Assembly: GCA_903904835.1 (NCBI GenBank)
Contig: CAIVEI010000177.1
Coordinates: forward strand, 1-64,000
Source of the DNA: an uncultured Schlesneria sp.
Lineage (GTDB): Bacteria; Planctomycetota; Planctomycetia; Planctomycetales; Planctomycetaceae
Reading direction: 5' to 3'
Length of the DNA: 64,000 nucleotides
The notes under the pieces were generated by a model. It ran no database searches, had not been told where the DNA came from, and worked only from the letters and a program-made list of their open reading frames with translations. Shown one piece after another: positions 1-64,000 of the stretch. The position numbers were made by a program, and so were the translations under genes. Positions within the stretch are counted from its first letter, which is position 1, and every line of letters starts with the position of its first letter.

Positions 1-240
1 CACGGGCTAAAGCCCATGCTACGCTGTAAACCGGCAATGTTGCCTGAGCTTTCTCATGGTTGCCCATTATAGTTGCCTCAACTTTTCGATGACTCGATTT
101 CTGAAAAAGGACTGTAAAACATTCAATGTTGCCTAAGGTTTGCCATGGTTGCCCTTCGCCGTAAAAGCACGGGCTAAAGCCCATGCTACGCTGTAAACCA
201 TCAATGTTGCCCAAAGACTCCCATAGTTGCCTAAGGTTGA
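1..240 (-). repeat. 166-bp tandem repeat array, truncated by window edge
   Basis: About 1.4 units of a tandem repeat of roughly 167 bases. The module beginning CACGGGCTAAAGCCC recurs at 1 and 168, followed each time by GCTACGCTGTAAACC and by several GTTGCC-containing short blocks. The same family occurs in inverted orientation at 19998-20462. The array probably continues upstream of the window. It ends next to the sulfatase gene and contains no convincing gene. Confidence 0.85.
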
Positions 241-324
241 TTGAAAAAAGGAAGGCGTCAGTTTTTTGTCGTTGACTCCCCTTGCCTATTGAATGAACGT
301 GAAGTGAAACAAGGTAGGTGCCCC

Positions 325-1692
325 ATGTCCGATTTCTTGCGATTGTGTCTCGCACTTTTACTGTTGAATGCCTACGAGGCCGTACGTGCGGCAGAGGCTT
401 CCATCTCAAAGCCGAATGTGATTGTCATCCTGACGGATGATCAGGGGACGATTGATGCGGGTTGCTATGGTGCGAACGACCTGGAAACGCCGCACATCGA
501 CGCTTTGGCCGCTCGTGGAATTCGATTCACGCAATTTTACGCAGCCGCCCCTGTTTGTTCGCCGTCACGAGCGGGCCTGATGACTGGCCGCTATCCCGTC
601 CGCGCGGGGGTTCCCGGCAACGTCAGTTCGACTGCGGGTATCGCCGGAATGTCAGCTCGCGAAATGACCATGGCAGAAACGTTTAAGAGGTCCGGTTACT
701 CTACGGCTCACATTGGAAAATGGCACCTTGGATATTCTGTCGAAACGATGCCGCTTGCTCAGGGTTTCGATCTTTCGTTCGGGCATATGGGAGGTTGCAT
801 CGATAATTTTTCTCACTTCTTCTACTGGGACGGTCCGAACCGGCATGATCTGCACAGAAACGGTCAAGAGATACACCGACCGGGCCGCTACTTTCCGGAT
901 CTCATGGTGGAAGAGGCTTCTCAATTCATGGAAACCCATCGCGACCGACCGTTCTTTGTTTACTTTGCCATGAATGGTCCGCATTACCCTTATCAGGGTG
1001 ATCCCCGCTGGCTTGAACGATTCAAAGACCTTGCTCATCCGAGAAATCTTTATGCAGCATTCCTTGCCTCCATTGATGAAAGAATTGGCAACCTGCTCAA
1101 ACGTGTCGATGAATTGGGCCTGAGGGAAAAGACGATCGTCGTATTTCAATCGGATCACGGACACTCGCTGGAAGAACGAGCTTTTCACGGTGGGGGGAAT
1201 TCGGGTCCGTATCGCGGAGCCAAATTCAGTATGTTTGAAGGAGGAATTCGCGTACCGGCGATGATTTCATGGCCGGGTCAGTTGCCTCAGGGCGAAACAC
1301 GTTCGCAAATTGCGCATAGCTGTGATTGGCTCCCGACACTTGCCGCTTTAGCGGGAGTGCCACTTGTCGAAACCGATATCGATGGAAAAAATCTGGCTTC
1401 TGTACTTCGCTCAGAGACGTCACAAACACCTCATGAAATCGTCCATTGGCATCTTGGCAACAAGAACGGACAGTGGGCTGTCCGTGAGGGAGACTGGAAG
1501 CTGATTGGTAATGTTCAAGACAGTTCCGGCGGCAAGTTAAATGCTGACGATCAAAAACTGTTTCTTACCAATCTTTCGGAAGACCCGAAGGAGCGAGTGA
1601 ATCTGGCAAATCGGAATCCAGAGATCGTTTTGAAACTGGTTAAAGCTCATGAGGACTGGTATGCGTCTGCGTCCAATCCGGCAGGAAAATAA
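325..1692 (+). CDS. Sulfatase, formylglycine-dependent, exported
   Basis: Type I sulfatase that would hydrolyse sulfate esters, probably of sulfated polysaccharides, outside the cytoplasm. The ATG at 325 (MSDFLRLC...) gives a normal signal peptide (about residues 1-23) and has AAGGTAGG just upstream. An in-frame TTG at 241 only adds 28 unlikely residues. The mature part opens with the metal-binding LTDDQG segment (Asp 38 and 39). The active-site signature CSPSRAGLMTGR is near residue 78, where Cys would be converted to formylglycine, so an FGE/SUMF1 enzyme elsewhere in the genome is required. HIGKWHLG and the later SDHGH segment are also present. The length of 455 residues is usual for planctomycete sulfatases. 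The substrate cannot be read from sequence. The convergent neighbour ends 53 bases downstream. Confidence 0.95.
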   Translation: MSDFLRLCLALLLLNAYEAVRAAEASISKPNVIVILTDDQGTIDAGCYGANDLETPHIDALAARGIRFTQFYAAAPVCSPSRAGLMTGRYPVRAGVPGNVSSTAGIAGMSAREMTMAETFKRSGYSTAHIGKWHLGYSVETMPLAQGFDLSFGHMGGCIDNFSHFFYWDGPNRHDLHRNGQEIHRPGRYFPDLMVEEASQFMETHRDRPFFVYFAMNGPHYPYQGDPRWLERFKDLAHPRNLYAAFLASIDERIGNLLKRVDELGLREKTIVVFQSDHGHSLEERAFHGGGNSGPYRGAKFSMFEGGIRVPAMISWPGQLPQGETRSQIAHSCDWLPTLAALAGVPLVETDIDGKNLASVLRSETSQTPHEIVHWHLGNKNGQWAVREGDWKLIGNVQDSSGGKLNADDQKLFLTNLSEDPKERVNLANRNPEIVLKLVKAHEDWYASASNPAGK

Positions 1693-1745
1693 AGGGCATT
1701 TCGCGGGCGATCAGCAGTTGGCCCCTGCAACTTTGTGAAAGGAAT

Positions 1746-2912
1746 TTAGTGATCCTGTGACGTTGTGTGCTTGCCGTAATATTCGATCAAAGCAACCGTC
1801 GCTTTGTCGCAGGCTTCCTGGGCTGCGTCTCCTCCCTGGTTCGTCACGGCCAGAAAGGCAACGTTTCGAGCCGGGGCCATCCAGACTGTGGCGTACCAGA
1901 GTGTATTGCTTCCTGAATGAGTCAACGCAGCCCCGTTCGCCCATGGACGAGGGGCGACAATCCAACCGTAAGCGTAACTCTGACCACTTGGCGGAGTATG
2001 AAGTGTTTTGAATGTGTCGGAGTTAAGAAAGTCACTCGCACCACGTGCACCCTGGAGATGCAGGGAAATGAACTTAGACCAGTCCAGAAGCGAGCAATGA
2101 ACAGTTCCCGCCGGGCCGAGTGCGGGGGCGTTGTCATGCTGGACGGCTTCGATCGAACCGGAGACCAGATGGTGTCCCCAGGGCTGATCGATTTTTGTTA
2201 AATGGCCAGGAATACCAAATCCGCCCGACGACATTTTGAGCGGCTTGAACAGTTTGATGGTCATCAGGTCTTCCCAGGACTTGCCTGTCACCTGTTCGGC
2301 CATATGCCCCGCGATCGCATAACCGACGTTTGAATAGAGGTGTTTTGTGCCAGGAGGATGGATGGGAGGTTTTCCAAGGATTTCGATTAAAAGCCTTTCT
2401 CGCTGTTTGACTTGTGAACCTGCACCGAGTTTCCACCACGGCCCATCAGCGGGCAGGCCCGCACGATGGGTCAGTAACTGTGAAAGGGTCACGTCGCGAA
2501 AATCGGCGTGGAGTTTTGATTTCAATTTCGGAAAGACTTCGCCAACCGTCGATTCCCAGGACAATTTATTCTCTTCAACCAGAACAGCGATCAATGTGGC
2601 GGTCATCGCCTTCGTGTTCGATCCGAGGTGCAAATCGTCATTCACAGTGATTGCGACCGGCGACCCATGTTTCCGGAGACCAACTGCGCCAGCAACTGCC
2701 AAGCGATCGTTTTCAACAATCCCTGCAACAATGCCAGGGACCTGATATTTCTGACGAATGGTTTCGAGCAGAGATTCAATCTGCGGATCTGATTTCAGGG
2801 GGTTTTTGGAGGCCGGTGGTTGGAGATCAGGTTCAGCAGCAAGAGCGATTACGGTTGTCAGGTAATAAAGCATCGCATAGGCGAACAGGTTAATGGTGAA
2901 GCTGTTGCGCAT
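1746..2912 (-). CDS. Serine hydrolase, class C beta-lactamase-like
   Basis: Secreted member of the beta-lactamase/penicillin-binding-protein-like serine hydrolase family (388 residues). An N-terminal hydrophobic stretch ending at about residue 26 is a signal peptide. Three catalytic motifs are visible: SNTK (S98-K101) as the SxxK nucleophile motif, YSN (193-195) as the YxN motif, and HSG (332-334) in the KTG position. Members act as esterases, D-aminopeptidases or peptidoglycan-active enzymes. The combination does not by itself imply antibiotic resistance. The gene stands alone, convergent with the sulfatase and separated from the next minus-strand gene by a repeat-rich gap. Confidence 0.9.
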   Translation of the reverse strand: MRNSFTINLFAYAMLYYLTTVIALAAEPDLQPPASKNPLKSDPQIESLLETIRQKYQVPGIVAGIVENDRLAVAGAVGLRKHGSPVAITVNDDLHLGSNTKAMTATLIAVLVEENKLSWESTVGEVFPKLKSKLHADFRDVTLSQLLTHRAGLPADGPWWKLGAGSQVKQRERLLIEILGKPPIHPPGTKHLYSNVGYAIAGHMAEQVTGKSWEDLMTIKLFKPLKMSSGGFGIPGHLTKIDQPWGHHLVSGSIEAVQHDNAPALGPAGTVHCSLLDWSKFISLHLQGARGASDFLNSDTFKTLHTPPSGQSYAYGWIVAPRPWANGAALTHSGSNTLWYATVWMAPARNVAFLAVTNQGGDAAQEACDKATVALIEYYGKHTTSQDH

Positions 2913-3337
2913 GATGTCTCAGTTTTTGAAAGGAACCAAAGTGCATCGTCCACAGAAGTGTCACACGAATGAAGATAACAGTATAAACGACAGCAGGCTG
3001 GACGTGTCCAGCCTGCTGTCGTGTCATTGTCCCGACGGGACTGCAAGCAATAAGCCGGTGGTTGAGCGAGCGACACCACCGGATATGGCGGCCTAAAAGT
3101 CTTGAATCCAGGAAGGATTCCAGAAAACGATGGTTGACCGGTGTCATTTCGACGAATTCAACACCGTCTGAACAACGCTTCTGTCATCCTTCCAGGATGA
3201 AATTTCCAACGTTAATCGTAATCCGGTGATGTCGCTGACGCTCAACCACCGGCTAATGGCTTTAGTCCTTCCAGGACACAATAAATGCTATCAAACGCAC
3301 GAATTCTTCCTTCGGAAAATCGTTGGCGTCTGTTACA
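2913..3337. repeat. Intergenic repeat and hairpin cluster
   Basis: A gap of 425 bases without a gene but full of dyads. A 14-bp perfect stem with a 4-base loop lies at 2989-3020 (GACAGCAGGCTGGA and its complement). A copy of an element GCCGGTGGTTGAGCG...CACCGG lies at 3051-3084, and an inverted copy at 3221-3254. Between them are short dyads such as TCCAGGAAGGATTC. The pair of inverted copies and the hairpin look like dispersed intergenic repeats that may also end transcription of the propeller gene on the minus strand. Confidence 0.8.
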
Positions 3338-4357
3338 TCAGTTCGATTGCGTCGATGATGGCTGGCCTTCGACAACGGGCCGGGCTTCGAAAATTCGAAC
3401 TTCGGGGCCGTCTTTGCCTTCTTGTTTGGGTACGCCCAGATACAGCGTTCCCTTTGACCAGACGCAGGTCCGCGAGTCTTTCGGGGTTTCCAGCTTGGCG
3501 ACGACTTCGTACTTGTCGCCGACTTTTTCAATGACGACTAAGGCACTGTCGCTGCATGAGGCATACAGACGATTGCGTTTGGAATCGAAATGCAGATCGT
3601 CAATCCCTGCAGGAATGACAACGCTCGCGATTTCCTTGCCTGTTTTGGTGTCGAAGACAACCACCATAGGTTTCATCTTCGGGCAGCCGACAAACAGCAA
3701 ACCGTTATCAGCATCGTGTGCGACAGGGCTTCCCGCGTCGGAAAGAGTGAGTGGAAATTTATCGGTGATTTCATGCTTTGCAATGTCGAGGACCGCGATC
3801 AGGCTGGCCTTGGTCAGTACGGCATAAATTTTTCCCGCTTTTTTATCGATTTTGAATCCATGGACAGAACCAGGCAACGCAAACGCATGATTGATCTTGC
3901 CCGTCTTGGCATCCAGTTCAGAAAGGACTTCGTCGTGTCCGACGTAGACCATCTTGTTGCCAGAGTGATAATGGACATTGTCGGCTCCAGCGGCTGGCGT
4001 CGAGAAAACGAGGCTATAGTCCTTACCGTTGAAGGCATTGCAGACCCCAGCTCCGTTACCGACATAGACCATGTCGAGATCTTCGGCGTAGGTGACGCCC
4101 GAGACTTTCCCCTGATCGGGGATTTGCTTGACCAGAGATCCGGTTTTCAAATCGACAATATCCAGTGTGTTGTTGGGTTTGTTACAGACAAACAGCCGCT
4201 GACCTTTGGAGTCAACGGCGAGGTGATCGAGTTTGCCTGGAACCCCTTTGAGCGGGATTGTTTTAGTTGCAACGAGGTACTCGGACGAGTCAGCAAAGAC
4301 GTTACCAGTGGCGACGAAGACTGCTGCGATGGTCACCAACGAATTGAGGTAGTTCAT
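3338..4357 (-). CDS. Secreted YVTN-type beta-propeller protein
   Basis: A protein of 339 residues with a signal peptide ending near ...VFADSS and a repetitive propeller body with blades of the type LAVDSKGQRLFVCNKPNNTLD and GNGAGVCNA. This matches the YVTN/lactonase-like beta-propeller superfamily. Such proteins are exported and bind ligands or act as lactonases. No catalytic assignment can be made here. The start at 4357 is chosen because AAAGGA lies 6 bases upstream; the reading frame continues to 4411 without a better start. It is divergent from recA across about 245 bases. Confidence 0.85.
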   Translation of the reverse strand: MNYLNSLVTIAAVFVATGNVFADSSEYLVATKTIPLKGVPGKLDHLAVDSKGQRLFVCNKPNNTLDIVDLKTGSLVKQIPDQGKVSGVTYAEDLDMVYVGNGAGVCNAFNGKDYSLVFSTPAAGADNVHYHSGNKMVYVGHDEVLSELDAKTGKINHAFALPGSVHGFKIDKKAGKIYAVLTKASLIAVLDIAKHEITDKFPLTLSDAGSPVAHDADNGLLFVGCPKMKPMVVVFDTKTGKEIASVVIPAGIDDLHFDSKRNRLYASCSDSALVVIEKVGDKYEVVAKLETPKDSRTCVWSKGTLYLGVPKQEGKDGPEVRIFEARPVVEGQPSSTQSN

Positions 4358-4602
4358 TGAAAATCCTTTCATGAGGAGCAGAGGGCCTGAAAACGTTTGT
4401 TCGAGACTCAACGCGTGTTGATCTGGATCACATGGTAAATGGATATCAAGTCGGCATGAGGAAATGATGAAGATACGACGGAAAATCCCGTTTTCATCGA
4501 GGACTTGCGAATCATGGAATGAAACCCTACTTTCGATTACGCTTCAGATCACGACGGTGCGTTGATTTTCATTCAGTGCTCATTTCTTTCAAGGATGTTG
4601 TT

Positions 4603-5667
<1,065 letters not shown>

Positions 5668-5719
5668 CACTTGTGAACTGAATTGGCAGATGGTGCCTGA
5701 GATCTGACGGATTTGCCTG

Positions 5720-7336
5720 GTGAAATTTCGCATTATGCAGAAGGATTCAATCAATTACCGACGGCGACGAAGACAGAGCCTATTGGCGGTGTTAGCGTTA
5801 CATGTCGGCAGTGTTGTTTCGGCATCTGCGATAATGGCCCAAGATCCTGGGGCGATTCTGGAGGACTCGGTTATCAAGGTGGTTGAAGCGTGCGAGCGTT
5901 CTGTTGTCAGCATCGCTCGTTTCAAGCCTTCACCTGTCGATCAGAATCACGAAGAGCAGAAGAATTTCATTATGCCACGGCTTGCGCGTGAGGCTCGTGA
6001 GGTTGATGTCCAACCTAACGATTTTGGCGCAGGTTGCCTGATCAGTCCGCCGAATTTACCTGATCGACTGGTGCTGACGAACTTTCATGTCGTTCGCGGC
6101 GGACCGATCTCTCCAAAATTCACGGCAGACGATGGTACGGAACTTTTGATTAATTTTACGGATCGACGAAGATGTCGTGGATCGATCATCGCGGCCGATC
6201 CGAGAAGTGATCTGGCAGTGTTGCAATTGGACTGGGAAAAATCCGAGATCAAGCCATCGGACTTCCCAAGCATGAAATGGGAGACGGCAGCAACCCCTCG
6301 AAAAGGGCAGTTTGTTGTTCTTCTTGGTAATCCTTATGCGATTGCCCAGGATGGTTCGGCCAGTGTGAGTTGGGGACTGATCAGTAACCTGACTCGTCAG
6401 CCAATTTCATCCAGCCGGAATCAGTTTCTCGAACAGGATGAAGTTGCGAAAGGTGCAATGCTCTATCGACTAGGAGCCGTGATGCAGTTGGACGCCAGGT
6501 TGAACTTGGGGCTTAGTGGTGGCCCTGTGTTGAACTTAAAGGGAGAACTGATTGGAATCAGTACGTCCCTTGCCGCAATTGAAGGTTATGAGCGATCGGT
6601 CGGATTTGCCCTGCCAATCGATGCATTGACACGGCGCATCATTCGCACACTGCTGGCGGGACAGGAAGTCGAATACGGCATGCTCGGGATAAGACCGGGC
6701 GAATTCGGCAGGAAGGAGTTTCAGGGATTGCGCACAGGATTCAAGCAGCAATCTGCTGCAGAAGTCCTTGACGTGACCCCAGGTTCGCCGGCGGCCAAAG
6801 CCAAAATTCTATTACATGACCTGATTGTCGAGGTGGACGGAAAGCCAGTTTTATCCCGGGCCGATTTGATGCGAATGGTTGGATTGAATTCACCCGGAAG
6901 CAAGATCGACGTCACAGTCTGGCGAAGGGGTGAATGGCCATCACGCCTTAACTTAAAGGTCACACTCGGCAAATGGCCCGTGCTCGATGATGAGGGGATT
7001 ATCGAAACAAATCCGAGATACGAACCTTGGCGAGGTATTTCAGTGGACTACGCGACCGCTCGCGATCGTTTTCGTGACGCTGCATCTGAAATGCAAGGTG
7101 TCCTGATAACAAAGGTAAAAGCCAATTCAGCGGCCGATGCGGTACAGCTTCAACCTGGAAATTTCATCACCCATGTCAACAACAGTCCGGTTCAAACGCC
7201 AGCAGAATTTCATGCAGCGGTGAAAAAGGCATCAGGTATTGTTGAGGTCAAGCTGCTAGGTAACTCTCAGTCGTCGATCCCAGAAGTTCGTAAGGGACGT
7301 GTGATTCGTGTTCCTGAATCGGGCATCGCGGAATAA
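5720..7336 (+). CDS. Trypsin-like serine protease with two PDZ domains (DegP/HtrA-like)
   Basis: Exported serine endoprotease or chaperone of the S1C type, 538 residues. The N-terminus has an Arg-rich stretch and a hydrophobic segment (about 15-40) ending ...SAIMAQ, a signal peptide. The triad is visible: His 123 in LTNFHVVRGG, Asp 164 in DPRSDLAVL and Ser 266 in GLSGGPVLN, where HtrA proteins usually have GNSGGP. Two PDZ domains follow at roughly 320-420 and 430-525. Role by family: degradation or refolding of envelope proteins. The GTG at 5720 and the ATG at 5735 are both possible starts; the signal peptide is intact with either. It lies 52 bases after recA. Confidence 0.92.
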   Translation: MKFRIMQKDSINYRRRRRQSLLAVLALHVGSVVSASAIMAQDPGAILEDSVIKVVEACERSVVSIARFKPSPVDQNHEEQKNFIMPRLAREAREVDVQPNDFGAGCLISPPNLPDRLVLTNFHVVRGGPISPKFTADDGTELLINFTDRRRCRGSIIAADPRSDLAVLQLDWEKSEIKPSDFPSMKWETAATPRKGQFVVLLGNPYAIAQDGSASVSWGLISNLTRQPISSSRNQFLEQDEVAKGAMLYRLGAVMQLDARLNLGLSGGPVLNLKGELIGISTSLAAIEGYERSVGFALPIDALTRRIIRTLLAGQEVEYGMLGIRPGEFGRKEFQGLRTGFKQQSAAEVLDVTPGSPAAKAKILLHDLIVEVDGKPVLSRADLMRMVGLNSPGSKIDVTVWRRGEWPSRLNLKVTLGKWPVLDDEGIIETNPRYEPWRGISVDYATARDRFRDAASEMQGVLITKVKANSAADAVQLQPGNFITHVNNSPVQTPAEFHAAVKKASGIVEVKLLGNSQSSIPEVRKGRVIRVPESGIAE

Positions 7337-7665
7337 TACGATGATGTCTTTGTGATTTCGTCACTCCGACACCCCTGATTTCCGCATCGATTAATTTGGA
7401 TGTCGGGTCAAGTCAATCGTACAAAATATAGAAAGTATATTCGTGAGTGCAATCAATTCAACAGACACTGCCGTTCAGTTCGCCTACGGACCTGAAGTGT
7501 CGCCCGAAATCAGATCTTCTGCTATCTTTCTCCACGATCATTGAGACTGGAACTGTGGGCGTTTTTGAACTTTATGTTTATGTCGTAGTCTGCTGTGATC
7601 ATCATTACAAATTCTGACGAGTCACATCGACTTGGTCGGGTTCAGGGAAGACGAACGGGAATTCT
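7337..7665. other. Gene-free region upstream of alaS
   Basis: 329 bases with no gene. It contains an AT-rich stretch (about 7417-7440) and a T-rich segment near 7560-7590 that could hold the alaS promoter. GGGA just before the ATG at 7666 is a plausible ribosome binding site. No T-box, attenuator or tRNA was recognised. Confidence 0.5.
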
Positions 7666-10284
7666 ATGAAAACTGACGAGCTTCGCGAAAAATATCTGAC
7701 GTTCTTCGAATCAAAAGGTTGCGTTCGACGACCGACCGACGTGCTTGTCCCCAAGGACGATCCAACGGTTCTGTTCACCCCGGCAGGAATGAATCAATTC
7801 AAGAATCAGTTTCTGGGGATCGGGCCGATCGATTTCACCAAGGCGACGACGTCGCAGAAATGTCTGAGAACGGGTGATATCGGGAATGTTGGCGTCACCG
7901 CGTATCACCATACGTTCTTCGAAATGCTTGGAAACTTCTCGTTTGGCGATTACTTCAAACGCGAAGCGATCCATTGGGCCTGGGAATTTCTGACGACGAA
8001 GAAGTGGCTGGGACTCGACCCGACTCGACTGACAGTGACTGTTTATCTGGATGACCAGGAAGCGTTTGATATCTGGAACAACGAAATCAAACTTCCGGCA
8101 AATCGGATCTCGCGTGAGGACGAAGGCGAAAACTTCTGGCCCGCATCGTCCCCTTCACAGGGACCGGACGGTGTTTGTGGTCCCTGTAGTGAGATCTATT
8201 ACCTTCCTCCCGGTTCGACGAAAACTGTGGAAATCTGGAACCTCGTCTTCACTCAGTTCAATCGAGTCGGGCCGCCACCAAACAACCTGCAACCATTACC
8301 GAAGAAGAACATCGACACAGGGATGGGCTTGGAACGATGTGCCTCGACCCTTCAGGGTGTCTTAAGCAACTTTGAAATCGACATTTTGAAGCCGATTTGT
8401 CAGGCAGCAGGCGAAATCGTTGGCGTCAAATATGAGTATGGGGCACCTGAGGGGCGTGCGCTGCGTCGGATCGCCGACCATGTCCGCGCCTGCTCGTTTG
8501 CGCTGCATGAAGGCTGTGGACCAGGTCCTGAGAAAGAGAATTACATAGTTCGGCTATTGCTGCGTCGCGCTTCGATGGAAGGTTTTTTGTTGGGCAAGCA
8601 CGAACCGTTCCTGTCGCAACTGGTTCCAGTCGTGGCTGAAATGATGAAGGGGCCTTACCCCGAGTTTGGCCAGACGGTCGAAGCGGTTCAGAATGGCATT
8701 CGCGAAGAAGAAAAGCAGTTCCTGCGCGTCGTTGAAACTGGGATCGGGCGATTCAAGAAGCTGGTCGATCATGCCAAGAAAGAAGGATCGCTGGTGATCT
8801 CGGGTGATGCGGCATTTGACCTGCATCAGACGGATGGATTCCTGATCGAGTTGACCGAATCGCTGGCCGCGAATGAGGGTCTTTCGGTCGACATGACTCG
8901 ATTCATCGAATGTAAAGAGCAGCATAAGCAGACGAGTGGACGTGGTGCGTTTGCGAACTCGGTGATGTCTGCCGGGCCGCTTGACACGCTGAGAAAAGCT
9001 GGCGGGACACAGTTTCTGGGATATGAATCGACGGACGCCGATGTCGAAGTCGTTGGGATTATCGCGGACGGTCAATTGGCAACTTCGTTCGGTCAACATG
9101 ACGCACAGATTGCTCTGGTTTTGAACCGTTCTCCCTTCTATGGTGAAGCGGGCGGTCAGGTCGGAGATATTGGGCATCTTGTCGGAAGTGGCGTCAAATT
9201 TGAGGTGCAGGACACACAACGCGATGGCGAACTTCTGGTCCATATTGGAGTGTTGAAATCGGGAACCCTTTCCGTTGGAACGAAGTTGCATGCAGAAGTT
9301 GACGCCTCGCGCCGGGCGGGAATTCTGCGGGCTCACTCGGCCACGCATATTCTGCATCACGCCTTGCGAAAGTACCTTGGTGAGAACGCCACGCAACGTG
9401 GCTCGAAAGTTCAACAGGACGAACTGCGATTTGACTTCGCCCATCCCAAGGGCCTGTCTCATGACGAATTGATCCGGATTGAAGACGAGATCAATACGCG
9501 AATTGCCGAAGGAGCGGCGGTCTCAACACGCTTGATGCCAATCGCAGAAGCGAGAACATTGGGTGCGATGGCACTGTTCGGCGAGAAGTATCCGGACAAC
9601 GTACGTGTCGTCAGCATGGGTGAGTTCAGCCGCGAGCTTTGCGGAGGGACTCACTTGAAGAACACGGGCCAGGTCGGTGTCTGTCGCGTCATTCGTGACG
9701 AACTGGTTGCTGCGGGCGTTCGCCGAATCACTTGTTTCACAGGCCCCAAAGCATTGGCCCGGATCAGAGCCACTGAAGAGTTGGTCAAAGAAGCTTCTGC
9801 TTTGATGAAGGCACAACCAGAAGAACTTCCACGTAAGATTGAAGCGTTGCAGGCCGAATTGCGAGAAGCGAGAAAAGAGCTTTCCAAGCATACCGTTGCG
9901 TCTCTCGCTGACGCCGCAGCACAATTGGTCGCAAAAGCCGAGACGATCAACGGAGTAAAGCTGATCGTCCACAACGCTGCCGGTTGTTCACGCGAGTCCT
10001 TGAAAGACTTTATCGACAGAATTCGCGAAAAGGCCCCATCGGTGGTGATTCTTCTCGGTCTTGTTACTGACGATAAAGTTGCGTTTATCTCATCGGTAAG
10101 CAAAGACGCACTCGTTTCAACGGGGGTCAATGCCTCGGACTGTGTTAAAACAGCCGCAAAGGTTTGCGGTGGCGGAGGAGGCGGCAGACCCGAAATGGCT
10201 GAAGCGGGAGGCAAAGATCCGACAAAAATCGAGGAAGCATTGCTCGCGGGAGCAGCCTACTGCCGAAGCAAGCTGGGTGCGTAG
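7666..10284 (+). CDS. alaS: Alanyl-tRNA synthetase
   Basis: Class II synthetase that charges tRNA-Ala. The 872 residues match the family's usual length. The catalytic core begins [14 protein letters not shown] and [19 protein letters not shown]. The editing domain carries [11 protein letters not shown] near residue 557 and the zinc-binding CGGTH motif at about residue 659. The C-terminal DHHA1 and glycine-rich part ([16 protein letters not shown]) is present, so the gene is complete. It is cytoplasmic and essential. It converges with the next minus-strand gene with only 6 bases between stops. Confidence 0.99.
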
Positions 10285-10290
10285 ACGCCG

Positions 10291-13200
10291 TTATTCCGTT
10301 GGATTGGTCAGCAAGTATGCGATGACATCTCGTAATTCTTCGGGAGTCTTGACCAATCCTACGGGCATTGACGAGACGTCGCCAAACTTGCGTTCGTCGA
10401 TTTGTGATTTTTCAATAGTCATTCGTTTCGTGTCAGGAAGAAGAAGTTCGAGCTTATCTCCGGTCTCTGATACAACCAACCCACTGATGACCTTGCCTTC
10501 GTGTGTTGTAATCAATGTGGATCTGAATACAGGAGAAACCACTTTACTCGGGGCGAGCACCGATTCGACGAGATAGGGAACCGTGAATCGCTTACCAGCG
10601 TCTGTCAGGCTGGGGCCACCGCCACCTGCCTGGTTCGGCGTCGCGGCATGGCACTTCACGCACCCCAGTGACTCGGCACCAAACAATTTCTTTCCGCGAA
10701 TGGGGTCGCCGTTTTTGACTTCTGAAGACCAGTCATAATTGACGAACTTTTCATCAATGACGGGTTGTGTTCCGCCAATCTGCTGCGACTTTAAACGGTC
10801 GGCCAGTGTCAGCCCCTCCGGCTTTTCCGGCAGAGAAAACCGCACGTCACCCAAGTGGCGGAAATGAAGATACTGACCTCCGATCCCATGCTTCATGCCA
10901 ACACGGACAAGGATGTCATTGCTGCCCGGATGTAAGTCAAGCGGTACAACATCGTCGAGTTGAATCAGCGGCCGGACAATATCATGTTCAAAGACGAGCT
11001 TCCCATTCTGCCAGACTTTGACACCGTCTTCGCTTCCAACAAGAAGCTGCATGCGTTGTGCGGAGGGACTGTCAAAGCGAAACAGACTGTAGACCGACGA
11101 ATTTGGCGACAGTCCAAACAGAATCCGAAAGTCATAAAGAGGCCGATCAGAACTGGTTGGTTTCGTCAATTTCCATTCGTGTGACTGACCAGCAACAATC
11201 ACCTTTTTGGCAAGGTCGATCACGACATTCTCGATGGGATGAACCGTCTTTAGAAAGCCATCGACGTCTGGGACAGGACCAAGCATCCAGACCATGGGTT
11301 TGACATGTTCCAGCTTTGCAACATCCAGACGCCGGCCCTGGACATCAGTAACAACACGGGTAATCTTGGGTTCACTACGGGGATCGTTCAGTAATGAGAG
11401 GAAATGTACGGCCTGCAACCGAATCCGATCATTGCCATCATCAAGACGCTCCATCAGTAGAAAGAAGAGCTGTTCTTGTTCTTCAGTATGTTTGACGACT
11501 TTCCAATGTTCGGCGACCGTGTAGTTGCCGACACGGCCGAGCGTTCTGAGGTCGATCGGCTCTTTCTCGTCTGCATAGAGAATGATATTTGCTTCTTCTT
11601 TCTGCTGTGGAGCGAGCGGAGCTTCAGGCGGTAGCTTCGCATCGACCGCAGGCATTGTCAGACGGAATCCGGCAGTGAGCACACCCCCTAATCGAATCTG
11701 AGGTTCAGCAGCACGGCAACGGGCTGCTGTAAAACTCGGCAAGGAAATCTCGGCGAGGCGTAGACAGACCGATCGATCGGGGATGAGATTTGGATCTTCG
11801 CCCGGCATTGCATTCCGAAGGTCATTAATACCGCGTTGAGGATCAGTTTCGGTCTCTTTAAAAAATTTCGCAAAACCAGTCCCAAAATCTTTCAACAGGA
11901 AATTTGAAATCGCCGACGCGAGTGGTGCACGAAGCACTCGAGGGTCAGGACTGGTATTCGGTGACGCCTCCCATCGACGTAACAGTTCTTGAAACGCAGT
12001 CGATGATCTCCCCCACGATGGCTCGTTCTGTACATCCAATAGCTTCTCAAGACTCGCGTTAGTGACATCGTCCCCAACGAACGGCATCGTCTCCGGGTCA
12101 TCCTTTCGCGTGATCACGGCAAGATCACTGCGATATGTTGGCGACCCTTCATTCTGTGCCATGTAACAAATCGTCACGAAAATTCGACCGCCACGACCAA
12201 CGCAGATCCCGACCGGTCGAGCCTGATCACGACCTTCGAGCAGAACATGTTCTTTTGCCGTAAATGTGTTCCCTTTGGCTTCCAAGGGAAAGCACGAGAC
12301 CTGTCGCCTGCACCAGCGCGTGACAAGCAGATTATTCTCATACTTTTCCTGCAGGAACCCATCGGCGTAATACGTTTGAAGCACCGGGACAGCTCGGCCC
12401 ATTTCATCATTGACGATTGGAAAGATATCTGCCCGGTCGGGCGTTTTACTTTGCATCCAACCTCGCGGCCAGCTCCAATACGAGCCTTCCGTCACGTGGA
12501 TCAGTCGACCAGGCGCGTACTGCGAAGGAATTCCTTCGTGGTCATTATCGTTAGTAAACAGATTCCAATTCTTATCGAAACAGAGCCCGCAGGGATTTCG
12601 TAACCCACGAGCAAATGACCGCAGATTCGTTCCATCAGGCCGAATTTGAAAGATTGCCCCAACACCATTGTAAGGCGTCGAAGCCCATTTCTTGCGAAAT
12701 TCCAATTCCTTTGGATCAATATCGCGCGAAGGACCCTCGAATTCTAAACCCGTCTTGCGACGTGCATCATCCGGCTGTACCGGACCCGTCTCGCGACGCG
12801 CATCAACCGTCTGCGCTGGGTGGAAGAACATGGTCCAGTGACCCCAGTGGTCGGGGCGAGTGAAGTCGCCGTAGTACCAGAGGGGATCACCCATTGAGAC
12901 ATACAAATCTCCTTCAGGCCCCCAGGCACATGCGTGAAAGCATTGGTGCACATGACCATTCGGGACACCCCATAACAACCGTTCGGGTTTGAGATTCGTT
13001 CGGTTGATTCGTCCGTCCGGAATGCGATAAACCGCGCTGACTGTGACCACGTAAAGATCATCGCCACGTATTTCGATGTCGTTGACCCACGTGTGGTCGG
13101 GGAATTCAAACAGAAGTTGTCGCGGCTTGTATCGTCCCGATTCGTCGAGATCATAGGCGAACAGAGTTTTCCTGCCTCCGACGAAGATCCGACCTGTGGA

Positions 13201-13365
13201 GTCGGTGCGAACGGACAGGAACGAAGCATCGGGCGAAGAATCGAGCCGTACCACTTTGAGTTCGGGATCAGTGACGTGATAGTCGAGGTCCTCGGCGTAT
13301 GACAAATTTGGCGAAATCATTTTCGCAATGACGACGAGAGCAATCACTTCAACCAATCGTCTCAT
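10291..13365 (-). CDS. PVC-type heme-binding protein (propeller plus cytochrome c)
   Basis: Exported protein of 1024 residues with a signal peptide ending near SYAEDL. An N-terminal six-bladed sugar/sorbosone-dehydrogenase-like propeller (about 25-430; segments such as GLRNPCGLCFDKNWNLFTNDNDHEG) is followed by a helical repeat-like and linker region. The C-terminal heme domain has CVKCH at about residues 902-906 and the typical LLPDTKRMTIEKSQIDER tail of the Pirellula/Verrucomicrobium heme-binding family. Such proteins are taken to be periplasmic dehydrogenases feeding electrons to a c-type heme; the substrate is unknown. Oddity: near residues 195-215 the segment DARRxTG occurs twice, matching a short DNA duplication at about 12749-12807. 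Confidence 0.9.
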   Translation of the reverse strand: MRRLVEVIALVVIAKMISPNLSYAEDLDYHVTDPELKVVRLDSSPDASFLSVRTDSTGRIFVGGRKTLFAYDLDESGRYKPRQLLFEFPDHTWVNDIEIRGDDLYVVTVSAVYRIPDGRINRTNLKPERLLWGVPNGHVHQCFHACAWGPEGDLYVSMGDPLWYYGDFTRPDHWGHWTMFFHPAQTVDARRETGPVQPDDARRKTGLEFEGPSRDIDPKELEFRKKWASTPYNGVGAIFQIRPDGTNLRSFARGLRNPCGLCFDKNWNLFTNDNDHEGIPSQYAPGRLIHVTEGSYWSWPRGWMQSKTPDRADIFPIVNDEMGRAVPVLQTYYADGFLQEKYENNLLVTRWCRRQVSCFPLEAKGNTFTAKEHVLLEGRDQARPVGICVGRGGRIFVTICYMAQNEGSPTYRSDLAVITRKDDPETMPFVGDDVTNASLEKLLDVQNEPSWGRSSTAFQELLRRWEASPNTSPDPRVLRAPLASAISNFLLKDFGTGFAKFFKETETDPQRGINDLRNAMPGEDPNLIPDRSVCLRLAEISLPSFTAARCRAAEPQIRLGGVLTAGFRLTMPAVDAKLPPEAPLAPQQKEEANIILYADEKEPIDLRTLGRVGNYTVAEHWKVVKHTEEQEQLFFLLMERLDDGNDRIRLQAVHFLSLLNDPRSEPKITRVVTDVQGRRLDVAKLEHVKPMVWMLGPVPDVDGFLKTVHPIENVVIDLAKKVIVAGQSHEWKLTKPTSSDRPLYDFRILFGLSPNSSVYSLFRFDSPSAQRMQLLVGSEDGVKVWQNGKLVFEHDIVRPLIQLDDVVPLDLHPGSNDILVRVGMKHGIGGQYLHFRHLGDVRFSLPEKPEGLTLADRLKSQQIGGTQPVIDEKFVNYDWSSEVKNGDPIRGKKLFGAESLGCVKCHAATPNQAGGGGPSLTDAGKRFTVPYLVESVLAPSKVVSPVFRSTLITTHEGKVISGLVVSETGDKLELLLPDTKRMTIEKSQIDERKFGDVSSMPVGLVKTPEELRDVIAYLLTNPTE

Positions 13366-13442
13366 TGATCCTCCCCGACTCGACGTTTAGCCGTTATTAA
13401 GAGCAGTATTCCTGCCGATTTACGCCATCCGAACGTTGTAAA

Positions 13443-13483
13443 TCCAAAAGAAACGCAGGGCTGCGAACATTCCGCTGCCCTGC
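13443..13483 (-). terminator. Rho-independent terminator after the APC permease gene
   Basis: On the minus strand GCAGGGC and GCCCTGC pair (13455-13483), with an inner GCG/CGC pairing, and are followed by GTTTCTTTT. It sits 27 bases after the stop of the permease gene at 13510, in the right orientation. Confidence 0.75.
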
Positions 13484-13509
13484 ATTTCCAAGTCCAGTCA
13501 CCTTTGCGC

Positions 13510-15348
13510 TTACGCGTGGATCAAGAGCTGTGTTCGCTCGGGCAAGTGCTGAGCCACCCCTTGAATGACGTCGCCTTTCATGGTCCTCCAGAGTGTCCCT
13601 CGTTTGGATGTCCCGATGATCACTTGAGAGACTCCATAAGTCACAGCGAAATCAACAATCGTTTCCGAAATATTATCGGCAACCGTGTACAGGAATCGAA
13701 CCGGTACTCCAGAGGCTTCACCCATTTGTTTGATCTGCTCGGCAGCCTTTTGTGCATCCGGATCATTAGTAATATTCGGCCTGTGCGCAGGACCGAGCAT
13801 CGGAATCGCAATGTGCCGAACAAAAAGAAACAAGACTTCTGCATGAAACGACTTAGCCTGATCCAAGGCAAACTGGACCAGCTTCGGACTTCCCTGTGTT
13901 GCAACGAGGAAACGTACCTGGTGAGTAGTATTTTCAACGGGTCCCGCATTACTGGCTTGCTCGATCAATTGGCCGATCGACGTTACGGTGCCACCGATCG
14001 TGGCGACGGTACCACTAATGACCTCGCGTACCTTGCGTTGATGTGTTAACCAACGTGTGGTTAATCCAACAGCGACGATGGCTCCGGCAAATACCAGTGC
14101 ATGCGGTTTCTCATAAGCAATGGTAAACCATATGGCCAGCATCAACACGGCCAGCACCGACATCGCCGCGCGTTCCCATTTCTTGAGCGGTAGTCCCAGC
14201 GTTGTTACGCAACTTCCGAGGTTTACAGCGACGGCACCGACGACGCCGATTGCATATAAGTCTGCCAGATGGCCGACATCCGGAACCAATAGCACTGTTA
14301 AAAGAGGCACAATCACCGAAATGACAAGCGGTACGAACGGCATCCCCCATTTATTGAGTCCCGCAAACATGTTCGGTAATTCGTGGTCCCGTGCCATCAT
14401 GTACTGGATACTGACAAGGTCGGTCACAGCCGTATTAACGGCAGACAAGAGCAACAGTGCGAAGACGACGGCGGCGACCTTTGCAAACGTCTCTCCGACA
14501 TAGTACGACGCCAACACTTTCAGCATATCATCGCGATGAGCGCGAAACGGCATCGCTTCTTCTGGTGTTTTTTCCTCTTCCATAGCATGGAGGATTTCTT
14601 CCGACAGATTCTCGGTAAATGCTTTATTGGGCATAGCGGACATCGCTAAAGTCAGCACGAGGTTGAGTACCACGATCTCGATCAGAACCGGCCAAATCGC
14701 CCGACGTGCGGTCTTTTCAACGGGCTCAACCATAATTCCTGTCATGTTCGCAACGGCTTCAACGCCGGATATTGCGAGAATGATTCCAGTAAACTGTGAC
14801 CACCAGGCCGTTGGTGAACCGCTTAATGCCGTGATTTTGGAATGTGCCAGCGAGGGAACCGCTGCAAAGCCGATGACCGAACTGAAGATGACGGTCAAGA
14901 CGGCCGCAACCAACGCCGCAGCACCCGCTTTGGTCGGACCGAAAATATTAAGTATCCCCAGTACCGCAATGCTTAGCGCCGCCCAAACGGCAGGGGTAAA
15001 GAACGGAAGATCGACATAATGAAAGGCATCCAGTGCAGATAATGCCGCCGTGACAACATAGTCAGCCCCCAGCAACAGTGCCCCGAAGACTGCTAGCGAT
15101 TGAGATTTATGCCGTGCTGACGAGTAAACACCACCGCCATCCGGATACAGTCGACAAATAATGGAATAAGCCCAACCGACTCCGATCAGCAAGGCCGACA
15201 TTGCAAGCATGAACCACAATGAAGAGTGCTGAGCGTGAAAAAAGCACAGCCCCAACACGTACAGCCGACTCGTACCCCAGTCACCAAACAACATCGGTCC
15301 CGCATGATACCAGTGCAACTGGCGCGGCCGATTCCCCTGAACCAACAT
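13510..15348 (-). CDS. APC-family permease with C-terminal universal stress domain
   Basis: An inner-membrane transporter of the amino acid-polyamine-organocation superfamily, about 612 residues, fused to a cytoplasmic UspA-like domain. The N-terminal two thirds have many hydrophobic helices with MLFGDWGTSRLYVLG at the first helix and DGGGVYSSARHKS between early helices. The last 150 residues (QVRFLVATQGSPKLVQFALDQAKSF ... QVIIGTSKRGTLWR) resemble a universal stress protein with a nucleotide-binding loop. The start at 15348 has GGGAG seven bases upstream; the frame stays open to 15420. The stress domain may sense ATP to gate transport; this is inference. The substrate is unknown. A hairpin terminator follows. 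Confidence 0.85.
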   Translation of the reverse strand: MLVQGNRPRQLHWYHAGPMLFGDWGTSRLYVLGLCFFHAQHSSLWFMLAMSALLIGVGWAYSIICRLYPDGGGVYSSARHKSQSLAVFGALLLGADYVVTAALSALDAFHYVDLPFFTPAVWAALSIAVLGILNIFGPTKAGAAALVAAVLTVIFSSVIGFAAVPSLAHSKITALSGSPTAWWSQFTGIILAISGVEAVANMTGIMVEPVEKTARRAIWPVLIEIVVLNLVLTLAMSAMPNKAFTENLSEEILHAMEEEKTPEEAMPFRAHRDDMLKVLASYYVGETFAKVAAVVFALLLLSAVNTAVTDLVSIQYMMARDHELPNMFAGLNKWGMPFVPLVISVIVPLLTVLLVPDVGHLADLYAIGVVGAVAVNLGSCVTTLGLPLKKWERAAMSVLAVLMLAIWFTIAYEKPHALVFAGAIVAVGLTTRWLTHQRKVREVISGTVATIGGTVTSIGQLIEQASNAGPVENTTHQVRFLVATQGSPKLVQFALDQAKSFHAEVLFLFVRHIAIPMLGPAHRPNITNDPDAQKAAEQIKQMGEASGVPVRFLYTVADNISETIVDFAVTYGVSQVIIGTSKRGTLWRTMKGDVIQGVAQHLPERTQLLIHA

Positions 15349-15836
15349 CGAGTGTCTCCCAGAGACGCAACATTGTCGTGTACGGCGAGGCCAGTCCGAC
15401 CCACGGACTAGTAACAACATGGAACAGAATTCGCGATTTCTTGTCGCGCTATCTAGTCCTCGTCCTCGACGCGCCTACAGGGATTTTCGTGAGTCTGGAA
15501 CTGAACATTTTTTCCTTCGGCCAGACCCGAAACAGACGATCACGCATTTCCCCGCTCCACCGCAGTCAGGCGGACTCAGCTCCATCGCATCACGAACAAT
15601 AATAACTGCGTCTCTCGCGTGAAAACTCTACCAAGATTCAACTCGATTGCGAAGCAGGCCGCTGTGGCCCAACGACTGGACTGAAGACAACTTCGGCTTA
15701 CCGAAGGCCAAATCCGGCCGCACAATCTCGTCCACTGCATCGATGTTGCGAGTCTGCTCAGTGATTCTTCATAGTCAATTGGCCATTCCTGAGCGAAGCG
15801 ATTTTGGCCTCGCAGCGACTGGCCATCCTCGAATAA
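15349..15836. other. Gene-free region between permease and STAS genes
   Basis: About 490 bases with only short overlapping open frames lacking family features or good start sites. It presumably carries the permease promoter. No repeat family recognised elsewhere in the window occurs here. Confidence 0.5.
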
Positions 15837-16202
15837 TCAGAACGACCAGATCGCTTCGCCACGAGTCTCGCGAAGATTAAAACTGTCTTTCAACCCGGCA
15901 CTACTGAGAACAGAAGCCACGCTTTGTGGAATTCGGCAAAGGATCGTCGTGCCGCCATGACTCTCGATCGTTTCATGAAAGGCTCGCAACATTGCCAGCC
16001 CCCAGTCATCAATGCGTCGAACGCTACCTAGATCGAGAACCACTTGGATTGGGCCGTTGGCGGTCACGTCCTCGACCAACTCAAAAAGCTCGTCAGAAAC
16101 GTACTCATAATTCGGATCGACAATCGATGACACAGTAAAACAGACAACCGTGACATTGTGAACCTGCTCGATGTAGAAACTTCTGGTGCTCAGCGCAGTC
16201 AT
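15837..16202 (-). CDS. STAS-domain protein, anti-sigma factor antagonist-like
   Basis: Small single-domain STAS protein of 121 residues. The pattern VVLDLGSVRRIDDWGLAMLRAF (52-73) is the core of the SpoIIAA/RsbV family strand-helix. In that family the motif normally reads IDSSG, and its first Ser is phosphorylated by an anti-sigma kinase. Here the sequence is I64-D65-D66-W67-G68, with Asp at the phospho-acceptor position. The C-terminal LCRIPQSVASVLSSAGL segment also fits STAS. Its start overlaps the stop of the upstream small gene by 4 bases, so the two are probably translated together. No kinase or sigma gene lies nearby. Confidence 0.85.
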   Translation of the reverse strand: MTALSTRSFYIEQVHNVTVVCFTVSSIVDPNYEYVSDELFELVEDVTANGPIQVVLDLGSVRRIDDWGLAMLRAFHETIESHGGTTILCRIPQSVASVLSSAGLKDSFNLRETRGEAIWSF

Positions 16203-16462
16203 TTTTGAACCTCGTTAAAATGAGGAGTCGAAAGACGAACAGAAATGGAAAGATCAACGTCTTCAGGTGCCATTCGCTCAAACACGGCCCACTCGGCCAA
16301 TTGACCAACAAAACGTGAATGAGCGACTGCTGAGACCTGAACGCGACCATCAGAAAGCTGGAGAACATTAAGATCGTGAAGCCGTCCAAATGTCCGAGCT
16401 TGGATGTGATTCAGAAGAGTGTCGATATAGACGTCGAACTCGGGTAAACGCGATTGAGTCAT
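16199..16462 (-). CDS. Small BON-like domain protein
   Basis: A protein of 87 residues from the ATG at 16462; an in-frame TTG at 16483 would add seven residues. It has no signal peptide or membrane segment. The order of segments HIQARTFGRLHDLNVLQLSD, then GRVQVSAVAHSRFVGQLAEWAVFE, resembles a BON-type alpha/beta fold in which a strand-turn with G(R/V)V is followed by a helix with QLA. This is a suggestion only; it could be simply a hypothetical protein. It overlaps the STAS gene by 4 bases and lies first in the pair, so a joint regulatory role is likely. Confidence 0.65.
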   Translation of the reverse strand: MTQSRLPEFDVYIDTLLNHIQARTFGRLHDLNVLQLSDGRVQVSAVAHSRFVGQLAEWAVFERMAPEDVDLSISVRLSTPHFNEVQK

Positions 16463-16629
16463 AGATTCTAATGGATATGGCAAATGTTGTTCCGTCTGAT
16501 GCGGGCTTGATCAACTCGTTTGAAAGATAGCAGGCGAATATGAAGTAATAGGGAAGCCAAAATGAAAAGCTGGTGAAATTGCGCTGAAAATTTGCGGCAG
16601 GCCCGTCAACGCAGTCCAACATCAAAGCA

Positions 16630-16651
16630 GGTCAGGCGAACTCTCCTGACC
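16630..16651 (-). terminator. Possible hairpin terminator after glpD
   Basis: GGTCAGG and CCTGACC form a 7-bp stem with an 8-base loop, about 60 bases after the glpD stop. On the minus strand the following sequence has only a weak T-rich tail, so the call is tentative. Confidence 0.35.
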
Positions 16652-16709
16652 CTGTATTGTTTCGAAATACAACAAATTGATCCTCGATTAACAACTGAAA
16701 ATCCGTTTT

Positions 16710-18278
16710 CTACTGCGAACTGACGAGATAGCTACTCGCCGTTCTCTGAAAATCCAAAATTTGCTCGCGTTTCCACGCTTCATCCTTTGAAAGTTCTTTG
16801 GCCATCAGCGCCGCGACCATGGGCGCCATCTCGATTGCAGTTCGCGCATTTAAAAAGAGTGCACGCGTTCGTCGGGCGAGGACATCTTCCACCGTTCGAG
16901 CCATCTCGTATCGGACGGCAAATATGACCTCGGCACCGGTATACGGAAGCGCGTCATTCAGCCTTCTTGCAAGTTCACTTTCGGAATTCGCAATCTCTTG
17001 AATCATACGAGCATCCAATCCGTAGAATGCCATTTCACGAGGCAGATTAGCCTTCGAAACAGCGCCGTGGACGGAAAGTGTTTTCGTGACACAAGGGCGT
17101 TCATCCAGTTCGGCAAGGGTCGCGGCGTGGTTCACACAATCTTCAGCCATATTCCGATACGTCGTCCATTTACCGCCGGCGATAGTCAACAACCCCGAAG
17201 GGTCAATGTGGATTGTGTGGTCTCGTGACAGCGACGCCGTATTTTTTCCATCGCCCGCTCGAACCAACGGCCGAATCCCCGCGAACACACTCAGTATGTC
17301 CGAACGCCTGGGAGGTCTTTCGAGATAACGACCCGCGGTTTCCAGAATAAAATTAATCTCATCGTCAGTCGCGAGCGGTTCGATCGGTGTCTCTGTAATC
17401 GCGACGTCCGTGGTTCCGACCAGAGTGTGGTTGTGCCAGGGAATTGCGAACATGACTCGCCCATCGGGTGTGTGGGGAACCATGATCGCTGTATCACTCG
17501 GAAGAAACGATCGATCAAAGACAAGATGAATCCCCTGACTTGGCGCAATCAGATGAGTTGCCGCAGGATCAGCCATCCGTCGGACACCATCACAAAATGC
17601 GCCCGTGGCATTGATCACGACTTTCGCTTCAATACCAAACACCTGGTTGCTTTCCCGATCACGCGCTGTGACTCCACAGACGTATCCATCACCATCGCGG
17701 CGTAGCCCTGTCACCTCCACATAGTTCAGCAGAACAGCCCCCTGCTCCGCCGCCGTCGAAACAAGATTGATCAACAAGCGAGTATCGTCAAATTGCCCGT
17801 CGTAATAGACGACGCCCCCTTTGAGTCCTTCCGTTTTGATGTTCGGAAGTCGCTTCAGGATCTCCTCTCTGGAAAGTCGACTTGTCGGACCGAATCGGTA
17901 TCGCCCCGACAACATGTTGTAGACCTTCAGTCCAAATCCATAAAAAGGAGATTCCCACCACGTGTAACTGGGAACAACGAACGCCAGGTCATGCACCAGA
18001 TGAGGAGCATTCTTCCGCAACAGCCCTCGTTCCTTCAGAGCCTCCATCACCAGCGAAATATTTCCCTGTTCCAGGTAACGCACGCCACCATGCACCAGCT
18101 TTGTACTCCGACTGGATGTTCCTTTGCCAAAATCATGCTGCTCCAGCAGAAGAACATCGTATCCTCGTGAGGCTGCATCGACAGCAACACCAACGCCGGT
18201 CGCTCCGCCCCCAACGATGACCATGTCCCAGACTTTGCGTTGATGAAGCCCTCGTTCGAGCATGTCCTCGCGTTTCAT
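16710..18278 (-). CDS. glpD: Glycerol-3-phosphate dehydrogenase, FAD-dependent
   Basis: Aerobic, membrane-associated flavoenzyme that oxidises glycerol-3-phosphate to dihydroxyacetone phosphate and passes electrons to quinone. The 522 residues carry the FAD Rossmann motif [17 protein letters not shown] near the N-terminus, then [26 protein letters not shown], the [11 protein letters not shown] segment and the [16 protein letters not shown] motif. All are typical of GlpD. The start codon overlaps the stop of glpK (ATGA), so the two genes are translationally coupled. No glpF or regulator lies in the window. Confidence 0.96.
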
Positions 18279-19774
18279 GGCTGATCCTCACGTTCCCAGT
18301 CCCGACACCGACTGATCGCTCGCTGCCATCGCTCACGCGAATGAGCAACCTGTGCCGAAGAAAGCTGCGGCTCGAATCGCCGGTTGATCAGTTCAAGTTC
18401 TTTCAACTGCGCAACCCCCGTCCACACACCAACTGCCAGACCAGCCAGATACGCCGCGCCGCGCGAAGTCACTTCTGTCACCGCCGGACGAATGAGCGGA
18501 ACCTGTAGCAAGTCCGCTTGAAATTGCATCAGCAGATCATCGCGAGTCGCCCCGCCGTCAACCCGCATTTCGCTCAGCGGTGCATCGGAGTCCAGATGCA
18601 TCGCCGCCACCAGATCGGCCACCTGATGAGCAATCGATTCCACCGCCGCCCTTGCGATATGAGCCACCGTCGTTCCGCGCGTCAAACCAATAATCATTCC
18701 CCGCGCGCTCGCATCCCAGTACGGCGCACCCAATCCAGCAAAAGCAGGAACGAACGTCACGCCACCACTGTCGGGAACCGAATTCGCCAGTTCCTGAACA
18801 TCAGCCGACGCCTTGATCGCCCCCAACCCATCTCGCAACCACTGCACGACGGCACCACCGATGAAAACACTTCCTTCCAGCGCATAAGCAATCTCGCCAG
18901 TCGGTGCGGCAGCGATCGTCGTAATCAGCCGATTCTGAGAAAGGACAGGAACATCCCCCGTATGCTGCAGCATAAAGCAGCCGGTCCCATACGTCGTTTT
19001 TGTCTCCCCTCGCTTCACACAAAGTTGACCGAACAGTGCCGCCTGCTGATCCCCAGCAATCCCGGCAATCGGAACTTCTGAACCGAAAAGATTCGCCGAC
19101 ACGTTGCCATATAGACAACTCGATTCGCAAACTTCTGGCAACATGCTGCGAGGGACACTAAACAGCCGCAACAATTCATCATCCCACTGACGAGTGTGAA
19201 TGTTAAACAGCGACGTCCGCGACGCGTTGGTGACATCTGTCACATGCTTCGTTCCATTGGTCAAGTTCCAGATCAGCCAACTGTCTATTGTGCCAAACGC
19301 GAGCCGCCCCGCTTCCGCCCAACTTCTGGCGCCGGGAACATTGTCGAGGATCCAAGCAATTTTCGTCGCCGAAAAATACGGATCGAGCACCAGTCCCGTT
19401 CGCTCACGGACGATCGATTCTCCATCTTCTTTTCGCAATCGATCGCAGGAAGAAGCAGTTCGCCGATCCTGCCACACAATCGCAGGGCAAATCGGTCGCC
19501 CTGATTCACGATCCCAGACAACCGTTGTTTCACGCTGGTTCGTAATTCCCACCGCAGCCAGGTCACGACTGTTGAGTCCCGCATTCTCAATCACGTCGTG
19601 CGCAACACGAAGTTGAGCCCCCCAGATTTGGTCCGCATCATGTTCCACCCACCCTGGCTGAGGATAGTGTTGTTCGAATTCCTGCTGTGCGATCCCGCGC
19701 ACAGAACCGGTCTCATCAAAGATGACCGCTCGACAACTCGTCGTCCCTTCATCCAGGGCAAGTATGTAAGGCAT
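18275..19774 (-). CDS. glpK: Glycerol kinase
   Basis: Phosphorylates glycerol with ATP to glycerol-3-phosphate, the substrate of the next gene's product. It is about 499 residues from the ATG at 19774 ([20 protein letters not shown]); an in-frame GTG four codons earlier is also possible. FGGY-family marks: the N-terminal ATP-binding [45 protein letters not shown] and the C-terminal [21 protein letters not shown]. The length is normal. It is the first gene of a two-gene glycerol operon on the minus strand. Upstream lies the repeat island, so the promoter is probably within about 200 bases of the start. Confidence 0.97.
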
Positions 19775-19950
19775 CGCAAAATCCACTCACAGAGTACTTG
19801 AAACAGCGAAGACATCAGTCAACATCATAAACGGTGCGTCCACAAGGGTATCGTAACGATCGACAACACTGAAATGTGGGGTTGTGTGCCACTGGCGTAG
19901 GTCTTCTTTCGCCAGAGCTCTTCAATTTGATCGGCAATTTGAGTCATAGC

Positions 19951-19980
19951 CGTTGGCGGCACAAAGCTGCCGTCAGCGAC
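19951..19980. repeat. GGCGGCA hairpin element
   Basis: An imperfect stem-loop with TTGGCGGCA, loop CAAAGC, then TGCCGTCA. It is an inverted relative of the hairpin at 52968-52995, with the same AAAGC/GCTTT loop. Confidence 0.65.
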
Positions 19981-19997
19981 ACCTAGACTTCTATGGT

Positions 19998-20462
19998 TAG
20001 GCAACTATGCGAGTTTTTGGACAACATTGAGGGCTTACGGTCCTTTTCGGCAATTCAGTCATCTGAAAGTTGAGGCAACTATGAAGGGCAACCATGAGAA
20101 AGCCCAGGCAACATTGACGGTTGACAGCGTAACATGGGCTTTAGCCCGTGCTTTTTCGGCTACGGGCAACTATGCGAGTTTTTGGGCAACACTGATGGTT
20201 TACAGTCTTTTTCCGGCAAATCAGTCGTCGAAAAGCTTAGGTAACTACGATGGGCAACTATGGCAAAGCTTGGGCAACATCGGTTGTTTACAGCGTAACA
20301 TGGGCTTTAGCCCGTGCTTTTTCGGCGACGGGCAACTATGCGAGTTTTTGGGCAACACTGATGGTTTCCGGTCTTTTTTCGGTAATTCAGTCGTCGGAAG
20401 GTTTAGGCAACTATGGATGGGCAACATTGGCAGCGTTTGGGCAACTATGGAGTCCATTAGAA
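19998..20462 (+). repeat. 166-bp tandem repeat array, about 2.8 units
   Basis: The block GCAACTATGCGAGTTTTTGG occurs with starts at 20001, 20166 and 20332, and AACATGGGCTTTAGCCC at 20131 and 20297, giving a period of 165-166 bases. Inside each unit short blocks of the type GGCAACNATG recur every 20-40 bases. The family is the same as at 1-240 but in the opposite orientation. Two overlapping open frames across it only translate the repeat. Confidence 0.88.
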
Positions 20463-20560
20463 TCACGGCAGACGGTCGCAGTCGTGAGAAACGGTGGCCG
20501 ATTCTCGTGTTGTAGGGCGGCGGCGAGTCTTCGAGGCCGACCGCTCCGCGAGCTTTGTTT

Positions 20561-20712
20561 GCGGGAGGGCGAGGTTCCACCCGAGCCGTCTTTGGTTTTT
20601 TGAGCACCTTCGTCAGGTTTGAGCATCTTCGTCATTCGGGAGGGCGAGGTTCCATCCCGAGCCGTCTTTGTTTTTTGAGCACCTTCGTCAGGGTTGAGCA
20701 CCTTCGGAAATT
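20561..20712 (+). repeat. 75-bp tandem duplication
   Basis: GGGAGGGCGAGGTTCCA starts at 20563 and 20638. Each copy continues with CCGAGCCGTCTTTG, a T-run and TGAGCACCTTCGTCAGG. Exact spacing is 75 bases. The T-run after a G+C-rich segment could act as a terminator, but no gene ends here. Confidence 0.8.
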
Positions 20713-20870
20713 ATATCGGATTTTCAAAAAATACGTATCGCCCAAAATTAGCACCTTCGCCTGGCGGGGCAAGCCGTTCTGCCTCTTCACTTCGTTACCT
20801 TTGTTAACTTCTGTTCAAGAATTTTGTCTTTATGTCCCGTTTAATCGGACGCCCACAAAAAGTGATCGAA

Positions 20871-20995
20871 AAGTTCGACCAAGTTCGAGCGACTTCGACC
20901 ATTCCCCGTAATTTGTAGGGTTTTGTCCATTTTTCCGTCGTAAAAAAGTTCGCGCGACTTCGCATGAGTTCGCGCGAGTTCGACGCACTTCGAAT
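20871..20995. repeat. TTCG motifs at exact 10-bp spacing
   Basis: TTCG occurs at 20874, 20884 and 20894, and again at 20949, 20959, 20969, 20979 and 20989. Each copy sits in a decamer of the form (A/G)(G/C)TTCGNNC. The two blocks are 55 bases apart, that is, five and a half helical turns. Confidence 0.75.
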
Positions 20996-21571
20996 TTCAC
21001 CGTTCCCGTTGTGCGAGTGGTCTCCCGACCCCGCACAGACCCGATCGCACCCTCAAGCCAAGCAACGAACCGCAACGGACCAGCCCGCAACTGTTATTCG
21101 CTGCGGGGGCGATCCGTTTTTAATTTATTCCAAGATGCCAAAGATCAATTGTCGTCGAAAATTTTTGATTTCAGAAATCCAGGCGAGCCGTGGAAGTGAT
21201 TCCACGGATTCTTCGTCCGTTCCAAACACTATTTATTGGCGCGGCTTTCTAGCCGCTTCGGTTCGGTCCTCACGGATTTCTTCGTCTTCGCCAAACAAAC
21301 AGCGACATAAAAATACATACACACTTGTTGCGCGTCAATAGAAAAATAGAAATGCATTCTTAACGTTTGGAAGGGGCTCATGAAATCAATGAAACACACG
21401 AGTCGATTTTTAAGCCACATCGTGGCGACCGAATAAAGCCTGGGGCGGTTTCCGCTCCAGGACACGAACCAAATAAAAGAGAAAAGCCCCATTCGGGGCG
21501 ACCGACCGTGGTTCGATTCATCACATTGCGACAGGCCCCGAACCGGGTTGGAATGCAACTGCCGATTCAGT

Positions 21572-21617
21572 CCGACGCTAGCAGCGTCGGCCACGTGGCC
21601 GATGCTGCTAGCGTCGG
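21572..21617. repeat. 46-bp palindrome, copy 1
   Basis: A loopless inverted repeat centred on CCACGTGG at 21594/21595, with one mismatch. Each arm carries GACGCTAGCAGCGTC, itself able to fold as a 6-bp stem with a 3-base loop, so a cruciform with side hairpins is possible. A second copy lies at 22033-22076. Confidence 0.85.
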
Positions 21618-21673
21618 TAAGCCACTGTTTTTGACTTAGAGAAGCCATATTCGAGAGATGGTGTCTGAAAAAA

Positions 21674-21755
21674 GGTCCGTCAACCACCAATAGTTGGTCC
21701 GCCAGCCACCAGTACTCCTAGGCCTGAAAAGGTCCGCCGATCACTAATAAGCGGA
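21674..21755 (+). repeat. Short imperfect triple repeat
   Basis: Three blocks of the form GGTCCG(T/C)C followed by a CACYA(A/G)TA segment begin near 21674, 21696 and 21731. They follow the first palindrome. Function unknown. Confidence 0.5.
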
Positions 21756-22032
21756 CAACAGGGACATTAACCCTGACGGGGATCTCATCCATCGCTAATT
21801 ACCAGGTGGTGTTGCAATCGGCAAAGTTCAGCACGACGAACGCCGCAAACACTCAACCACGAACGCTAAGTTTCATCCTGAACGACGGCCTGGCCAACAG
21901 TTCCGTCGTAACGCGCGGTGTGACGTTAAGTTGATCGGTTGGGCACGTTGTAACCGGTACGAAGCAAGAGGAGACCTACCGTCGGTCACTTGTGCGAGGT
22001 CGGGAGACCAAACGTCGGAGTCCATCCGCAGA

Positions 22033-22076
22033 CGACGCTAGCAGCGTCGCCCACGTGGTCGACGCTGCTAGCGTCG
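22033..22076. repeat. 44-bp palindrome, copy 2
   Basis: Inverted repeat centred at 22054/22055 on CCACGTGG, with the same arms GACGCTAGCAGCGTC as the copy 460 bases upstream and one different mismatch. It begins 28 bases past the stop of the minus-strand gene at 22105 and could stall or end its transcription. Confidence 0.85.
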
Positions 22077-22104
22077 GAGTCCTCACGTCGAATGGCCTCC
22101 AAGT

Positions 22105-23517
22105 TCAAGGTACCGCTCGTTCCTTTGGAACAGGTGTTCTCGATTGCAGAGTTGCGTCGAAACCCCAGCCGCCGAGACTGAAAATCCGAGCCGATGTACT
22201 TGATTCCCTTTCGTATTGCATCGGACCGTCTGCGGTCGATTGCAGGGGATCAGCAGGCCACGAATCGATGTAGTCTGGTATCAGATCCGATGTCTCGACG
22301 GGAAATTCGCCGTGTTCACGAAAGTAGATCTGTGCCGCCAGAACCAGCTCCAAACCGACTCGGCTCGCTCGATCACGACTCATATTTTTATCGTACTGCG
22401 CAAACGGAACGATGACATGTTTTGCGACAATCGAACGGTGAACGGCTCGTTCGATTGCGGCTGGTGACAACGAGTGAGTCGAAAGTTCTCCGTGTGGGAT
22501 GAAGAGGCCAACGGTCGGCGGCTCCGCCATTGGGCTGCGTTCATAGAGCGGCTTATCAATTTCGGGCAATTGGTTTGTCAGGACATGAGTGACCGTCCGG
22601 CGGGCAACCTCTGGCTCACCCATGATCCACAAAAAAGCCTCCATTCCTGTCGAGGCATACGGCTCGAATTTCTCGTACTTTTCGGTGAGTCCCGTCTCTT
22701 TGCACCATCCAGTCTGAGATAACGAATGAATCGCGGACAGGTATTCGAGTTTCCATGCCGTTGATGGCGGCTCAAAATTCTGATTCACCGCTTTGACCTG
22801 TTTCAGCGCCGAGCGTAGGTCCTCGGCAGTCAGTCGCGAGTCTTCGGACAGTTTCAAAAGTGGTCCAGTCGCCATCGAATTTATCGAGACGCCAATCAGA
22901 TTTTGAATGATGCTACCATGACGACGCACCAGGTCACTGCTACGCAAGATCGCCAGATAGAGTTCTGCCGCTTCCAGTAAACGGTCCTCCGATTCCAGCC
23001 GCACGGCGTCAATCTGCGCCATTCGAGCAAACGATCGCAAGTCTTGTGCTACGGGCAGGATTTCGGACAAGCTCATTTCGCTTGGCGACATAAATAATGC
23101 GTCGGAACATTCCGTTCCGCGACGCCAGACCTGCATCGCTTCGCGATTATCGAGCAACCATTGTTTCAGCGGATCTGTGGCGACAGACCAGCCGTTCGCC
23201 ATCACCGCATTGACGTCGTTCCACTCAAACACTTTGCCACTCGCTTTGTAATCAGCAGCAACGGCGGCTTTCAGTCGCGTGGCTTCACGGAAATCATCGA
23301 AGGCATTTTGACCAGGCTCGATCTCGATCCGGTCGAATTCCTCGACGTCGAACGGAATCGGAGCGGGGGGAACTTTCGACAAACACCAGAATCGAATCAG
23401 CAACGGCGAAATCACGAGGAATGCAACAATCAGATTACGCCAGAATGAGAACGAGCGAAAAAATGACAGTCCAACAGCTCGCGGACTCAATAAAAGCCCT
23501 GATTCCACTGCCGACAT
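22105..23517 (-). CDS. Membrane-anchored hypothetical protein
   Basis: About 470 residues from the ATG at 23517 (MSAVESGLLL); another ATG lies three codons upstream and the frame stays open to 23664. One N-terminal transmembrane helix (NLIVAFLVISPLLIRFW) is followed by a long soluble region, probably outside the membrane. That region is rich in helix-forming segments such as DRLLEAAELYLAILRSSDLVRR, which resembles a TPR-like hairpin. The end (DLIPDYIDSWPADPLQST, QYERESSTSARIFSLGGWGFD) resembles the C-terminus of type II secretion pseudopilin-like planctomycete proteins. I do not recognise a named family. It is preceded by the inverted hairpin elements and followed by the second palindrome. 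Confidence 0.75.
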   Translation of the reverse strand: MSAVESGLLLSPRAVGLSFFRSFSFWRNLIVAFLVISPLLIRFWCLSKVPPAPIPFDVEEFDRIEIEPGQNAFDDFREATRLKAAVAADYKASGKVFEWNDVNAVMANGWSVATDPLKQWLLDNREAMQVWRRGTECSDALFMSPSEMSLSEILPVAQDLRSFARMAQIDAVRLESEDRLLEAAELYLAILRSSDLVRRHGSIIQNLIGVSINSMATGPLLKLSEDSRLTAEDLRSALKQVKAVNQNFEPPSTAWKLEYLSAIHSLSQTGWCKETGLTEKYEKFEPYASTGMEAFLWIMGEPEVARRTVTHVLTNQLPEIDKPLYERSPMAEPPTVGLFIPHGELSTHSLSPAAIERAVHRSIVAKHVIVPFAQYDKNMSRDRASRVGLELVLAAQIYFREHGEFPVETSDLIPDYIDSWPADPLQSTADGPMQYERESSTSARIFSLGGWGFDATLQSRTPVPKERAVP

Positions 23518-23654
23518 AAAACACATTGCCTTATCATTTGTGAAATGGAATGACAAAGACACTGTGCCGTGTGTTCGGGCGATCGTCAATTGGAAGGGAA
23601 GGTGAAAAACCAACGTCAAGCGAATATGCGTTAGACATACAGACTCAAAGTTCG

Positions 23655-23930
23655 AGCTCTCCACTGACCCTGCGTCAGTGGAAGCAACGACTGAGTAGCT
23701 ACAACGCCGTCTCTACATTTTCATCCAAGCTCTCCACTGACCTTGTGTCAGTGGAAGCAACGACTGAACAGCTATTGGATTTATAAAACAGATGGTTCGT
23801 GTGACGGCTTAGCTGCTCAGTCGCTGCTTCCACCGATGCGGGATCGGTGGAGAGCGATACAATTTCCTTGAGTTCACTCGGTTTAGCTCTCCAGTCGCTG
23901 CTTCCACCAACACAGGGTTGGTGGAGAGCG
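23655..23930. repeat. Four 40-nt hairpin elements, two in each orientation
   Basis: Copies lie at 23655-23694 and 23728-23767 (plus) and at 23817-23856 and 23891-23930 (minus). Each reads AGCTCT, then an 8-bp stem with a 5-base loop, then GAAGCARCGACTGA. Arms are CCACTGAC/GTCAGTGG twice, CCACCGAT/ATCGGTGG and CCACCAAC/GTTGGTGG, so paired positions change together. Loops in the common orientation are CCTGC, CTTGT, CCCGC and CCTGT. The cluster fills the 400-base divergent gap between the hypothetical membrane protein and the sirtuin gene; no gene lies within it. Confidence 0.85.
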
Positions 23931-24063
23931 TTCTGGGAACCATGCCTTGCAATAACTCGGTTTTCCCGACAAACAATCCTTCACAAGGTCACACCGAACC
24001 TGCAAAGAGTTTTGTGTGTCATTCGGTGATTTAGACAGAACACTCGATTGAGGTTCACGACCT

Positions 24064-24915
24064 ATGACGGAAATTCAAATGGATGAAATTTTTCAGCAGG
24101 CGGCCGACGCGATTAAGAAGGCAGACGCTCTTTTAATCGGGGCGGGTGCCGGAATGGGGGTCGATTCCGGGTTGCCTGATTTTCGCGGACCGGAAGGGTT
24201 CTGGAAGGCGTATCCCCCCTTTCGCGGGCAGGCATTCTCGGCCATTTCGACTCCACACTGGTTCCAAACCGATCCAGCGCTGGCCTGGGGCTTCTTCGGC
24301 CATCGATTGAAGCTGTACCGGACAGCGAACCCCCATCGCGGATTTGAGATTCTTCGAAAATGGAGCGAGCGGCCCAAATTCGGTGCGTTTGTCTTTACCA
24401 CAAACGTTGACGGGCAATTTCAAAAGGCAGGATTCCCCGAAGACCGGCTGATCGAGTACCACGGATCGATCCATCACCTGCAATGCAGTCAATCGTGCGA
24501 CCCATCCGTCTGGTCATCCGAGGGAGTCGAAATCACGGTCGACGAGGAAACGATTCGAGCGACATCCGAGTTCCCTCGCTGTCCGAAATGCGATGCGATC
24601 GCCCGACCGAATATCCTGATGTTCGATGACTGGGAGTTTCACCAGACCCGGCACAAGGTTCAATACGCGGCCTACCAGAACTGGCTGAACCAGGTAAAAG
24701 GATCGAGGATCGTCTCGATTGAAATGGGGGCGGGACTGGCGATCCCGACAGTTCGCAGCGAATGCGAGAAGCGTGCGCAAGTTCTGATCAGGATTAATCC
24801 CCGTGAAGCGGAGACCCCCTCACATGGTATCCCTATTCCTTTGGGGTCGTTGGAAGCGCTCGAGAAAATCGACTCACGTCTAATGGCGGATGAAACAAGT
24901 CGTTCGAGTGAGTGA
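24064..24915 (+). CDS. Sir2-family NAD-dependent protein deacylase
   Basis: Sirtuin-type enzyme of 283 residues that would remove acyl groups from lysine using NAD. Visible motifs: the NAD-binding GAGAGMGVDSGLPDFRG near residues 27-43, FTTNVDGQFQKAGF in place of the usual TQNxDxLH, and the catalytic His in EYHGSIHHLQC. A zinc site is formed by C-S-Q-S-C and CPKC. In the second NAD segment EMGAGLAIPTVR replaces GTSLxVxP. It belongs to a divergent subfamily with GMGVDSG in the first motif; a complete zinc site and His suggest it is active. GAGG about ten bases before the ATG is the likely ribosome binding site. Cytoplasmic; no operon partner. Confidence 0.9.
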   Translation: MTEIQMDEIFQQAADAIKKADALLIGAGAGMGVDSGLPDFRGPEGFWKAYPPFRGQAFSAISTPHWFQTDPALAWGFFGHRLKLYRTANPHRGFEILRKWSERPKFGAFVFTTNVDGQFQKAGFPEDRLIEYHGSIHHLQCSQSCDPSVWSSEGVEITVDEETIRATSEFPRCPKCDAIARPNILMFDDWEFHQTRHKVQYAAYQNWLNQVKGSRIVSIEMGAGLAIPTVRSECEKRAQVLIRINPREAETPSHGIPIPLGSLEALEKIDSRLMADETSRSSE

Positions 24916-25573
24916 TTTGTCATTCTTCAAATCATGTACCACTCACTGCCTGGCAGCCTTCGGCCAAGCAGTGCTCTTCAATCATCAGACAGACGAGACG
25001 ATGCGAATTTCAGAAAGAATGCTCTCTGAAAAAATGTCATTTTCCCTCAGCGGAACGAGCTTCGTTCGAGAACGGGCCAAATTCCGATCCGCATGGTTTC
25101 AAAAAAATATTTCAAAAGCGTATTTGTCTCGACGCGAAGGCAACGCATGAATTGTTTTCGACGCACTCTCATCACGTCGAGCAACTTGACTCATTTGAAA
25201 AAACTCCCACCAATGGCACAGAATCTGGACTGGCAAGTTCACCAAAGCCGTTCTTTTTAGTTGGCGAATTGATTAGTGCGAAAAAGCCGACATCCGTCCA
25301 CCTCCAGCTTGTTCACCCAAATCATTTGAACAGTCTCTTAGAAACTCGGAAAAGGCTTCCTTTTTGGGAAATGGCGTTGTCCTTTCAGAAAAATGTGTGC
25401 GAATGTCCACATGTCCTTCGTTGTTTTTATTTGTCGTTTATTCGATGAAATTCTGTGGAAACTTCAAATGAAGCGCCTAGAACTTATCAGTCCCTGAAGA
25501 ATTGCGGGCAACTTGTCTTTGCTGTGGACGTCCGTAATTCTCTTTTGCTTCCTTCGACAAAGAATTCTGCACG
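24916..25573. other. Gene-free region with a CACTGC hairpin
   Basis: About 660 bases. A short imperfect dyad at 24936-24975 (CACTGCCTGGCAG ... CCAAGCAGTG) resembles the hairpin at 61919-61952. A 178-residue open frame across 24912-25448 has no domain, unusual composition and poor start context, so it is not called. The last 100 bases presumably hold the promoter of the PEP-CTERM gene. Confidence 0.5.
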
Positions 25574-26590
25574 ATGACGCTTCCACCTATTTCATTTTTT
25601 CGCACGCTGACATCCATGGTCATTTGCGGGGCCATTGTGAGCGCGAACGCTAACACTGCCGCAGCCGGGCTGATCAATCAATACGATGTGATCACGATTG
25701 GCAATGTCACAACCCAAAACGACATTGAAGGGCCATCTTTAATTGGGGGTAACGCAAGCCTGGCGACTGTCGGCCTGAATGGTGGTTCACAACTCGGAGT
25801 CAATTTGGTTAACGTTCTGGGGAATCTCAACGGTTCGAGCCTGAACATCAACAACGGTGGAAATCTGGCGATTGGTGGCAAGGTCAATACGAACGTGAAT
25901 TACAATGGTGGGGGCCATCTGGTTAATCTGACCACCAATCAAGTTTCTACCCTTTCCAGCGCGATCCAGGAAATTAAGACCGATTCATCGGGATTTGCCC
26001 AGATGTATTCAGCGGATTCCGGTTTCGCCAAAAATACTTTGGACTTGTCGCAATCGAGTAATCCAACCTTTCATATCAACTATGTCGACTCAAAAGGCAA
26101 TGCCATCGTTTCTGTTTCCGCAAGCACACTGACGGCAAACAGCAACGCCAATTTCGGCCTTACATTTGGCGTGCCGCAGTCGTCAATCAGTTCGCTGGTC
26201 ATTGATGTGACGGGCGGACCGTCGGTGACAATTCCCGGCAACGAACATTTCGACGGCTTTGCGAACAATTCGTATTTGAACTCACACCTGATCTGGAACT
26301 TTACGGATGCAACGAGCTTAAGTGTCGGAGCCAATTTGCACGGCGCGATCCTGGCACCAAACGCAGATGTCTCAACGAGCGTATCGCTTGACGGCGCCGT
26401 TTGGGCAAATTCTCTTCAGGCTGGCGGTGAGATCCATTATCCACTTTACGCAGGAAACCTACCGTCATTAGGCTCCACTTCCTCTTCCGATTCCGCAGCA
26501 GTTCCCGAGCCAAGCACACTCGTGATGGGTTCCATCGCGGCAGTCCTATTGGCAGGCTATTCAATCCGTCGCCGCCGCCAACGTCGTTAA
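25574..26590 (+). CDS. Choice-of-anchor A family protein with PEP-CTERM signal
   Basis: Secreted surface protein of 338 residues. A signal peptide ends near ANTAAAG. The body has the choice-of-anchor A pattern: repetitive GGNASLATVGLNGG and NINNGGNLAIGG strands, then LIWNFTDATSLSVGANLHGAILAPNADV, the most characteristic segment. The C-terminus carries a PEP-CTERM sorting tripartite signal: VPEPST, the hydrophobic helix LVMGSIAAVLLAGYSI and RRRRQRR. It would be processed by an exosortase, none of which is in the window, and placed in extracellular matrix or the cell surface. Its exact role is unknown. A decayed PEP-CTERM gene lies 1.7 kb downstream. Confidence 0.92.
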   Translation: MTLPPISFFRTLTSMVICGAIVSANANTAAAGLINQYDVITIGNVTTQNDIEGPSLIGGNASLATVGLNGGSQLGVNLVNVLGNLNGSSLNINNGGNLAIGGKVNTNVNYNGGGHLVNLTTNQVSTLSSAIQEIKTDSSGFAQMYSADSGFAKNTLDLSQSSNPTFHINYVDSKGNAIVSVSASTLTANSNANFGLTFGVPQSSISSLVIDVTGGPSVTIPGNEHFDGFANNSYLNSHLIWNFTDATSLSVGANLHGAILAPNADVSTSVSLDGAVWANSLQAGGEIHYPLYAGNLPSLGSTSSSDSAAVPEPSTLVMGSIAAVLLAGYSIRRRRQRR

Positions 26591-26758
26591 CCTCAGAGAT
26601 GTAATAATCTTCATCCCATGGAAAATCGTGAGATGTCTCTGTTGTGCACGATCAGCAGACTGATGCACAAGAAAGCCTATTGATCGCGGCAACTCGCGAG
26701 TGCCAATCTGCCCAGACGACTGCATTTCTTCCTACAAATGCTGCTCATCACGCGGAAA

Positions 26759-26873
26759 GGCTGTCATTTGTTGTAGTGTGGGCCTTAGCCCGCACAAGGT
26801 GTTGTGTCGCACGGGCTGAAGCCCATGCTACGGGTTGTGGCTCACCATTCTCAACTTACACAAATTGACAGCC
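26759..26873. repeat. 115-nt element with terminal inverted repeats, copy 1
   Basis: Begins GGCTGTCATTTG and ends CAAATTGACAGCC, so its ends pair. The inside carries GTGTGGGCCTTAGCCCGCAC and a second, partly complementary CACGGGCTGAAGCCC. An equally long copy lies at 39229-39343 in the same orientation; similarity extends about 10 bases upstream and 20 bases downstream. It shares its GGGCTNNAGCCC module with the 166-bp arrays. It lies in the 415-base gap between the PEP-CTERM gene and the SUMF1 pseudogene, which otherwise shows nothing. Confidence 0.85.
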
Positions 26874-27005
26874 TCGGAGTGATTATGGCCAATTTGGAAG
26901 AAACCGTCTGCCGCGACATAGGTTCCTGATTGAGATTTCATCCACGGCAGCCGAATGCTCACAACCACATTACGACGCTCGTTCCATCAGGATTTGATCA
27001 TCACG

Positions 27006-28300
27006 TTATGGAAGGTATCTGGCCACTCGAAAACCAAACAGAGCCTTTTCTGCTTTGCGCATCTGGTGGTAACGCGACGATACGCGAAGATGCATTGCGC
27101 GGGTTTCATGTGCTCCACCGCGCAATACTCCCTCACCCATTTCTTTTGCATCGTCATCAATAATTTCTTTGTTGAGATCCGGGTCGTCAGCTTCGAGAAG
27201 TATCTCATTAGCATTCCATTCGGGGCCGAGCTTACTATACGGCTCCTGGCACCACTCCCATTGTTTTCCAAGCATGTCGAACAGGCCGAAGTCGTTTGGT
27301 TTCTTACGCCCCACTTTTTGCGGCGTGTCTTCTGAATCCTCTTGCACCCATGCGTATTCCTCCATCAGTTCTTTGGTCTGGCCGAAAACTCGCGAGGTCA
27401 CTTCGCCGGCGCGCGCTGCATATTCCCACTCAACTTCAGTCGGCAAACGATAACCTGCGCGATCGACATAATCCGTTTTCGGTTGCAGTGTCGCTATCAC
27501 GAGCGGCTTTCCAGTTTCGTCCATTTTTGACAGAAACACGACTTCGTAACACAACTGGTCCTCGGTAATTCCTTCATTCCGACTTAGCCAGTTACAATAT
27601 TCCGCCGCTTAAAACCAACTAACACCGATAATCGGTTGCTCGTTATTGTCTGCTTTCAGACTTTTCATATCTTTCTCAAAGTCTACAAGTTTTTTTCGCT
27701 ATATTTTTCGCTAAATTCAGCGTAGAAACGCCTGAACTCCCCAACGGTGACCAGATTGGAGGCAATCGCGAATCGCTTTTTGATCTTCATGTGAAGCAAC
27801 GGTTCACTGCCGATATCTTCTGAATCATTCTTTCTCGCTCCCATCCAGTTTGTGACAGCCCCGGGTATCACAACCATCGTCTGCTTCTGACCATTCACGT
27901 ACCAATCCCTTTTTCCACGTTCAAATATGATCTTTTGCAACTTAACGTTATCCCTTTCCGTACTTGACATTTCTTTTTTTTCGATGCCAACCATGCTTCT
28001 TTACCCCATTTTCTAAGTAGCCATTCCACTTCGGCATGAAGGCCAGGATCGTCGTTTTCCTCATAAAGCCACTCCAATTTCTCTATTAACGGGTTACGAC
28101 GCGGTATTGGAATCTTACCTTCGTCGAATTCTCCAACACTCATTAACAACGCCCGTTGAATATCAATCTTTGACTCAACATCAAACTGTTGTAACAACGC
28201 TTCGGGATCAGCCCCAAGTGGCTGGAAGCGGTGGATCAAGTAACTTCGGATACGGGGGTCGGGATCAACATTAACGCAATAATCGAGAGATTTTTCCATT
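27006..28300 (-). pseudogene. SUMF1/formylglycine-generating-enzyme-like protein, decayed and 5'-truncated
   Basis: Three minus-strand pieces join into one product: 28299 to about 27970 (helical repeats, DPDPRIRSYLIHRF ... LIEKLEWLYEEND), about 27970 to 27690 (IIFERGKRDWYVNGQ), and about 27690 to 27006 (YRLPTEVEWEYAARAG ... WEWCQEPY ... VLRGGAHETRAMHLRVSSRY). The last two are the FGE-sulfatase domain. Two frame changes fall in A-runs (about 27960-27970 and 27690-27700), and an in-frame stop interrupts ...GVSWF-AAEYCNWLSR near 27608. The 5' end stops abruptly at about 28300 inside helical repeats, whereas relatives are much longer, often with a kinase part (from memory). It meets a second truncated gene there. 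Sequencing errors could explain the frame changes but not the truncation. Confidence 0.8.
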
Positions 28301-28312
28301 CGTCCCCCCAGA

Positions 28313-28916
28313 CAGGTACTCTACACGCTATTCACCGGCCTTCTTCTCACAGTCAACACGTCGATGAGTTTCGCCGATATTATTTTTCCACCCACTCCGG
28401 GGCAAACGATCTTTGCGATTACTGTCGACAAGCAAACATTCACGTCGCTGACTAACCCATCAAAGTTCAATCCGTTAATCGATATTGGCAAAACACCGTA
28501 CGCGACTTTCACGTACAACATCCAATCGAACATGACCGTGCAAATGGCCACCAACAAAGATCCGTATATCAGTTATCAAGTGAACGTCACCAATAACTCC
28601 AGCGTCACGCAGTTTTATCAGGTCGCCGTTGGGATTGGGATCTCTGATCAGAGTATCAATAGCGATTTCGTTCAGTCAGGATTCCTGCGACAGTACGACC
28701 CCACTACCTCCACCACCATAAACATTTAACTATCTCGAACTTCTCGTCGGATTCAATTTGTCGGCGGGGACAACGGCGACATTGAACGGCAGTGAATCGC
28801 TCGCGGTCTGCCCTGAACCTTCGACACTGATCATGGGATTCCTCGCCGTGATCATGCTTGTTGTTTTCAACGTACGTTCGCACCACACACGACGATCATC
28901 GAACGTTCGGGCTTAA
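28313..28916 (+). pseudogene. PEP-CTERM protein, 5'-truncated and frameshifted
   Basis: The frame through 28364 reads back without a start codon into LFTGLLLTVNTSMSFA, the hydrophobic core of a signal peptide, up to about 28313 where the preceding pseudogene begins. The soluble part (IIFPPTPGQTIFAITVDKQ ... VNVTNNSSVTQFYQVAVGIG) ends at a stop at 28727. A shift of one frame at that point continues as NYLELLVGFNLSAGTTATLNGS, then CPEPSTLIMGFLAVIMLVVFNV and basic residues, a PEP-CTERM signal ending at 28916. Loss of the start plus the late frame change indicate a pseudogene. Confidence 0.78.
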
Positions 28917-28967
28917 TCGCGGGTCTTGACATACGATTTCGCTCGACATGAAACGGAAGGACAGGAA

Positions 28968-30410
28968 TTAATCCTGATTCGCGTTCGCAGGAACCACTCC
29001 GGCAGCTTGCATGACCCGTTCAATGGCGGCGATCGAATCAGGCGCGGGTCTGAAGTTGCCTGGACGGTGCCCTTTGGCAATTAACAGCGGCGTCCAATCC
29101 CACTTGTTCTTGCGGTTCCAGACATTGATGTCGGCGTGGCGGTCGGCCAGAAACTGCACAAACCTGGGACGATCTTGATACGCTGCTCCGTGCATCGCGG
29201 TTTCGCCATTTTTGTCCACGTCATTGATATCGGCACCCAGTTCCAGCAACAGCTTCGCCGCTTCTACTGCCTCTTCTTCCGTTCCCGCCGCTTCATCGCC
29301 GTCGCCCAGCGCCCCGACACCAGCCGCTGCCAACAGTGGCGTCGAATTGTCTGCGTTCGACAGACGGGGATCTGCATTCAGTTCAAGCAACAGTCGCATG
29401 AGCGAAATGTCCGCTGTCCGTGCCGCCAGCAGGAACGGTGTCGAACCTGTGGTCGTAAAACGACCGCGTCCCGATTCTCCCTTTTCAAGCCGGATATTGA
29501 CATCCGCGTGATGCTCCACAAGCTGTCGCACAAGATCCAGGCTGTTCAGATTACCCGATCCGATGGGAGGTGGGTCGCCGTCACCGCGAATCGGCTTGCG
29601 AACCCAGGTGACGGCGTGTAGAGCTGCGTAACCCGAGGGCCGATCATTCGGATTGGCACCGGCGTTCAACAGTTCAACAGCAAGCTCAAAATGCCCGTTT
29701 TCGATTGCCAGAATGAGTGGACTGGTAGCCTTTCCATTTTTTCGTTCCGGCTGCATCGTCTCGTTCACTTTAATCCCGGCCTCAAGCAATCTGAGAACCA
29801 CGTCTTTGCGTCCTTCGCGAACAGCGAAAAACAGGGGAGTAAACCCAGACGGAAGCGGAGTGCGAAAGTCGGCACCGGATTTAAGAAGAGCATCGACCAC
29901 TTCGACATGACCGTCGGCGGCGGCCCACATCAGGGCGGTCTGTCCCTTGCGTTCACGAGCGTTGACATCGGCACCGTGCGAAATGAGTGACTTGACCGGC
30001 CCCAGACGGCCCGTACGCGATGCGGTCATCAGAGCCGTTTCGGCTCCGGGGAGTTTCGAATTCGCGTCTGCCCCGGATTCGAGCAACAATTCGACGATGG
30101 CCGCATTGCCATTGGTGCAGGCCAGCGAGAGAGGGGTCACGCTATAGCGGGTCGCGGCTTTGGCGTCAGCGCCTGCCGCGATCAATTGCTTCACTGTCAC
30201 TAAATCGTCGTGGTAGGCAGCCCAGTGAAGCGCCGTCATTCCATCGGCCTGCGGCGCGTTCACATTGGCCTTCTGCTCGAGCAGAGTCTGAATCATTGCC
30301 GAATTCTGATTTTCGGCGGCATCGGCCAAAGGAGCGTCAGCCGCACTGATCGAACTGGAAACGAGCAACAACAAGGCGCAGCCGCAGGCAGCGAGTCGTA
30401 TTTGATTCAT
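28968..30410 (-). CDS. Secreted ankyrin-repeat protein
   Basis: 480 residues. Signal peptide LAACGCALLLLVSSSISAADAP, then about ten ankyrin repeats, for example QADGMTALHWAAYHDDLVTVKQLIAAGADA and RKGQTALMWAAADGHVEVVDALLKSGAD. The repeats probably bind protein partners in the periplasm. The C-terminal segment WDWTPLLIAKGHRPGNFRPAPDSIAAIERVM is often seen at the end of planctomycete proteins of this type. It lies 21 bases downstream of the DUF1552 gene and is third in a likely operon DUF1592-DUF1552-ankyrin, so it probably works with those secreted proteins. Confidence 0.92.
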   Translation of the reverse strand: MNQIRLAACGCALLLLVSSSISAADAPLADAAENQNSAMIQTLLEQKANVNAPQADGMTALHWAAYHDDLVTVKQLIAAGADAKAATRYSVTPLSLACTNGNAAIVELLLESGADANSKLPGAETALMTASRTGRLGPVKSLISHGADVNARERKGQTALMWAAADGHVEVVDALLKSGADFRTPLPSGFTPLFFAVREGRKDVVLRLLEAGIKVNETMQPERKNGKATSPLILAIENGHFELAVELLNAGANPNDRPSGYAALHAVTWVRKPIRGDGDPPPIGSGNLNSLDLVRQLVEHHADVNIRLEKGESGRGRFTTTGSTPFLLAARTADISLMRLLLELNADPRLSNADNSTPLLAAAGVGALGDGDEAAGTEEEAVEAAKLLLELGADINDVDKNGETAMHGAAYQDRPRFVQFLADRHADINVWNRKNKWDWTPLLIAKGHRPGNFRPAPDSIAAIERVMQAAGVVPANANQD

Positions 30411-30431
30411 ATTGAATCGCCTTCTTCAGCT

Positions 30432-31781
30432 TTAGATCGAAATGGGTTTGAAAAGCTCATCAACCTGACCGTTGCTGTCGGCGAACGAGTCCAATCGCAC
30501 GCCGACCTTATCGAGCAGGGTCAGATGCAGATTGGCCAGTGGGGTCGCCTCGCTATGCCGAATATGCCGCCCACCTTGCATGTTCCCGGCCGCACCGCCA
30601 GCAACGATGATCGGCAGGTTGACATGGTCGTGAACATTCGGATTTCCCATCCCGCTGCCGTAGAGGTAGAGCACATGGTCCAGCAGCGATCCGTTTCCTT
30701 CTCGAATGGACTCCAGCTTTTGCAGGAATCCGGCAAACAACGAGACGTGGAATTGATTGATCTTTGCCACCTTTGCGATTTTGTCAGGATCGTTGCCGTG
30801 GTGCGTTAACGGGTGGTGCGGTTCAGAAACGCCGATTTCGGCATAAGTCCGATTGCTGGTTTCTCGCGCCAGTTGAAACGTAATCACTCGCGTGATATCG
30901 GCCTGCAAAGCGAGCACCTGCAAGTCGAACATCAAACGAGCGTGGTCGGCGTAGGATGCCGGAACACCGGTGGGACGATCGAGATCCGGCAGCGGATTCT
31001 CGTCCGCACCCGCTTCTGCCCGCTGGATTCGCCGTTCGACATCGCGGACAGATTCCAGATACTGGTCGACCCGATTGCGATCACCCGGCCCAAGCGACTT
31101 CTGAAGACGAACGAATTCTTCGGTCACGGAATCGAGCAGACTCGACCGCTTCCTGAGCGAAGCGCGGCGATCAGCAGTCCCTCCCACTTCGCCAAACAGG
31201 TTCTCGAACACGATCCGCGGATGAGCTTCCGACGGTAAAGGTGTCGTGGGTGACGACCATGAAAGGTTATTTTGATAGACACAGGCATACCCGTTATCAC
31301 ATTGTCCCACCATGGAGAGCAAATCCATCGAAAGCTCCAGTGAGGGGAGAGGCGTGTCACGGCCGATATGCCTGGCGGCGATCTGATCGACGGTTGTGCC
31401 GAGATGGTAATCCGTGCTTTCTGTCCGCTTGGCCGTCGCCGCACTGAGGAACGCACAGTTCGACGTTGCATGCGTTCCCGGATACGCATTCCGTAACTCC
31501 AGGTTGGAAATCACGGCGACCTTTTTCTTCACGGGCGCGAGCGGGCTGAGTGTCGGCGACAATTCGTCGAGCGTGTCATCTCCGGGTGGAATCCAGCGGG
31601 TCAGATCGCATCCCATCGGCATATACACGAACCCCAGACGACGCAAGCGAGCCGGATTGGCAGGCGTGTCGGCGAGAGCAGTCAGCGAAGGGATCATGGC
31701 GTCCAACAAAGGAAGGGCGAGTGCCGTTCCCGCCCCTCGCAGAAATGTCCGTCGCGGAAGGGCCTTTTTCATGATCATCAT
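30432..31781 (-). CDS. DUF1552 protein, Tat-exported
   Basis: 449 residues of the DUF1552 family, function unknown. A twin-arginine signal (PRRTFLRGAG followed by a hydrophobic stretch) predicts folded export. Family segments: GFVYMPMGCDLTRWIPPGDD, KKVAVISNLELRNAYPGTHATSNCAFLSA and the C-terminal LYLYGSGMGNPNVHDHVNLPIIVAGGAAGNMQGG. The fold is thought to resemble DUF1501/alkaline-phosphatase-like proteins. Its start overlaps the stop of the upstream DUF1592 gene by 4 bases; these families are almost always paired in planctomycetes. Confidence 0.94.
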   Translation of the reverse strand: MMIMKKALPRRTFLRGAGTALALPLLDAMIPSLTALADTPANPARLRRLGFVYMPMGCDLTRWIPPGDDTLDELSPTLSPLAPVKKKVAVISNLELRNAYPGTHATSNCAFLSAATAKRTESTDYHLGTTVDQIAARHIGRDTPLPSLELSMDLLSMVGQCDNGYACVYQNNLSWSSPTTPLPSEAHPRIVFENLFGEVGGTADRRASLRKRSSLLDSVTEEFVRLQKSLGPGDRNRVDQYLESVRDVERRIQRAEAGADENPLPDLDRPTGVPASYADHARLMFDLQVLALQADITRVITFQLARETSNRTYAEIGVSEPHHPLTHHGNDPDKIAKVAKINQFHVSLFAGFLQKLESIREGNGSLLDHVLYLYGSGMGNPNVHDHVNLPIIVAGGAAGNMQGGRHIRHSEATPLANLHLTLLDKVGVRLDSFADSNGQVDELFKPISI

Positions 31782-34147
31782 TGTGATTTCCTCATCTGAA
31801 ACGGCGTGCTCTTGACGATTCCCAAAATCAGGCTCGAGAAACGGTAGTGATCGCTTCGTGCATCGCGCACAATCTGGCGGATGGCAGGGGCATCATAATA
31901 CTCGATACCCCGTCCCAGCCCAAAGATCAGCAGTTTCTCAGTAAGGGTTTGAACAAATAGCTCCGGGTGACTGAGCAGTGCTTGCTCGAGTCCAATGACC
32001 CCATTGAATTCGCGGCCATCGGCAAGGCCGCCGCCGGTGGCGTCGATGGGCAGGCCTGCGTCGGTCTCGCGCCAGCGACCTACCGCGTCAAAATTCTCCA
32101 ACGAAAATCCCACGGGATCCATCTGTTGATGGCAACTGGCGCAGGCGACATTGGCACGATGCTGCTGCAGTCGCTCGCGCATGGAAAGCAAGCTGGAAAC
32201 AGTGTTATCCTGAAGTGCAGGCACGTTGGGTGGCGGAGGTGGTGGTGGCGTGCCAACAAGATTCTGTAGAACCCAGTGGCCCCGAATCACAGGCGACGTG
32301 CGGGTCGCGTACGACGTCACCGTGAGAATACTTCCCTGCCGAAGCAACCCGCCTCGATGACTTCCCTCATCAACCGACACGCGGCGGAACCGACTGCCAT
32401 ACACGTGAAGAATCCCATAATGCCGGGCAAGCCGTTCGTTAAGGTAGGTATACTCAGCCTTGATCAGATCGAGCACGCTACGGTCCTCGCGCAGAATGCT
32501 TTCGAAGAACAACTCGGTTTCCCGACGAAACGCCTGCCGCAAGTTATCGTCGAAATCGGGATACAGTCGCATATCGGGAATCGCCCCCTCCAGATTTCGG
32601 AGGTAAAGCCACTGTCCCGCGAAGTTGTCAACGAGTGACCGCGAGCGGCTGTCCTTCAACATTCTCCGCACCTGGCGTTCGAGCACCTCGGGCTGGCTGA
32701 GTTCACCACGAACGGCCAGATCGAGCAACTCATCGTCGGGCATACTGCTCCAGAGAAAGTACGACAGGCGGGATGCCAGCTCCGCTCCTTCAATACGATA
32801 GAGGGTGTCCGGCGGAAGGCCCAGGGGATCGCGTTCAATGCGAAACAGGAACTGGGGCTTCACTAACAACGAGCTGAGAGCTAATTCAATACCCGCTTCA
32901 AAACCTCGTTCCGCACGTCCCTGCCGGTAGAACTCCAGTGACGAACGCAGATCCTCGTCATCGACTGGTCGCCGATACGCTCGACGGGCCACCTTGGACA
33001 GGATTCGCTTGGCGCAGTCGTCTTCGTCATCGGGGCCTGTAGGCTGGCTGCTGAAAATCCGGTGTCGACTTGCGGTCTCGCCGGGACCTCTCGCTTCGAC
33101 GGGCCCGACAATTGAGATCTCGTAAACGGCTGGCCCAATGCGGGGATGCCGATAGTAGTTGTAATGCACATTCAGCGACTGACGTACGGTTTCCAATAGC
33201 GACGAAGGCTTCTTCAGAAACGCAACCCCCAGTTTGTGAAGACCTGCCGTGACATTCACGCGCGACTTCAGATTCGCATCGATCGATTGATCGCTGGTCC
33301 CCTTTGGGGGTGGCTTGATCGTGAAAAGTTCGACCCGCTCCCGATCCATCAGCACTTCCAGTTCATGAGGCTCGCTGAGACTTTCGATCGCTTCATTGCG
33401 GTCACGCATCAGATGGACCTGAATTTCGTAATCGCCATCCTGCGGGAAATAGTACCGAACAAGGGCACCGCCTCTCGTACCGATCGGAAGTCCATCGACA
33501 TGAGTATCCTGAGTGACATCAGGACGAATTCGCACGATTTCCGCACCGGGTGCTCGCGGAGTAGAACCAACCGCCAGACGGCTGATTTTCTGAGCTGCTG
33601 AGATGTAACGATTCAGCAGAGTTGGGGAGAGATCAGCAACAGTGACGTTGTCAAAACCATGACTTGATTCATCCGCCGGTAGAAGTGACGAGATGTCCGC
33701 CTCCAGTCCCAACAAGTCGCGGATTGTGTTCTGATACTCGCTTCGGTTGAGACGACGGAATGTTTCGGTGCGTCCGGGATTCGGAGATTTCGTCGCGATC
33801 GCATCAAGCGACGACGCCAGAAACGTGATCGCCGTATCAAAGTCGCGTTCCTTCGGACGGGGCGATTGTTTGGGTGGCATCTGTCGCGCAGTCAACTTAC
33901 GGACAACCTTTTCCCAGATTTTCGCATTTTCTTCGATGTCTGCCGCGAGAAGCTTGTCGAGTGCCAGTTCACCCTTCCGAGTCCCGTTGCCGTGGCAGTC
34001 AAGGCAATGTGTCTGAATAAATCGATTGAGGTCCGCAAGACTGGGCGCTTCGTTTGCGGCGGCAGCGGCGGTCGACGGCTCGTCGGCAGTACAGGTTGCA
34101 GCCAGACCCGCCACCACGAGAATGACTGAAATCCAATTGTGAATCAT
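31778..34147 (-). CDS. DUF1587/1595/1592/1588/1585 secreted cytochrome-like protein
   Basis: About 789 residues from the ATG at 34147 (MIHNWISVILVVAGLAATCTADE, a signal peptide, with CAGGG upstream). The frame is open to 34261 with a further hydrophobic stretch. A c-type heme site CLDCHGNGTRKGEL comes first. Then follow DUF1587 (FRRLNRSEYQNTIRDLLGL), DUF1595 (RRAYRRPVDDEDLRS), DUF1592 (SRLSYFLWSSMPDDEL), DUF1588 (RRVSVDEGSHRGGLLRQG, RGHWVLQNLVGTPPPPPPP) and DUF1585 (LTEKLLIFGLGRGIEYYD). These secreted cytochromes are of unknown substrate, perhaps polysaccharide oxidation. First gene of the three-gene unit with DUF1552 and ankyrin. Confidence 0.93.
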   Translation of the reverse strand: MIHNWISVILVVAGLAATCTADEPSTAAAAANEAPSLADLNRFIQTHCLDCHGNGTRKGELALDKLLAADIEENAKIWEKVVRKLTARQMPPKQSPRPKERDFDTAITFLASSLDAIATKSPNPGRTETFRRLNRSEYQNTIRDLLGLEADISSLLPADESSHGFDNVTVADLSPTLLNRYISAAQKISRLAVGSTPRAPGAEIVRIRPDVTQDTHVDGLPIGTRGGALVRYYFPQDGDYEIQVHLMRDRNEAIESLSEPHELEVLMDRERVELFTIKPPPKGTSDQSIDANLKSRVNVTAGLHKLGVAFLKKPSSLLETVRQSLNVHYNYYRHPRIGPAVYEISIVGPVEARGPGETASRHRIFSSQPTGPDDEDDCAKRILSKVARRAYRRPVDDEDLRSSLEFYRQGRAERGFEAGIELALSSLLVKPQFLFRIERDPLGLPPDTLYRIEGAELASRLSYFLWSSMPDDELLDLAVRGELSQPEVLERQVRRMLKDSRSRSLVDNFAGQWLYLRNLEGAIPDMRLYPDFDDNLRQAFRRETELFFESILREDRSVLDLIKAEYTYLNERLARHYGILHVYGSRFRRVSVDEGSHRGGLLRQGSILTVTSYATRTSPVIRGHWVLQNLVGTPPPPPPPNVPALQDNTVSSLLSMRERLQQHRANVACASCHQQMDPVGFSLENFDAVGRWRETDAGLPIDATGGGLADGREFNGVIGLEQALLSHPELFVQTLTEKLLIFGLGRGIEYYDAPAIRQIVRDARSDHYRFSSLILGIVKSTPFQMRKSQ

Positions 34148-34492
34148 GGAACCCTGCCAGGAACGACGTGGAAGTGCCGGGGCCAAAATGGCTGATATAG
34201 CAATTAACAACGCTAACTGAGTATGAAGATAAGATCGGGTGAAATGCAACTTCGCCAACAAGCTGTCAGGAACGAATCGAGAACAAGCTCACGAAAGCGA
34301 GACATGATTTTCTTGCCTCCTGCGTGACGGATTTGAGACTCTTTCGACAGTTTCAAGTCTGACACATTTGTTGGCTTTCACATCATATCGAACGCCGGTA
34401 TTGTCTAACGGCTCAGGCCTCTTCCATTTCAAAGCCATAAATCGTAAGCCTCAGTTCATCGTTGTTTCACGCAACTTATTGAAGGTTAATCA
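34148..34492. other. Divergent promoter region between two secreted cytochrome units
   Basis: 345 bases that separate the minus-strand DUF1592 unit from the plus-strand DUF1553 unit. Part is covered by the possible longer start of the DUF1592 gene. No repeat or RNA was recognised; promoters for both units must lie here. Confidence 0.45.
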
Positions 34493-34966
34493 ATGGACGT
34501 TTTGATCAACACCAGAATTACGAAGATACCTGGACCGACGGTCACGATCGATTGTCCTGCATGCAAAGCCAAGTCTGTCAATGGCGAGTCCGTGCGTCAA
34601 GTTGATCAACTGGAGCTCTTCTATCTGCTGCCATTCATGAAACTGCGAAACACGTTCGTCACCTGTCATGAATGCAACAAGCAATTGATCTGCACCGCAC
34701 CGTTCGATGAGCTGGGCGAACTATCGGTTGACGATCTTTCGCAACACCTCGTTCATCACGTTTCGATTATCAACAAATTCCTGGCGTTAGCCAGTGTGCT
34801 ACTATGTTGGGTCCCTTTTGTGGGACTGTTGCTGGGATGCATCAGCCTGGCCGTGAATTGGCGAATAACCGGTTGGACTAAGAAATTAAGCTACATCGGA
34901 ATTGGTGCCTCTGCGGTACTCACGGCCGCTTTCATGATAATCCTCTCTCTCGCGGGGGTTAAATGA
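34493..34966 (+). CDS. Small zinc-ribbon membrane protein
   Basis: 157 residues. Two pairs of cysteines, C21-P-A-C24 and C58-H-E-C61, look like a zinc ribbon at the cytoplasmic N-terminus. Two transmembrane helices follow at about 94-116 (FLALASVLLCWVPFVGLLLG) and 131-153. I know no named family. The stop overlaps the start of the DUF1553 gene by 4 bases (ATGA), so it is translated together with that secreted cytochrome, which is an unusual first gene for such a unit. It might help assembly or regulation of the system; this is inference. Confidence 0.75.
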   Translation: MDVLINTRITKIPGPTVTIDCPACKAKSVNGESVRQVDQLELFYLLPFMKLRNTFVTCHECNKQLICTAPFDELGELSVDDLSQHLVHHVSIINKFLALASVLLCWVPFVGLLLGCISLAVNWRITGWTKKLSYIGIGASAVLTAAFMIILSLAGVK

Positions 34967-37590
34967 TCTCACGAGTTTCTTCATTTTTCAGCCGACGAAT
35001 CTGTCGACACGGGATATCGGTGCTGACATGGGGATTCGTTTCCCTGATTGTGAACGTTGTCGGCTTGGCGTTTGCTGCCGATTCGTCTGATCCGCATGAG
35101 ATACTGGAAACACACTGCGTTCGCTGCCACGGCGGTACGAGCACCAAAGGAGGGTTGGATCTTACAACTCGTGAGGCGCTATTGCGCGGCGGCGAAAGCG
35201 GAGTAACAGTTGTCCCAGGTGATCCTGATTCCAGCTTGCTGCTGCAGACAATCCGGCACGATCATGAACCGTTCATGCCTTATAAAGAAAACAAACTGTC
35301 AGCGGCATCGATTGAGCAGTTGGCCGCCTGGATCAAGTCTGGAGCACTTTATCGTCGACCGCTCGATAAGACTTCAGGAAAACGGAAATCGGACGCAGGA
35401 TTTGTGCTAACCGAAGTTGATCGGGCACATTGGGCGTTTCAATCGATTGCCCGTGTCCAACCGCCTGTCAACTCGCAACTGTCGACAGCCTGCGAGAACC
35501 CGGTTGATCAATTCATTCTCGACAAGCTGACGTCAGTCGGACTTTCGCCCGCACCAACTGTCAGTCGGACGGTCTTTATTCGACGTGTCACCTTCGATCT
35601 GATCGGGTTACCGCCGACTCCTGCTGAGATCGATGAATTCGTCAACAATCCGTCGCCTTGTGCACACGAGGAGCTGATCGATCGGCTGCTCACTTCGCCT
35701 CATTACGGCGAGCGATGGGGACGACATTGGCTCGACCTGGCTCGGTATGCCGAGTCGGACGGATTCGAACACGATGCGATTCGGCCTCATGCCTGGCGAT
35801 ATCGTGATTATGTGATCCAGTCGCTGAACGATGACAAGCCCTACGATCGTTTTATCCGTGAACAGATCGCGGGTGACGAATTGTGGCCGGATGATGCCGA
35901 GGCGATTACGGCCACCGGGTTTCATCTGCTGGGACCGGATATGGTCGATAGCTCGGATCAGATCCAGCGGCGACATAACACTCTGAATGATATGACCGAT
36001 ACGACGGCACTCGTCTTTCTTGGTCTCACCTTCGGCTGTGCCCGCTGTCACGACCACAAGTTCGAGCCACTTTCCCAGCGCGATTACTACGCATTTCAGG
36101 CATTCTTTACGCCGTCGAAGTTCAACCGAGAGAAATCGATCGCCACGCCCTCACATCGTGAGGCATATGCTGTCGCGATGCGTGAATACAACTCGCACCC
36201 CAAATTGCAGGAACTGATTGCGTTTGAAGCCGCAGCCCGAAAAAGGCTTTTCGAACAAAAAGTGGCTCAACTTTCTGCTGAAGCTCAGACCGCACACCTG
36301 ACGCCGCCGGAACAACGGACGGCAGAGCAATCGAACCTCGTGCTGGAAACAGAAGCCAAAGTGAAAGTTTCTGACAAGGAAATCACAGCGGCTTTGTCCG
36401 CAGATGAAAAACAACGGCAGGCCGAAATCCGCAAAGAAGTCGAAAAGCTACCAAAGCCCCCTGCCCTGCCTGTCACAATGGCGATGGAGTCGGTTAAGGG
36501 ATCAAAAGCAAAAACGTTTTTACTGAATCGTGGCGACTACAATCAGCTTGGTAATGAAGTGACACCCGGTTTCCCGCAAGTTCTTACTGAGCAACTGCGG
36601 CCGGTATCGGGAACATTGAAGACCAGTGTCTCCCCCGCCAGTGTTAACGCGAACGAGCGTGCTGACGAATCATTGAAAAGCACGAGTCGGGTTAATCTGG
36701 CGAATTGGATCGCATCGCCCGACAATCCGTTAACAGCCAGAGTCATCGTCAATCGGATCTGGCAACACCATTTCGGACAGGCTCTTGTTTTAACGCCGAG
36801 CGATTTCGGCACTCATGGTCAGGCACCGTCAAATGCCAGTTTGCTTGACTGGCTCGCCCGCGACTTTATTGCACGGGGATGGAGCATCAAGCAGATGCAT
36901 CGGCTGATGCTGGCATCCGCAACGTATCGACAGGTTTCCCGTCTTGAACACAATTCCTACGCTCATGATGCCCCGGCTTCGATTCGCTCATTGACAGGAA
37001 ATAATCAAATTGAGGCTTGGGCCAAGGGAAACCAACTCGATCCGGATAATCGTCTTTACTGGCGAATGAACCGTATACGACTGGAAGGCGAGGTGATTCG
37101 CGACAGTCTGCTCGCCATCAGCGACCAGATGAATTCGTCGATGAATGGTCCCGGAGTCTCACCGCCGATCCCGAAAGAGTTATTTGCGGGCGCACACGGC
37201 TGGTCGGTCAGCGAACCAAAGTCTCAACATTTTCGTCGAAGTATTTTCATATTTGCTCGCCGAAACCTTCGCTTTCCGTTCATCGAAGTTTTTGATGCGC
37301 CCGACAACAATTTTAGTTGTGCCATGCGTGAACGAAGCACGACCGCACCGCAATCACTGACACTACTCAATTCGAACGAGGTGACAGCCGCTGCGAAATT
37401 AACCGCCCGTCGCCTCAAATACGAATCGACCACGACAGAGCAGCAGGTTGATTCTGCCTACCGATTGGCACTCGGTCGTGCGCCAACCGACAGCGAGCAG
37501 ATCATGGTGGAGAAGTTTTTGATAAACTCACCTTTCGACGAATTCTGCCGCGCTCTCTTTAATCTCAACGAGTTTGTGTATGTCGAATAA
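34963..37590 (+). CDS. PSCyt1/DUF1549/DUF1553 secreted cytochrome protein
   Basis: 875 residues. Signal peptide (about 1-38, ending LAFAAD). Cytochrome-like PSCyt1 domain with CVRCHGG near residue 50 and the MPYKENKLSAASIEQLAAWIKSGA segment. DUF1549 (VDQFILDKLTSVGLSP, TFDLIGLPPTPAEIDEF, HYGERWGRHWLDLARYAESDG) is followed by a Lys/Glu/Ala-rich coiled-coil-like middle. DUF1553 follows (LANWIASPDNPLTARVIVNRIWQHHFG, LDWLARDFIARGWSIKQMHRL, RSTTAPQSLTLLNS). Function is unknown but the family is a hallmark of Planctomycetota, always with a DUF1501 partner as here. Ends 11 bases inside the DUF1501 gene. Confidence 0.95.
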   Translation: MISRVSSFFSRRICRHGISVLTWGFVSLIVNVVGLAFAADSSDPHEILETHCVRCHGGTSTKGGLDLTTREALLRGGESGVTVVPGDPDSSLLLQTIRHDHEPFMPYKENKLSAASIEQLAAWIKSGALYRRPLDKTSGKRKSDAGFVLTEVDRAHWAFQSIARVQPPVNSQLSTACENPVDQFILDKLTSVGLSPAPTVSRTVFIRRVTFDLIGLPPTPAEIDEFVNNPSPCAHEELIDRLLTSPHYGERWGRHWLDLARYAESDGFEHDAIRPHAWRYRDYVIQSLNDDKPYDRFIREQIAGDELWPDDAEAITATGFHLLGPDMVDSSDQIQRRHNTLNDMTDTTALVFLGLTFGCARCHDHKFEPLSQRDYYAFQAFFTPSKFNREKSIATPSHREAYAVAMREYNSHPKLQELIAFEAAARKRLFEQKVAQLSAEAQTAHLTPPEQRTAEQSNLVLETEAKVKVSDKEITAALSADEKQRQAEIRKEVEKLPKPPALPVTMAMESVKGSKAKTFLLNRGDYNQLGNEVTPGFPQVLTEQLRPVSGTLKTSVSPASVNANERADESLKSTSRVNLANWIASPDNPLTARVIVNRIWQHHFGQALVLTPSDFGTHGQAPSNASLLDWLARDFIARGWSIKQMHRLMLASATYRQVSRLEHNSYAHDAPASIRSLTGNNQIEAWAKGNQLDPDNRLYWRMNRIRLEGEVIRDSLLAISDQMNSSMNGPGVSPPIPKELFAGAHGWSVSEPKSQHFRRSIFIFARRNLRFPFIEVFDAPDNNFSCAMRERSTTAPQSLTLLNSNEVTAAAKLTARRLKYESTTTEQQVDSAYRLALGRAPTDSEQIMVEKFLINSPFDEFCRALFNLNEFVYVE

Positions 37591-39052
37591 CGCTTCTGCA
37601 AACCGCCCAGGCAGTTCGTGTTCCGTTGGACTCGATCTTGAACCGAGTTCTCGTCGTGCGTTTCTTCGTCGCACGGGTGGCGGACTTGGAGCCATTGCCC
37701 TGGCGTCATTACTTGGCCAGCAAAATCCACCCGCTTCGGCGGCCTCGCCAGATTCGAATCCGCTTGCTCCCAAGCAGTCGCATTTTCCCGGCAAGGCCGA
37801 GCGAGTTATCTTTTTATTCATGTCGGGCGGGCCGAGTCATGTCGATCTGTTTGATCCCAAACCGGAATTGATCAGACTGGCCGGCCAACCGATTCCTGAA
37901 TCGTTTGGTCACTTTAAAACGCGGCGCGCTGTCGCGAAGAATCAGCTTCTTCCGCCGCGTCGCTCGTATGCCAGGCACGGCGAATGTGGCATGGAGATTT
38001 CCAGCTTTCTCCCGAATATCGCCGAGCAAGCTGATGACCTGTGTTTACTCCGTGGCTGCTATGGCGACAGCGTGACGCATCCCGAGTCCGTCTATTTAAT
38101 GAACACTGGCACGATTCTGATGGGTAAACCAAGCCTCGGTGCATGGGCCACCTATGGACTGGGAACCGAAAACCAGAATATGCCAGCGTTTGTCGTCATG
38201 CCCGATCCCTCGGGGTGGGTTAAAGGAGGTGCACCGGCCTGGGGCAATGGTTTTCTGCCAGCCACGTATCAAGGCACGATCCTGCGCGGCGGTTCACAGC
38301 CGATTTTGAATCTTAATCGCCCGAGTGACGTCAGTCCGCAACAACAGCTAGCCACGGTCAACCTGATCAACCAACTGAATGGCGAACATCTTCCCGCAGA
38401 CGAAGAAAGCTCGGAACTAACCGCTCGCATGGCCGCATACGAACTCGCCTTTCGCATGCAATCTCATGCCCCCGAAGTCGTCGACATTTCGCACGAGACC
38501 CAAGCCACAAGCGAGCTTTATGGATTGAATCACAAAACGACTGCCGAGTTTGGTCGGCGTTGTCTGTTCGCAAGACGAATGCTCGAACGTGGCGTGCGGT
38601 TTGTCGAACTTTACTGTGGAGATACAAACGGCTGGGATGCTCATAGCGATGTGGATGGCAACCATACGGCCCTTTGTGCTCAAAGCGACCTCCCCGTGGC
38701 GGGTTTACTGAAGGATTTGAAACAACGAGGTCTGCTTGATTCAACGCTTGTGATCTGGGGCGGCGAGTTTGGTCGGATGCCGATGAGTGAAGGTTCAAAC
38801 GGTCGCGACCATAACCCGCATGGTTTCTCGATGTGGCTGGCGGGCGGGGGCATCAAAGGTGGCCAGGTCATTGGCGCAACGGATGAGGTTGGTCTTCGTG
38901 CGGTAGAAGATCGAATGCATCCCCATGACATTCACGCGACGATTCTGCATCTACTGGGGCTCGATCACACGCGTTTGACGTTTCGGCACAATGGTCGAAA
39001 CGAACGACTGACAGACGTTGCTGGGAATGTCATTCAGAAGGCTTTGGCTTGA
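37580..39052 (+). CDS. DUF1501 protein, Tat-exported
   Basis: 490 residues from the ATG at 37580; a TTG two codons earlier is less likely. The Tat-like signal SRRAFLRRTGGGLGAIALASLLG is followed by the family segment VIFLFMSGGPSHVDLFDPKPEL. Further segments are FVELYCGDTNGWDAHSDVDGNHTALC and VIWGGEFGRMPMSEGSNGRDHNPHGFS, near the C-terminus. The fold is related to alkaline phosphatase/sulfatase, with His and Asp residues in metal-site-like positions. It overlaps the DUF1553 gene by 11 bases, so both are made from one message and probably act together outside the cytoplasm. Confidence 0.95.
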   Translation: MSNNASANRPGSSCSVGLDLEPSSRRAFLRRTGGGLGAIALASLLGQQNPPASAASPDSNPLAPKQSHFPGKAERVIFLFMSGGPSHVDLFDPKPELIRLAGQPIPESFGHFKTRRAVAKNQLLPPRRSYARHGECGMEISSFLPNIAEQADDLCLLRGCYGDSVTHPESVYLMNTGTILMGKPSLGAWATYGLGTENQNMPAFVVMPDPSGWVKGGAPAWGNGFLPATYQGTILRGGSQPILNLNRPSDVSPQQQLATVNLINQLNGEHLPADEESSELTARMAAYELAFRMQSHAPEVVDISHETQATSELYGLNHKTTAEFGRRCLFARRMLERGVRFVELYCGDTNGWDAHSDVDGNHTALCAQSDLPVAGLLKDLKQRGLLDSTLVIWGGEFGRMPMSEGSNGRDHNPHGFSMWLAGGGIKGGQVIGATDEVGLRAVEDRMHPHDIHATILHLLGLDHTRLTFRHNGRNERLTDVAGNVIQKALA

Positions 39053-39080
39053 AGCTTGCGAACCAAGCGGGGGGGCGGGC

Positions 39081-39158
39081 GTTCAAATTTTCAAAATTGG
39101 CCCTCGGGAACAACGACCCAGTTGAATTCGCTCAATCTGCCAATTTTGAAATTTGAAC
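39081..39158. repeat. AT-rich long inverted repeat
   Basis: GTTCAAATTTTCAAAATTGGC at 39081-39101 pairs with GCCAATTTTGAAATTTGAAC at 39139-39158 with one bulged base and a 37-base loop. It begins 28 bases after the DUF1501 stop and may end transcription there, although no T-tract follows. Confidence 0.75.
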
Positions 39159-39228
39159 ACCCAACCCCAGAAATATGACGCCTCGGCAATGTTCGACTGG
39201 TTCTCGAGAGAGGCTCATCTCGCGAAAG

Positions 39229-39343
39229 GGCTGCCACTTTTTGTAGTGTGGGCTTTAGCCCGCACATGATGTTGAGTCGCACGGACTGAAGCCTATGCTA
39301 CGGGTTGTGGCTCACCATTATCAACTTACAAAAACTGACAGCC
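39229..39343. repeat. 115-nt element with terminal inverted repeats, copy 2
   Basis: Same length and orientation as the copy at 26759-26873, about 80 percent identical by eye. Ends are GGCTGCCACTTTTTGTA and TACAAAAACTGACAGCC, which pair. It lies 15 bases past the stop of the RND transporter gene; the similarity runs on to the stop codon region. Confidence 0.85.
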
Positions 39344-39358
39344 TCGGAGCGATGATGG

Positions 39359-42300
39359 CTACTTTGGCGGTCTTGCGGTCACTACCGATTGGTAAATCAA
39401 CTTCCGAAGCGGGGCGAGCGTCAGACCGTCCATGAGCACGCTTCCGATTCGACCCACGATACCACTTGACAACAGTTTCCAATCAGACATCTTATCGATG
39501 ACATAAAAGAAAACCGGGGTCAGGAAAATACCGAAAATGGTCACTCCTAACATGCCGCTGAAAACGGCGGTGCCAAGTGCCCGACGCATCTCGAAACCTG
39601 CGCCGGTCGCCCTGACCAGCGGCACAACCCCCAAAATAAATGCGAACGACGTCATCAGGATCGGTCGCAATCGTAATTCGCATGCCTGCAGTACTGCATC
39701 ACGCCGTTCCACTTTTTCTTCGCGTCTGAATTTGGCAAACTCGACAATCAGAATTGCGTTCTTACAGGCCAGACCAATCAAGACAATGAATCCGATCTGG
39801 GTAAAAAGGTTAATATCCATTTTTCCGATGGCCACGCCAGTGATCGAGCTTAGGACACACATTGGCACGACAAGAATGACTGCCAGCGGAAGAGCCCAGC
39901 TTTCGTAAAGAGCCGCGAGTACAAGAAAGACGAACATCACGGATAACCCGAATACCTGCATCCCCGTATTCTGTGCCAATTGTGCCAGGTATGTGATTTC
40001 CGTCCATTCAAATGACATTGACTCCGGCAGATAGCGTTTGCATACCGCTTCCACCTGATCTTTCGCCTGTTCACTACTCACACCCGGTTTGCTTGTTCCA
40101 TTAATGGCTGCGGCGGGGTACATGTTGTATCGTGTCAGCACCAAGGGTGAGCTGATCTCACGTACCGAAGCAATCGCACCGATCGGCACCATTTCGCCCA
40201 GTCGATTACGAACTCGCAGCTTGACCACATCATTAATCTGGTCGCGGAACTCTGCATCCGCCTGAACGACGACTTGCCAGGTTCGGCCAAACCGATTGAA
40301 GTTATTGACATAACGCGAACCTAAATAGGCCTGCAATGTACCGAACACATCGCTCAGGTTGATTCCCTGCGTCAGACATTCTTTCCGATTGATGTCGACG
40401 AACAGTTGAGGCGAATTAGCGTTGAAGACGGTAAACATGCCGGCCAGACCCGGTTCCTTGTTACCCATCATCACGATGTTATCCGTCTCTTTTTGAAGTT
40501 GCTGCAGTCCCGCCTCGCCACGATCTTCGATCATCAGTTTGTAACCGCCGGCGCGACCCAGCCCGTTCACGGCCGGAGCGGGAAACACATTGATGATGGC
40601 TTCCGGAATTTCTGCAGCGATTCGTTGATTCAGTTTCCCAAGAATGCTCATCGCAGCTTTGTCAGGCGTGCGGCGTTCATCGAATTGATCAAGGATGATA
40701 AACATCGTACCGAAATTCGAACCGTAGGCACTCAGAACAAACGCGTTTCCAGCGACCGAATTCACATGGTGGACGCCTGGCGTAGAAAGGGCGATCTTCT
40801 CGATCTTCGACACAACCTCTCGCGTTCGTAAAGCCGAGGATGAATCAGGAAGCTGGACCGCAGCGAGAAAATATCCTTTATCCTGCGAGGGAATGAATCC
40901 ACTGGGTAATTGTTTATATCCCCAATAAGTTAATCCAAGTAGTCCCACGTAAACGATGAGTACAAGTACGGGAACTCGCAGCATCCGTCCTACCAGCGAG
41001 AGATAGGCCCTTGTCGAAACACGAAAAGCGTAATTGAAAAGCCAGAAAAACCAGCCGAAAAAGAAATCAATAACGCGGGTCAACCAGTCATGTTTTGCCG
41101 ATTTCGGTTGCAGCATCAGTGCGGCAAGGGCCGGACTGAGCGTCAGTGAGTTAAATGTCGAAAGAATCGTTGAGATGGCGATCGTCAGCGCGAATTGCCG
41201 AAAGAACAACCCGACGATCCCGCTAAAGAACGCACATGGGATGAATACGGCGCTTAAGACAAGCCCGACTGCGATGACGGGTCCAGAAACTTCCTCCATC
41301 GCCCAGATTGCGGCTTCGCGCGGGGGGAGACCTTTTTCGATGTAATGTTCGACCGCCTCAACAACGACAATGGCATCATCGACGACGATTCCAATTGCAA
41401 GAACCAATCCGAACAGAGTCAGATTATTAATGCTGAACCCAGTCATCGACATCGCGGCAAATGTTCCGATGATCGCCACGGGAACTGCAATCAACGGAAT
41501 CAAAGCAGCTCGCCAACCTTGAAGAAACACGAGAACAACTAGCGCCACGATGATAATTGCATCTCGCAACGTCTTGATCACTTCAAAAATGGATTCTCGA
41601 ATGAACGGGGTCGTATCGTATCCAATCTCGTATTCGACACCGTCGGGAAAATCCTTCTTCAATTCATCCATTTTGTCTTTGACCATGTCGGCGGTCTTCA
41701 GCGCATTGGCATCAGGTAACTGAAAGATGGCCAGTCCGATTGTCGGCTTTCCATCGAATGTGTTCGTGATGTCCTGCGATCTCGCACCAAGTTCGACACG
41801 TCCGATATCACTGATTAAGAGCAGGTCGCCGCCTGGATCAGACCGAACCACGACTTGTTCGAATTCTTCGACCGTCGACAGTCGACCGAGAACGTCCAAT
41901 GGCATTTCGTGAGCTGATGGCTCGCCCCTGGATTTGTCCGGCGCCGGGGCTTGTCCGATATGACCTGCGGCGACCTCCAGATTTTCTTCGCGGAGCGCTT
42001 CAACAACATCACCCACGGTCAAATTCAACGTCGCCAGTTTGTCGGGATCAACCCAGATCCGCATGCTGTAGTCGCGCTGACCAAACAAAAGCACTTCGCT
42101 GATTCCCGGCAAGCGAGACAACTCGTCACGGACGTGCATCAGGGCGAAGTTACTGAGATAGAGCTGATCGTATCGCCGATCTGGTGAGTTGACGCTGACT
42201 GTTAGCAGAATGTCTGGCGAACGCTTTTTTGTTGTGACTCCTGTCTGCCGGACGACATCAGGCAACTGCGGAAGTGCCAGGCTGACACGATTCTGCACCA

Positions 42301-42619
42301 TGACCTGGGCGAGATTAAGATTCGTTCCTGTATTGAAAGTGACGGTCAAGGTATAGGAACCGTCGCTGGTACTTTGCGACGACATATAAAGCATGTTCTC
42401 CACACCGTTGACCTGTTGTTCAATCGGGGACGCGACGGTCTGAGCAACCACCTGTGCACTGGCACCAGGGTAATTGCAGTCGACCTGAACAGTCGGCGGA
42501 GCAACAGGCGGGTATTGGGCGATCGGCAGACCAAAGAAGGCGATCCCGCCTGCCAGCACGATCAGTATTGATAAAACGCTGGCAAAAATTGGTCGATCGA
42601 TAAAAAACCGCGAAAACAT
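39359..42619 (-). CDS. RND efflux permease, HAE1/AcrB-like
   Basis: Inner-membrane proton-driven efflux pump subunit, 1086 residues, within the AcrB/MexB size range. It starts MFSRFFIDRPIFASVLSILIVLAGG, the typical first helix. Other marks: the pore-domain PTVQVDCNYPGASAQVVAQTVASPIE, helix 4 with GLVLAIGIVVDDAIVVVEAVEHY (the two Asp of the proton relay), and GFIVLIGLACKNAILIVEFAKF in the second half. It pairs with the adaptor 71 bases upstream. No outer-membrane channel gene is adjacent. Substrates, likely hydrophobic compounds, cannot be told from sequence. Confidence 0.97.
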   Translation of the reverse strand: MFSRFFIDRPIFASVLSILIVLAGGIAFFGLPIAQYPPVAPPTVQVDCNYPGASAQVVAQTVASPIEQQVNGVENMLYMSSQSTSDGSYTLTVTFNTGTNLNLAQVMVQNRVSLALPQLPDVVRQTGVTTKKRSPDILLTVSVNSPDRRYDQLYLSNFALMHVRDELSRLPGISEVLLFGQRDYSMRIWVDPDKLATLNLTVGDVVEALREENLEVAAGHIGQAPAPDKSRGEPSAHEMPLDVLGRLSTVEEFEQVVVRSDPGGDLLLISDIGRVELGARSQDITNTFDGKPTIGLAIFQLPDANALKTADMVKDKMDELKKDFPDGVEYEIGYDTTPFIRESIFEVIKTLRDAIIIVALVVLVFLQGWRAALIPLIAVPVAIIGTFAAMSMTGFSINNLTLFGLVLAIGIVVDDAIVVVEAVEHYIEKGLPPREAAIWAMEEVSGPVIAVGLVLSAVFIPCAFFSGIVGLFFRQFALTIAISTILSTFNSLTLSPALAALMLQPKSAKHDWLTRVIDFFFGWFFWLFNYAFRVSTRAYLSLVGRMLRVPVLVLIVYVGLLGLTYWGYKQLPSGFIPSQDKGYFLAAVQLPDSSSALRTREVVSKIEKIALSTPGVHHVNSVAGNAFVLSAYGSNFGTMFIILDQFDERRTPDKAAMSILGKLNQRIAAEIPEAIINVFPAPAVNGLGRAGGYKLMIEDRGEAGLQQLQKETDNIVMMGNKEPGLAGMFTVFNANSPQLFVDINRKECLTQGINLSDVFGTLQAYLGSRYVNNFNRFGRTWQVVVQADAEFRDQINDVVKLRVRNRLGEMVPIGAIASVREISSPLVLTRYNMYPAAAINGTSKPGVSSEQAKDQVEAVCKRYLPESMSFEWTEITYLAQLAQNTGMQVFGLSVMFVFLVLAALYESWALPLAVILVVPMCVLSSITGVAIGKMDINLFTQIGFIVLIGLACKNAILIVEFAKFRREEKVERRDAVLQACELRLRPILMTSFAFILGVVPLVRATGAGFEMRRALGTAVFSGMLGVTIFGIFLTPVFFYVIDKMSDWKLLSSGIVGRIGSVLMDGLTLAPLRKLIYQSVVTARPPK

Positions 42620-42690
42620 AAGTGGACTCGTTATGAGAATGTCGCATTGACGTCATTTGCCATTCGACTGTACCAGCGACGCAGCAAATT

Positions 42691-43968
42691 CTACGGCTTT
42701 GAAGTTGTCCCTTTTGCTTCGGCAGTTGCTTTTGTCTCTAACGTGCCAGGGCTCTTTGGCAGTGCGTCCGTTGGTGTCTCACTTTTTTCGCTTTTTGATT
42801 CCGCTTTTTTGATGGTGACTTTGACGCCGGCTCGCACGCGTTGCAAACCCGAAACAACGACTCGGTCCTGGGGACCAAGCCCCTCTTCAATGACACGTCG
42901 CCCTTCCTTCAGCATGCCAATCCGCACGCGTCGATAAGTGACTTTATCTTCATCGTCGAGGATATAGACAAAACGTTGGCCCTGGTCAGAACCGAGCGAT
43001 TCTTCCGGAACCAGCATCGCGGGATGCGGGTTGCCGATTGGAACGTGCAGGCGAATGAACATCCCGGGCGTCAATAACAGACTGTCGTTCTCGACAGTCG
43101 CTCGCAATCGCAAGGTCCCTGTCGTATTGGAAATGTGATTGTCCAGAAAATCGATTTCTCCCTGCCGCAAGAAATCGGTTTCGTCGGCAAGTGCGAAAAG
43201 GACCTGGTATTTCGAGTCGCGTGGAGACGGAATTTTTCCTTCGCGGATTAATCGTTCCACTTTTAAGATCGTCCGCTCGTCAATGTCGAAATACGCGTAA
43301 ATCGGATTCAGCGACATGACCGTCACAAGCGGCGTGTCATCCGCTTTGACGAGATTCCCAGGATCAACAAGCCGACGACTGATCCGACCGGTAATCGGCG
43401 AAGTAATTTTAGTGAATTCACAATTGAGTGACGCAAGTCGCTGCGTGGCTTCCAGTGCCTCAAGTGCCGCTTCGGCTTCCGAACGGTCAGCGGAAATCAG
43501 ATCGAGTTCTTCTTGCGTGGTATTCTTGGTGAGGAACAGTTTGCGAGCCCGTTCTTCCTGACGCTTCAGCCGTTCAAATCTCGCTCTGGCTTGAGCAACG
43601 CTCGCGGTTGCACGTGCGAGTTCGGCTTCATACGGCCTTGCATCAATGTGAAACAGCAATTGCCCTTCCTGGACATTATCACCGTCTTTAAACAAGGCCC
43701 TATCCAGATACCCGCTCACCCGCGATCGGACCTCGACAGATTCTCGTGCGACAAGTCGCCCGGTTGTTTCTTCAAACTCCTGGACTTCTTCAGAAACAGG
43801 AAATGAAACCGTAACCTCAGGGGGCTTCGGAGCAGCAGGTGGCGGTGCGGCCTTCTGACAACCGCTGAACATACCAAACGCCAGCACGGTGATGCCGCAG
43901 AGGAATTGCAAACGGTAGCGAGGTGTGGCGACCGGTCTGACGTTCGAGTCAATATCGTAATGTGGCAT
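42691..43968 (-). CDS. Membrane fusion protein of RND pump (lipoprotein)
   Basis: 425 residues from the ATG at 43968 (MPHYDID); the frame stays open to 43995. The N-terminal hydrophobic segment ends LAFGMFSGC, a lipobox, so the protein is probably anchored by lipid. Then come the barrel and lipoyl half-motif VRSRVSGYLDRALFKDGDNVQEGQLLFHIDARPYEAEL, a coiled-coil hairpin (RARFERLKRQEERARKLF ... EAEAALEALEATQRLASLNCEFTKITSPITGRISRRLVDPGNLV) and the C-terminal VVVSGLQRVRAGVKVTIKKAE. It links the RND pump to an outer channel. Upstream of the pump gene in a two-gene operon. Confidence 0.95.
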   Translation of the reverse strand: MPHYDIDSNVRPVATPRYRLQFLCGITVLAFGMFSGCQKAAPPPAAPKPPEVTVSFPVSEEVQEFEETTGRLVARESVEVRSRVSGYLDRALFKDGDNVQEGQLLFHIDARPYEAELARATASVAQARARFERLKRQEERARKLFLTKNTTQEELDLISADRSEAEAALEALEATQRLASLNCEFTKITSPITGRISRRLVDPGNLVKADDTPLVTVMSLNPIYAYFDIDERTILKVERLIREGKIPSPRDSKYQVLFALADETDFLRQGEIDFLDNHISNTTGTLRLRATVENDSLLLTPGMFIRLHVPIGNPHPAMLVPEESLGSDQGQRFVYILDDEDKVTYRRVRIGMLKEGRRVIEEGLGPQDRVVVSGLQRVRAGVKVTIKKAESKSEKSETPTDALPKSPGTLETKATAEAKGTTSKP

Positions 43969-44485
43969 ACAGTGAAACCTAGAAACGCCCGTCATTCAGG
44001 CTGGCGTGAGGCAGTAAGTTCGGAAGGAAAACAGCGGGTAATACAGAGGTTGGCTTATCTTAGGCGGTACAGCCACAGCGCAGCAACCGGAACACGTTTT
44101 GTCGCCGTTGCTTTTGTCCCGTACTTTCCCAAATGGAAAAGAAAATGCCATCAGGAGAAAAAAGTTCTGACAAGCTGCTTCGCTTTGAACACGACATCAA
44201 GCGACACCGAGGACAATTTCCAGAAAGACAACTCGATCAGAGAACACCAAGATTTTTCAGCCACAGATGCACACAGAACGACACAGATAAATGCAAGGAA
44301 TCGCTAAGAAATACGTGCTAAAAGCTCAAATTCAATGATTGTGGGCTGCTGCTTTTTCAATCGCTTAACGAGCGGGATTTGCAAAAGCAGCTTCTTTAAA
44401 CGTCTTCTCAAATCAATTCTTTTCTTTGATCCGTCTTATCTGTGTGGTTCAGTGTGAATCTGTGGCTAAACCTCTTTGCACTTTG
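43969..44485. other. Gene-free region with CCACAGAT inverted repeat
   Basis: About 515 bases without a gene. AGCCACAGATGCACACAGAA at about 44259 and an inverted copy around 44436-44467 (its complement reads AGCCACAGATTCACACTGAA) both continue to ACACAGATAA. The spacing is about 145 bases. CCACAGAT-type sequences are common dispersed repeats in many bacterial genomes. Confidence 0.7.
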
Positions 44486-47400
44486 CTATTTCGTCTCTGC
44501 TTTCTTCACAAGCCGAAGGTAGTCGACCCCTACCATGTAACCTTTCACCGCATTGGGATTGGCTCCGATGATTTGCAGGCCGAGCTTGTGGGTTCCTGAC
44601 TTCAGCGTTTTGGGACCGTATGTCAGCACACCTGTCGTCACAACATCGACATCGTAACAGTCGACAGGGCCACCCAAGGCTTCGCCATCGATCATGAGTA
44701 GAACGATCCCGTAGTCGCGAGCCATTGTCAGGACAATTTCGATGTCATACGCACCGTCGCCTGTGACTGGAAACTCAAGTTCGAGACGTGCGTCGGGGAC
44801 CGCTCCAGTCCACCACAGATGATCGGAGCCCGACCATTTGTCTTTGGGAAAGCCACCCATACCCTGGCTTGCGGCATTACCGCCAGTCTTGCCGACGATC
44901 TTCATCGCTTCCCCTTCCAGGGCGTTCGGCACTTTTCCAGTTTTCGGATCGATCGGAGATTTGGGGCCTCGCAGTGAGACCTGGTTGGGAGTTCCCAGAT
45001 AAGCGATCAGGTCTCGCTGTTCGTTTGATGTTAATTGATTCAACTGCCCTTCAGGCATCAGTGACAACTCAGAGAGCTTTCGATCATCGATATCGGTTTT
45101 TGCTACGACGACCGTGTCGTTGATCGTCCGTAATGTGACTGCGCTGTCAGTCTCTTTCTGAATCAGACCCGAGATCACTCGACCGTCATGCGTGGCGATA
45201 ATCGTCATGCGATAATCCTTACCGACAATCGCTGACGGATCGAGAATGTTCTCGAGCAGGTAATCGATGTTCGCTCGATTTGACCCTGTAATATCGGGAC
45301 CGATTTTGCCTCCTTCACCGAACAACAGATGACACGCCGAACAGGTTTTCGCGAACAGGCGTCGGCCGTTACTGAGATCTGCCGTCTTCAACTGAGCGGG
45401 GGTAAATGCAGTTTTATACTTGGCAATGAGTGCCAGTTTGTCGCTGGCGGTCGGTCGAATCTCACCCCAGACGGATTTGATCCGTTTCCCGAGCGACTCG
45501 TCTTTAAACCCGAGCAACTGCTGCACGTGATAAGCGTGAACGTCGGTTCGGGGGACGTCACCCTTTTCAATCGCGTCGAACAACTTCGCCGCGTACGTCG
45601 GTCGTCCGACCAGCGTATTAATGGCGTCTCGCTTTTCGCTGTCGGTCAATTTTCCGTACTGGGACAGGACCGCTGGCGGAATCTGAGCGTTGTCGTACGC
45701 CGCCAATGCCCGGATTGCAGCGCCTCGCAGTGCTGTATCATCCAATGAGGCGAGGATCGCTCCAGCCCCTTCAGGATCTCGACCCTTCACGATCAGTTCA
45801 AGCGCCCGTTGACGCTGGTCCAAGGGTGACTTGGTATCAGCCAGGATTGAACGCATTCGAGGAAGAATTCGTTTGTCTCCAAACGCCACCGCGATCTGAT
45901 CCGCTTTTGTTCGGATCTTGGCGTCGTCGGTTTTGAGGAGTTTGTCGTAGGCGGGGGTCCATGCAGCGGGCTGTGGAATGTTGACTCGCCCTTCGAAAGC
46001 CTTGTTGATTTCGTCAAGCAGCATTGTCGTGATCGCGGGTTCAGAAGATTCCGACAGCCACGCAACAGCCGCGTCCAACGGTTCGTTTGTCGAGGCGGCT
46101 CGTCGCGCGATGAATCGAGCCACCTTCTCGATCTTGGCAGACTTAGCCATCGAGATCGCACGCGCCGGATCAGCCGCAACAAGTGGCTCGACGCCGTACC
46201 AGATGACAAGCGGCAGGTTATGATCGTTTGAATCCTCGCCATGGGCAACTAACGCTTCGGCCAGTGGCCAGCGTTGATCAATCGGCAAGCGTTGTAAAGC
46301 CGACGCCAGATAAAGCCGCACAACCGGCGACGGATCGTCTTTTGCCATCTCGATCATCTTGGACAAAACAGACGGCGACGCTGTTCGATCTTCCAATTCA
46401 AGTTGAACAGCCCACGCTCGAAGGTACTCGTTGTCGGGGCCCATCGCGTTAAGCAGCAATTGCGTCCAATCGGGGTTGATCCCGTAAAGCGAATGGATCG
46501 TCCACAAGATACGCAGCTTTTGAGCGATACTCTCTGCCGTTTTGAATTTGGATTGCAGGATCGAAGGAACCTGATCAGGAGTATCGCCGAGGAATTTCCT
46601 GGAACTGGTTTGAGCTTCTGCCAATTGTTCCTGCAGCAGGTGGCGAGCCATTCGGACATACCACTCGTTGGGATGTTCCAGCAGATCAAGCAATCCCTGT
46701 AGATTGCCGCTGGTAAGTGTCTTTACGTCCTTTTTCTGAGCCTCCTTGGCGGCCTTGTCAACATTCCCATAAGCGATGTTATAGACCCGGCCATTCGTCC
46801 GATCCCAGATCTCGGGGTTGGTGCGGTGGCAAGCGTTCTTGTCGTACCAGTCGATCAGATAGACCGAACCATCCGGACCATATTTAAGATTAATTCCACG
46901 GAACCAGCGATCATTTGCAATCATCGTATCGGGCGCTCGCTTGCCGATGTAGCCCGAGCCTGATGGCACTAAAAGACATTCGTTGATCCGATTGCCGTGT
47001 ACGTTGTGCATGTAGATTTGATTGCGATATTTCGCGGGCCAATTGTCGGCGAGGTAAATCATTGCGCCGCAATGAGCGTGGCCACCTCCTGCAGCGAGCG
47101 TGTCGGAGGGAGCGTGTGGCTCATGGCCCCACCAGGCGTGATCAGCAAGATTCCCGACATAATGCGCGTGGTCGGCAATCGTCTTAATGTCGTCAAAGGT
47201 ATAAGGATTAAAGTGTTGTCCCCCCTGACGGTGATAACGGCCCCCCTGCACCATGTGCCACAAGTGAGGAATCACGCAGGCCGTAATAAACGCCTGGCCG
47301 CGATCATTGAAATCGACGCCCCACGGATTACTGGTTCCATGCGAAAAGACTTCGAATTGATGTTTTGTCGGGTGGTACCGCCAGACACCGGCGTTCAATC

Positions 47401-49225
47401 CCTGTCGTTCTTCATCCTTTGAACCCGGCTTCCCGACTTTTGAATGCGTGAAGACGCCGTGACAGGCATATAGCCAACCATCCGGCCCCCAGATGAATGA
47501 ATTCAAAGTCTCATGCGTATCCTGCCAGCCGAACCCGTCGAGCAACACCGTTGCGCCAGGGGGAACGTCTTTCGGAAACATGACACCTTGAGGCGGAGCG
47601 GCATTCTCGACTTTATCAGGAACATCATCACCGTCCCGATCCGGGATGAACATCAGGTACGGTGCGGCACCAACCCAGACTCCGCCGAATCCGAGTTCGA
47701 GTCCGCTGACAAGATTCAGTCCTTCGATGAAAATTTTTCTCGATTCGAACGAACCATCGCCGTCGGTATCCTCGAGAATCACGATCTTGTCTTTTCCCTG
47801 CCCGTCAGCCGCACGATTGGGGTACGTGTACGCCTCGGCGACCCATAAGCGGCCTCGCTTATCGATTGTGAATGCAATCGGTTGATGGACGAGAGGTTCA
47901 CCTGCCGCCAATGTGACGCGGAAACCATCGGGTACAGTCATGTTGGCGGCAGCGGCTTCGGGCGAAAGTCCTTCTGCCATCTCGATTGGCTTTTTCGGCT
48001 GAGCGGCTTTCCATTCTGCTTCTGAAACATTAGCGACGGTCTGACGAAGGACATGGCAACCCTTCATGCCACCGACGACGACATCAGGAAGCTTATCGCC
48101 GTTCAGATCACCGACACTTAATTGTCGGCCAACGCCCGATTCCCCATCTGCCAGGTACGGAATCCAGCTTACTCCTTCTTTTCCACGGACCAGCTTGAAC
48201 CAATAGACGACCGCGCCGGCATCCCACATGGGGCTTCTGTCGTGATGCGACCAATAAGTCTTCCCGGTGACGATGTCCTTCAGCCCATCGCCATCGATGT
48301 CCTGCAACGCGACCGTATGTAATTCCGTAAAAAGAACGCCATACGGGTTTTCATCGGGTTTCTCACCCATGATCAGGTGTTTTTTGAAGCTGATTTGGTC
48401 ACCGTCTTTGACTTGCTCGAACCACGCTAAGCCAAATGCATGAGCCTGCAAGCTGGTGATGACGTCATTATCACCATCGCCATCGATGTCGTAGGCGAAC
48501 ATGTCACCCCCGCCTGCTCCTGTGAACTGGTACTTATGCAGTGTCCACAACGGATCTCCTTCGAGTGATTTCGGTTGCTGAAGCCAGCCGTCTTTATAAA
48601 GCACATCCTGAAGACCATCGCCGTCGACATCCCCGACCCCCAGCCCGTGGCCAAACGGTGTATCCGCAATCTTTCCACTGATGACATGCAGCGTCTGTGG
48701 TGCAAAGGGTTGCTTGGGATCAAACTTCAAATAACCAAACACACCATCGGCTGCAAAAACCAGTTCGGGCGGAGAATCGCCGACAAGATTGACGAATTGA
48801 GGCGACTCATTGCCAACTTGATCGAAGATCTTGTGCCGCGTCCAATGACTTTCAGCGTTTTGAGGCCCAGGATTCACAAAGATAAAACCGGGCGTGCCCG
48901 GCAAGCCTGCGGTCAGCACATCGTTCCAACCATCGCCGTTGAAGTCGTGGACCCACGAAAAAAAGTTGTCGGAATAACCTCGTCGATTTTGGGGCTTCGC
49001 CGGATAGATTTCATGCCGTTGAGTGAACTCAGGTCCTTCCCACCAGTAGGGACCATGCACAATATCGGGATTACCGTCCTTATTCAGGTCGCCGAAACCT
49101 GCCCCTTCTGAAAAATACTCGTCCGTCAACTGCTGGCGTTCAAACCGATGAACTTGAAAGTCTTTCGCATCAACGCGGAAAGCCCAGGCGGACAAACAAA
49201 CGAAAAGAACTGTCGAACGACGCAT
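44486..49225 (-). CDS. Giant PVC-type heme-binding protein with FG-GAP repeats
   Basis: 1579 residues, exported (signal MRRSTVLFVCLSAWAFRVDA). Domains in order: an FG-GAP/VCBS propeller (about 25-400) with Asp-rich calcium loops such as DVDGDGLQD, DIDGDGDND and DIDGDGLKD; a sugar-dehydrogenase-like propeller (about 425-830; VTLAAGEPLVHQPIAFTIDKRGRLWVAE, ...LKYGPDGSVYLIDWYD); HEAT-like helical repeats (about 850-1200); a heme domain with CSACH near 1294-1298 and the family tail; and a C-terminal beta domain (about 1450-1579) like those that bind carbohydrate. Probably an extracellular dehydrogenase acting on a polymer; substrate unknown. It stands alone on the minus strand. Confidence 0.9.
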   Translation of the reverse strand: MRRSTVLFVCLSAWAFRVDAKDFQVHRFERQQLTDEYFSEGAGFGDLNKDGNPDIVHGPYWWEGPEFTQRHEIYPAKPQNRRGYSDNFFSWVHDFNGDGWNDVLTAGLPGTPGFIFVNPGPQNAESHWTRHKIFDQVGNESPQFVNLVGDSPPELVFAADGVFGYLKFDPKQPFAPQTLHVISGKIADTPFGHGLGVGDVDGDGLQDVLYKDGWLQQPKSLEGDPLWTLHKYQFTGAGGGDMFAYDIDGDGDNDVITSLQAHAFGLAWFEQVKDGDQISFKKHLIMGEKPDENPYGVLFTELHTVALQDIDGDGLKDIVTGKTYWSHHDRSPMWDAGAVVYWFKLVRGKEGVSWIPYLADGESGVGRQLSVGDLNGDKLPDVVVGGMKGCHVLRQTVANVSEAEWKAAQPKKPIEMAEGLSPEAAAANMTVPDGFRVTLAAGEPLVHQPIAFTIDKRGRLWVAEAYTYPNRAADGQGKDKIVILEDTDGDGSFESRKIFIEGLNLVSGLELGFGGVWVGAAPYLMFIPDRDGDDVPDKVENAAPPQGVMFPKDVPPGATVLLDGFGWQDTHETLNSFIWGPDGWLYACHGVFTHSKVGKPGSKDEERQGLNAGVWRYHPTKHQFEVFSHGTSNPWGVDFNDRGQAFITACVIPHLWHMVQGGRYHRQGGQHFNPYTFDDIKTIADHAHYVGNLADHAWWGHEPHAPSDTLAAGGGHAHCGAMIYLADNWPAKYRNQIYMHNVHGNRINECLLVPSGSGYIGKRAPDTMIANDRWFRGINLKYGPDGSVYLIDWYDKNACHRTNPEIWDRTNGRVYNIAYGNVDKAAKEAQKKDVKTLTSGNLQGLLDLLEHPNEWYVRMARHLLQEQLAEAQTSSRKFLGDTPDQVPSILQSKFKTAESIAQKLRILWTIHSLYGINPDWTQLLLNAMGPDNEYLRAWAVQLELEDRTASPSVLSKMIEMAKDDPSPVVRLYLASALQRLPIDQRWPLAEALVAHGEDSNDHNLPLVIWYGVEPLVAADPARAISMAKSAKIEKVARFIARRAASTNEPLDAAVAWLSESSEPAITTMLLDEINKAFEGRVNIPQPAAWTPAYDKLLKTDDAKIRTKADQIAVAFGDKRILPRMRSILADTKSPLDQRQRALELIVKGRDPEGAGAILASLDDTALRGAAIRALAAYDNAQIPPAVLSQYGKLTDSEKRDAINTLVGRPTYAAKLFDAIEKGDVPRTDVHAYHVQQLLGFKDESLGKRIKSVWGEIRPTASDKLALIAKYKTAFTPAQLKTADLSNGRRLFAKTCSACHLLFGEGGKIGPDITGSNRANIDYLLENILDPSAIVGKDYRMTIIATHDGRVISGLIQKETDSAVTLRTINDTVVVAKTDIDDRKLSELSLMPEGQLNQLTSNEQRDLIAYLGTPNQVSLRGPKSPIDPKTGKVPNALEGEAMKIVGKTGGNAASQGMGGFPKDKWSGSDHLWWTGAVPDARLELEFPVTGDGAYDIEIVLTMARDYGIVLLMIDGEALGGPVDCYDVDVVTTGVLTYGPKTLKSGTHKLGLQIIGANPNAVKGYMVGVDYLRLVKKAETK

Positions 49226-49373
49226 ATTGAGAATCTCGGTTATTGAGAGGAGGATCAGGCCAGGGGAACGCCGTGAAGGATGTTTCGAGAACGGTTATTC
49301 GTTATTGCAATAATGAAAATTGGAGAGACAGCGTTAATTGATTGTCTTAGCACTGAACTTACTGCATCACCGA

Positions 49374-50744
49374 TTACTTGAGTAATTTACCGATGGCTTC
49401 GATCAACACCGCTTCTGCCTCAGGTGCAGTGCGGGAGACATAACTTGTTTCATAGCCCCCCTGCCCGTAAGCGATAGCGGTCCCGATATAACCTGCTCCG
49501 TAGTCACCATATCCTGCGGTACAGACAAATCGATCAGGCTGCATTTTCTGTGCGGCGAGTTGGTATTCGATGAAGATTTCTCCGGGTAGGTTGAGGATAA
49601 CCGCTTGACCGAATCGCAGACAACTGAGGTCGATCGTTTGTTTGGCCATCACGCGACGTGCGAAGGCGATATCCTTGGCAGCCCGAATGCGTTCAGTTGG
49701 CTTCGCCTTTTCATCAAGCAGGACCTTTTCGATATTCGCCAGGTTTAAAAGTCGGTCTCGAAGCGGTAACAAAACCGGTTCAACCCGCCACTCAATGTCC
49801 TTGGCGGTGATCGGAACTCGTTTCGTATTTTTCCACGCCTGTTCCATTCCCGCAGCCAGCCGCTCGGTCAATTCGATTCGTGCTTCGGGCGAGCCATTAT
49901 TGTACTTACCAGCAGCGACATTTCCGCAGGCTCCATTAAAGTGCACGTGAAACAATTTCGGCTCGGCTCGATCACGGGTGGCTCGTGCCAGCCCGACAAA
50001 GTCCGAGCTGACCGCTCCTTTTCCATAATGGCTTTGTGGATGAGTTGCGTAATAGGTGATCGAAATCAATGGCACGTCACCGTTCCAGAAGCTGAGCAAT
50101 TTCAGAACAGGATCGATCACTCCTTCAGGCGCGGCAATCGCGTCAGGATCTTTGGTCGAACTTAAACGGACGATTTTCACCTTCCCGTCATCACCGAGAA
50201 TTCGACGATTGGAGGCGACTCGATCGACCTTCGCCTGTCCCGTCCCGATATGCGTGAACGACTGAGCTGTCGCGAGTGATCCCTTGACGGCCGCTTCCAG
50301 CCGCTTGAGGACATCTTTTACGAAGGGGACATTGCAGGCCTTGCCTTCGATTCCTAAAGGGGCAAGCAATTCGATCTCACTCAAATCAAAGCCTGGAGCG
50401 TCATGTTGATGCAGTGCATGAACGGCAACACGAGAGGGTGAAGTTCCGGCCCCTTTCGCCAACGTTTCGCGCCAGGCGTCGTATCCCGAATTACCAAGTC
50501 CGACAAAATCAACTGCACAAAGTACGATCGGGTCGGAGGCACCAAGGATCACTACGCCGCGAACAAACAGCGGGTCGTCAACCCTGGATGCCTCTTGCAC
50601 AAACCCTTCACAAAGTGCTGAACCGAGTGGAGGGGTCACGTCCAGTTGAAACGTCGCAATCCGTAGTGACTGAGCATCCGCCGATACCGACATCGCCATG
50701 CAGCAAACGAAGCCAACAAGCAGAACGATCGGTCGAGTCATCAT
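49374..50744 (-). CDS. Neutral/alkaline ceramidase-like secreted protein
   Basis: About 456 residues from an ATG at 50744 or 50741, with ATGGAAACAAC before it; the frame is open to 50789. A signal peptide (MTRPIVLLVGFVCCMAMSVSADA) precedes the N-terminal domain of the neutral ceramidase family: RIATFQLDVTPPLGSALC, VAVHALHQHDAPGFD and ITYYATHPQSHYG, with His residues for zinc binding. Relatives in planctomycetes are annotated as ceramidase N-terminal domain proteins, and their real substrate is not established. It follows the cyclase-family gene by 45 bases and may be co-transcribed with it. Confidence 0.88.
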   Translation of the reverse strand: MMTRPIVLLVGFVCCMAMSVSADAQSLRIATFQLDVTPPLGSALCEGFVQEASRVDDPLFVRGVVILGASDPIVLCAVDFVGLGNSGYDAWRETLAKGAGTSPSRVAVHALHQHDAPGFDLSEIELLAPLGIEGKACNVPFVKDVLKRLEAAVKGSLATAQSFTHIGTGQAKVDRVASNRRILGDDGKVKIVRLSSTKDPDAIAAPEGVIDPVLKLLSFWNGDVPLISITYYATHPQSHYGKGAVSSDFVGLARATRDRAEPKLFHVHFNGACGNVAAGKYNNGSPEARIELTERLAAGMEQAWKNTKRVPITAKDIEWRVEPVLLPLRDRLLNLANIEKVLLDEKAKPTERIRAAKDIAFARRVMAKQTIDLSCLRFGQAVILNLPGEIFIEYQLAAQKMQPDRFVCTAGYGDYGAGYIGTAIAYGQGGYETSYVSRTAPEAEAVLIEAIGKLLK

Positions 50745-50789
50745 GTTGTTTCCATTCGATTTCAATCGCGGTGAGTCTTGTGCCAACAT

Positions 50790-51680
50790 TTATTTGCTAT
50801 GAGGGAGTACAGCAAACAACCGAGTCGGACCGCCGGTTCCTGTTGCGATCTTAATGGGGGCGACGATCAGGAAAAAGTTGCGAGCAGGAAGTTTGTCGAG
50901 ATGCGCAACATTTTCCAAACCATAGCGACCCGCTCCATTGATAACGTGATGAACAATGAAATCTTTCGACGGGCCATGGTCGATGCTCAGTGTATCGATG
51001 CCAACGCCTCGAATTTGACGTTCTTTAATGAGCCACCGCGCTGCCTCGGCAGAAAAACCGGGGAAGTGCATTTTTCCCTGCAGATCCTGATTTCGGTATC
51101 GAACGTTACTGTCCCAGAACCGGTTCCAACCTGTCCTGAGAAGCACAATGGCCCGCAGTGGAATGGCGCCATTGGCCTGTTCCCAATTTGTCACGTCGGA
51201 CACCGTCAATCGGTAGTCTGGATCGGCTTCGGCAGCCATCGAGACATCGAGAACAACACCGGGGGCCAACAGGTCCGTCGGCCTGATTTCGTCTAGACTT
51301 GGCTGCCCCTGCTCGAAATGACACGGGGCGTCAATGTGTGTTCCAAAATGTTCTGGCATCGCAAACGTTTTCGAGAAAACACCGTTTTTCTCAATGGTGG
51401 CAATCGTCTTCAGCTCGAACGGCTGATAATCCGCTCCGGGCCAGAACGGACTTTTATCGTTGAGACCATGCGTCAGATCGACCAGTTGGACATCCCCTGT
51501 GGCCAGTTGCTCCAAGGTGATATTTCGTACGGTATCATGTTTGCCAAACGAATCCTCTGCTCTGACAGGAGCAGTGAGTGTGAAAACGGGGAACACCGTC
51601 TGGATCACAAAACAGGCGAGGGTCACTCGAAGGAAGGTTCTCTTTCGTAGACACCTGAGCAACGACTTTGGACTGGTCAT
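50790..51680 (-). CDS. Secreted cyclase-family hydrolase (kynurenine formamidase-like)
   Basis: About 296 residues from the ATG at 51680; the open frame reaches 51848 but only the shorter form begins with a Lys/Arg-rich segment and signal peptide (FLRVTLACFVIQTVFPVFTLTAPVRA). The family metal-binding motif HFGTHIDAPCHF and VDLTHGLNDKSPFWPG are present, with GVGIDTLSIDHGPSKDFIVHHVINGAGRYGLENV later. Cyclase-family members hydrolyse amides or lactones, such as formylkynurenine. Export is unusual for a kynurenine enzyme, so the substrate is probably different. First of a likely pair with the ceramidase-like gene. Confidence 0.88.
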   Translation of the reverse strand: MTSPKSLLRCLRKRTFLRVTLACFVIQTVFPVFTLTAPVRAEDSFGKHDTVRNITLEQLATGDVQLVDLTHGLNDKSPFWPGADYQPFELKTIATIEKNGVFSKTFAMPEHFGTHIDAPCHFEQGQPSLDEIRPTDLLAPGVVLDVSMAAEADPDYRLTVSDVTNWEQANGAIPLRAIVLLRTGWNRFWDSNVRYRNQDLQGKMHFPGFSAEAARWLIKERQIRGVGIDTLSIDHGPSKDFIVHHVINGAGRYGLENVAHLDKLPARNFFLIVAPIKIATGTGGPTRLFAVLPHSK

Positions 51681-52014
51681 GTAAGTTTCATCATCAACTT
51701 TTGGTAGGCTTGAATTCAGCATGTTTCGCTCGCTGAGTGGAAATGGATGCTTGATTACTCCAGGCACAGATCGTAATGACTTCTCCCGACATTGTGGTAT
51801 TTTGAGAAGCTGAAAAATCAAATGGGTTCGCGTTGGTCGCAATAACAACCGCCTGACGAATCAAAGCAGCGATTGCCACTTTCCCGATCATCGACAGTGT
51901 TCAGGCCATTACAAAGTTGTGTATCCTATTTTTTGGTGCGACGGAAGAACGTCGAAGTTACGAACGTTCTTCACGGCAAGTCATCGTCCTCCTTGATGCA
52001 ATAGAAAGAATCAC
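51681..52014. other. Divergent gap before the esterase-like gene
   Basis: 334 bases between the minus-strand cyclase gene and the plus-strand hydrolase gene, partly inside the upstream extension of the former. No repeats recognised; probably promoters for both. Confidence 0.4.
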
Positions 52015-52941
52015 GTGTTACGACAGAGATTGCGCTTTCTCAGTATCGTCAGTCTTTTTTCAGTGTTCCTGATGGTGACATCTGCTGTCGCCCAAGAGGC
52101 CAAACCGTCGATTGTCAAACCGATCTGGCCAGCGAAGCCGCCAGGCGACACCGTGGAGCTTCCTCCCGAACAGGATGTCACAAAGCCCGATGCCAAAGAT
52201 GCAGGAGGCAAGCGGATTATTCGATTGACGAATGTCTCCATTCCAACAATCTCGATCTACCGCCCCTCAAAAGAAACGGATACGGGTACTTCGGTCATCA
52301 TCTGCCCTGGCGGTGGTCATTCCATCCTTGCCTTCAATCATGAAGGGACTGAGACTGCGGAATGGCTGACGACTCTCGGCGTGACCGGAATCGTGTTGAA
52401 GTATCGTGTTCCAACTCGAACCCCCAACGGTGATCGATGGAAGGCTGCCGTTCAGGATGCTCAACGCGCCGTCAGCCTCGTTCGCAGCCAGGCCGAAGAA
52501 CTTGGACTTAATCCGAAGCGAATTGGAATCCTTGGGTTTTCTGCTGGAGGTGAAACGGCTGGTCTCACTTCGTATTTTGCCCAGCGACAATATGAACCTG
52601 TTGATGCCGCTGATCAGGTCTCGTTTCGACCCGACTTTTCCATGCTGATCTATCCCGCTTACTTTGAGAAAAAGGGGGAACCGACCAAGATGCGAGAAGA
52701 CGTGACCATCACCAAGGACGCGCCTCCCACGTTTCTCGTCCATGCATGGGACGATCCCGTCACCGTCTTCAGCAGCCTGCATATTGCGACCGAACTGAAA
52801 AAAGTAAGCGTCCCCACTGAGCTGCACGTTTATGCCACAGGTGGCCACGGATACGGGATGCGAGACACCGGCGAACCAGTCAATTCCTGGCCACAACGAG
52901 CAGGAGACTGGCTCAAACGCCAGGGGCTTTTGAAACGTTAG
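52015..52941 (+). CDS. Secreted alpha/beta hydrolase, esterase-like
   Basis: 308 residues, GTG start. A signal peptide ends SAVAQEA. The oxyanion segment ICPGGGH (about 97-103) and the nucleophile elbow GFSAGG (Ser near 173) are typical of the acetyl-xylan or carbohydrate esterase type related to BD-FAE. DDPVTV and GGHGYGMRDTGEP near the C-terminus give the catalytic Asp and His. Such enzymes deacetylate polysaccharides. The length is normal. A hairpin element follows 26 bases after the stop. Confidence 0.9.
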   Translation: MLRQRLRFLSIVSLFSVFLMVTSAVAQEAKPSIVKPIWPAKPPGDTVELPPEQDVTKPDAKDAGGKRIIRLTNVSIPTISIYRPSKETDTGTSVIICPGGGHSILAFNHEGTETAEWLTTLGVTGIVLKYRVPTRTPNGDRWKAAVQDAQRAVSLVRSQAEELGLNPKRIGILGFSAGGETAGLTSYFAQRQYEPVDAADQVSFRPDFSMLIYPAYFEKKGEPTKMREDVTITKDAPPTFLVHAWDDPVTVFSSLHIATELKKVSVPTELHVYATGGHGYGMRDTGEPVNSWPQRAGDWLKRQGLLKR

Positions 52942-52967
52942 TACGTTAAGGTCCGGAAGTCGGGTGC

Positions 52968-52995
52968 CACTGGCGGCAGCTTTGTGCCGCCAGTG
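52968..52995. repeat. GGCGGCA hairpin element, copy 2
   Basis: An 11-bp perfect stem CACTGGCGGCA / TGCCGCCAGTG with loop GCTTTG. An inverted relative lies at 19951-19980. It may act as terminator for the hydrolase gene but lacks a T-tract. Confidence 0.8.
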
Positions 52996-53075
52996 TCTTC
53001 AAATCGGTTCCTAAGATTAAGAGCACTGGAGAGCGAAGACGCACCCCAGTGGCACACAGTGGCAGACAACCCGAA

Positions 53076-54164
53076 ATGGCAGATTCTGTGAAAAATCGTT
53101 CGACGGTTCTCATTCCCGTTGTTGCTGCGCTGGTGCTGGCCGGCTTATGGCTTAACATCCTGCCCGGTTCAGGTTCAGATGCCAAGACTCTTATTGTCTA
53201 CTGTGCTCATGATCGCATTTTTGCCGAGCAGGTTTTGGACGACTTTTCGCGAGAGACCGGAATTCGTGTCCAGGTGCGATACGACACCGAAGCGACGAAG
53301 TCACTGGGACTGATCAACCTGATCATCCAGGAACGGTCTCAGCCGCGCTGTGATGTTTTTTGGAATAACGAACTGCTGGGAATGGTCGAGTTGAAGCAAC
53401 AAGGATTACTGGAACGCTATCAAGGTCAAAGCTGGCAGCGAATGCCCGAGCGATACCGTGACGCTGATGGCTACTGGGTTGGGTTTGCCGCACGGATGCG
53501 TGTTTACATCGTGAATACCCACCAAGCCTCTGCAACGGAAGAAGCTTTAGGAACTCTTCTTTCGTTCGAACCTTCTCGGGTCGCGATGGCAAAGCCATTG
53601 TTTGGGACGACTTTAACCCATTACACTGTCCTGTGGCATTTATGGGGCGGCGATCGCCTGAAGGCGTGGCATCGAGACCTTCGTCTACGCGGCATAAGAG
53701 AAGTCGATGGAAATGCCGCTGTCAAAGACGTTGTTGCCCAAGAGACTTGCTACGCCGGAATGACCGATACGGACGATGTTTTCGTGGCGATCGACGATGG
53801 GCTTCCTGTCGAAATGCTTCCCGTTCGTGTTACTAGTGATCTCACTGAAAGACGTCCCTCCGATGCTGCGAATGCTGCCCCTTTTTCTACGATCTGCATT
53901 CCTAACACGGTCGGGATTATTAAAGGAACCAAGCGTCAGGAAGCCGCCCAGCTTCTGGCTGATTACCTGGCTTCTGCCAAAGCTGAGATTGCCCTTGCCA
54001 AGTCCAAGTCACGCCAGATTCCACTCGGTCTCATCGATGCCAAGGAACTACCCGAGGACGTGAAGCAACTTGTGGAATGGTCGCAAGACGGTATCGATCT
54101 TCGCTTACTCTTGTCTGCTCGTCGTGATTGCCTGGAATGGCTGAAAACCGAGTACCTCAAGTGA
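53076..54164 (+). CDS. ABC transporter substrate-binding protein, ferric-type
   Basis: 362 residues from the ATG at 53076; a GTG at 53049 is in frame. An N-terminal anchor (VLIPVVAALVLAGLWLNIL) is followed by TLIVYCAHDRIFAEQVLDDFSRETGIRVQVRYD, typical of family-1 binding proteins of the iron(III)/thiamine/spermidine group, and by QPRCDVFWNNELLGMVELKQQGLLERY. It captures a substrate outside the cytoplasmic membrane; metal or small cation is a guess from family. It starts a run with permease and ATPase genes of matching type. Confidence 0.9.
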   Translation: MADSVKNRSTVLIPVVAALVLAGLWLNILPGSGSDAKTLIVYCAHDRIFAEQVLDDFSRETGIRVQVRYDTEATKSLGLINLIIQERSQPRCDVFWNNELLGMVELKQQGLLERYQGQSWQRMPERYRDADGYWVGFAARMRVYIVNTHQASATEEALGTLLSFEPSRVAMAKPLFGTTLTHYTVLWHLWGGDRLKAWHRDLRLRGIREVDGNAAVKDVVAQETCYAGMTDTDDVFVAIDDGLPVEMLPVRVTSDLTERRPSDAANAAPFSTICIPNTVGIIKGTKRQEAAQLLADYLASAKAEIALAKSKSRQIPLGLIDAKELPEDVKQLVEWSQDGIDLRLLLSARRDCLEWLKTEYLK

Positions 54165-54191
54165 GACAGATCACCAAATGAGAATGAATCA

Positions 54192-55658
54192 ATGAGTCTT
54201 GCATCCGCTTGTTGGTGGACGCTTGCACGTACCATACTTGTCTGCATGGTGGCATGGCCGCTTTGCGTCGCGATCGAACGATGGATTCGACGAGTCTCCG
54301 ATGGATGGCGGCCGTTTGCATTTGGAGTATTACTGGCACCGTTCCTCTTTCCTGAACTCCTTGTTGGCTATTCCTATCGCAGTCTTGCGCTATCGTCGCC
54401 TCGCCTGGCAGAAGGCTTGTGTCTGGGACTCCTGCTGTTTCGAATCGTTCCCGTGGGAGTGATAACGCTTAACGCTTCGCCATCGACTCTGGCAAGTTTC
54501 TCAGCGATTCACTGCCGCTGGCTGTTATGGCACGCAAACCCTCGGTCGCTGCGCGAAGCCCGGCAGTTCTTTTTGTGCCTCTGGCATGGGCCAATCCGGC
54601 GGGCCTTTCCTGCCTTGGGTTTGATGAGTCTCGTTGCATTTCAAGAGTTTGAGCTGGCGGCACTGCTACAGACGGCAAGCTGGACAGACTGGTTCATTGC
54701 GGCCCAACGCCTGGGACTTGACCGCCGTGAGATGCTGATACAGTCAGCATGGCCGGTGTTAATGCAATTGCCACTGATCGCAGGTGTGATTTACTGGACG
54801 GCTCGGGAACACGATTCAAGCAGCGAACAGCATGATGAACCGGCGTCACCGAACATCTTCGACTGGATCACAACGTCTTATCTTGTGCTGGCACCCATTT
54901 GTGGTTGCCTCATTCCCGTGGGATTTCTCTCGATGCACTTGGTCAGCGGAATCACGCTGATTGCCACTCAGCGATCACAATTGATGGGACTGACGCACGA
55001 GATGATCATCGCGGTGGCCATCAGTGTTTGCGCCGGAGTAACTGCCTGGTCCCTGAGCCGTTCGTTGACTTCGAATCGAAAACTGACCCCCAGGCAAACG
55101 ATTCAACGTACGTTCCTGCTACCCGGCCTGGCGGGGTCATTGCTGTTGAGTCTTGCAACCGGTGCCTTATTTCAACAATCATGGCTCCGTCCCCTCTATG
55201 ACACGCCGCTTCCGTGGGTCGTTGTATTGATCGTTTGGTTATTGCCGCGAGCCGTGCTCGTCCAGATTTGGATTCGTTCCACCAGTCAAACCGAGGGCCT
55301 TCACCTGTCAGAACTGTTGTCGGGAAACGCAGTTCCAAGCACTCGCATCGGCATCGAGGAGGCAAACGAGGCTTCTGTTGGTTTACCCGCCGGTCGCGCT
55401 ACGGCCTTACGGTTTCGCCTGCGGGATCAACCTCGATTATTGGCAATTGCATTACTCTGTTACTGGGCTTATCTGGATCTTTCATCAGCTTATCTGCTGG
55501 CACCATCGGGTATGCCATCGGGCCTGGTTCGCCTTTACAATTTCATGCACTTCGGCCGCACATCAGCGCTTTCCGCTGAAGCAACGTTGTTTTTTGGATT
55601 CCCAATAACCGCAGCAAGCTTCGTATTCTTGATCCAACGCCTGCGATTACGTCGTTGA
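54192..55658 (+). CDS. ABC transporter permease, two-domain type
   Basis: 488 residues with about 12 hydrophobic helices, the size of fused two-domain permeases of the ferric (FbpB-like) group. Helices include RTILVCMVAWPLCVAIERW, FAFGVLLAPFLFPELLVGY and GSLLLSLATGALF. The first half carries FQEFELAALLQTASWTDWFIAAQRLG in the place of the EAA loop. A substrate-binding gene lies 27 bases upstream and an ATPase follows, so the transporter set is complete. Confidence 0.85.
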   Translation: MSLASACWWTLARTILVCMVAWPLCVAIERWIRRVSDGWRPFAFGVLLAPFLFPELLVGYSYRSLALSSPRLAEGLCLGLLLFRIVPVGVITLNASPSTLASFSAIHCRWLLWHANPRSLREARQFFLCLWHGPIRRAFPALGLMSLVAFQEFELAALLQTASWTDWFIAAQRLGLDRREMLIQSAWPVLMQLPLIAGVIYWTAREHDSSSEQHDEPASPNIFDWITTSYLVLAPICGCLIPVGFLSMHLVSGITLIATQRSQLMGLTHEMIIAVAISVCAGVTAWSLSRSLTSNRKLTPRQTIQRTFLLPGLAGSLLLSLATGALFQQSWLRPLYDTPLPWVVVLIVWLLPRAVLVQIWIRSTSQTEGLHLSELLSGNAVPSTRIGIEEANEASVGLPAGRATALRFRLRDQPRLLAIALLCYWAYLDLSSAYLLAPSGMPSGLVRLYNFMHFGRTSALSAEATLFFGFPITAASFVFLIQRLRLRR

Positions 55659-55679
55659 TTCACGCCGAAGTAAAACATC

Positions 55680-55735
55680 GGTCCCATTCGTCTCATAGGT
55701 CACATCAATCCCATTCTTCAGCACAAGCTTTTTCA
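55680..55735 (+). repeat. Degenerate TCCCAT-type short repeats
   Basis: A run of related blocks GGTCCCATTCGTCTCAT, AGGTCACATCAATCCCATTC between the permease stop and the ATPase start. It reads as the odd Ser/His-rich start of the longer ATPase frame, which supports a start further down. Confidence 0.4.
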
Positions 55736-55864
55736 GCGCATCGAATTTTTTCGTCGTTCTTCACTCCGGCGCATGGACTTGCGAAACAAGCCGGACTACA
55801 ATTATGTCATTCCGTCTATAATTTCATCGTACAACTTTTTCAGCAGTATCATTCAGGATTCAAC

Positions 55865-57730
55865 GTGTTGTGGACTCTCGACACAGTGTCGCTTTCGGGA
55901 CGTGGTTTGCCGCGATTGGACGGCATATCGCTTAAAATCCCCGAAGGAGTGACTGCGGTGCTTGGGCAGTCTGGCGTTGGAAAGACGTCACTTCTCAATC
56001 TGCTTGTCGGGATCGAACGACCAACCACCGGCAAGATTCACTCTCATACAACGGCATCGAAGGGGCGGTTACCACTTTTCTGGGTACCACCTCAGCATGG
56101 GCTTTGGCCACACCTGACCGTCCAAGAGCATCTCACCACCGTTTCACCTGACAACAAGCTCGAAAAGTCCTGCGACGATCGAGACCTGCTCGCGAAATTC
56201 GATCTGCTGGAACTGGCCGATGCAAAACCGGGATCGCTGTCGCTCGGCGAAAAATCACGGCTGAACGTCGCTCGCTCGCTCGCGTCTCACGCAAACGTTC
56301 TCGTGATGGATGAACCACTTTCACACGTCGATTCATCGCGGTCGGGAAACTATTGGCAAGCGGTCCGCGAACACTGCCAGACACACGGAACTTCGATTGT
56401 CCTGGCAACTCATTCACCCGAAGTAGTTCTGCGCGAGGCAACGAACGTCATCTGTTTGAAGCATGGTCGAGTGGCCTACTCGGGTGATGTGACCACACTT
56501 TACGAATCACCGCCGTCTCGTGAACTCGCAGAATTGCTTGGTCCTTGCAACTGGCTGGCATCTGACGAGGCAAATCAATGGCTAAAACAACCGACTACAG
56601 AATCTAACCCCGATCGATTCGAGACGACAAAATCACCCTGTATTCGCCCGGAATGTCTTGAGGTTCATTCCGACTCGGAAAGTCCGCTGCGTATCGAAGA
56701 TTCACGATTCGCTGGATCGTCTGCGGAAATTGCCGTCTTTGACGAACGTTCAGGCGTAACGCAAAACTTCATTTGCCGCCCACAGGGTACGACTCGTTTC
56801 AAACGAGGCGACCGGGTTATTCTTAGGGTGATTCAGCTTTTGATGATCGTGATCAGCCTGTCAGGGTGTTTTGGCGACGCGTCGCCGGTGCTTCAGGTCA
56901 AACGCGAATCGAACTGGTCGATGCCTCCGGACGGGGCTCGCGTCCCTGCCCCGCGCGGCATGACGGTCTCCCCATCAAACGAGTATCTCGTCCTCGATAA
57001 CGCGGGGCGAGTACTGGTGTATGACCACAATGGTGACTTACAAAAGCAATGGTGGATGCCCGAATATGCGATCGGAAAGGCTGAAGGAATACTCGTGCTG
57101 AAAGATGGACGTATCGCCGTCGCCGACACGCATTACCATCGCATCGTTTTCTTTGATCACGAAGGAAACTTCACGGGGACCTTTGGCCAACGAGGCAGCG
57201 AGCCTGGCGACTTCGTTTATCCGGTCAAAATCGCTCAGGACCCTGAGGAAAACCTCTATATCTGCGAATACGGCCAGAACGATCGTGTGCAGAAATTTCG
57301 ACCTGACGGAACATTCCTTTTGCAGTTCGGCGGTCCCGGGATCGAACCCGGCAAGTTCCAACGACCCAGCGGAATCGTCTGGTACGACCACAAACTTTAT
57401 GTCGTCGATGCCTTTAATAATCGGATTCAGGTTTTTTCCGATGACGGAAAGCTGATTGCAATTCTCGGAGAGTCAGACAGAATAGCTGAAGTTCACTATC
57501 CATACGACATCACCGTCGATCAGAATGGGGACCTGTTCGCGGTCGAATACGGCGCAGGACGGGTTTCCAAGTTCAGTCGATCAGGCCGATTGCTGGGCCG
57601 GTACGGTTCATCCGGATCAGGCCAGACAGCGGCTCAGTTCTCGACTCCCTGGGGGCTGACCATCGATCGACGCGGGCGGTTATACGTGTGCGATACAGGC
57701 AATAGACGGATCGTGGAGCTGGAGCTTTGA
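55865..57730 (+). CDS. ABC ATPase fused in frame to a lipobox and NHL propeller
   Basis: 621 residues from a GTG with AGGA seven bases before it; the frame is open to a TTG at 55655 but that extension is built from repeats. The ATPase: Walker A GQSGVGKTS (34-42), signature LSLGEKSRL near 138 (LSGGQ is usual), Walker B NVLVMDEPLSHVD and the H-loop ATHSPE. A TOBE-like region ends GDRVILRV. Without a stop the frame goes on through VIQLLMIVISLSGC, a lipobox-like stretch near residues 322-335, to an NHL-type six-bladed propeller of about 285 residues (GEPDFVYPVKIAQD... style blades). Known NHL lipoproteins stand alone. Either a true fusion or two coupled genes with an internal GTG start at 56828. 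The ATPase powers the adjacent permease. Confidence 0.85.
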   Translation: MLWTLDTVSLSGRGLPRLDGISLKIPEGVTAVLGQSGVGKTSLLNLLVGIERPTTGKIHSHTTASKGRLPLFWVPPQHGLWPHLTVQEHLTTVSPDNKLEKSCDDRDLLAKFDLLELADAKPGSLSLGEKSRLNVARSLASHANVLVMDEPLSHVDSSRSGNYWQAVREHCQTHGTSIVLATHSPEVVLREATNVICLKHGRVAYSGDVTTLYESPPSRELAELLGPCNWLASDEANQWLKQPTTESNPDRFETTKSPCIRPECLEVHSDSESPLRIEDSRFAGSSAEIAVFDERSGVTQNFICRPQGTTRFKRGDRVILRVIQLLMIVISLSGCFGDASPVLQVKRESNWSMPPDGARVPAPRGMTVSPSNEYLVLDNAGRVLVYDHNGDLQKQWWMPEYAIGKAEGILVLKDGRIAVADTHYHRIVFFDHEGNFTGTFGQRGSEPGDFVYPVKIAQDPEENLYICEYGQNDRVQKFRPDGTFLLQFGGPGIEPGKFQRPSGIVWYDHKLYVVDAFNNRIQVFSDDGKLIAILGESDRIAEVHYPYDITVDQNGDLFAVEYGAGRVSKFSRSGRLLGRYGSSGSGQTAAQFSTPWGLTIDRRGRLYVCDTGNRRIVELEL

Positions 57731-57731
57731 G

Positions 57732-60700
57732 ATGTTCAAACAACTGAGTCGCTTCGTCGCGAGCTTTTTTCCGCGACCTCGACGCCCCTTCCGCTGGCAG
57801 GATACTTTGCCATTGGCCCTGTTCATGGTCCTGTTTTGCGGGATCTGCGCCTGGCTGGAACTCGGTCATTACCTGATGTTTGCCCGCCCCTATATGCTCG
57901 GTCTGATTCTCCTTGCCCCGTGGGTCTGGTGGATGTATGTCGCAGGATACGCCGGTCTGCCCAAGGGACGAGGGACTCTTTCGCTATTGATGAGGCTATG
58001 CCTGTTAGGCCTGCTCGTCATGGTCCTGGCCGAACCTCGCTCTGTTCGGTCACGCGATGTCATGTCGGTTGTTTTCGCGCTGGACGTCAGCGATTCGATC
58101 TACAGCCCTGATGATGCTCTGAAATACATCGTCCAAACAGTGCAGAACCAAAGGCCGAAAGGAAAGTCCGATCAGGCAGGGCTGATTATCTTCGGCAAAA
58201 CACCCGCTTGCGAGCTTTCCCCCAGCATGAGCTTCCCATTTGAAGCGTTTAACTCGCAAGTCGATCGCGGGGCAACAAACATCGAACAAACGTTGTCGTA
58301 TGCCGGCGCGCTCTTGCCCGAGGACAATCAGGGCAAAGTCGTCTTAATCAGTGACGGTGTTCAGACCGAAGGAAATCTGTCACGCATCCTGGACGATCTG
58401 AAAGGACGTGGCGTCGTTGTTGACGTACTCCCCATCGATTACTCGTACAGTAACGAAGTCTGGCTGGAACGCCTTGACCTGCCCCAGGCGGTCAAACTCG
58501 GCGAATCATACGAAGCGGGAATGCTTGTCAAATCTCTGAATGATGGAAAAGGAAAACTCGTCCTGCGCGAAAACGGAAACGTGATCGCCGAGCAGGATGT
58601 CGAATATAAGGCCGGTACAAACCGATATACCGTTCCAATCACGCTTCGAACGGCAGGTTATTACGAGTACACCGCCAGTATCGAAGTCCCCAAGGCACAA
58701 GACAGCCTGGCTCAAAACAACACCGTCTTGAATTACATCTTTGTCGAAGGAGAAGGAAAGGTTCTGCTGGTCACCGATGGATCGGGTGACAAGCGAGACT
58801 GGGAACGGCTCGAGCGAGCCATCCGTGACGGTGAACGAGCGGTCGAGCGAATCGATGGGTCAGACATGCCGCGCGATGCGACGTCGCTGATGCCCTATGA
58901 CTGCATCATCTTCGCCAATGTTCCGCACGATGAGTTCGATGTTCAGCAACTGCAGGCGGTTCGAGATGCGGTCTACAACCTGGGTGCCGGGTTCCTGATG
59001 GTCGGGGGATCAAACAGTTTTGGCCCCGGCGGATATCACCGAACCGTGATCGAAGACATTCTTCCTGTCTCGATGGATGTGTCCCAGAAAAAAGTACTGC
59101 CGAAAGGTGCACTCGCCATCATTCTGCACTCGTGCGAATTCCCCGAAGGAAACACCTGGGGCAAGCGAATCACGAAACAGGCTATCAAGGTGCTGGGTGC
59201 CCAGGATGAAGTCGGCGTGTTGGCCTACACGGAAGTCGGTGAAAAATGGTTGTTCGAACTGACCCCTGCCGGTAATTACGAGCAGCTTGTACCGATCATC
59301 AACGGAGCCAGCATCGGTGATATGCCCAGCTTCCAAAATACGATGCAATTGGGTTTGAAGGGGCTGATGAAAAGTGATGCGGCAACGCGGCACATGATCA
59401 TTCTCTCGGACGGTGACCCACAGCCACCAACCCCGGCACTGATCGCCCAATTCATTGATGCCAAAATCAGTGTGTCGATGGTGGCCATTTTTCCACATGG
59501 GGGGATGGAAATCTCAAAAATGCAGCTCGTCGCGGAAACGACCGGAGGGCGGTACTACTATCCTGACGATCCGAATCAGCTTCCGGCAATCTTTATTAAA
59601 GAATCCAAAACACTCAAACGCAGTATGCTGCAGAACAAGGTGTTTACACCCGAAGTCGCCTTTCCCTCTCCCATCTTGAAGGGGATCGAAGGGATGCCCG
59701 AACTCAAGGGTTATGTCATCACGACCGCCAAGGGACACCCGGCGATGACCATCCTGACCGCACCACCCGATGCGGAAGATGCCGACTCACAAGATCCCGT
59801 CCTGTCTGTCTGGCAACACGGACTCGGCAAAACGGCCGCGTTCACGTCTGACTTCAGTACGAATTGGGGCGAGCACTGGCAGAAGTGGGATCGCTTTCAA
59901 CCTTTCGTGAAACAACTGCTGACCGATATCAGCCGAGTCAAAAAAGACGGCCATTTGCGAATGTCGACTCACACTTCAGGTGGCGATGCCGTAATCGTCG
60001 TGGAAGATTTCCATCCGGAAGAAGGCTTTCTGGAACTGAACGCGAAACTTGCTGGCCCGAACCAGAAGTCGGAAAACGTACAATTGAAACAAGTGGCCCC
60101 TCGTCGATATCAGGCAACCGTTCCTTTATGGGGTCACGGTCGGTATCACGCCATTGCGCAAGGTATCGGCGGTGAACGAAAAGACCTGGCGTTCGGCGGG
60201 TTCATCGTCCCCTATTCGCCCGAATATTTACGGTTCCGCTCAAATCGCCAGACACTACAGGACGTTGCCGACCGGACCAGCGGTCGAGTCTTATCCGGTG
60301 ATCCCGAGAAAGACGATATCTACCGACATGGTCGTGCACCGAAACGAAGTTCGAAACCGATCTTCGACTGGCTCCTGATTGCACTGGCGATTCTGGTGCC
60401 ACTCGACGTGGCATTGCGTCGTATTCAAATCGATTTCGCTTCGATCAAGTCTGCTTTGGGATTTGGCCCGCGCACAGCAGCGACCGCAACGATGGGAGCC
60501 TTGCTGCATGCCAAGCAAACGGCGAGTGCTGCCATCAAGTCTCGAAGAGAAGAACGTCCACTTCCCTCTCAAACACCAGGTTCAATGCCAGTCCGATCGG
60601 CATCCAAATCCGCAACGTCATCGACAGTGGTCCGACAACAACCTGCCGAACCGCCACCACCGTCGCCAAGCTCTGCGACATCCACGACCGAGCGATTGCT

Positions 60701-60734
60701 GGCATTGAAACGAAAACGAGACGAAGACAAGTAA
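57732..60734 (+). CDS. Large VWA membrane protein, glutamine amidotransferase-like
   Basis: 1000 residues. Two to three N-terminal transmembrane helices (about 26-45, 55-72, 84-100). A von Willebrand factor A domain with MIDAS D118-V-S-D-S follows, then LSDGVQTEG. The middle (VLLVTDGSGDKRD ... CIIFANVPHDEF ... GFLMVGGSNSFGPGGYHRTVIEDILPVSM) is like glutamine amidotransferase-type domains in similar VWA proteins, without a clear catalytic Cys. A second VWA-like segment has HMIILSDGDPQPP. One helix near 880-900 and a Pro/Ser-rich cytoplasmic tail end it. Its ATG follows the ATPase-NHL stop by one base, so translation is coupled; the MoxR gene follows. Confidence 0.9.
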   Translation: MFKQLSRFVASFFPRPRRPFRWQDTLPLALFMVLFCGICAWLELGHYLMFARPYMLGLILLAPWVWWMYVAGYAGLPKGRGTLSLLMRLCLLGLLVMVLAEPRSVRSRDVMSVVFALDVSDSIYSPDDALKYIVQTVQNQRPKGKSDQAGLIIFGKTPACELSPSMSFPFEAFNSQVDRGATNIEQTLSYAGALLPEDNQGKVVLISDGVQTEGNLSRILDDLKGRGVVVDVLPIDYSYSNEVWLERLDLPQAVKLGESYEAGMLVKSLNDGKGKLVLRENGNVIAEQDVEYKAGTNRYTVPITLRTAGYYEYTASIEVPKAQDSLAQNNTVLNYIFVEGEGKVLLVTDGSGDKRDWERLERAIRDGERAVERIDGSDMPRDATSLMPYDCIIFANVPHDEFDVQQLQAVRDAVYNLGAGFLMVGGSNSFGPGGYHRTVIEDILPVSMDVSQKKVLPKGALAIILHSCEFPEGNTWGKRITKQAIKVLGAQDEVGVLAYTEVGEKWLFELTPAGNYEQLVPIINGASIGDMPSFQNTMQLGLKGLMKSDAATRHMIILSDGDPQPPTPALIAQFIDAKISVSMVAIFPHGGMEISKMQLVAETTGGRYYYPDDPNQLPAIFIKESKTLKRSMLQNKVFTPEVAFPSPILKGIEGMPELKGYVITTAKGHPAMTILTAPPDAEDADSQDPVLSVWQHGLGKTAAFTSDFSTNWGEHWQKWDRFQPFVKQLLTDISRVKKDGHLRMSTHTSGGDAVIVVEDFHPEEGFLELNAKLAGPNQKSENVQLKQVAPRRYQATVPLWGHGRYHAIAQGIGGERKDLAFGGFIVPYSPEYLRFRSNRQTLQDVADRTSGRVLSGDPEKDDIYRHGRAPKRSSKPIFDWLLIALAILVPLDVALRRIQIDFASIKSALGFGPRTAATATMGALLHAKQTASAAIKSRREERPLPSQTPGSMPVRSASKSATSSTVVRQQPAEPPPPSPSSATSTTERLLALKRKRDEDK

Positions 60735-60742
60735 ATCAAAGG

Positions 60743-60829
60743 TTAAAGGATGAATCAACAAGACAGGCGACCCCGCTTCTTTCCTTTATCTCAATGATTC
60801 ATCCGTCATCCTTCCGCCTTCATCCTTAA
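60743..60829. repeat. GGATGAA / TTCATCC inverted repeat
   Basis: TTAAAGGATGAATCA and, 40 bases on, TGATTCATCC, then CATCCTT repeated to a final CATCCTTAA. Lies between the large VWA gene and moxR; could fold in the message. Similar runs are common intergenic repeats. Confidence 0.55.
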
Positions 60830-60848
60830 CTACCTGAAAGTCCCCACT

Positions 60849-61862
60849 ATGAGTGCAGCAGAAGTCATCGACCTGGGTTCCCTGGAAAGGGAAGCGGAAC
60901 ACTTCAAGTCTCAATTCGCCGAAGCTCGCGCAGCCATCGGGAAAGTGATCGTCGGTCAGCAACGCACCGTCGAAGCGGCCTTAACCGCTATCATGTGCGG
61001 TGGTAACGTGCTGCTGGAAGGTGTCCCAGGCCTCGGTAAAACGGAACTGGTGAAAGCCCTTTCACGGGTTCTCGACCTCGAATTTCGCCGAATTCAGTTC
61101 ACCCCCGACCTGATGCCTGCAGATATCGTCGGTACAAACGTGATGGCGAGCGATGAGAACGGCCAGTACCGGTTTGAATTCCGCAAGGGGCCCATCTTCA
61201 CCCAGTTACTGCTGGCAGACGAAATCAACCGAGCCTCACCGAAGACTCAGTCGGCCTTGCTGGAAACAATGCAGGAACACTCGGTCACCACCGGCGGAAA
61301 TATCTTTCAGTTGAAAGAGCCATTTTTCGTTCTGGCAACCCAGAACCCGATTGAGCAGGAAGGGACGTATCCGCTCCCCGAAGCACAACTCGACCGCTTC
61401 ATGTTCAAGGTCGTCGTTCCATTCCTGAATCGGGATGAACTCAACGAAGTCGTCAGCCGCACAATCCTCAAAACGCCTATCGAAATTCCCAAACTGCTTG
61501 ATTCCGATCGGATCATGTCGCTGCGAAAGATTCTTGAAAAAGTCGTTGTGACCGACGCCTTACGCGACTATGCCGTTCGGCTGGTGCTGGCGACCCACCC
61601 GATCAGCGACTTCGCGACACCGCGAGTCAAACAATACATTAAGTGGGGAGCCAGCCCTCGCGCGGCACAGGCTTTGATCCGGGCAGCCCGAGTGCGAGCA
61701 CTGGCGGAAGGCCGAGTCCACGTCGCCTTCGAAGACATTCGACATTTTGCCTGTGAAGTCCTCGGCCACCGAATGCTACTGAACTATGACGGCCAGGCCG
61801 AAAACCTCGACGTGAATGAGATTGTCCTGGAATGCGTGAAATCATTGTCCGAAACGATGTGA
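60849..61862 (+). CDS. MoxR-family AAA ATPase
   Basis: 337 residues. Walker A GVPGLGKT (58-65), Walker B with sensor region LLLADEINRA (about 120-129), then SPKTQSALLETMQE and ATQNPIEQEGTYPLPEAQLDRF (sensor 1 and arginine-finger segment), and GASPRAAQALIRAARVRALAEGR (lid). MoxR proteins are chaperone-like ATPases that act with VWA proteins in maturing enzymes, often inserting metal or cofactor. Neighbours on both sides are VWA or DUF58 proteins, the standard partners. No signal peptide; cytoplasmic. Confidence 0.97.
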   Translation: MSAAEVIDLGSLEREAEHFKSQFAEARAAIGKVIVGQQRTVEAALTAIMCGGNVLLEGVPGLGKTELVKALSRVLDLEFRRIQFTPDLMPADIVGTNVMASDENGQYRFEFRKGPIFTQLLLADEINRASPKTQSALLETMQEHSVTTGGNIFQLKEPFFVLATQNPIEQEGTYPLPEAQLDRFMFKVVVPFLNRDELNEVVSRTILKTPIEIPKLLDSDRIMSLRKILEKVVVTDALRDYAVRLVLATHPISDFATPRVKQYIKWGASPRAAQALIRAARVRALAEGRVHVAFEDIRHFACEVLGHRMLLNYDGQAENLDVNEIVLECVKSLSETM

Positions 61863-61918
61863 CGAAGAATCGATATTGGCACGGCTGAGTTTGTCATCGA
61901 ATAGAGTTTGTCTGCCGT

Positions 61919-61960
61919 GCCACTGCTTAGGAGTCTTCGGAGAAGCAGTGGCTTCGCTTT
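61919..61960 (+). terminator. Hairpin with T-tract after moxR
   Basis: GCCACTGCTT pairs with AAGCAGTGGC around a 14-base loop (61919-61952), followed by TTCGCTTTTTTC. About 57 bases after the moxR stop, so it may partly end transcription before the DUF58 gene. A relative of the dyad at 24936-24975. Confidence 0.6.
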
Positions 61961-62096
61961 TTTCATTACGACGAAAGAGCACTGTTTGACCTAAAACTGT
62001 CAAACAGTGGCACAAGACTTTTTAGCAGTGACAGATGAAACAATGCTGACTTGCTCAGTCACAGTAAACTGAACTTTCGAGATTGATCGGTAATTC

Positions 62097-62993
62097 ATGG
62101 AATCAACAAAACAGTTTACGTCACTTCTCGAAAATTCGACCCTGGGACGAGTCGAGCGGATGCGGCTGTTACCGATGCGGCGCATGACAAACCGCAGCCG
62201 GGGTGAGCATCTTGCCGGTAAGGGCGGAACGAGTACCGAGTTCAACGACTACCGCGATTACTCGGCTGGCGACGACATGCGGTATGTCGACTGGAACATC
62301 TTCTCACGTCTTAACCGTCCCTACGTGAAGCAGTATCGCCATGAAGAAGAGATGCACGTGGTGATTCTGGTCGATGCCTCGGCCTCCATGCGGTTCGGCG
62401 ACAAATTCGAAAAGGCAAAACAACTTGCCGCCTGCTTTGCCATCATGGGTTTAATGAATCTCGAAAAAGTCAGCGTCTTCGCCTGTCAGCACGCGGGACA
62501 AACGCCGCAAATCCTCCCCCCCTGCACTGGTCGAATGAGTATGAAAAGGATCTTTTCCTTTCTGGAAAACCTCCCACCCGGTGGAGATTTCCCCATCGAC
62601 GAGGCCGTTGAAGCGGTACTGAAACAGCACCGCGGTCGAGGTGTCTGCGTCGTACTGTCAGACTTCCTTACATTCGGGGCGATGGAACGTCCGATGAATC
62701 AACTCTTCAGTGCGGGTCTGGAAGTCTTCGGCGTGCAGCTTCTGTGTGCCCTGGAACTGAACCCTGAACTGACCGGTGATCTGCGGTTTGTCGATTCCGA
62801 AACCGGAATGACATTAGACGTTTCTTCCGTCGGAGATCTCATCGGCTTCTATCACGATCACCTGGCAGGCTTACAGGATCATCTGGCCGCATTGTGTCGA
62901 CAACGAAGTGGACGCTTCATCTGCATGGACTCAGGCTTACCACTGGAAACGATGTTATTTGACGTCTTGAAGCGGAAAGGCTGGGTCCAGTGA
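62097..62993 (+). CDS. DUF58 protein
   Basis: 298 residues of the DUF58 family (VWA-like). The marker GGTSTEFNDYRDYSAGDDMRYVDWNIFSRLNRPYVKQY (about 43-80) is followed by LVDASASMRFG, a MIDAS motif D93-A-S-A-S. No signal peptide or membrane segment. DUF58 proteins are encoded with MoxR ATPases and VWA proteins, and probably bring substrates or cofactors to the ATPase. It starts about 230 bases after moxR, with the terminator-like hairpin between, and is followed 58 bases later by the BatA-like gene. Confidence 0.95.
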   Translation: MESTKQFTSLLENSTLGRVERMRLLPMRRMTNRSRGEHLAGKGGTSTEFNDYRDYSAGDDMRYVDWNIFSRLNRPYVKQYRHEEEMHVVILVDASASMRFGDKFEKAKQLAACFAIMGLMNLEKVSVFACQHAGQTPQILPPCTGRMSMKRIFSFLENLPPGGDFPIDEAVEAVLKQHRGRGVCVVLSDFLTFGAMERPMNQLFSAGLEVFGVQLLCALELNPELTGDLRFVDSETGMTLDVSSVGDLIGFYHDHLAGLQDHLAALCRQRSGRFICMDSGLPLETMLFDVLKRKGWVQ

Positions 62994-63051
62994 TGCCACA
63001 AGGGCTTTGTCGACCACCGAAACATTTCAGCATGCAGAGAGGTGAAACTCG

Positions 63052-64000
63052 ATGAGCTGGCCAGGCTTTTCCGCGCTGATCAATGCCTGGTGGTTTCTGC
63101 TGCTGGTGCCGTTGATCATTTTCTATTTTCTCAAGTTGCGGCGACCGCGATTCGATATCCCGTCGCTGGCACTCTGGCGACAGGTCGTCAGTGATCAACG
63201 AGTGAACTCCCCGTTCCAGAAGTTCAAACGAAATTTATTGCTGCTACTGCAAATCCTGCTCTTGTGCTCGCTGATCTTCGGAGCGATGCAGCCCTATTTG
63301 TCCACAGGTTCGGAACAGGCTCAGTATCTGCCGGTGCTGATTGACAACTCGGCCAGCATGGCTGCGCTCGATGGTCCGAATGGAAAATCGCGGCTGGACG
63401 AAGCGAAAGAAAAAGTTACCAAGTTGATCGATGACTTACTTGCCGATCAGCGGCTATGCCTGATCTCCGTCAATTCCACGGCCCGCAAACTGACCGACTT
63501 TACGGACAATAAACGACTGCTGAAAGAAGCTCTTTCCCGCTTGGATATCAGTCAGGTCCCCAGCCGTCTGGAAGATGGCTTGCGAATGGCCCAGGCCATG
63601 TCGCGAGTTCAGGCGATTGACACTGTTGTTCTGATCTCTGACGGAAATGTCCCGGCAAACATCGAGTTTGAACTTCCCTACAAATTGAATTTTCAGAAGC
63701 TGGAAACAGGCGGAGCCAACGTCGGGATTGTCGACTTCAACGCCCGACGATCACGAACCGGCTGGGACGTCTTTGCTCGAATCGAAGGAACGAAACAGCC
63801 GGAAGGATCGAAAAGCGGCCCACCAACCGCCAAAACGTTGTGCGAGTACGAATTGCTCCAGAACGGAACTTCGATCAAACAAGACACCGTTTCGATCGAC
63901 GGTGGCAAGGCCGAACGATTGGTCTTCAAGGTTTCGACGTCGATCGCCACGTCGCTGGAATTACGAGTGAAGCCAGACGGGTTTGATTCGCTGGCCACGG
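63052..64000 (+). CDS. BatA-like VWA membrane protein, 5' part
   Basis: Runs past the right edge; the visible 316 codons have no stop. ATG at 63052 with AGAGGTGA upstream. N-terminal aerotolerance-type segment: helix SALINAWWFLLLVPLIIFYFLKLRRPRFDIPSLALWR, then a second helix (NLLLLLQILLLCSLIFGAMQPYL). A VWA domain follows with MIDAS D-N-S-A-S (LIDNSASMAALDG) and VLISDGNVPANIEFELPYKL. It is the usual last partner of MoxR and DUF58 genes, acting at the inner membrane. The C-terminus cannot be judged. Confidence 0.9.
   Translation, partial: MSWPGFSALINAWWFLLLVPLIIFYFLKLRRPRFDIPSLALWRQVVSDQRVNSPFQKFKRNLLLLLQILLLCSLIFGAMQPYLSTGSEQAQYLPVLIDNSASMAALDGPNGKSRLDEAKEKVTKLIDDLLADQRLCLISVNSTARKLTDFTDNKRLLKEALSRLDISQVPSRLEDGLRMAQAMSRVQAIDTVVLISDGNVPANIEFELPYKLNFQKLETGGANVGIVDFNARRSRTGWDVFARIEGTKQPEGSKSGPPTAKTLCEYELLQNGTSIKQDTVSIDGGKAERLVFKVSTSIATSLELRVKPDGFDSLAT

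Follow-up and report, generated by a model that had tools for sequence, protein, structure and literature searches.

The locus analysed here raises the question of how a single reading frame, in which a transporter ATPase is followed by a lipobox and an NHL propeller, could serve both sides of a membrane. The earlier note had read one unbroken frame here, with an ABC ATPase, a TOBE-like end, the letters LSGC and a propeller, and this reading is borne out by the Pfam domains found in one chain and by 77 loci of the same build. In the explanation that fits best, and which we hold to be the probable one, the gene encodes a polyprotein of a ferric-iron-type importer that would be cut at an internal lipoprotein signal. 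Many Planctomycetes probably make, from one precursor, two proteins destined for opposite sides of the membrane. The coordinates below refer to the window, that is, the whole stretch of 64,000 nucleotides that was analysed.

Table 1. Features of the fused gene and its neighbours in the window.
Feature	Coordinates	Strand	Basis or remark
Solute-binding protein, ferric-iron-binding (FbpA-like) group	53049..54164	+	PF13531; top PDB hit by sequence is a ferric iron-binding protein (E 6e-13)
Probable permease, 488 aa	54192..55658	+	tblastn match to permease part of L110, L113, L116
Fused gene: ABC ATPase, internal lipoprotein-type signal, NHL propeller	55865..57730	+	621 aa plus stop
ABC nucleotide-binding domain, residues 1-238	55865..56578	+	PF00005 at 18-152, motifs, FbpC/CysA fold matches
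TOBE-like C-terminal domain, about residues 260-322	56642..56830	+	Model strands 265-322
In-frame GTG, codon 322, earlier proposed as internal start	56828..56830	+	Not conserved
Uncharged h-region V322-G334, 13 residues, R321 just before	56828..56866	+
Lipobox LSG/C; C335 (56867-56869) is the predicted lipidation and cleavage point	56858..56869	+
NHL beta-propeller, about residues 356-621	56930..57727	+	PF01436; 6d69 matched with TM-score 0.85 (by target length)
VWA and GATase1_like membrane protein	57732..60734	+	PF13519, PF07090
MoxR-type AAA ATPase	60849..61862	+	Our naming; weak AAA matches only in NCBIfam

The frame around the fused gene is open from TTG 55655 to the stop codon at 57728-57730. 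The codon at the position of GTG 55865 is GTG in the window and in all seven relatives (L001, L009-L015), and L011 has a stop six codons ahead of that position with no alternative start in between; judged from these alignments, GTG 55865 is the likely start. Pfam places both ABC_tran (residues 18-152, E 9e-23) and NHL repeats (E 1e-22) on the single chain and reports no TOBE model for it; the domain is called TOBE-like from modelled strands at 265-322 and from fold matches to the FbpC, CysA and MalK ATPases. In the 19-row alignment A1 the ATPase motifs are invariant at Walker A (G34, S36, G37, G39 and K40), at the signature (S126, G128 and E129; LSLGE in the window), at Walker B (D149, E150 and P151) and at H183, and the Walker A, signature, Walker B and H-loop elements of the FbpC/CysA/MalK importer group are all present. 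The border of the ABC domain at residue 238 is our reading of the alignment and the model.

The structure model of the fused chain, built from 28 sequences, has a mean pLDDT of 87 and a pTM of 0.51, with low confidence at residues 329-338. In this model the last TOBE-like strand (317-322, RVILRV), which overlaps the basic n-region of the signal, continues into the hydrophobic stretch. Foldseek matches the propeller half to NHL domains (6d69) and the ATPase half to the ferric importer ATPase 9j4r_B (TM-score 0.74 by target length). The C-terminal half shows both the repeats and the propeller fold of an NHL propeller, as found by Pfam, the model and Foldseek.

The sequence group of the binding protein would make it one of the ferric-iron type, and the same protein is weakly like 2-aminoethylphosphonate binding proteins, below cut-off. 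Neither Pfam nor NCBIfam returned a match for the probable permease; its homologues in L113 and L116 approach or match BPD_transp_1. The VWA/GATase1_like gene begins one base past the stop of the fused gene. A hand count of neighbours among 29 fused loci gives the permease in 26, the VWA gene in 26, the binding protein in 23 and MoxR in 16, some at least of the absences being due to contig ends and flank limits. The VWA gene adjoins the propeller even where the ATPase is absent, for example in L032 (by frames), L070-L074 and L077.

The fused state is widespread. In a search of 170 genomes of the family at a match cut-off of 1e-40, 128 had a match and 72 had both halves in a single uninterrupted match; by hand count, 17 of these 72 are single-contig assemblies. 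Within the window's own genus (g1) the fusion occurs in 14 of 15 genomes, G009 being the one without a match, and the nearest named loci are those of uncultured Schlesneria (L038-L040, 85-89% identity). Among cultured relatives, Thalassoglobus neptunius (L056) and strains of Gimesia or Schlesneria have the fused gene. The lost stop between two genes that the earlier note had envisaged is at odds with this distribution. The family and named loci together comprise 139 distinct loci, of which 77 are fused, 36 split and 26 propeller only, a fused-to-split ratio that is not a prevalence because the fused protein served as the query that found them. The split class includes L026 and L069, both with broken frames, and L036, which has no NHL on its contig, is excluded from the counts. 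L026 (genome G034, a fragmented one) carries a TAA at about codon 131 of the ATPase part in a gene otherwise fused. In G142 the contig begins inside the ATPase, and in G185 the halves lie in separate frames. Five of the 77 fused loci were found beyond the family search; three of these are titled Verrucomicrobia or Lentisphaerae (L061, L067, L065), and for them gene transfer, wide ancestry or misbinning are possible. Four further ABC fusions occur in other families of the phylum (L224, L227, L228, L229).

The junction carries the signature of a lipoprotein signal throughout. A lipobox-type cysteine is present in all 77 distinct fused loci, as counted by a script that takes the best G, S or A followed by C behind the hydrophobic stretch and with the sequences printed too; the residue before it is G in 73, S in 3 and A in 1. 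The uncharged stretch measures 12-18 residues (median 13), and the last charged residue ahead of it is R in 60 loci and K in 17, a conservation that may partly reflect the TOBE strand. Position -3 of the lipobox is variable, with Q or N in 5 of 77 by our reading, and some fused loci have boxes such as CGG or SLG that are atypical against the textbook lipobox. A basic residue, a short h-region, a lipobox and an invariant cysteine are found together in 77 of 77 loci. The signal lies after about 320 residues of open frame and not at the protein N-terminus, so it would work like a lipoprotein signal rather than being a standard one. A stretch of 12-18 uncharged residues is short for a stable membrane span, and its length fits a lipoprotein h-region.

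The split loci provide the natural comparison. Their separate ATPases stop shortly past the TOBE strand and have no hydrophobic stretch: the highest hydropathy over 13 residues reaches 2.18 or more at every fused junction, whereas the final 30 residues of the separate ATPases do not exceed 1.88 (median 0.45), measured in 30 of the 36 split loci with six left out. The separate NHL proteins of 30 split loci start with a lipoprotein-type signal (median 14.5 uncharged residues; last charged residue R in 25, K in 2 and E in 3). Selection acts on the protein letters of the junction itself, where residues 315-335 give a dS of 1.03, a dN of 0.066 and a dN/dS of 0.065 over seven close pairs, and the h-region alone a dS of 0.62 and a dN/dS of 0.13. 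The window's genome has one match over cut-off for each of LspA and Lgt.

A second, independent fusion joins the same kind of propeller to a different subunit. In 7 of the 26 propeller-only loci (L105, L107, L110, L112, L113, L115, L116) the propeller shares one frame with the permease encoded in its own operon. Among 392 genomes searched across the phylum, a single match spanning permease and propeller turned up in nine additional genomes, giving 16 permease fusion loci (the seven with L193-L200 and L203). Each of the 16 junctions combines a basic residue with 12-20 uncharged residues and a cysteine of lipobox type, and the junction G and C are invariant in the seven that were aligned. BPD_transp_1 exceeds its cut-off in L116 but not in L113, and L107 has no match to it. 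Two cases are not counted as fusions: L236 (G427) has a long open frame ahead of the propeller in which no partner was recognised, and L192/L241 (G462) has its permease part in a different frame. Two different fusions, each with the cytoplasmic end of a transporter subunit as n-region, suggest selection for making the lipoprotein both with and at the importer.

Two trees bear on the order of events; both are midpoint rooted, with modest deep support and long branches flagged. In the tree of ATPase plus propeller (111 loci) the fused or split label changes 6 times, 2 of them forced by starred branches; in the propeller-only tree (176 rows) the ABC fusions make up 82 rows with 13 changes, 6 of them forced. 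The permease fusions form one group in the propeller tree (support 94, not starred), apart from the ABC fusions. L026, with its stop inside the ATPase, and L069, with its frames apart, are left out of both trees; the propeller tree also omits, by our choice, L192, L231-L234 and L236-L241, which are duplicates, lack a clear partner or have the permease in a different frame. L167 is labelled fused in the propeller tree because its contig starts inside the ATPase, and the split labels of L206, L217, L219, L220, L222 and L223 are our assignment. The deep branches of the ABC side are mostly fused, for which reason a split ancestral state was set aside; these trees favour, without proving, a fusion of old date that was later split in some lineages.

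In 17 of the 36 split loci the ATPase stop and the start of the NHL frame overlap by four bases, so that split pairs are often coupled (NTGA was found in 24 of the 30 split loci measured, an uninformative figure). Since 36 related loci are classed as two genes, one chain is not required. The earlier note had named two genes parted by a stop at this place in close relatives as a finding that would count against its reading; the close relatives are fused, and two genes occur in more distant ones. As the two-gene relatives are favoured to be later splits, the window does not display the step of gene fusion in progress that had been proposed for it.

These observations can be assembled into a sequence of events. 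One ribosome run would make the ATPase first and then the NHL protein; the ATPase would fold and remain in the cytoplasm. R321 and the uncharged V322-G334 would then act as an internal lipoprotein signal, the chain being inserted N-in/C-out and the propeller crossing through Sec. Lgt would put diacylglycerol on C335, after which LspA would cut between G334 and C335. The predicted products, of about 36 and 32 kDa, are an ATPase of 334 residues that keeps a short hydrophobic tail at the membrane and an NHL lipoprotein of 287 residues, formed 1:1 with the ATPase and placed next to the transporter. LspA normally cuts following lipidation, so two proteins should result, and use in export, lipidation and cleavage best accounts for a lipobox that sits at the border and has been retained along with the frame. 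With somewhat less assurance, though still leaning in favour, we propose a class of polyproteins with internal lipoprotein signals, in which the end of a transporter subunit serves as n-region and LspA both frees the inside subunit and matures the outside one. This class would have arisen at least twice, behind an ATPase and behind a permease; repeated fusion of one and the same NHL lipoprotein would suggest that the propeller is a stoichiometric partner at the outer face of the importer.

The main rival is a chain that is never cut, with the ATPase kept inside, the propeller kept outside and the hydrophobic stretch joining them. A conserved frame is equally expected of such a tether, the sequence allows its topology, and it has a precedent in MacB-type transporters, whose ATPase is joined to outside domains via membrane helices. 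We nevertheless consider it unlikely, given that the stretch has just 12-18 uncharged residues, that a cysteine after G, S or A at every one of the 77 junctions would be needless for a plain tether, and that split-gene species have the same sort of lipoprotein signal. Of the topology proposed in the earlier note, the single membrane crossing is retained, as the lipobox implies it, and the uncleaved tether gives way to cleavage by lipoprotein signal peptidase, a step absent from that note and here the most likely one.

Less likely again is internal initiation, by which the ATPase would keep a hydrophobic tail and a separate in-frame start would make the NHL lipoprotein. The candidate put forward earlier, GTG 56828, is rejected: the codon is shared by the window, L009 and L013 and is replaced by ATC in L010 and L015, GTC in L011 and L012 and CTG in L014, and a start there would yield MIQLLMIVISLSGC, without positive charge. 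More generally, an in-frame ATG, GTG or TTG between -36 and -14 with at least one K or R after it occurs in 55 of the 77 ABC fusions, which makes internal initiation feasible in many of them. This count is at chance level, since synonymous-codon resampling expects 54.7 (s.d. 3.4) and reaches or exceeds 55 in 271 of 500 draws, and 22 fusions, the window among them, have no usable start. Single positions show small excesses, such as 18 observed versus 12.9 expected at -15. Synonymous divergence over the seven close pairs is similar in the h-region (dS as above), the ATPase (0.66) and the propeller (0.55), and over all 91 pairs pS is slightly lower in the h-region (0.645 versus 0.71). The start count and this pattern indicate that protein letters are kept, with no clear mark of a hidden start. 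In the permease fusions usable starts are so common (15 of 16, with 15.2 expected) that this set says little on initiation. Individual species may use an internal start.

It is improbable that the whole chain stays in the cytoplasm with the hydrophobic stretch as a linker. The model shows no rigid arrangement of the halves, as the pTM indicates and as a linker would allow, but the separate relatives of the propeller start with lipoprotein-type signals and the permease fusions put it behind a membrane protein. Separate genes do occur in other Planctomycetes, often with the four-base start/stop overlap, but an assembly or sequencing error or a recent stop loss confined to this genome is ruled out, to within a negligible chance, by 77 loci in the same fused state, 17 single-contig genomes among them.

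If cleavage of the polyprotein at its lipoprotein signal is correct, LspA has substrates with a whole folded enzyme ahead of the signal, so searches limited to the N-terminus would miss such lipoproteins, and gene finders would mislabel the chains as cytoplasmic ATPases. The gene would also allow the ability of LspA to split a polyprotein to be tested directly. The planctomycete NHL/VWA/MoxR gene set is tied physically to an importer by the two kinds of fusion. No paper on such a fusion was found by title or abstract in open-access PMC text, which is weak evidence of novelty, and a search for bacterial polyproteins returned unrelated papers only, one for fbcH none. An article with a passage on Lgt, Lnt and Sec in Planctopirus limnophila yielded no hits for NHL, ABC transporter, von Willebrand or MoxR (PMC10632474).

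Among known systems, FbpABC-type ferric importers have the same order of binding protein, permease and ATPase, but here the ATPase or the permease is fused to an NHL lipoprotein and the operon goes on with the VWA and MoxR genes. The propeller shares its fold and repeats with six-bladed NHL propellers (PF01436; the NHL domains of Thin and TRIM71 by fold), from which it differs in that it is bacterial, has a lipobox ahead of it and is joined to a subunit of a transporter. MacB-type ABC proteins likewise have an ATPase inside and another domain outside on one chain; the present chain, however, lacks a four-helix membrane part and has a single short hydrophobic stretch with a lipobox at its end. 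Polyproteins with an internal signal have a known example in cytochrome bc1; we know of none of lipoprotein type with an ATPase in front. In Bradyrhizobium, fbcH encodes a cytochrome b/c1 precursor that is cut by signal peptidase, so that, as proposed here, two proteins per chain are parted at an internal signal peptide. The planctomycete chain differs in that its signal is of LspA type, its first product would be a soluble-type ATPase and its cleavage is predicted from the junction.
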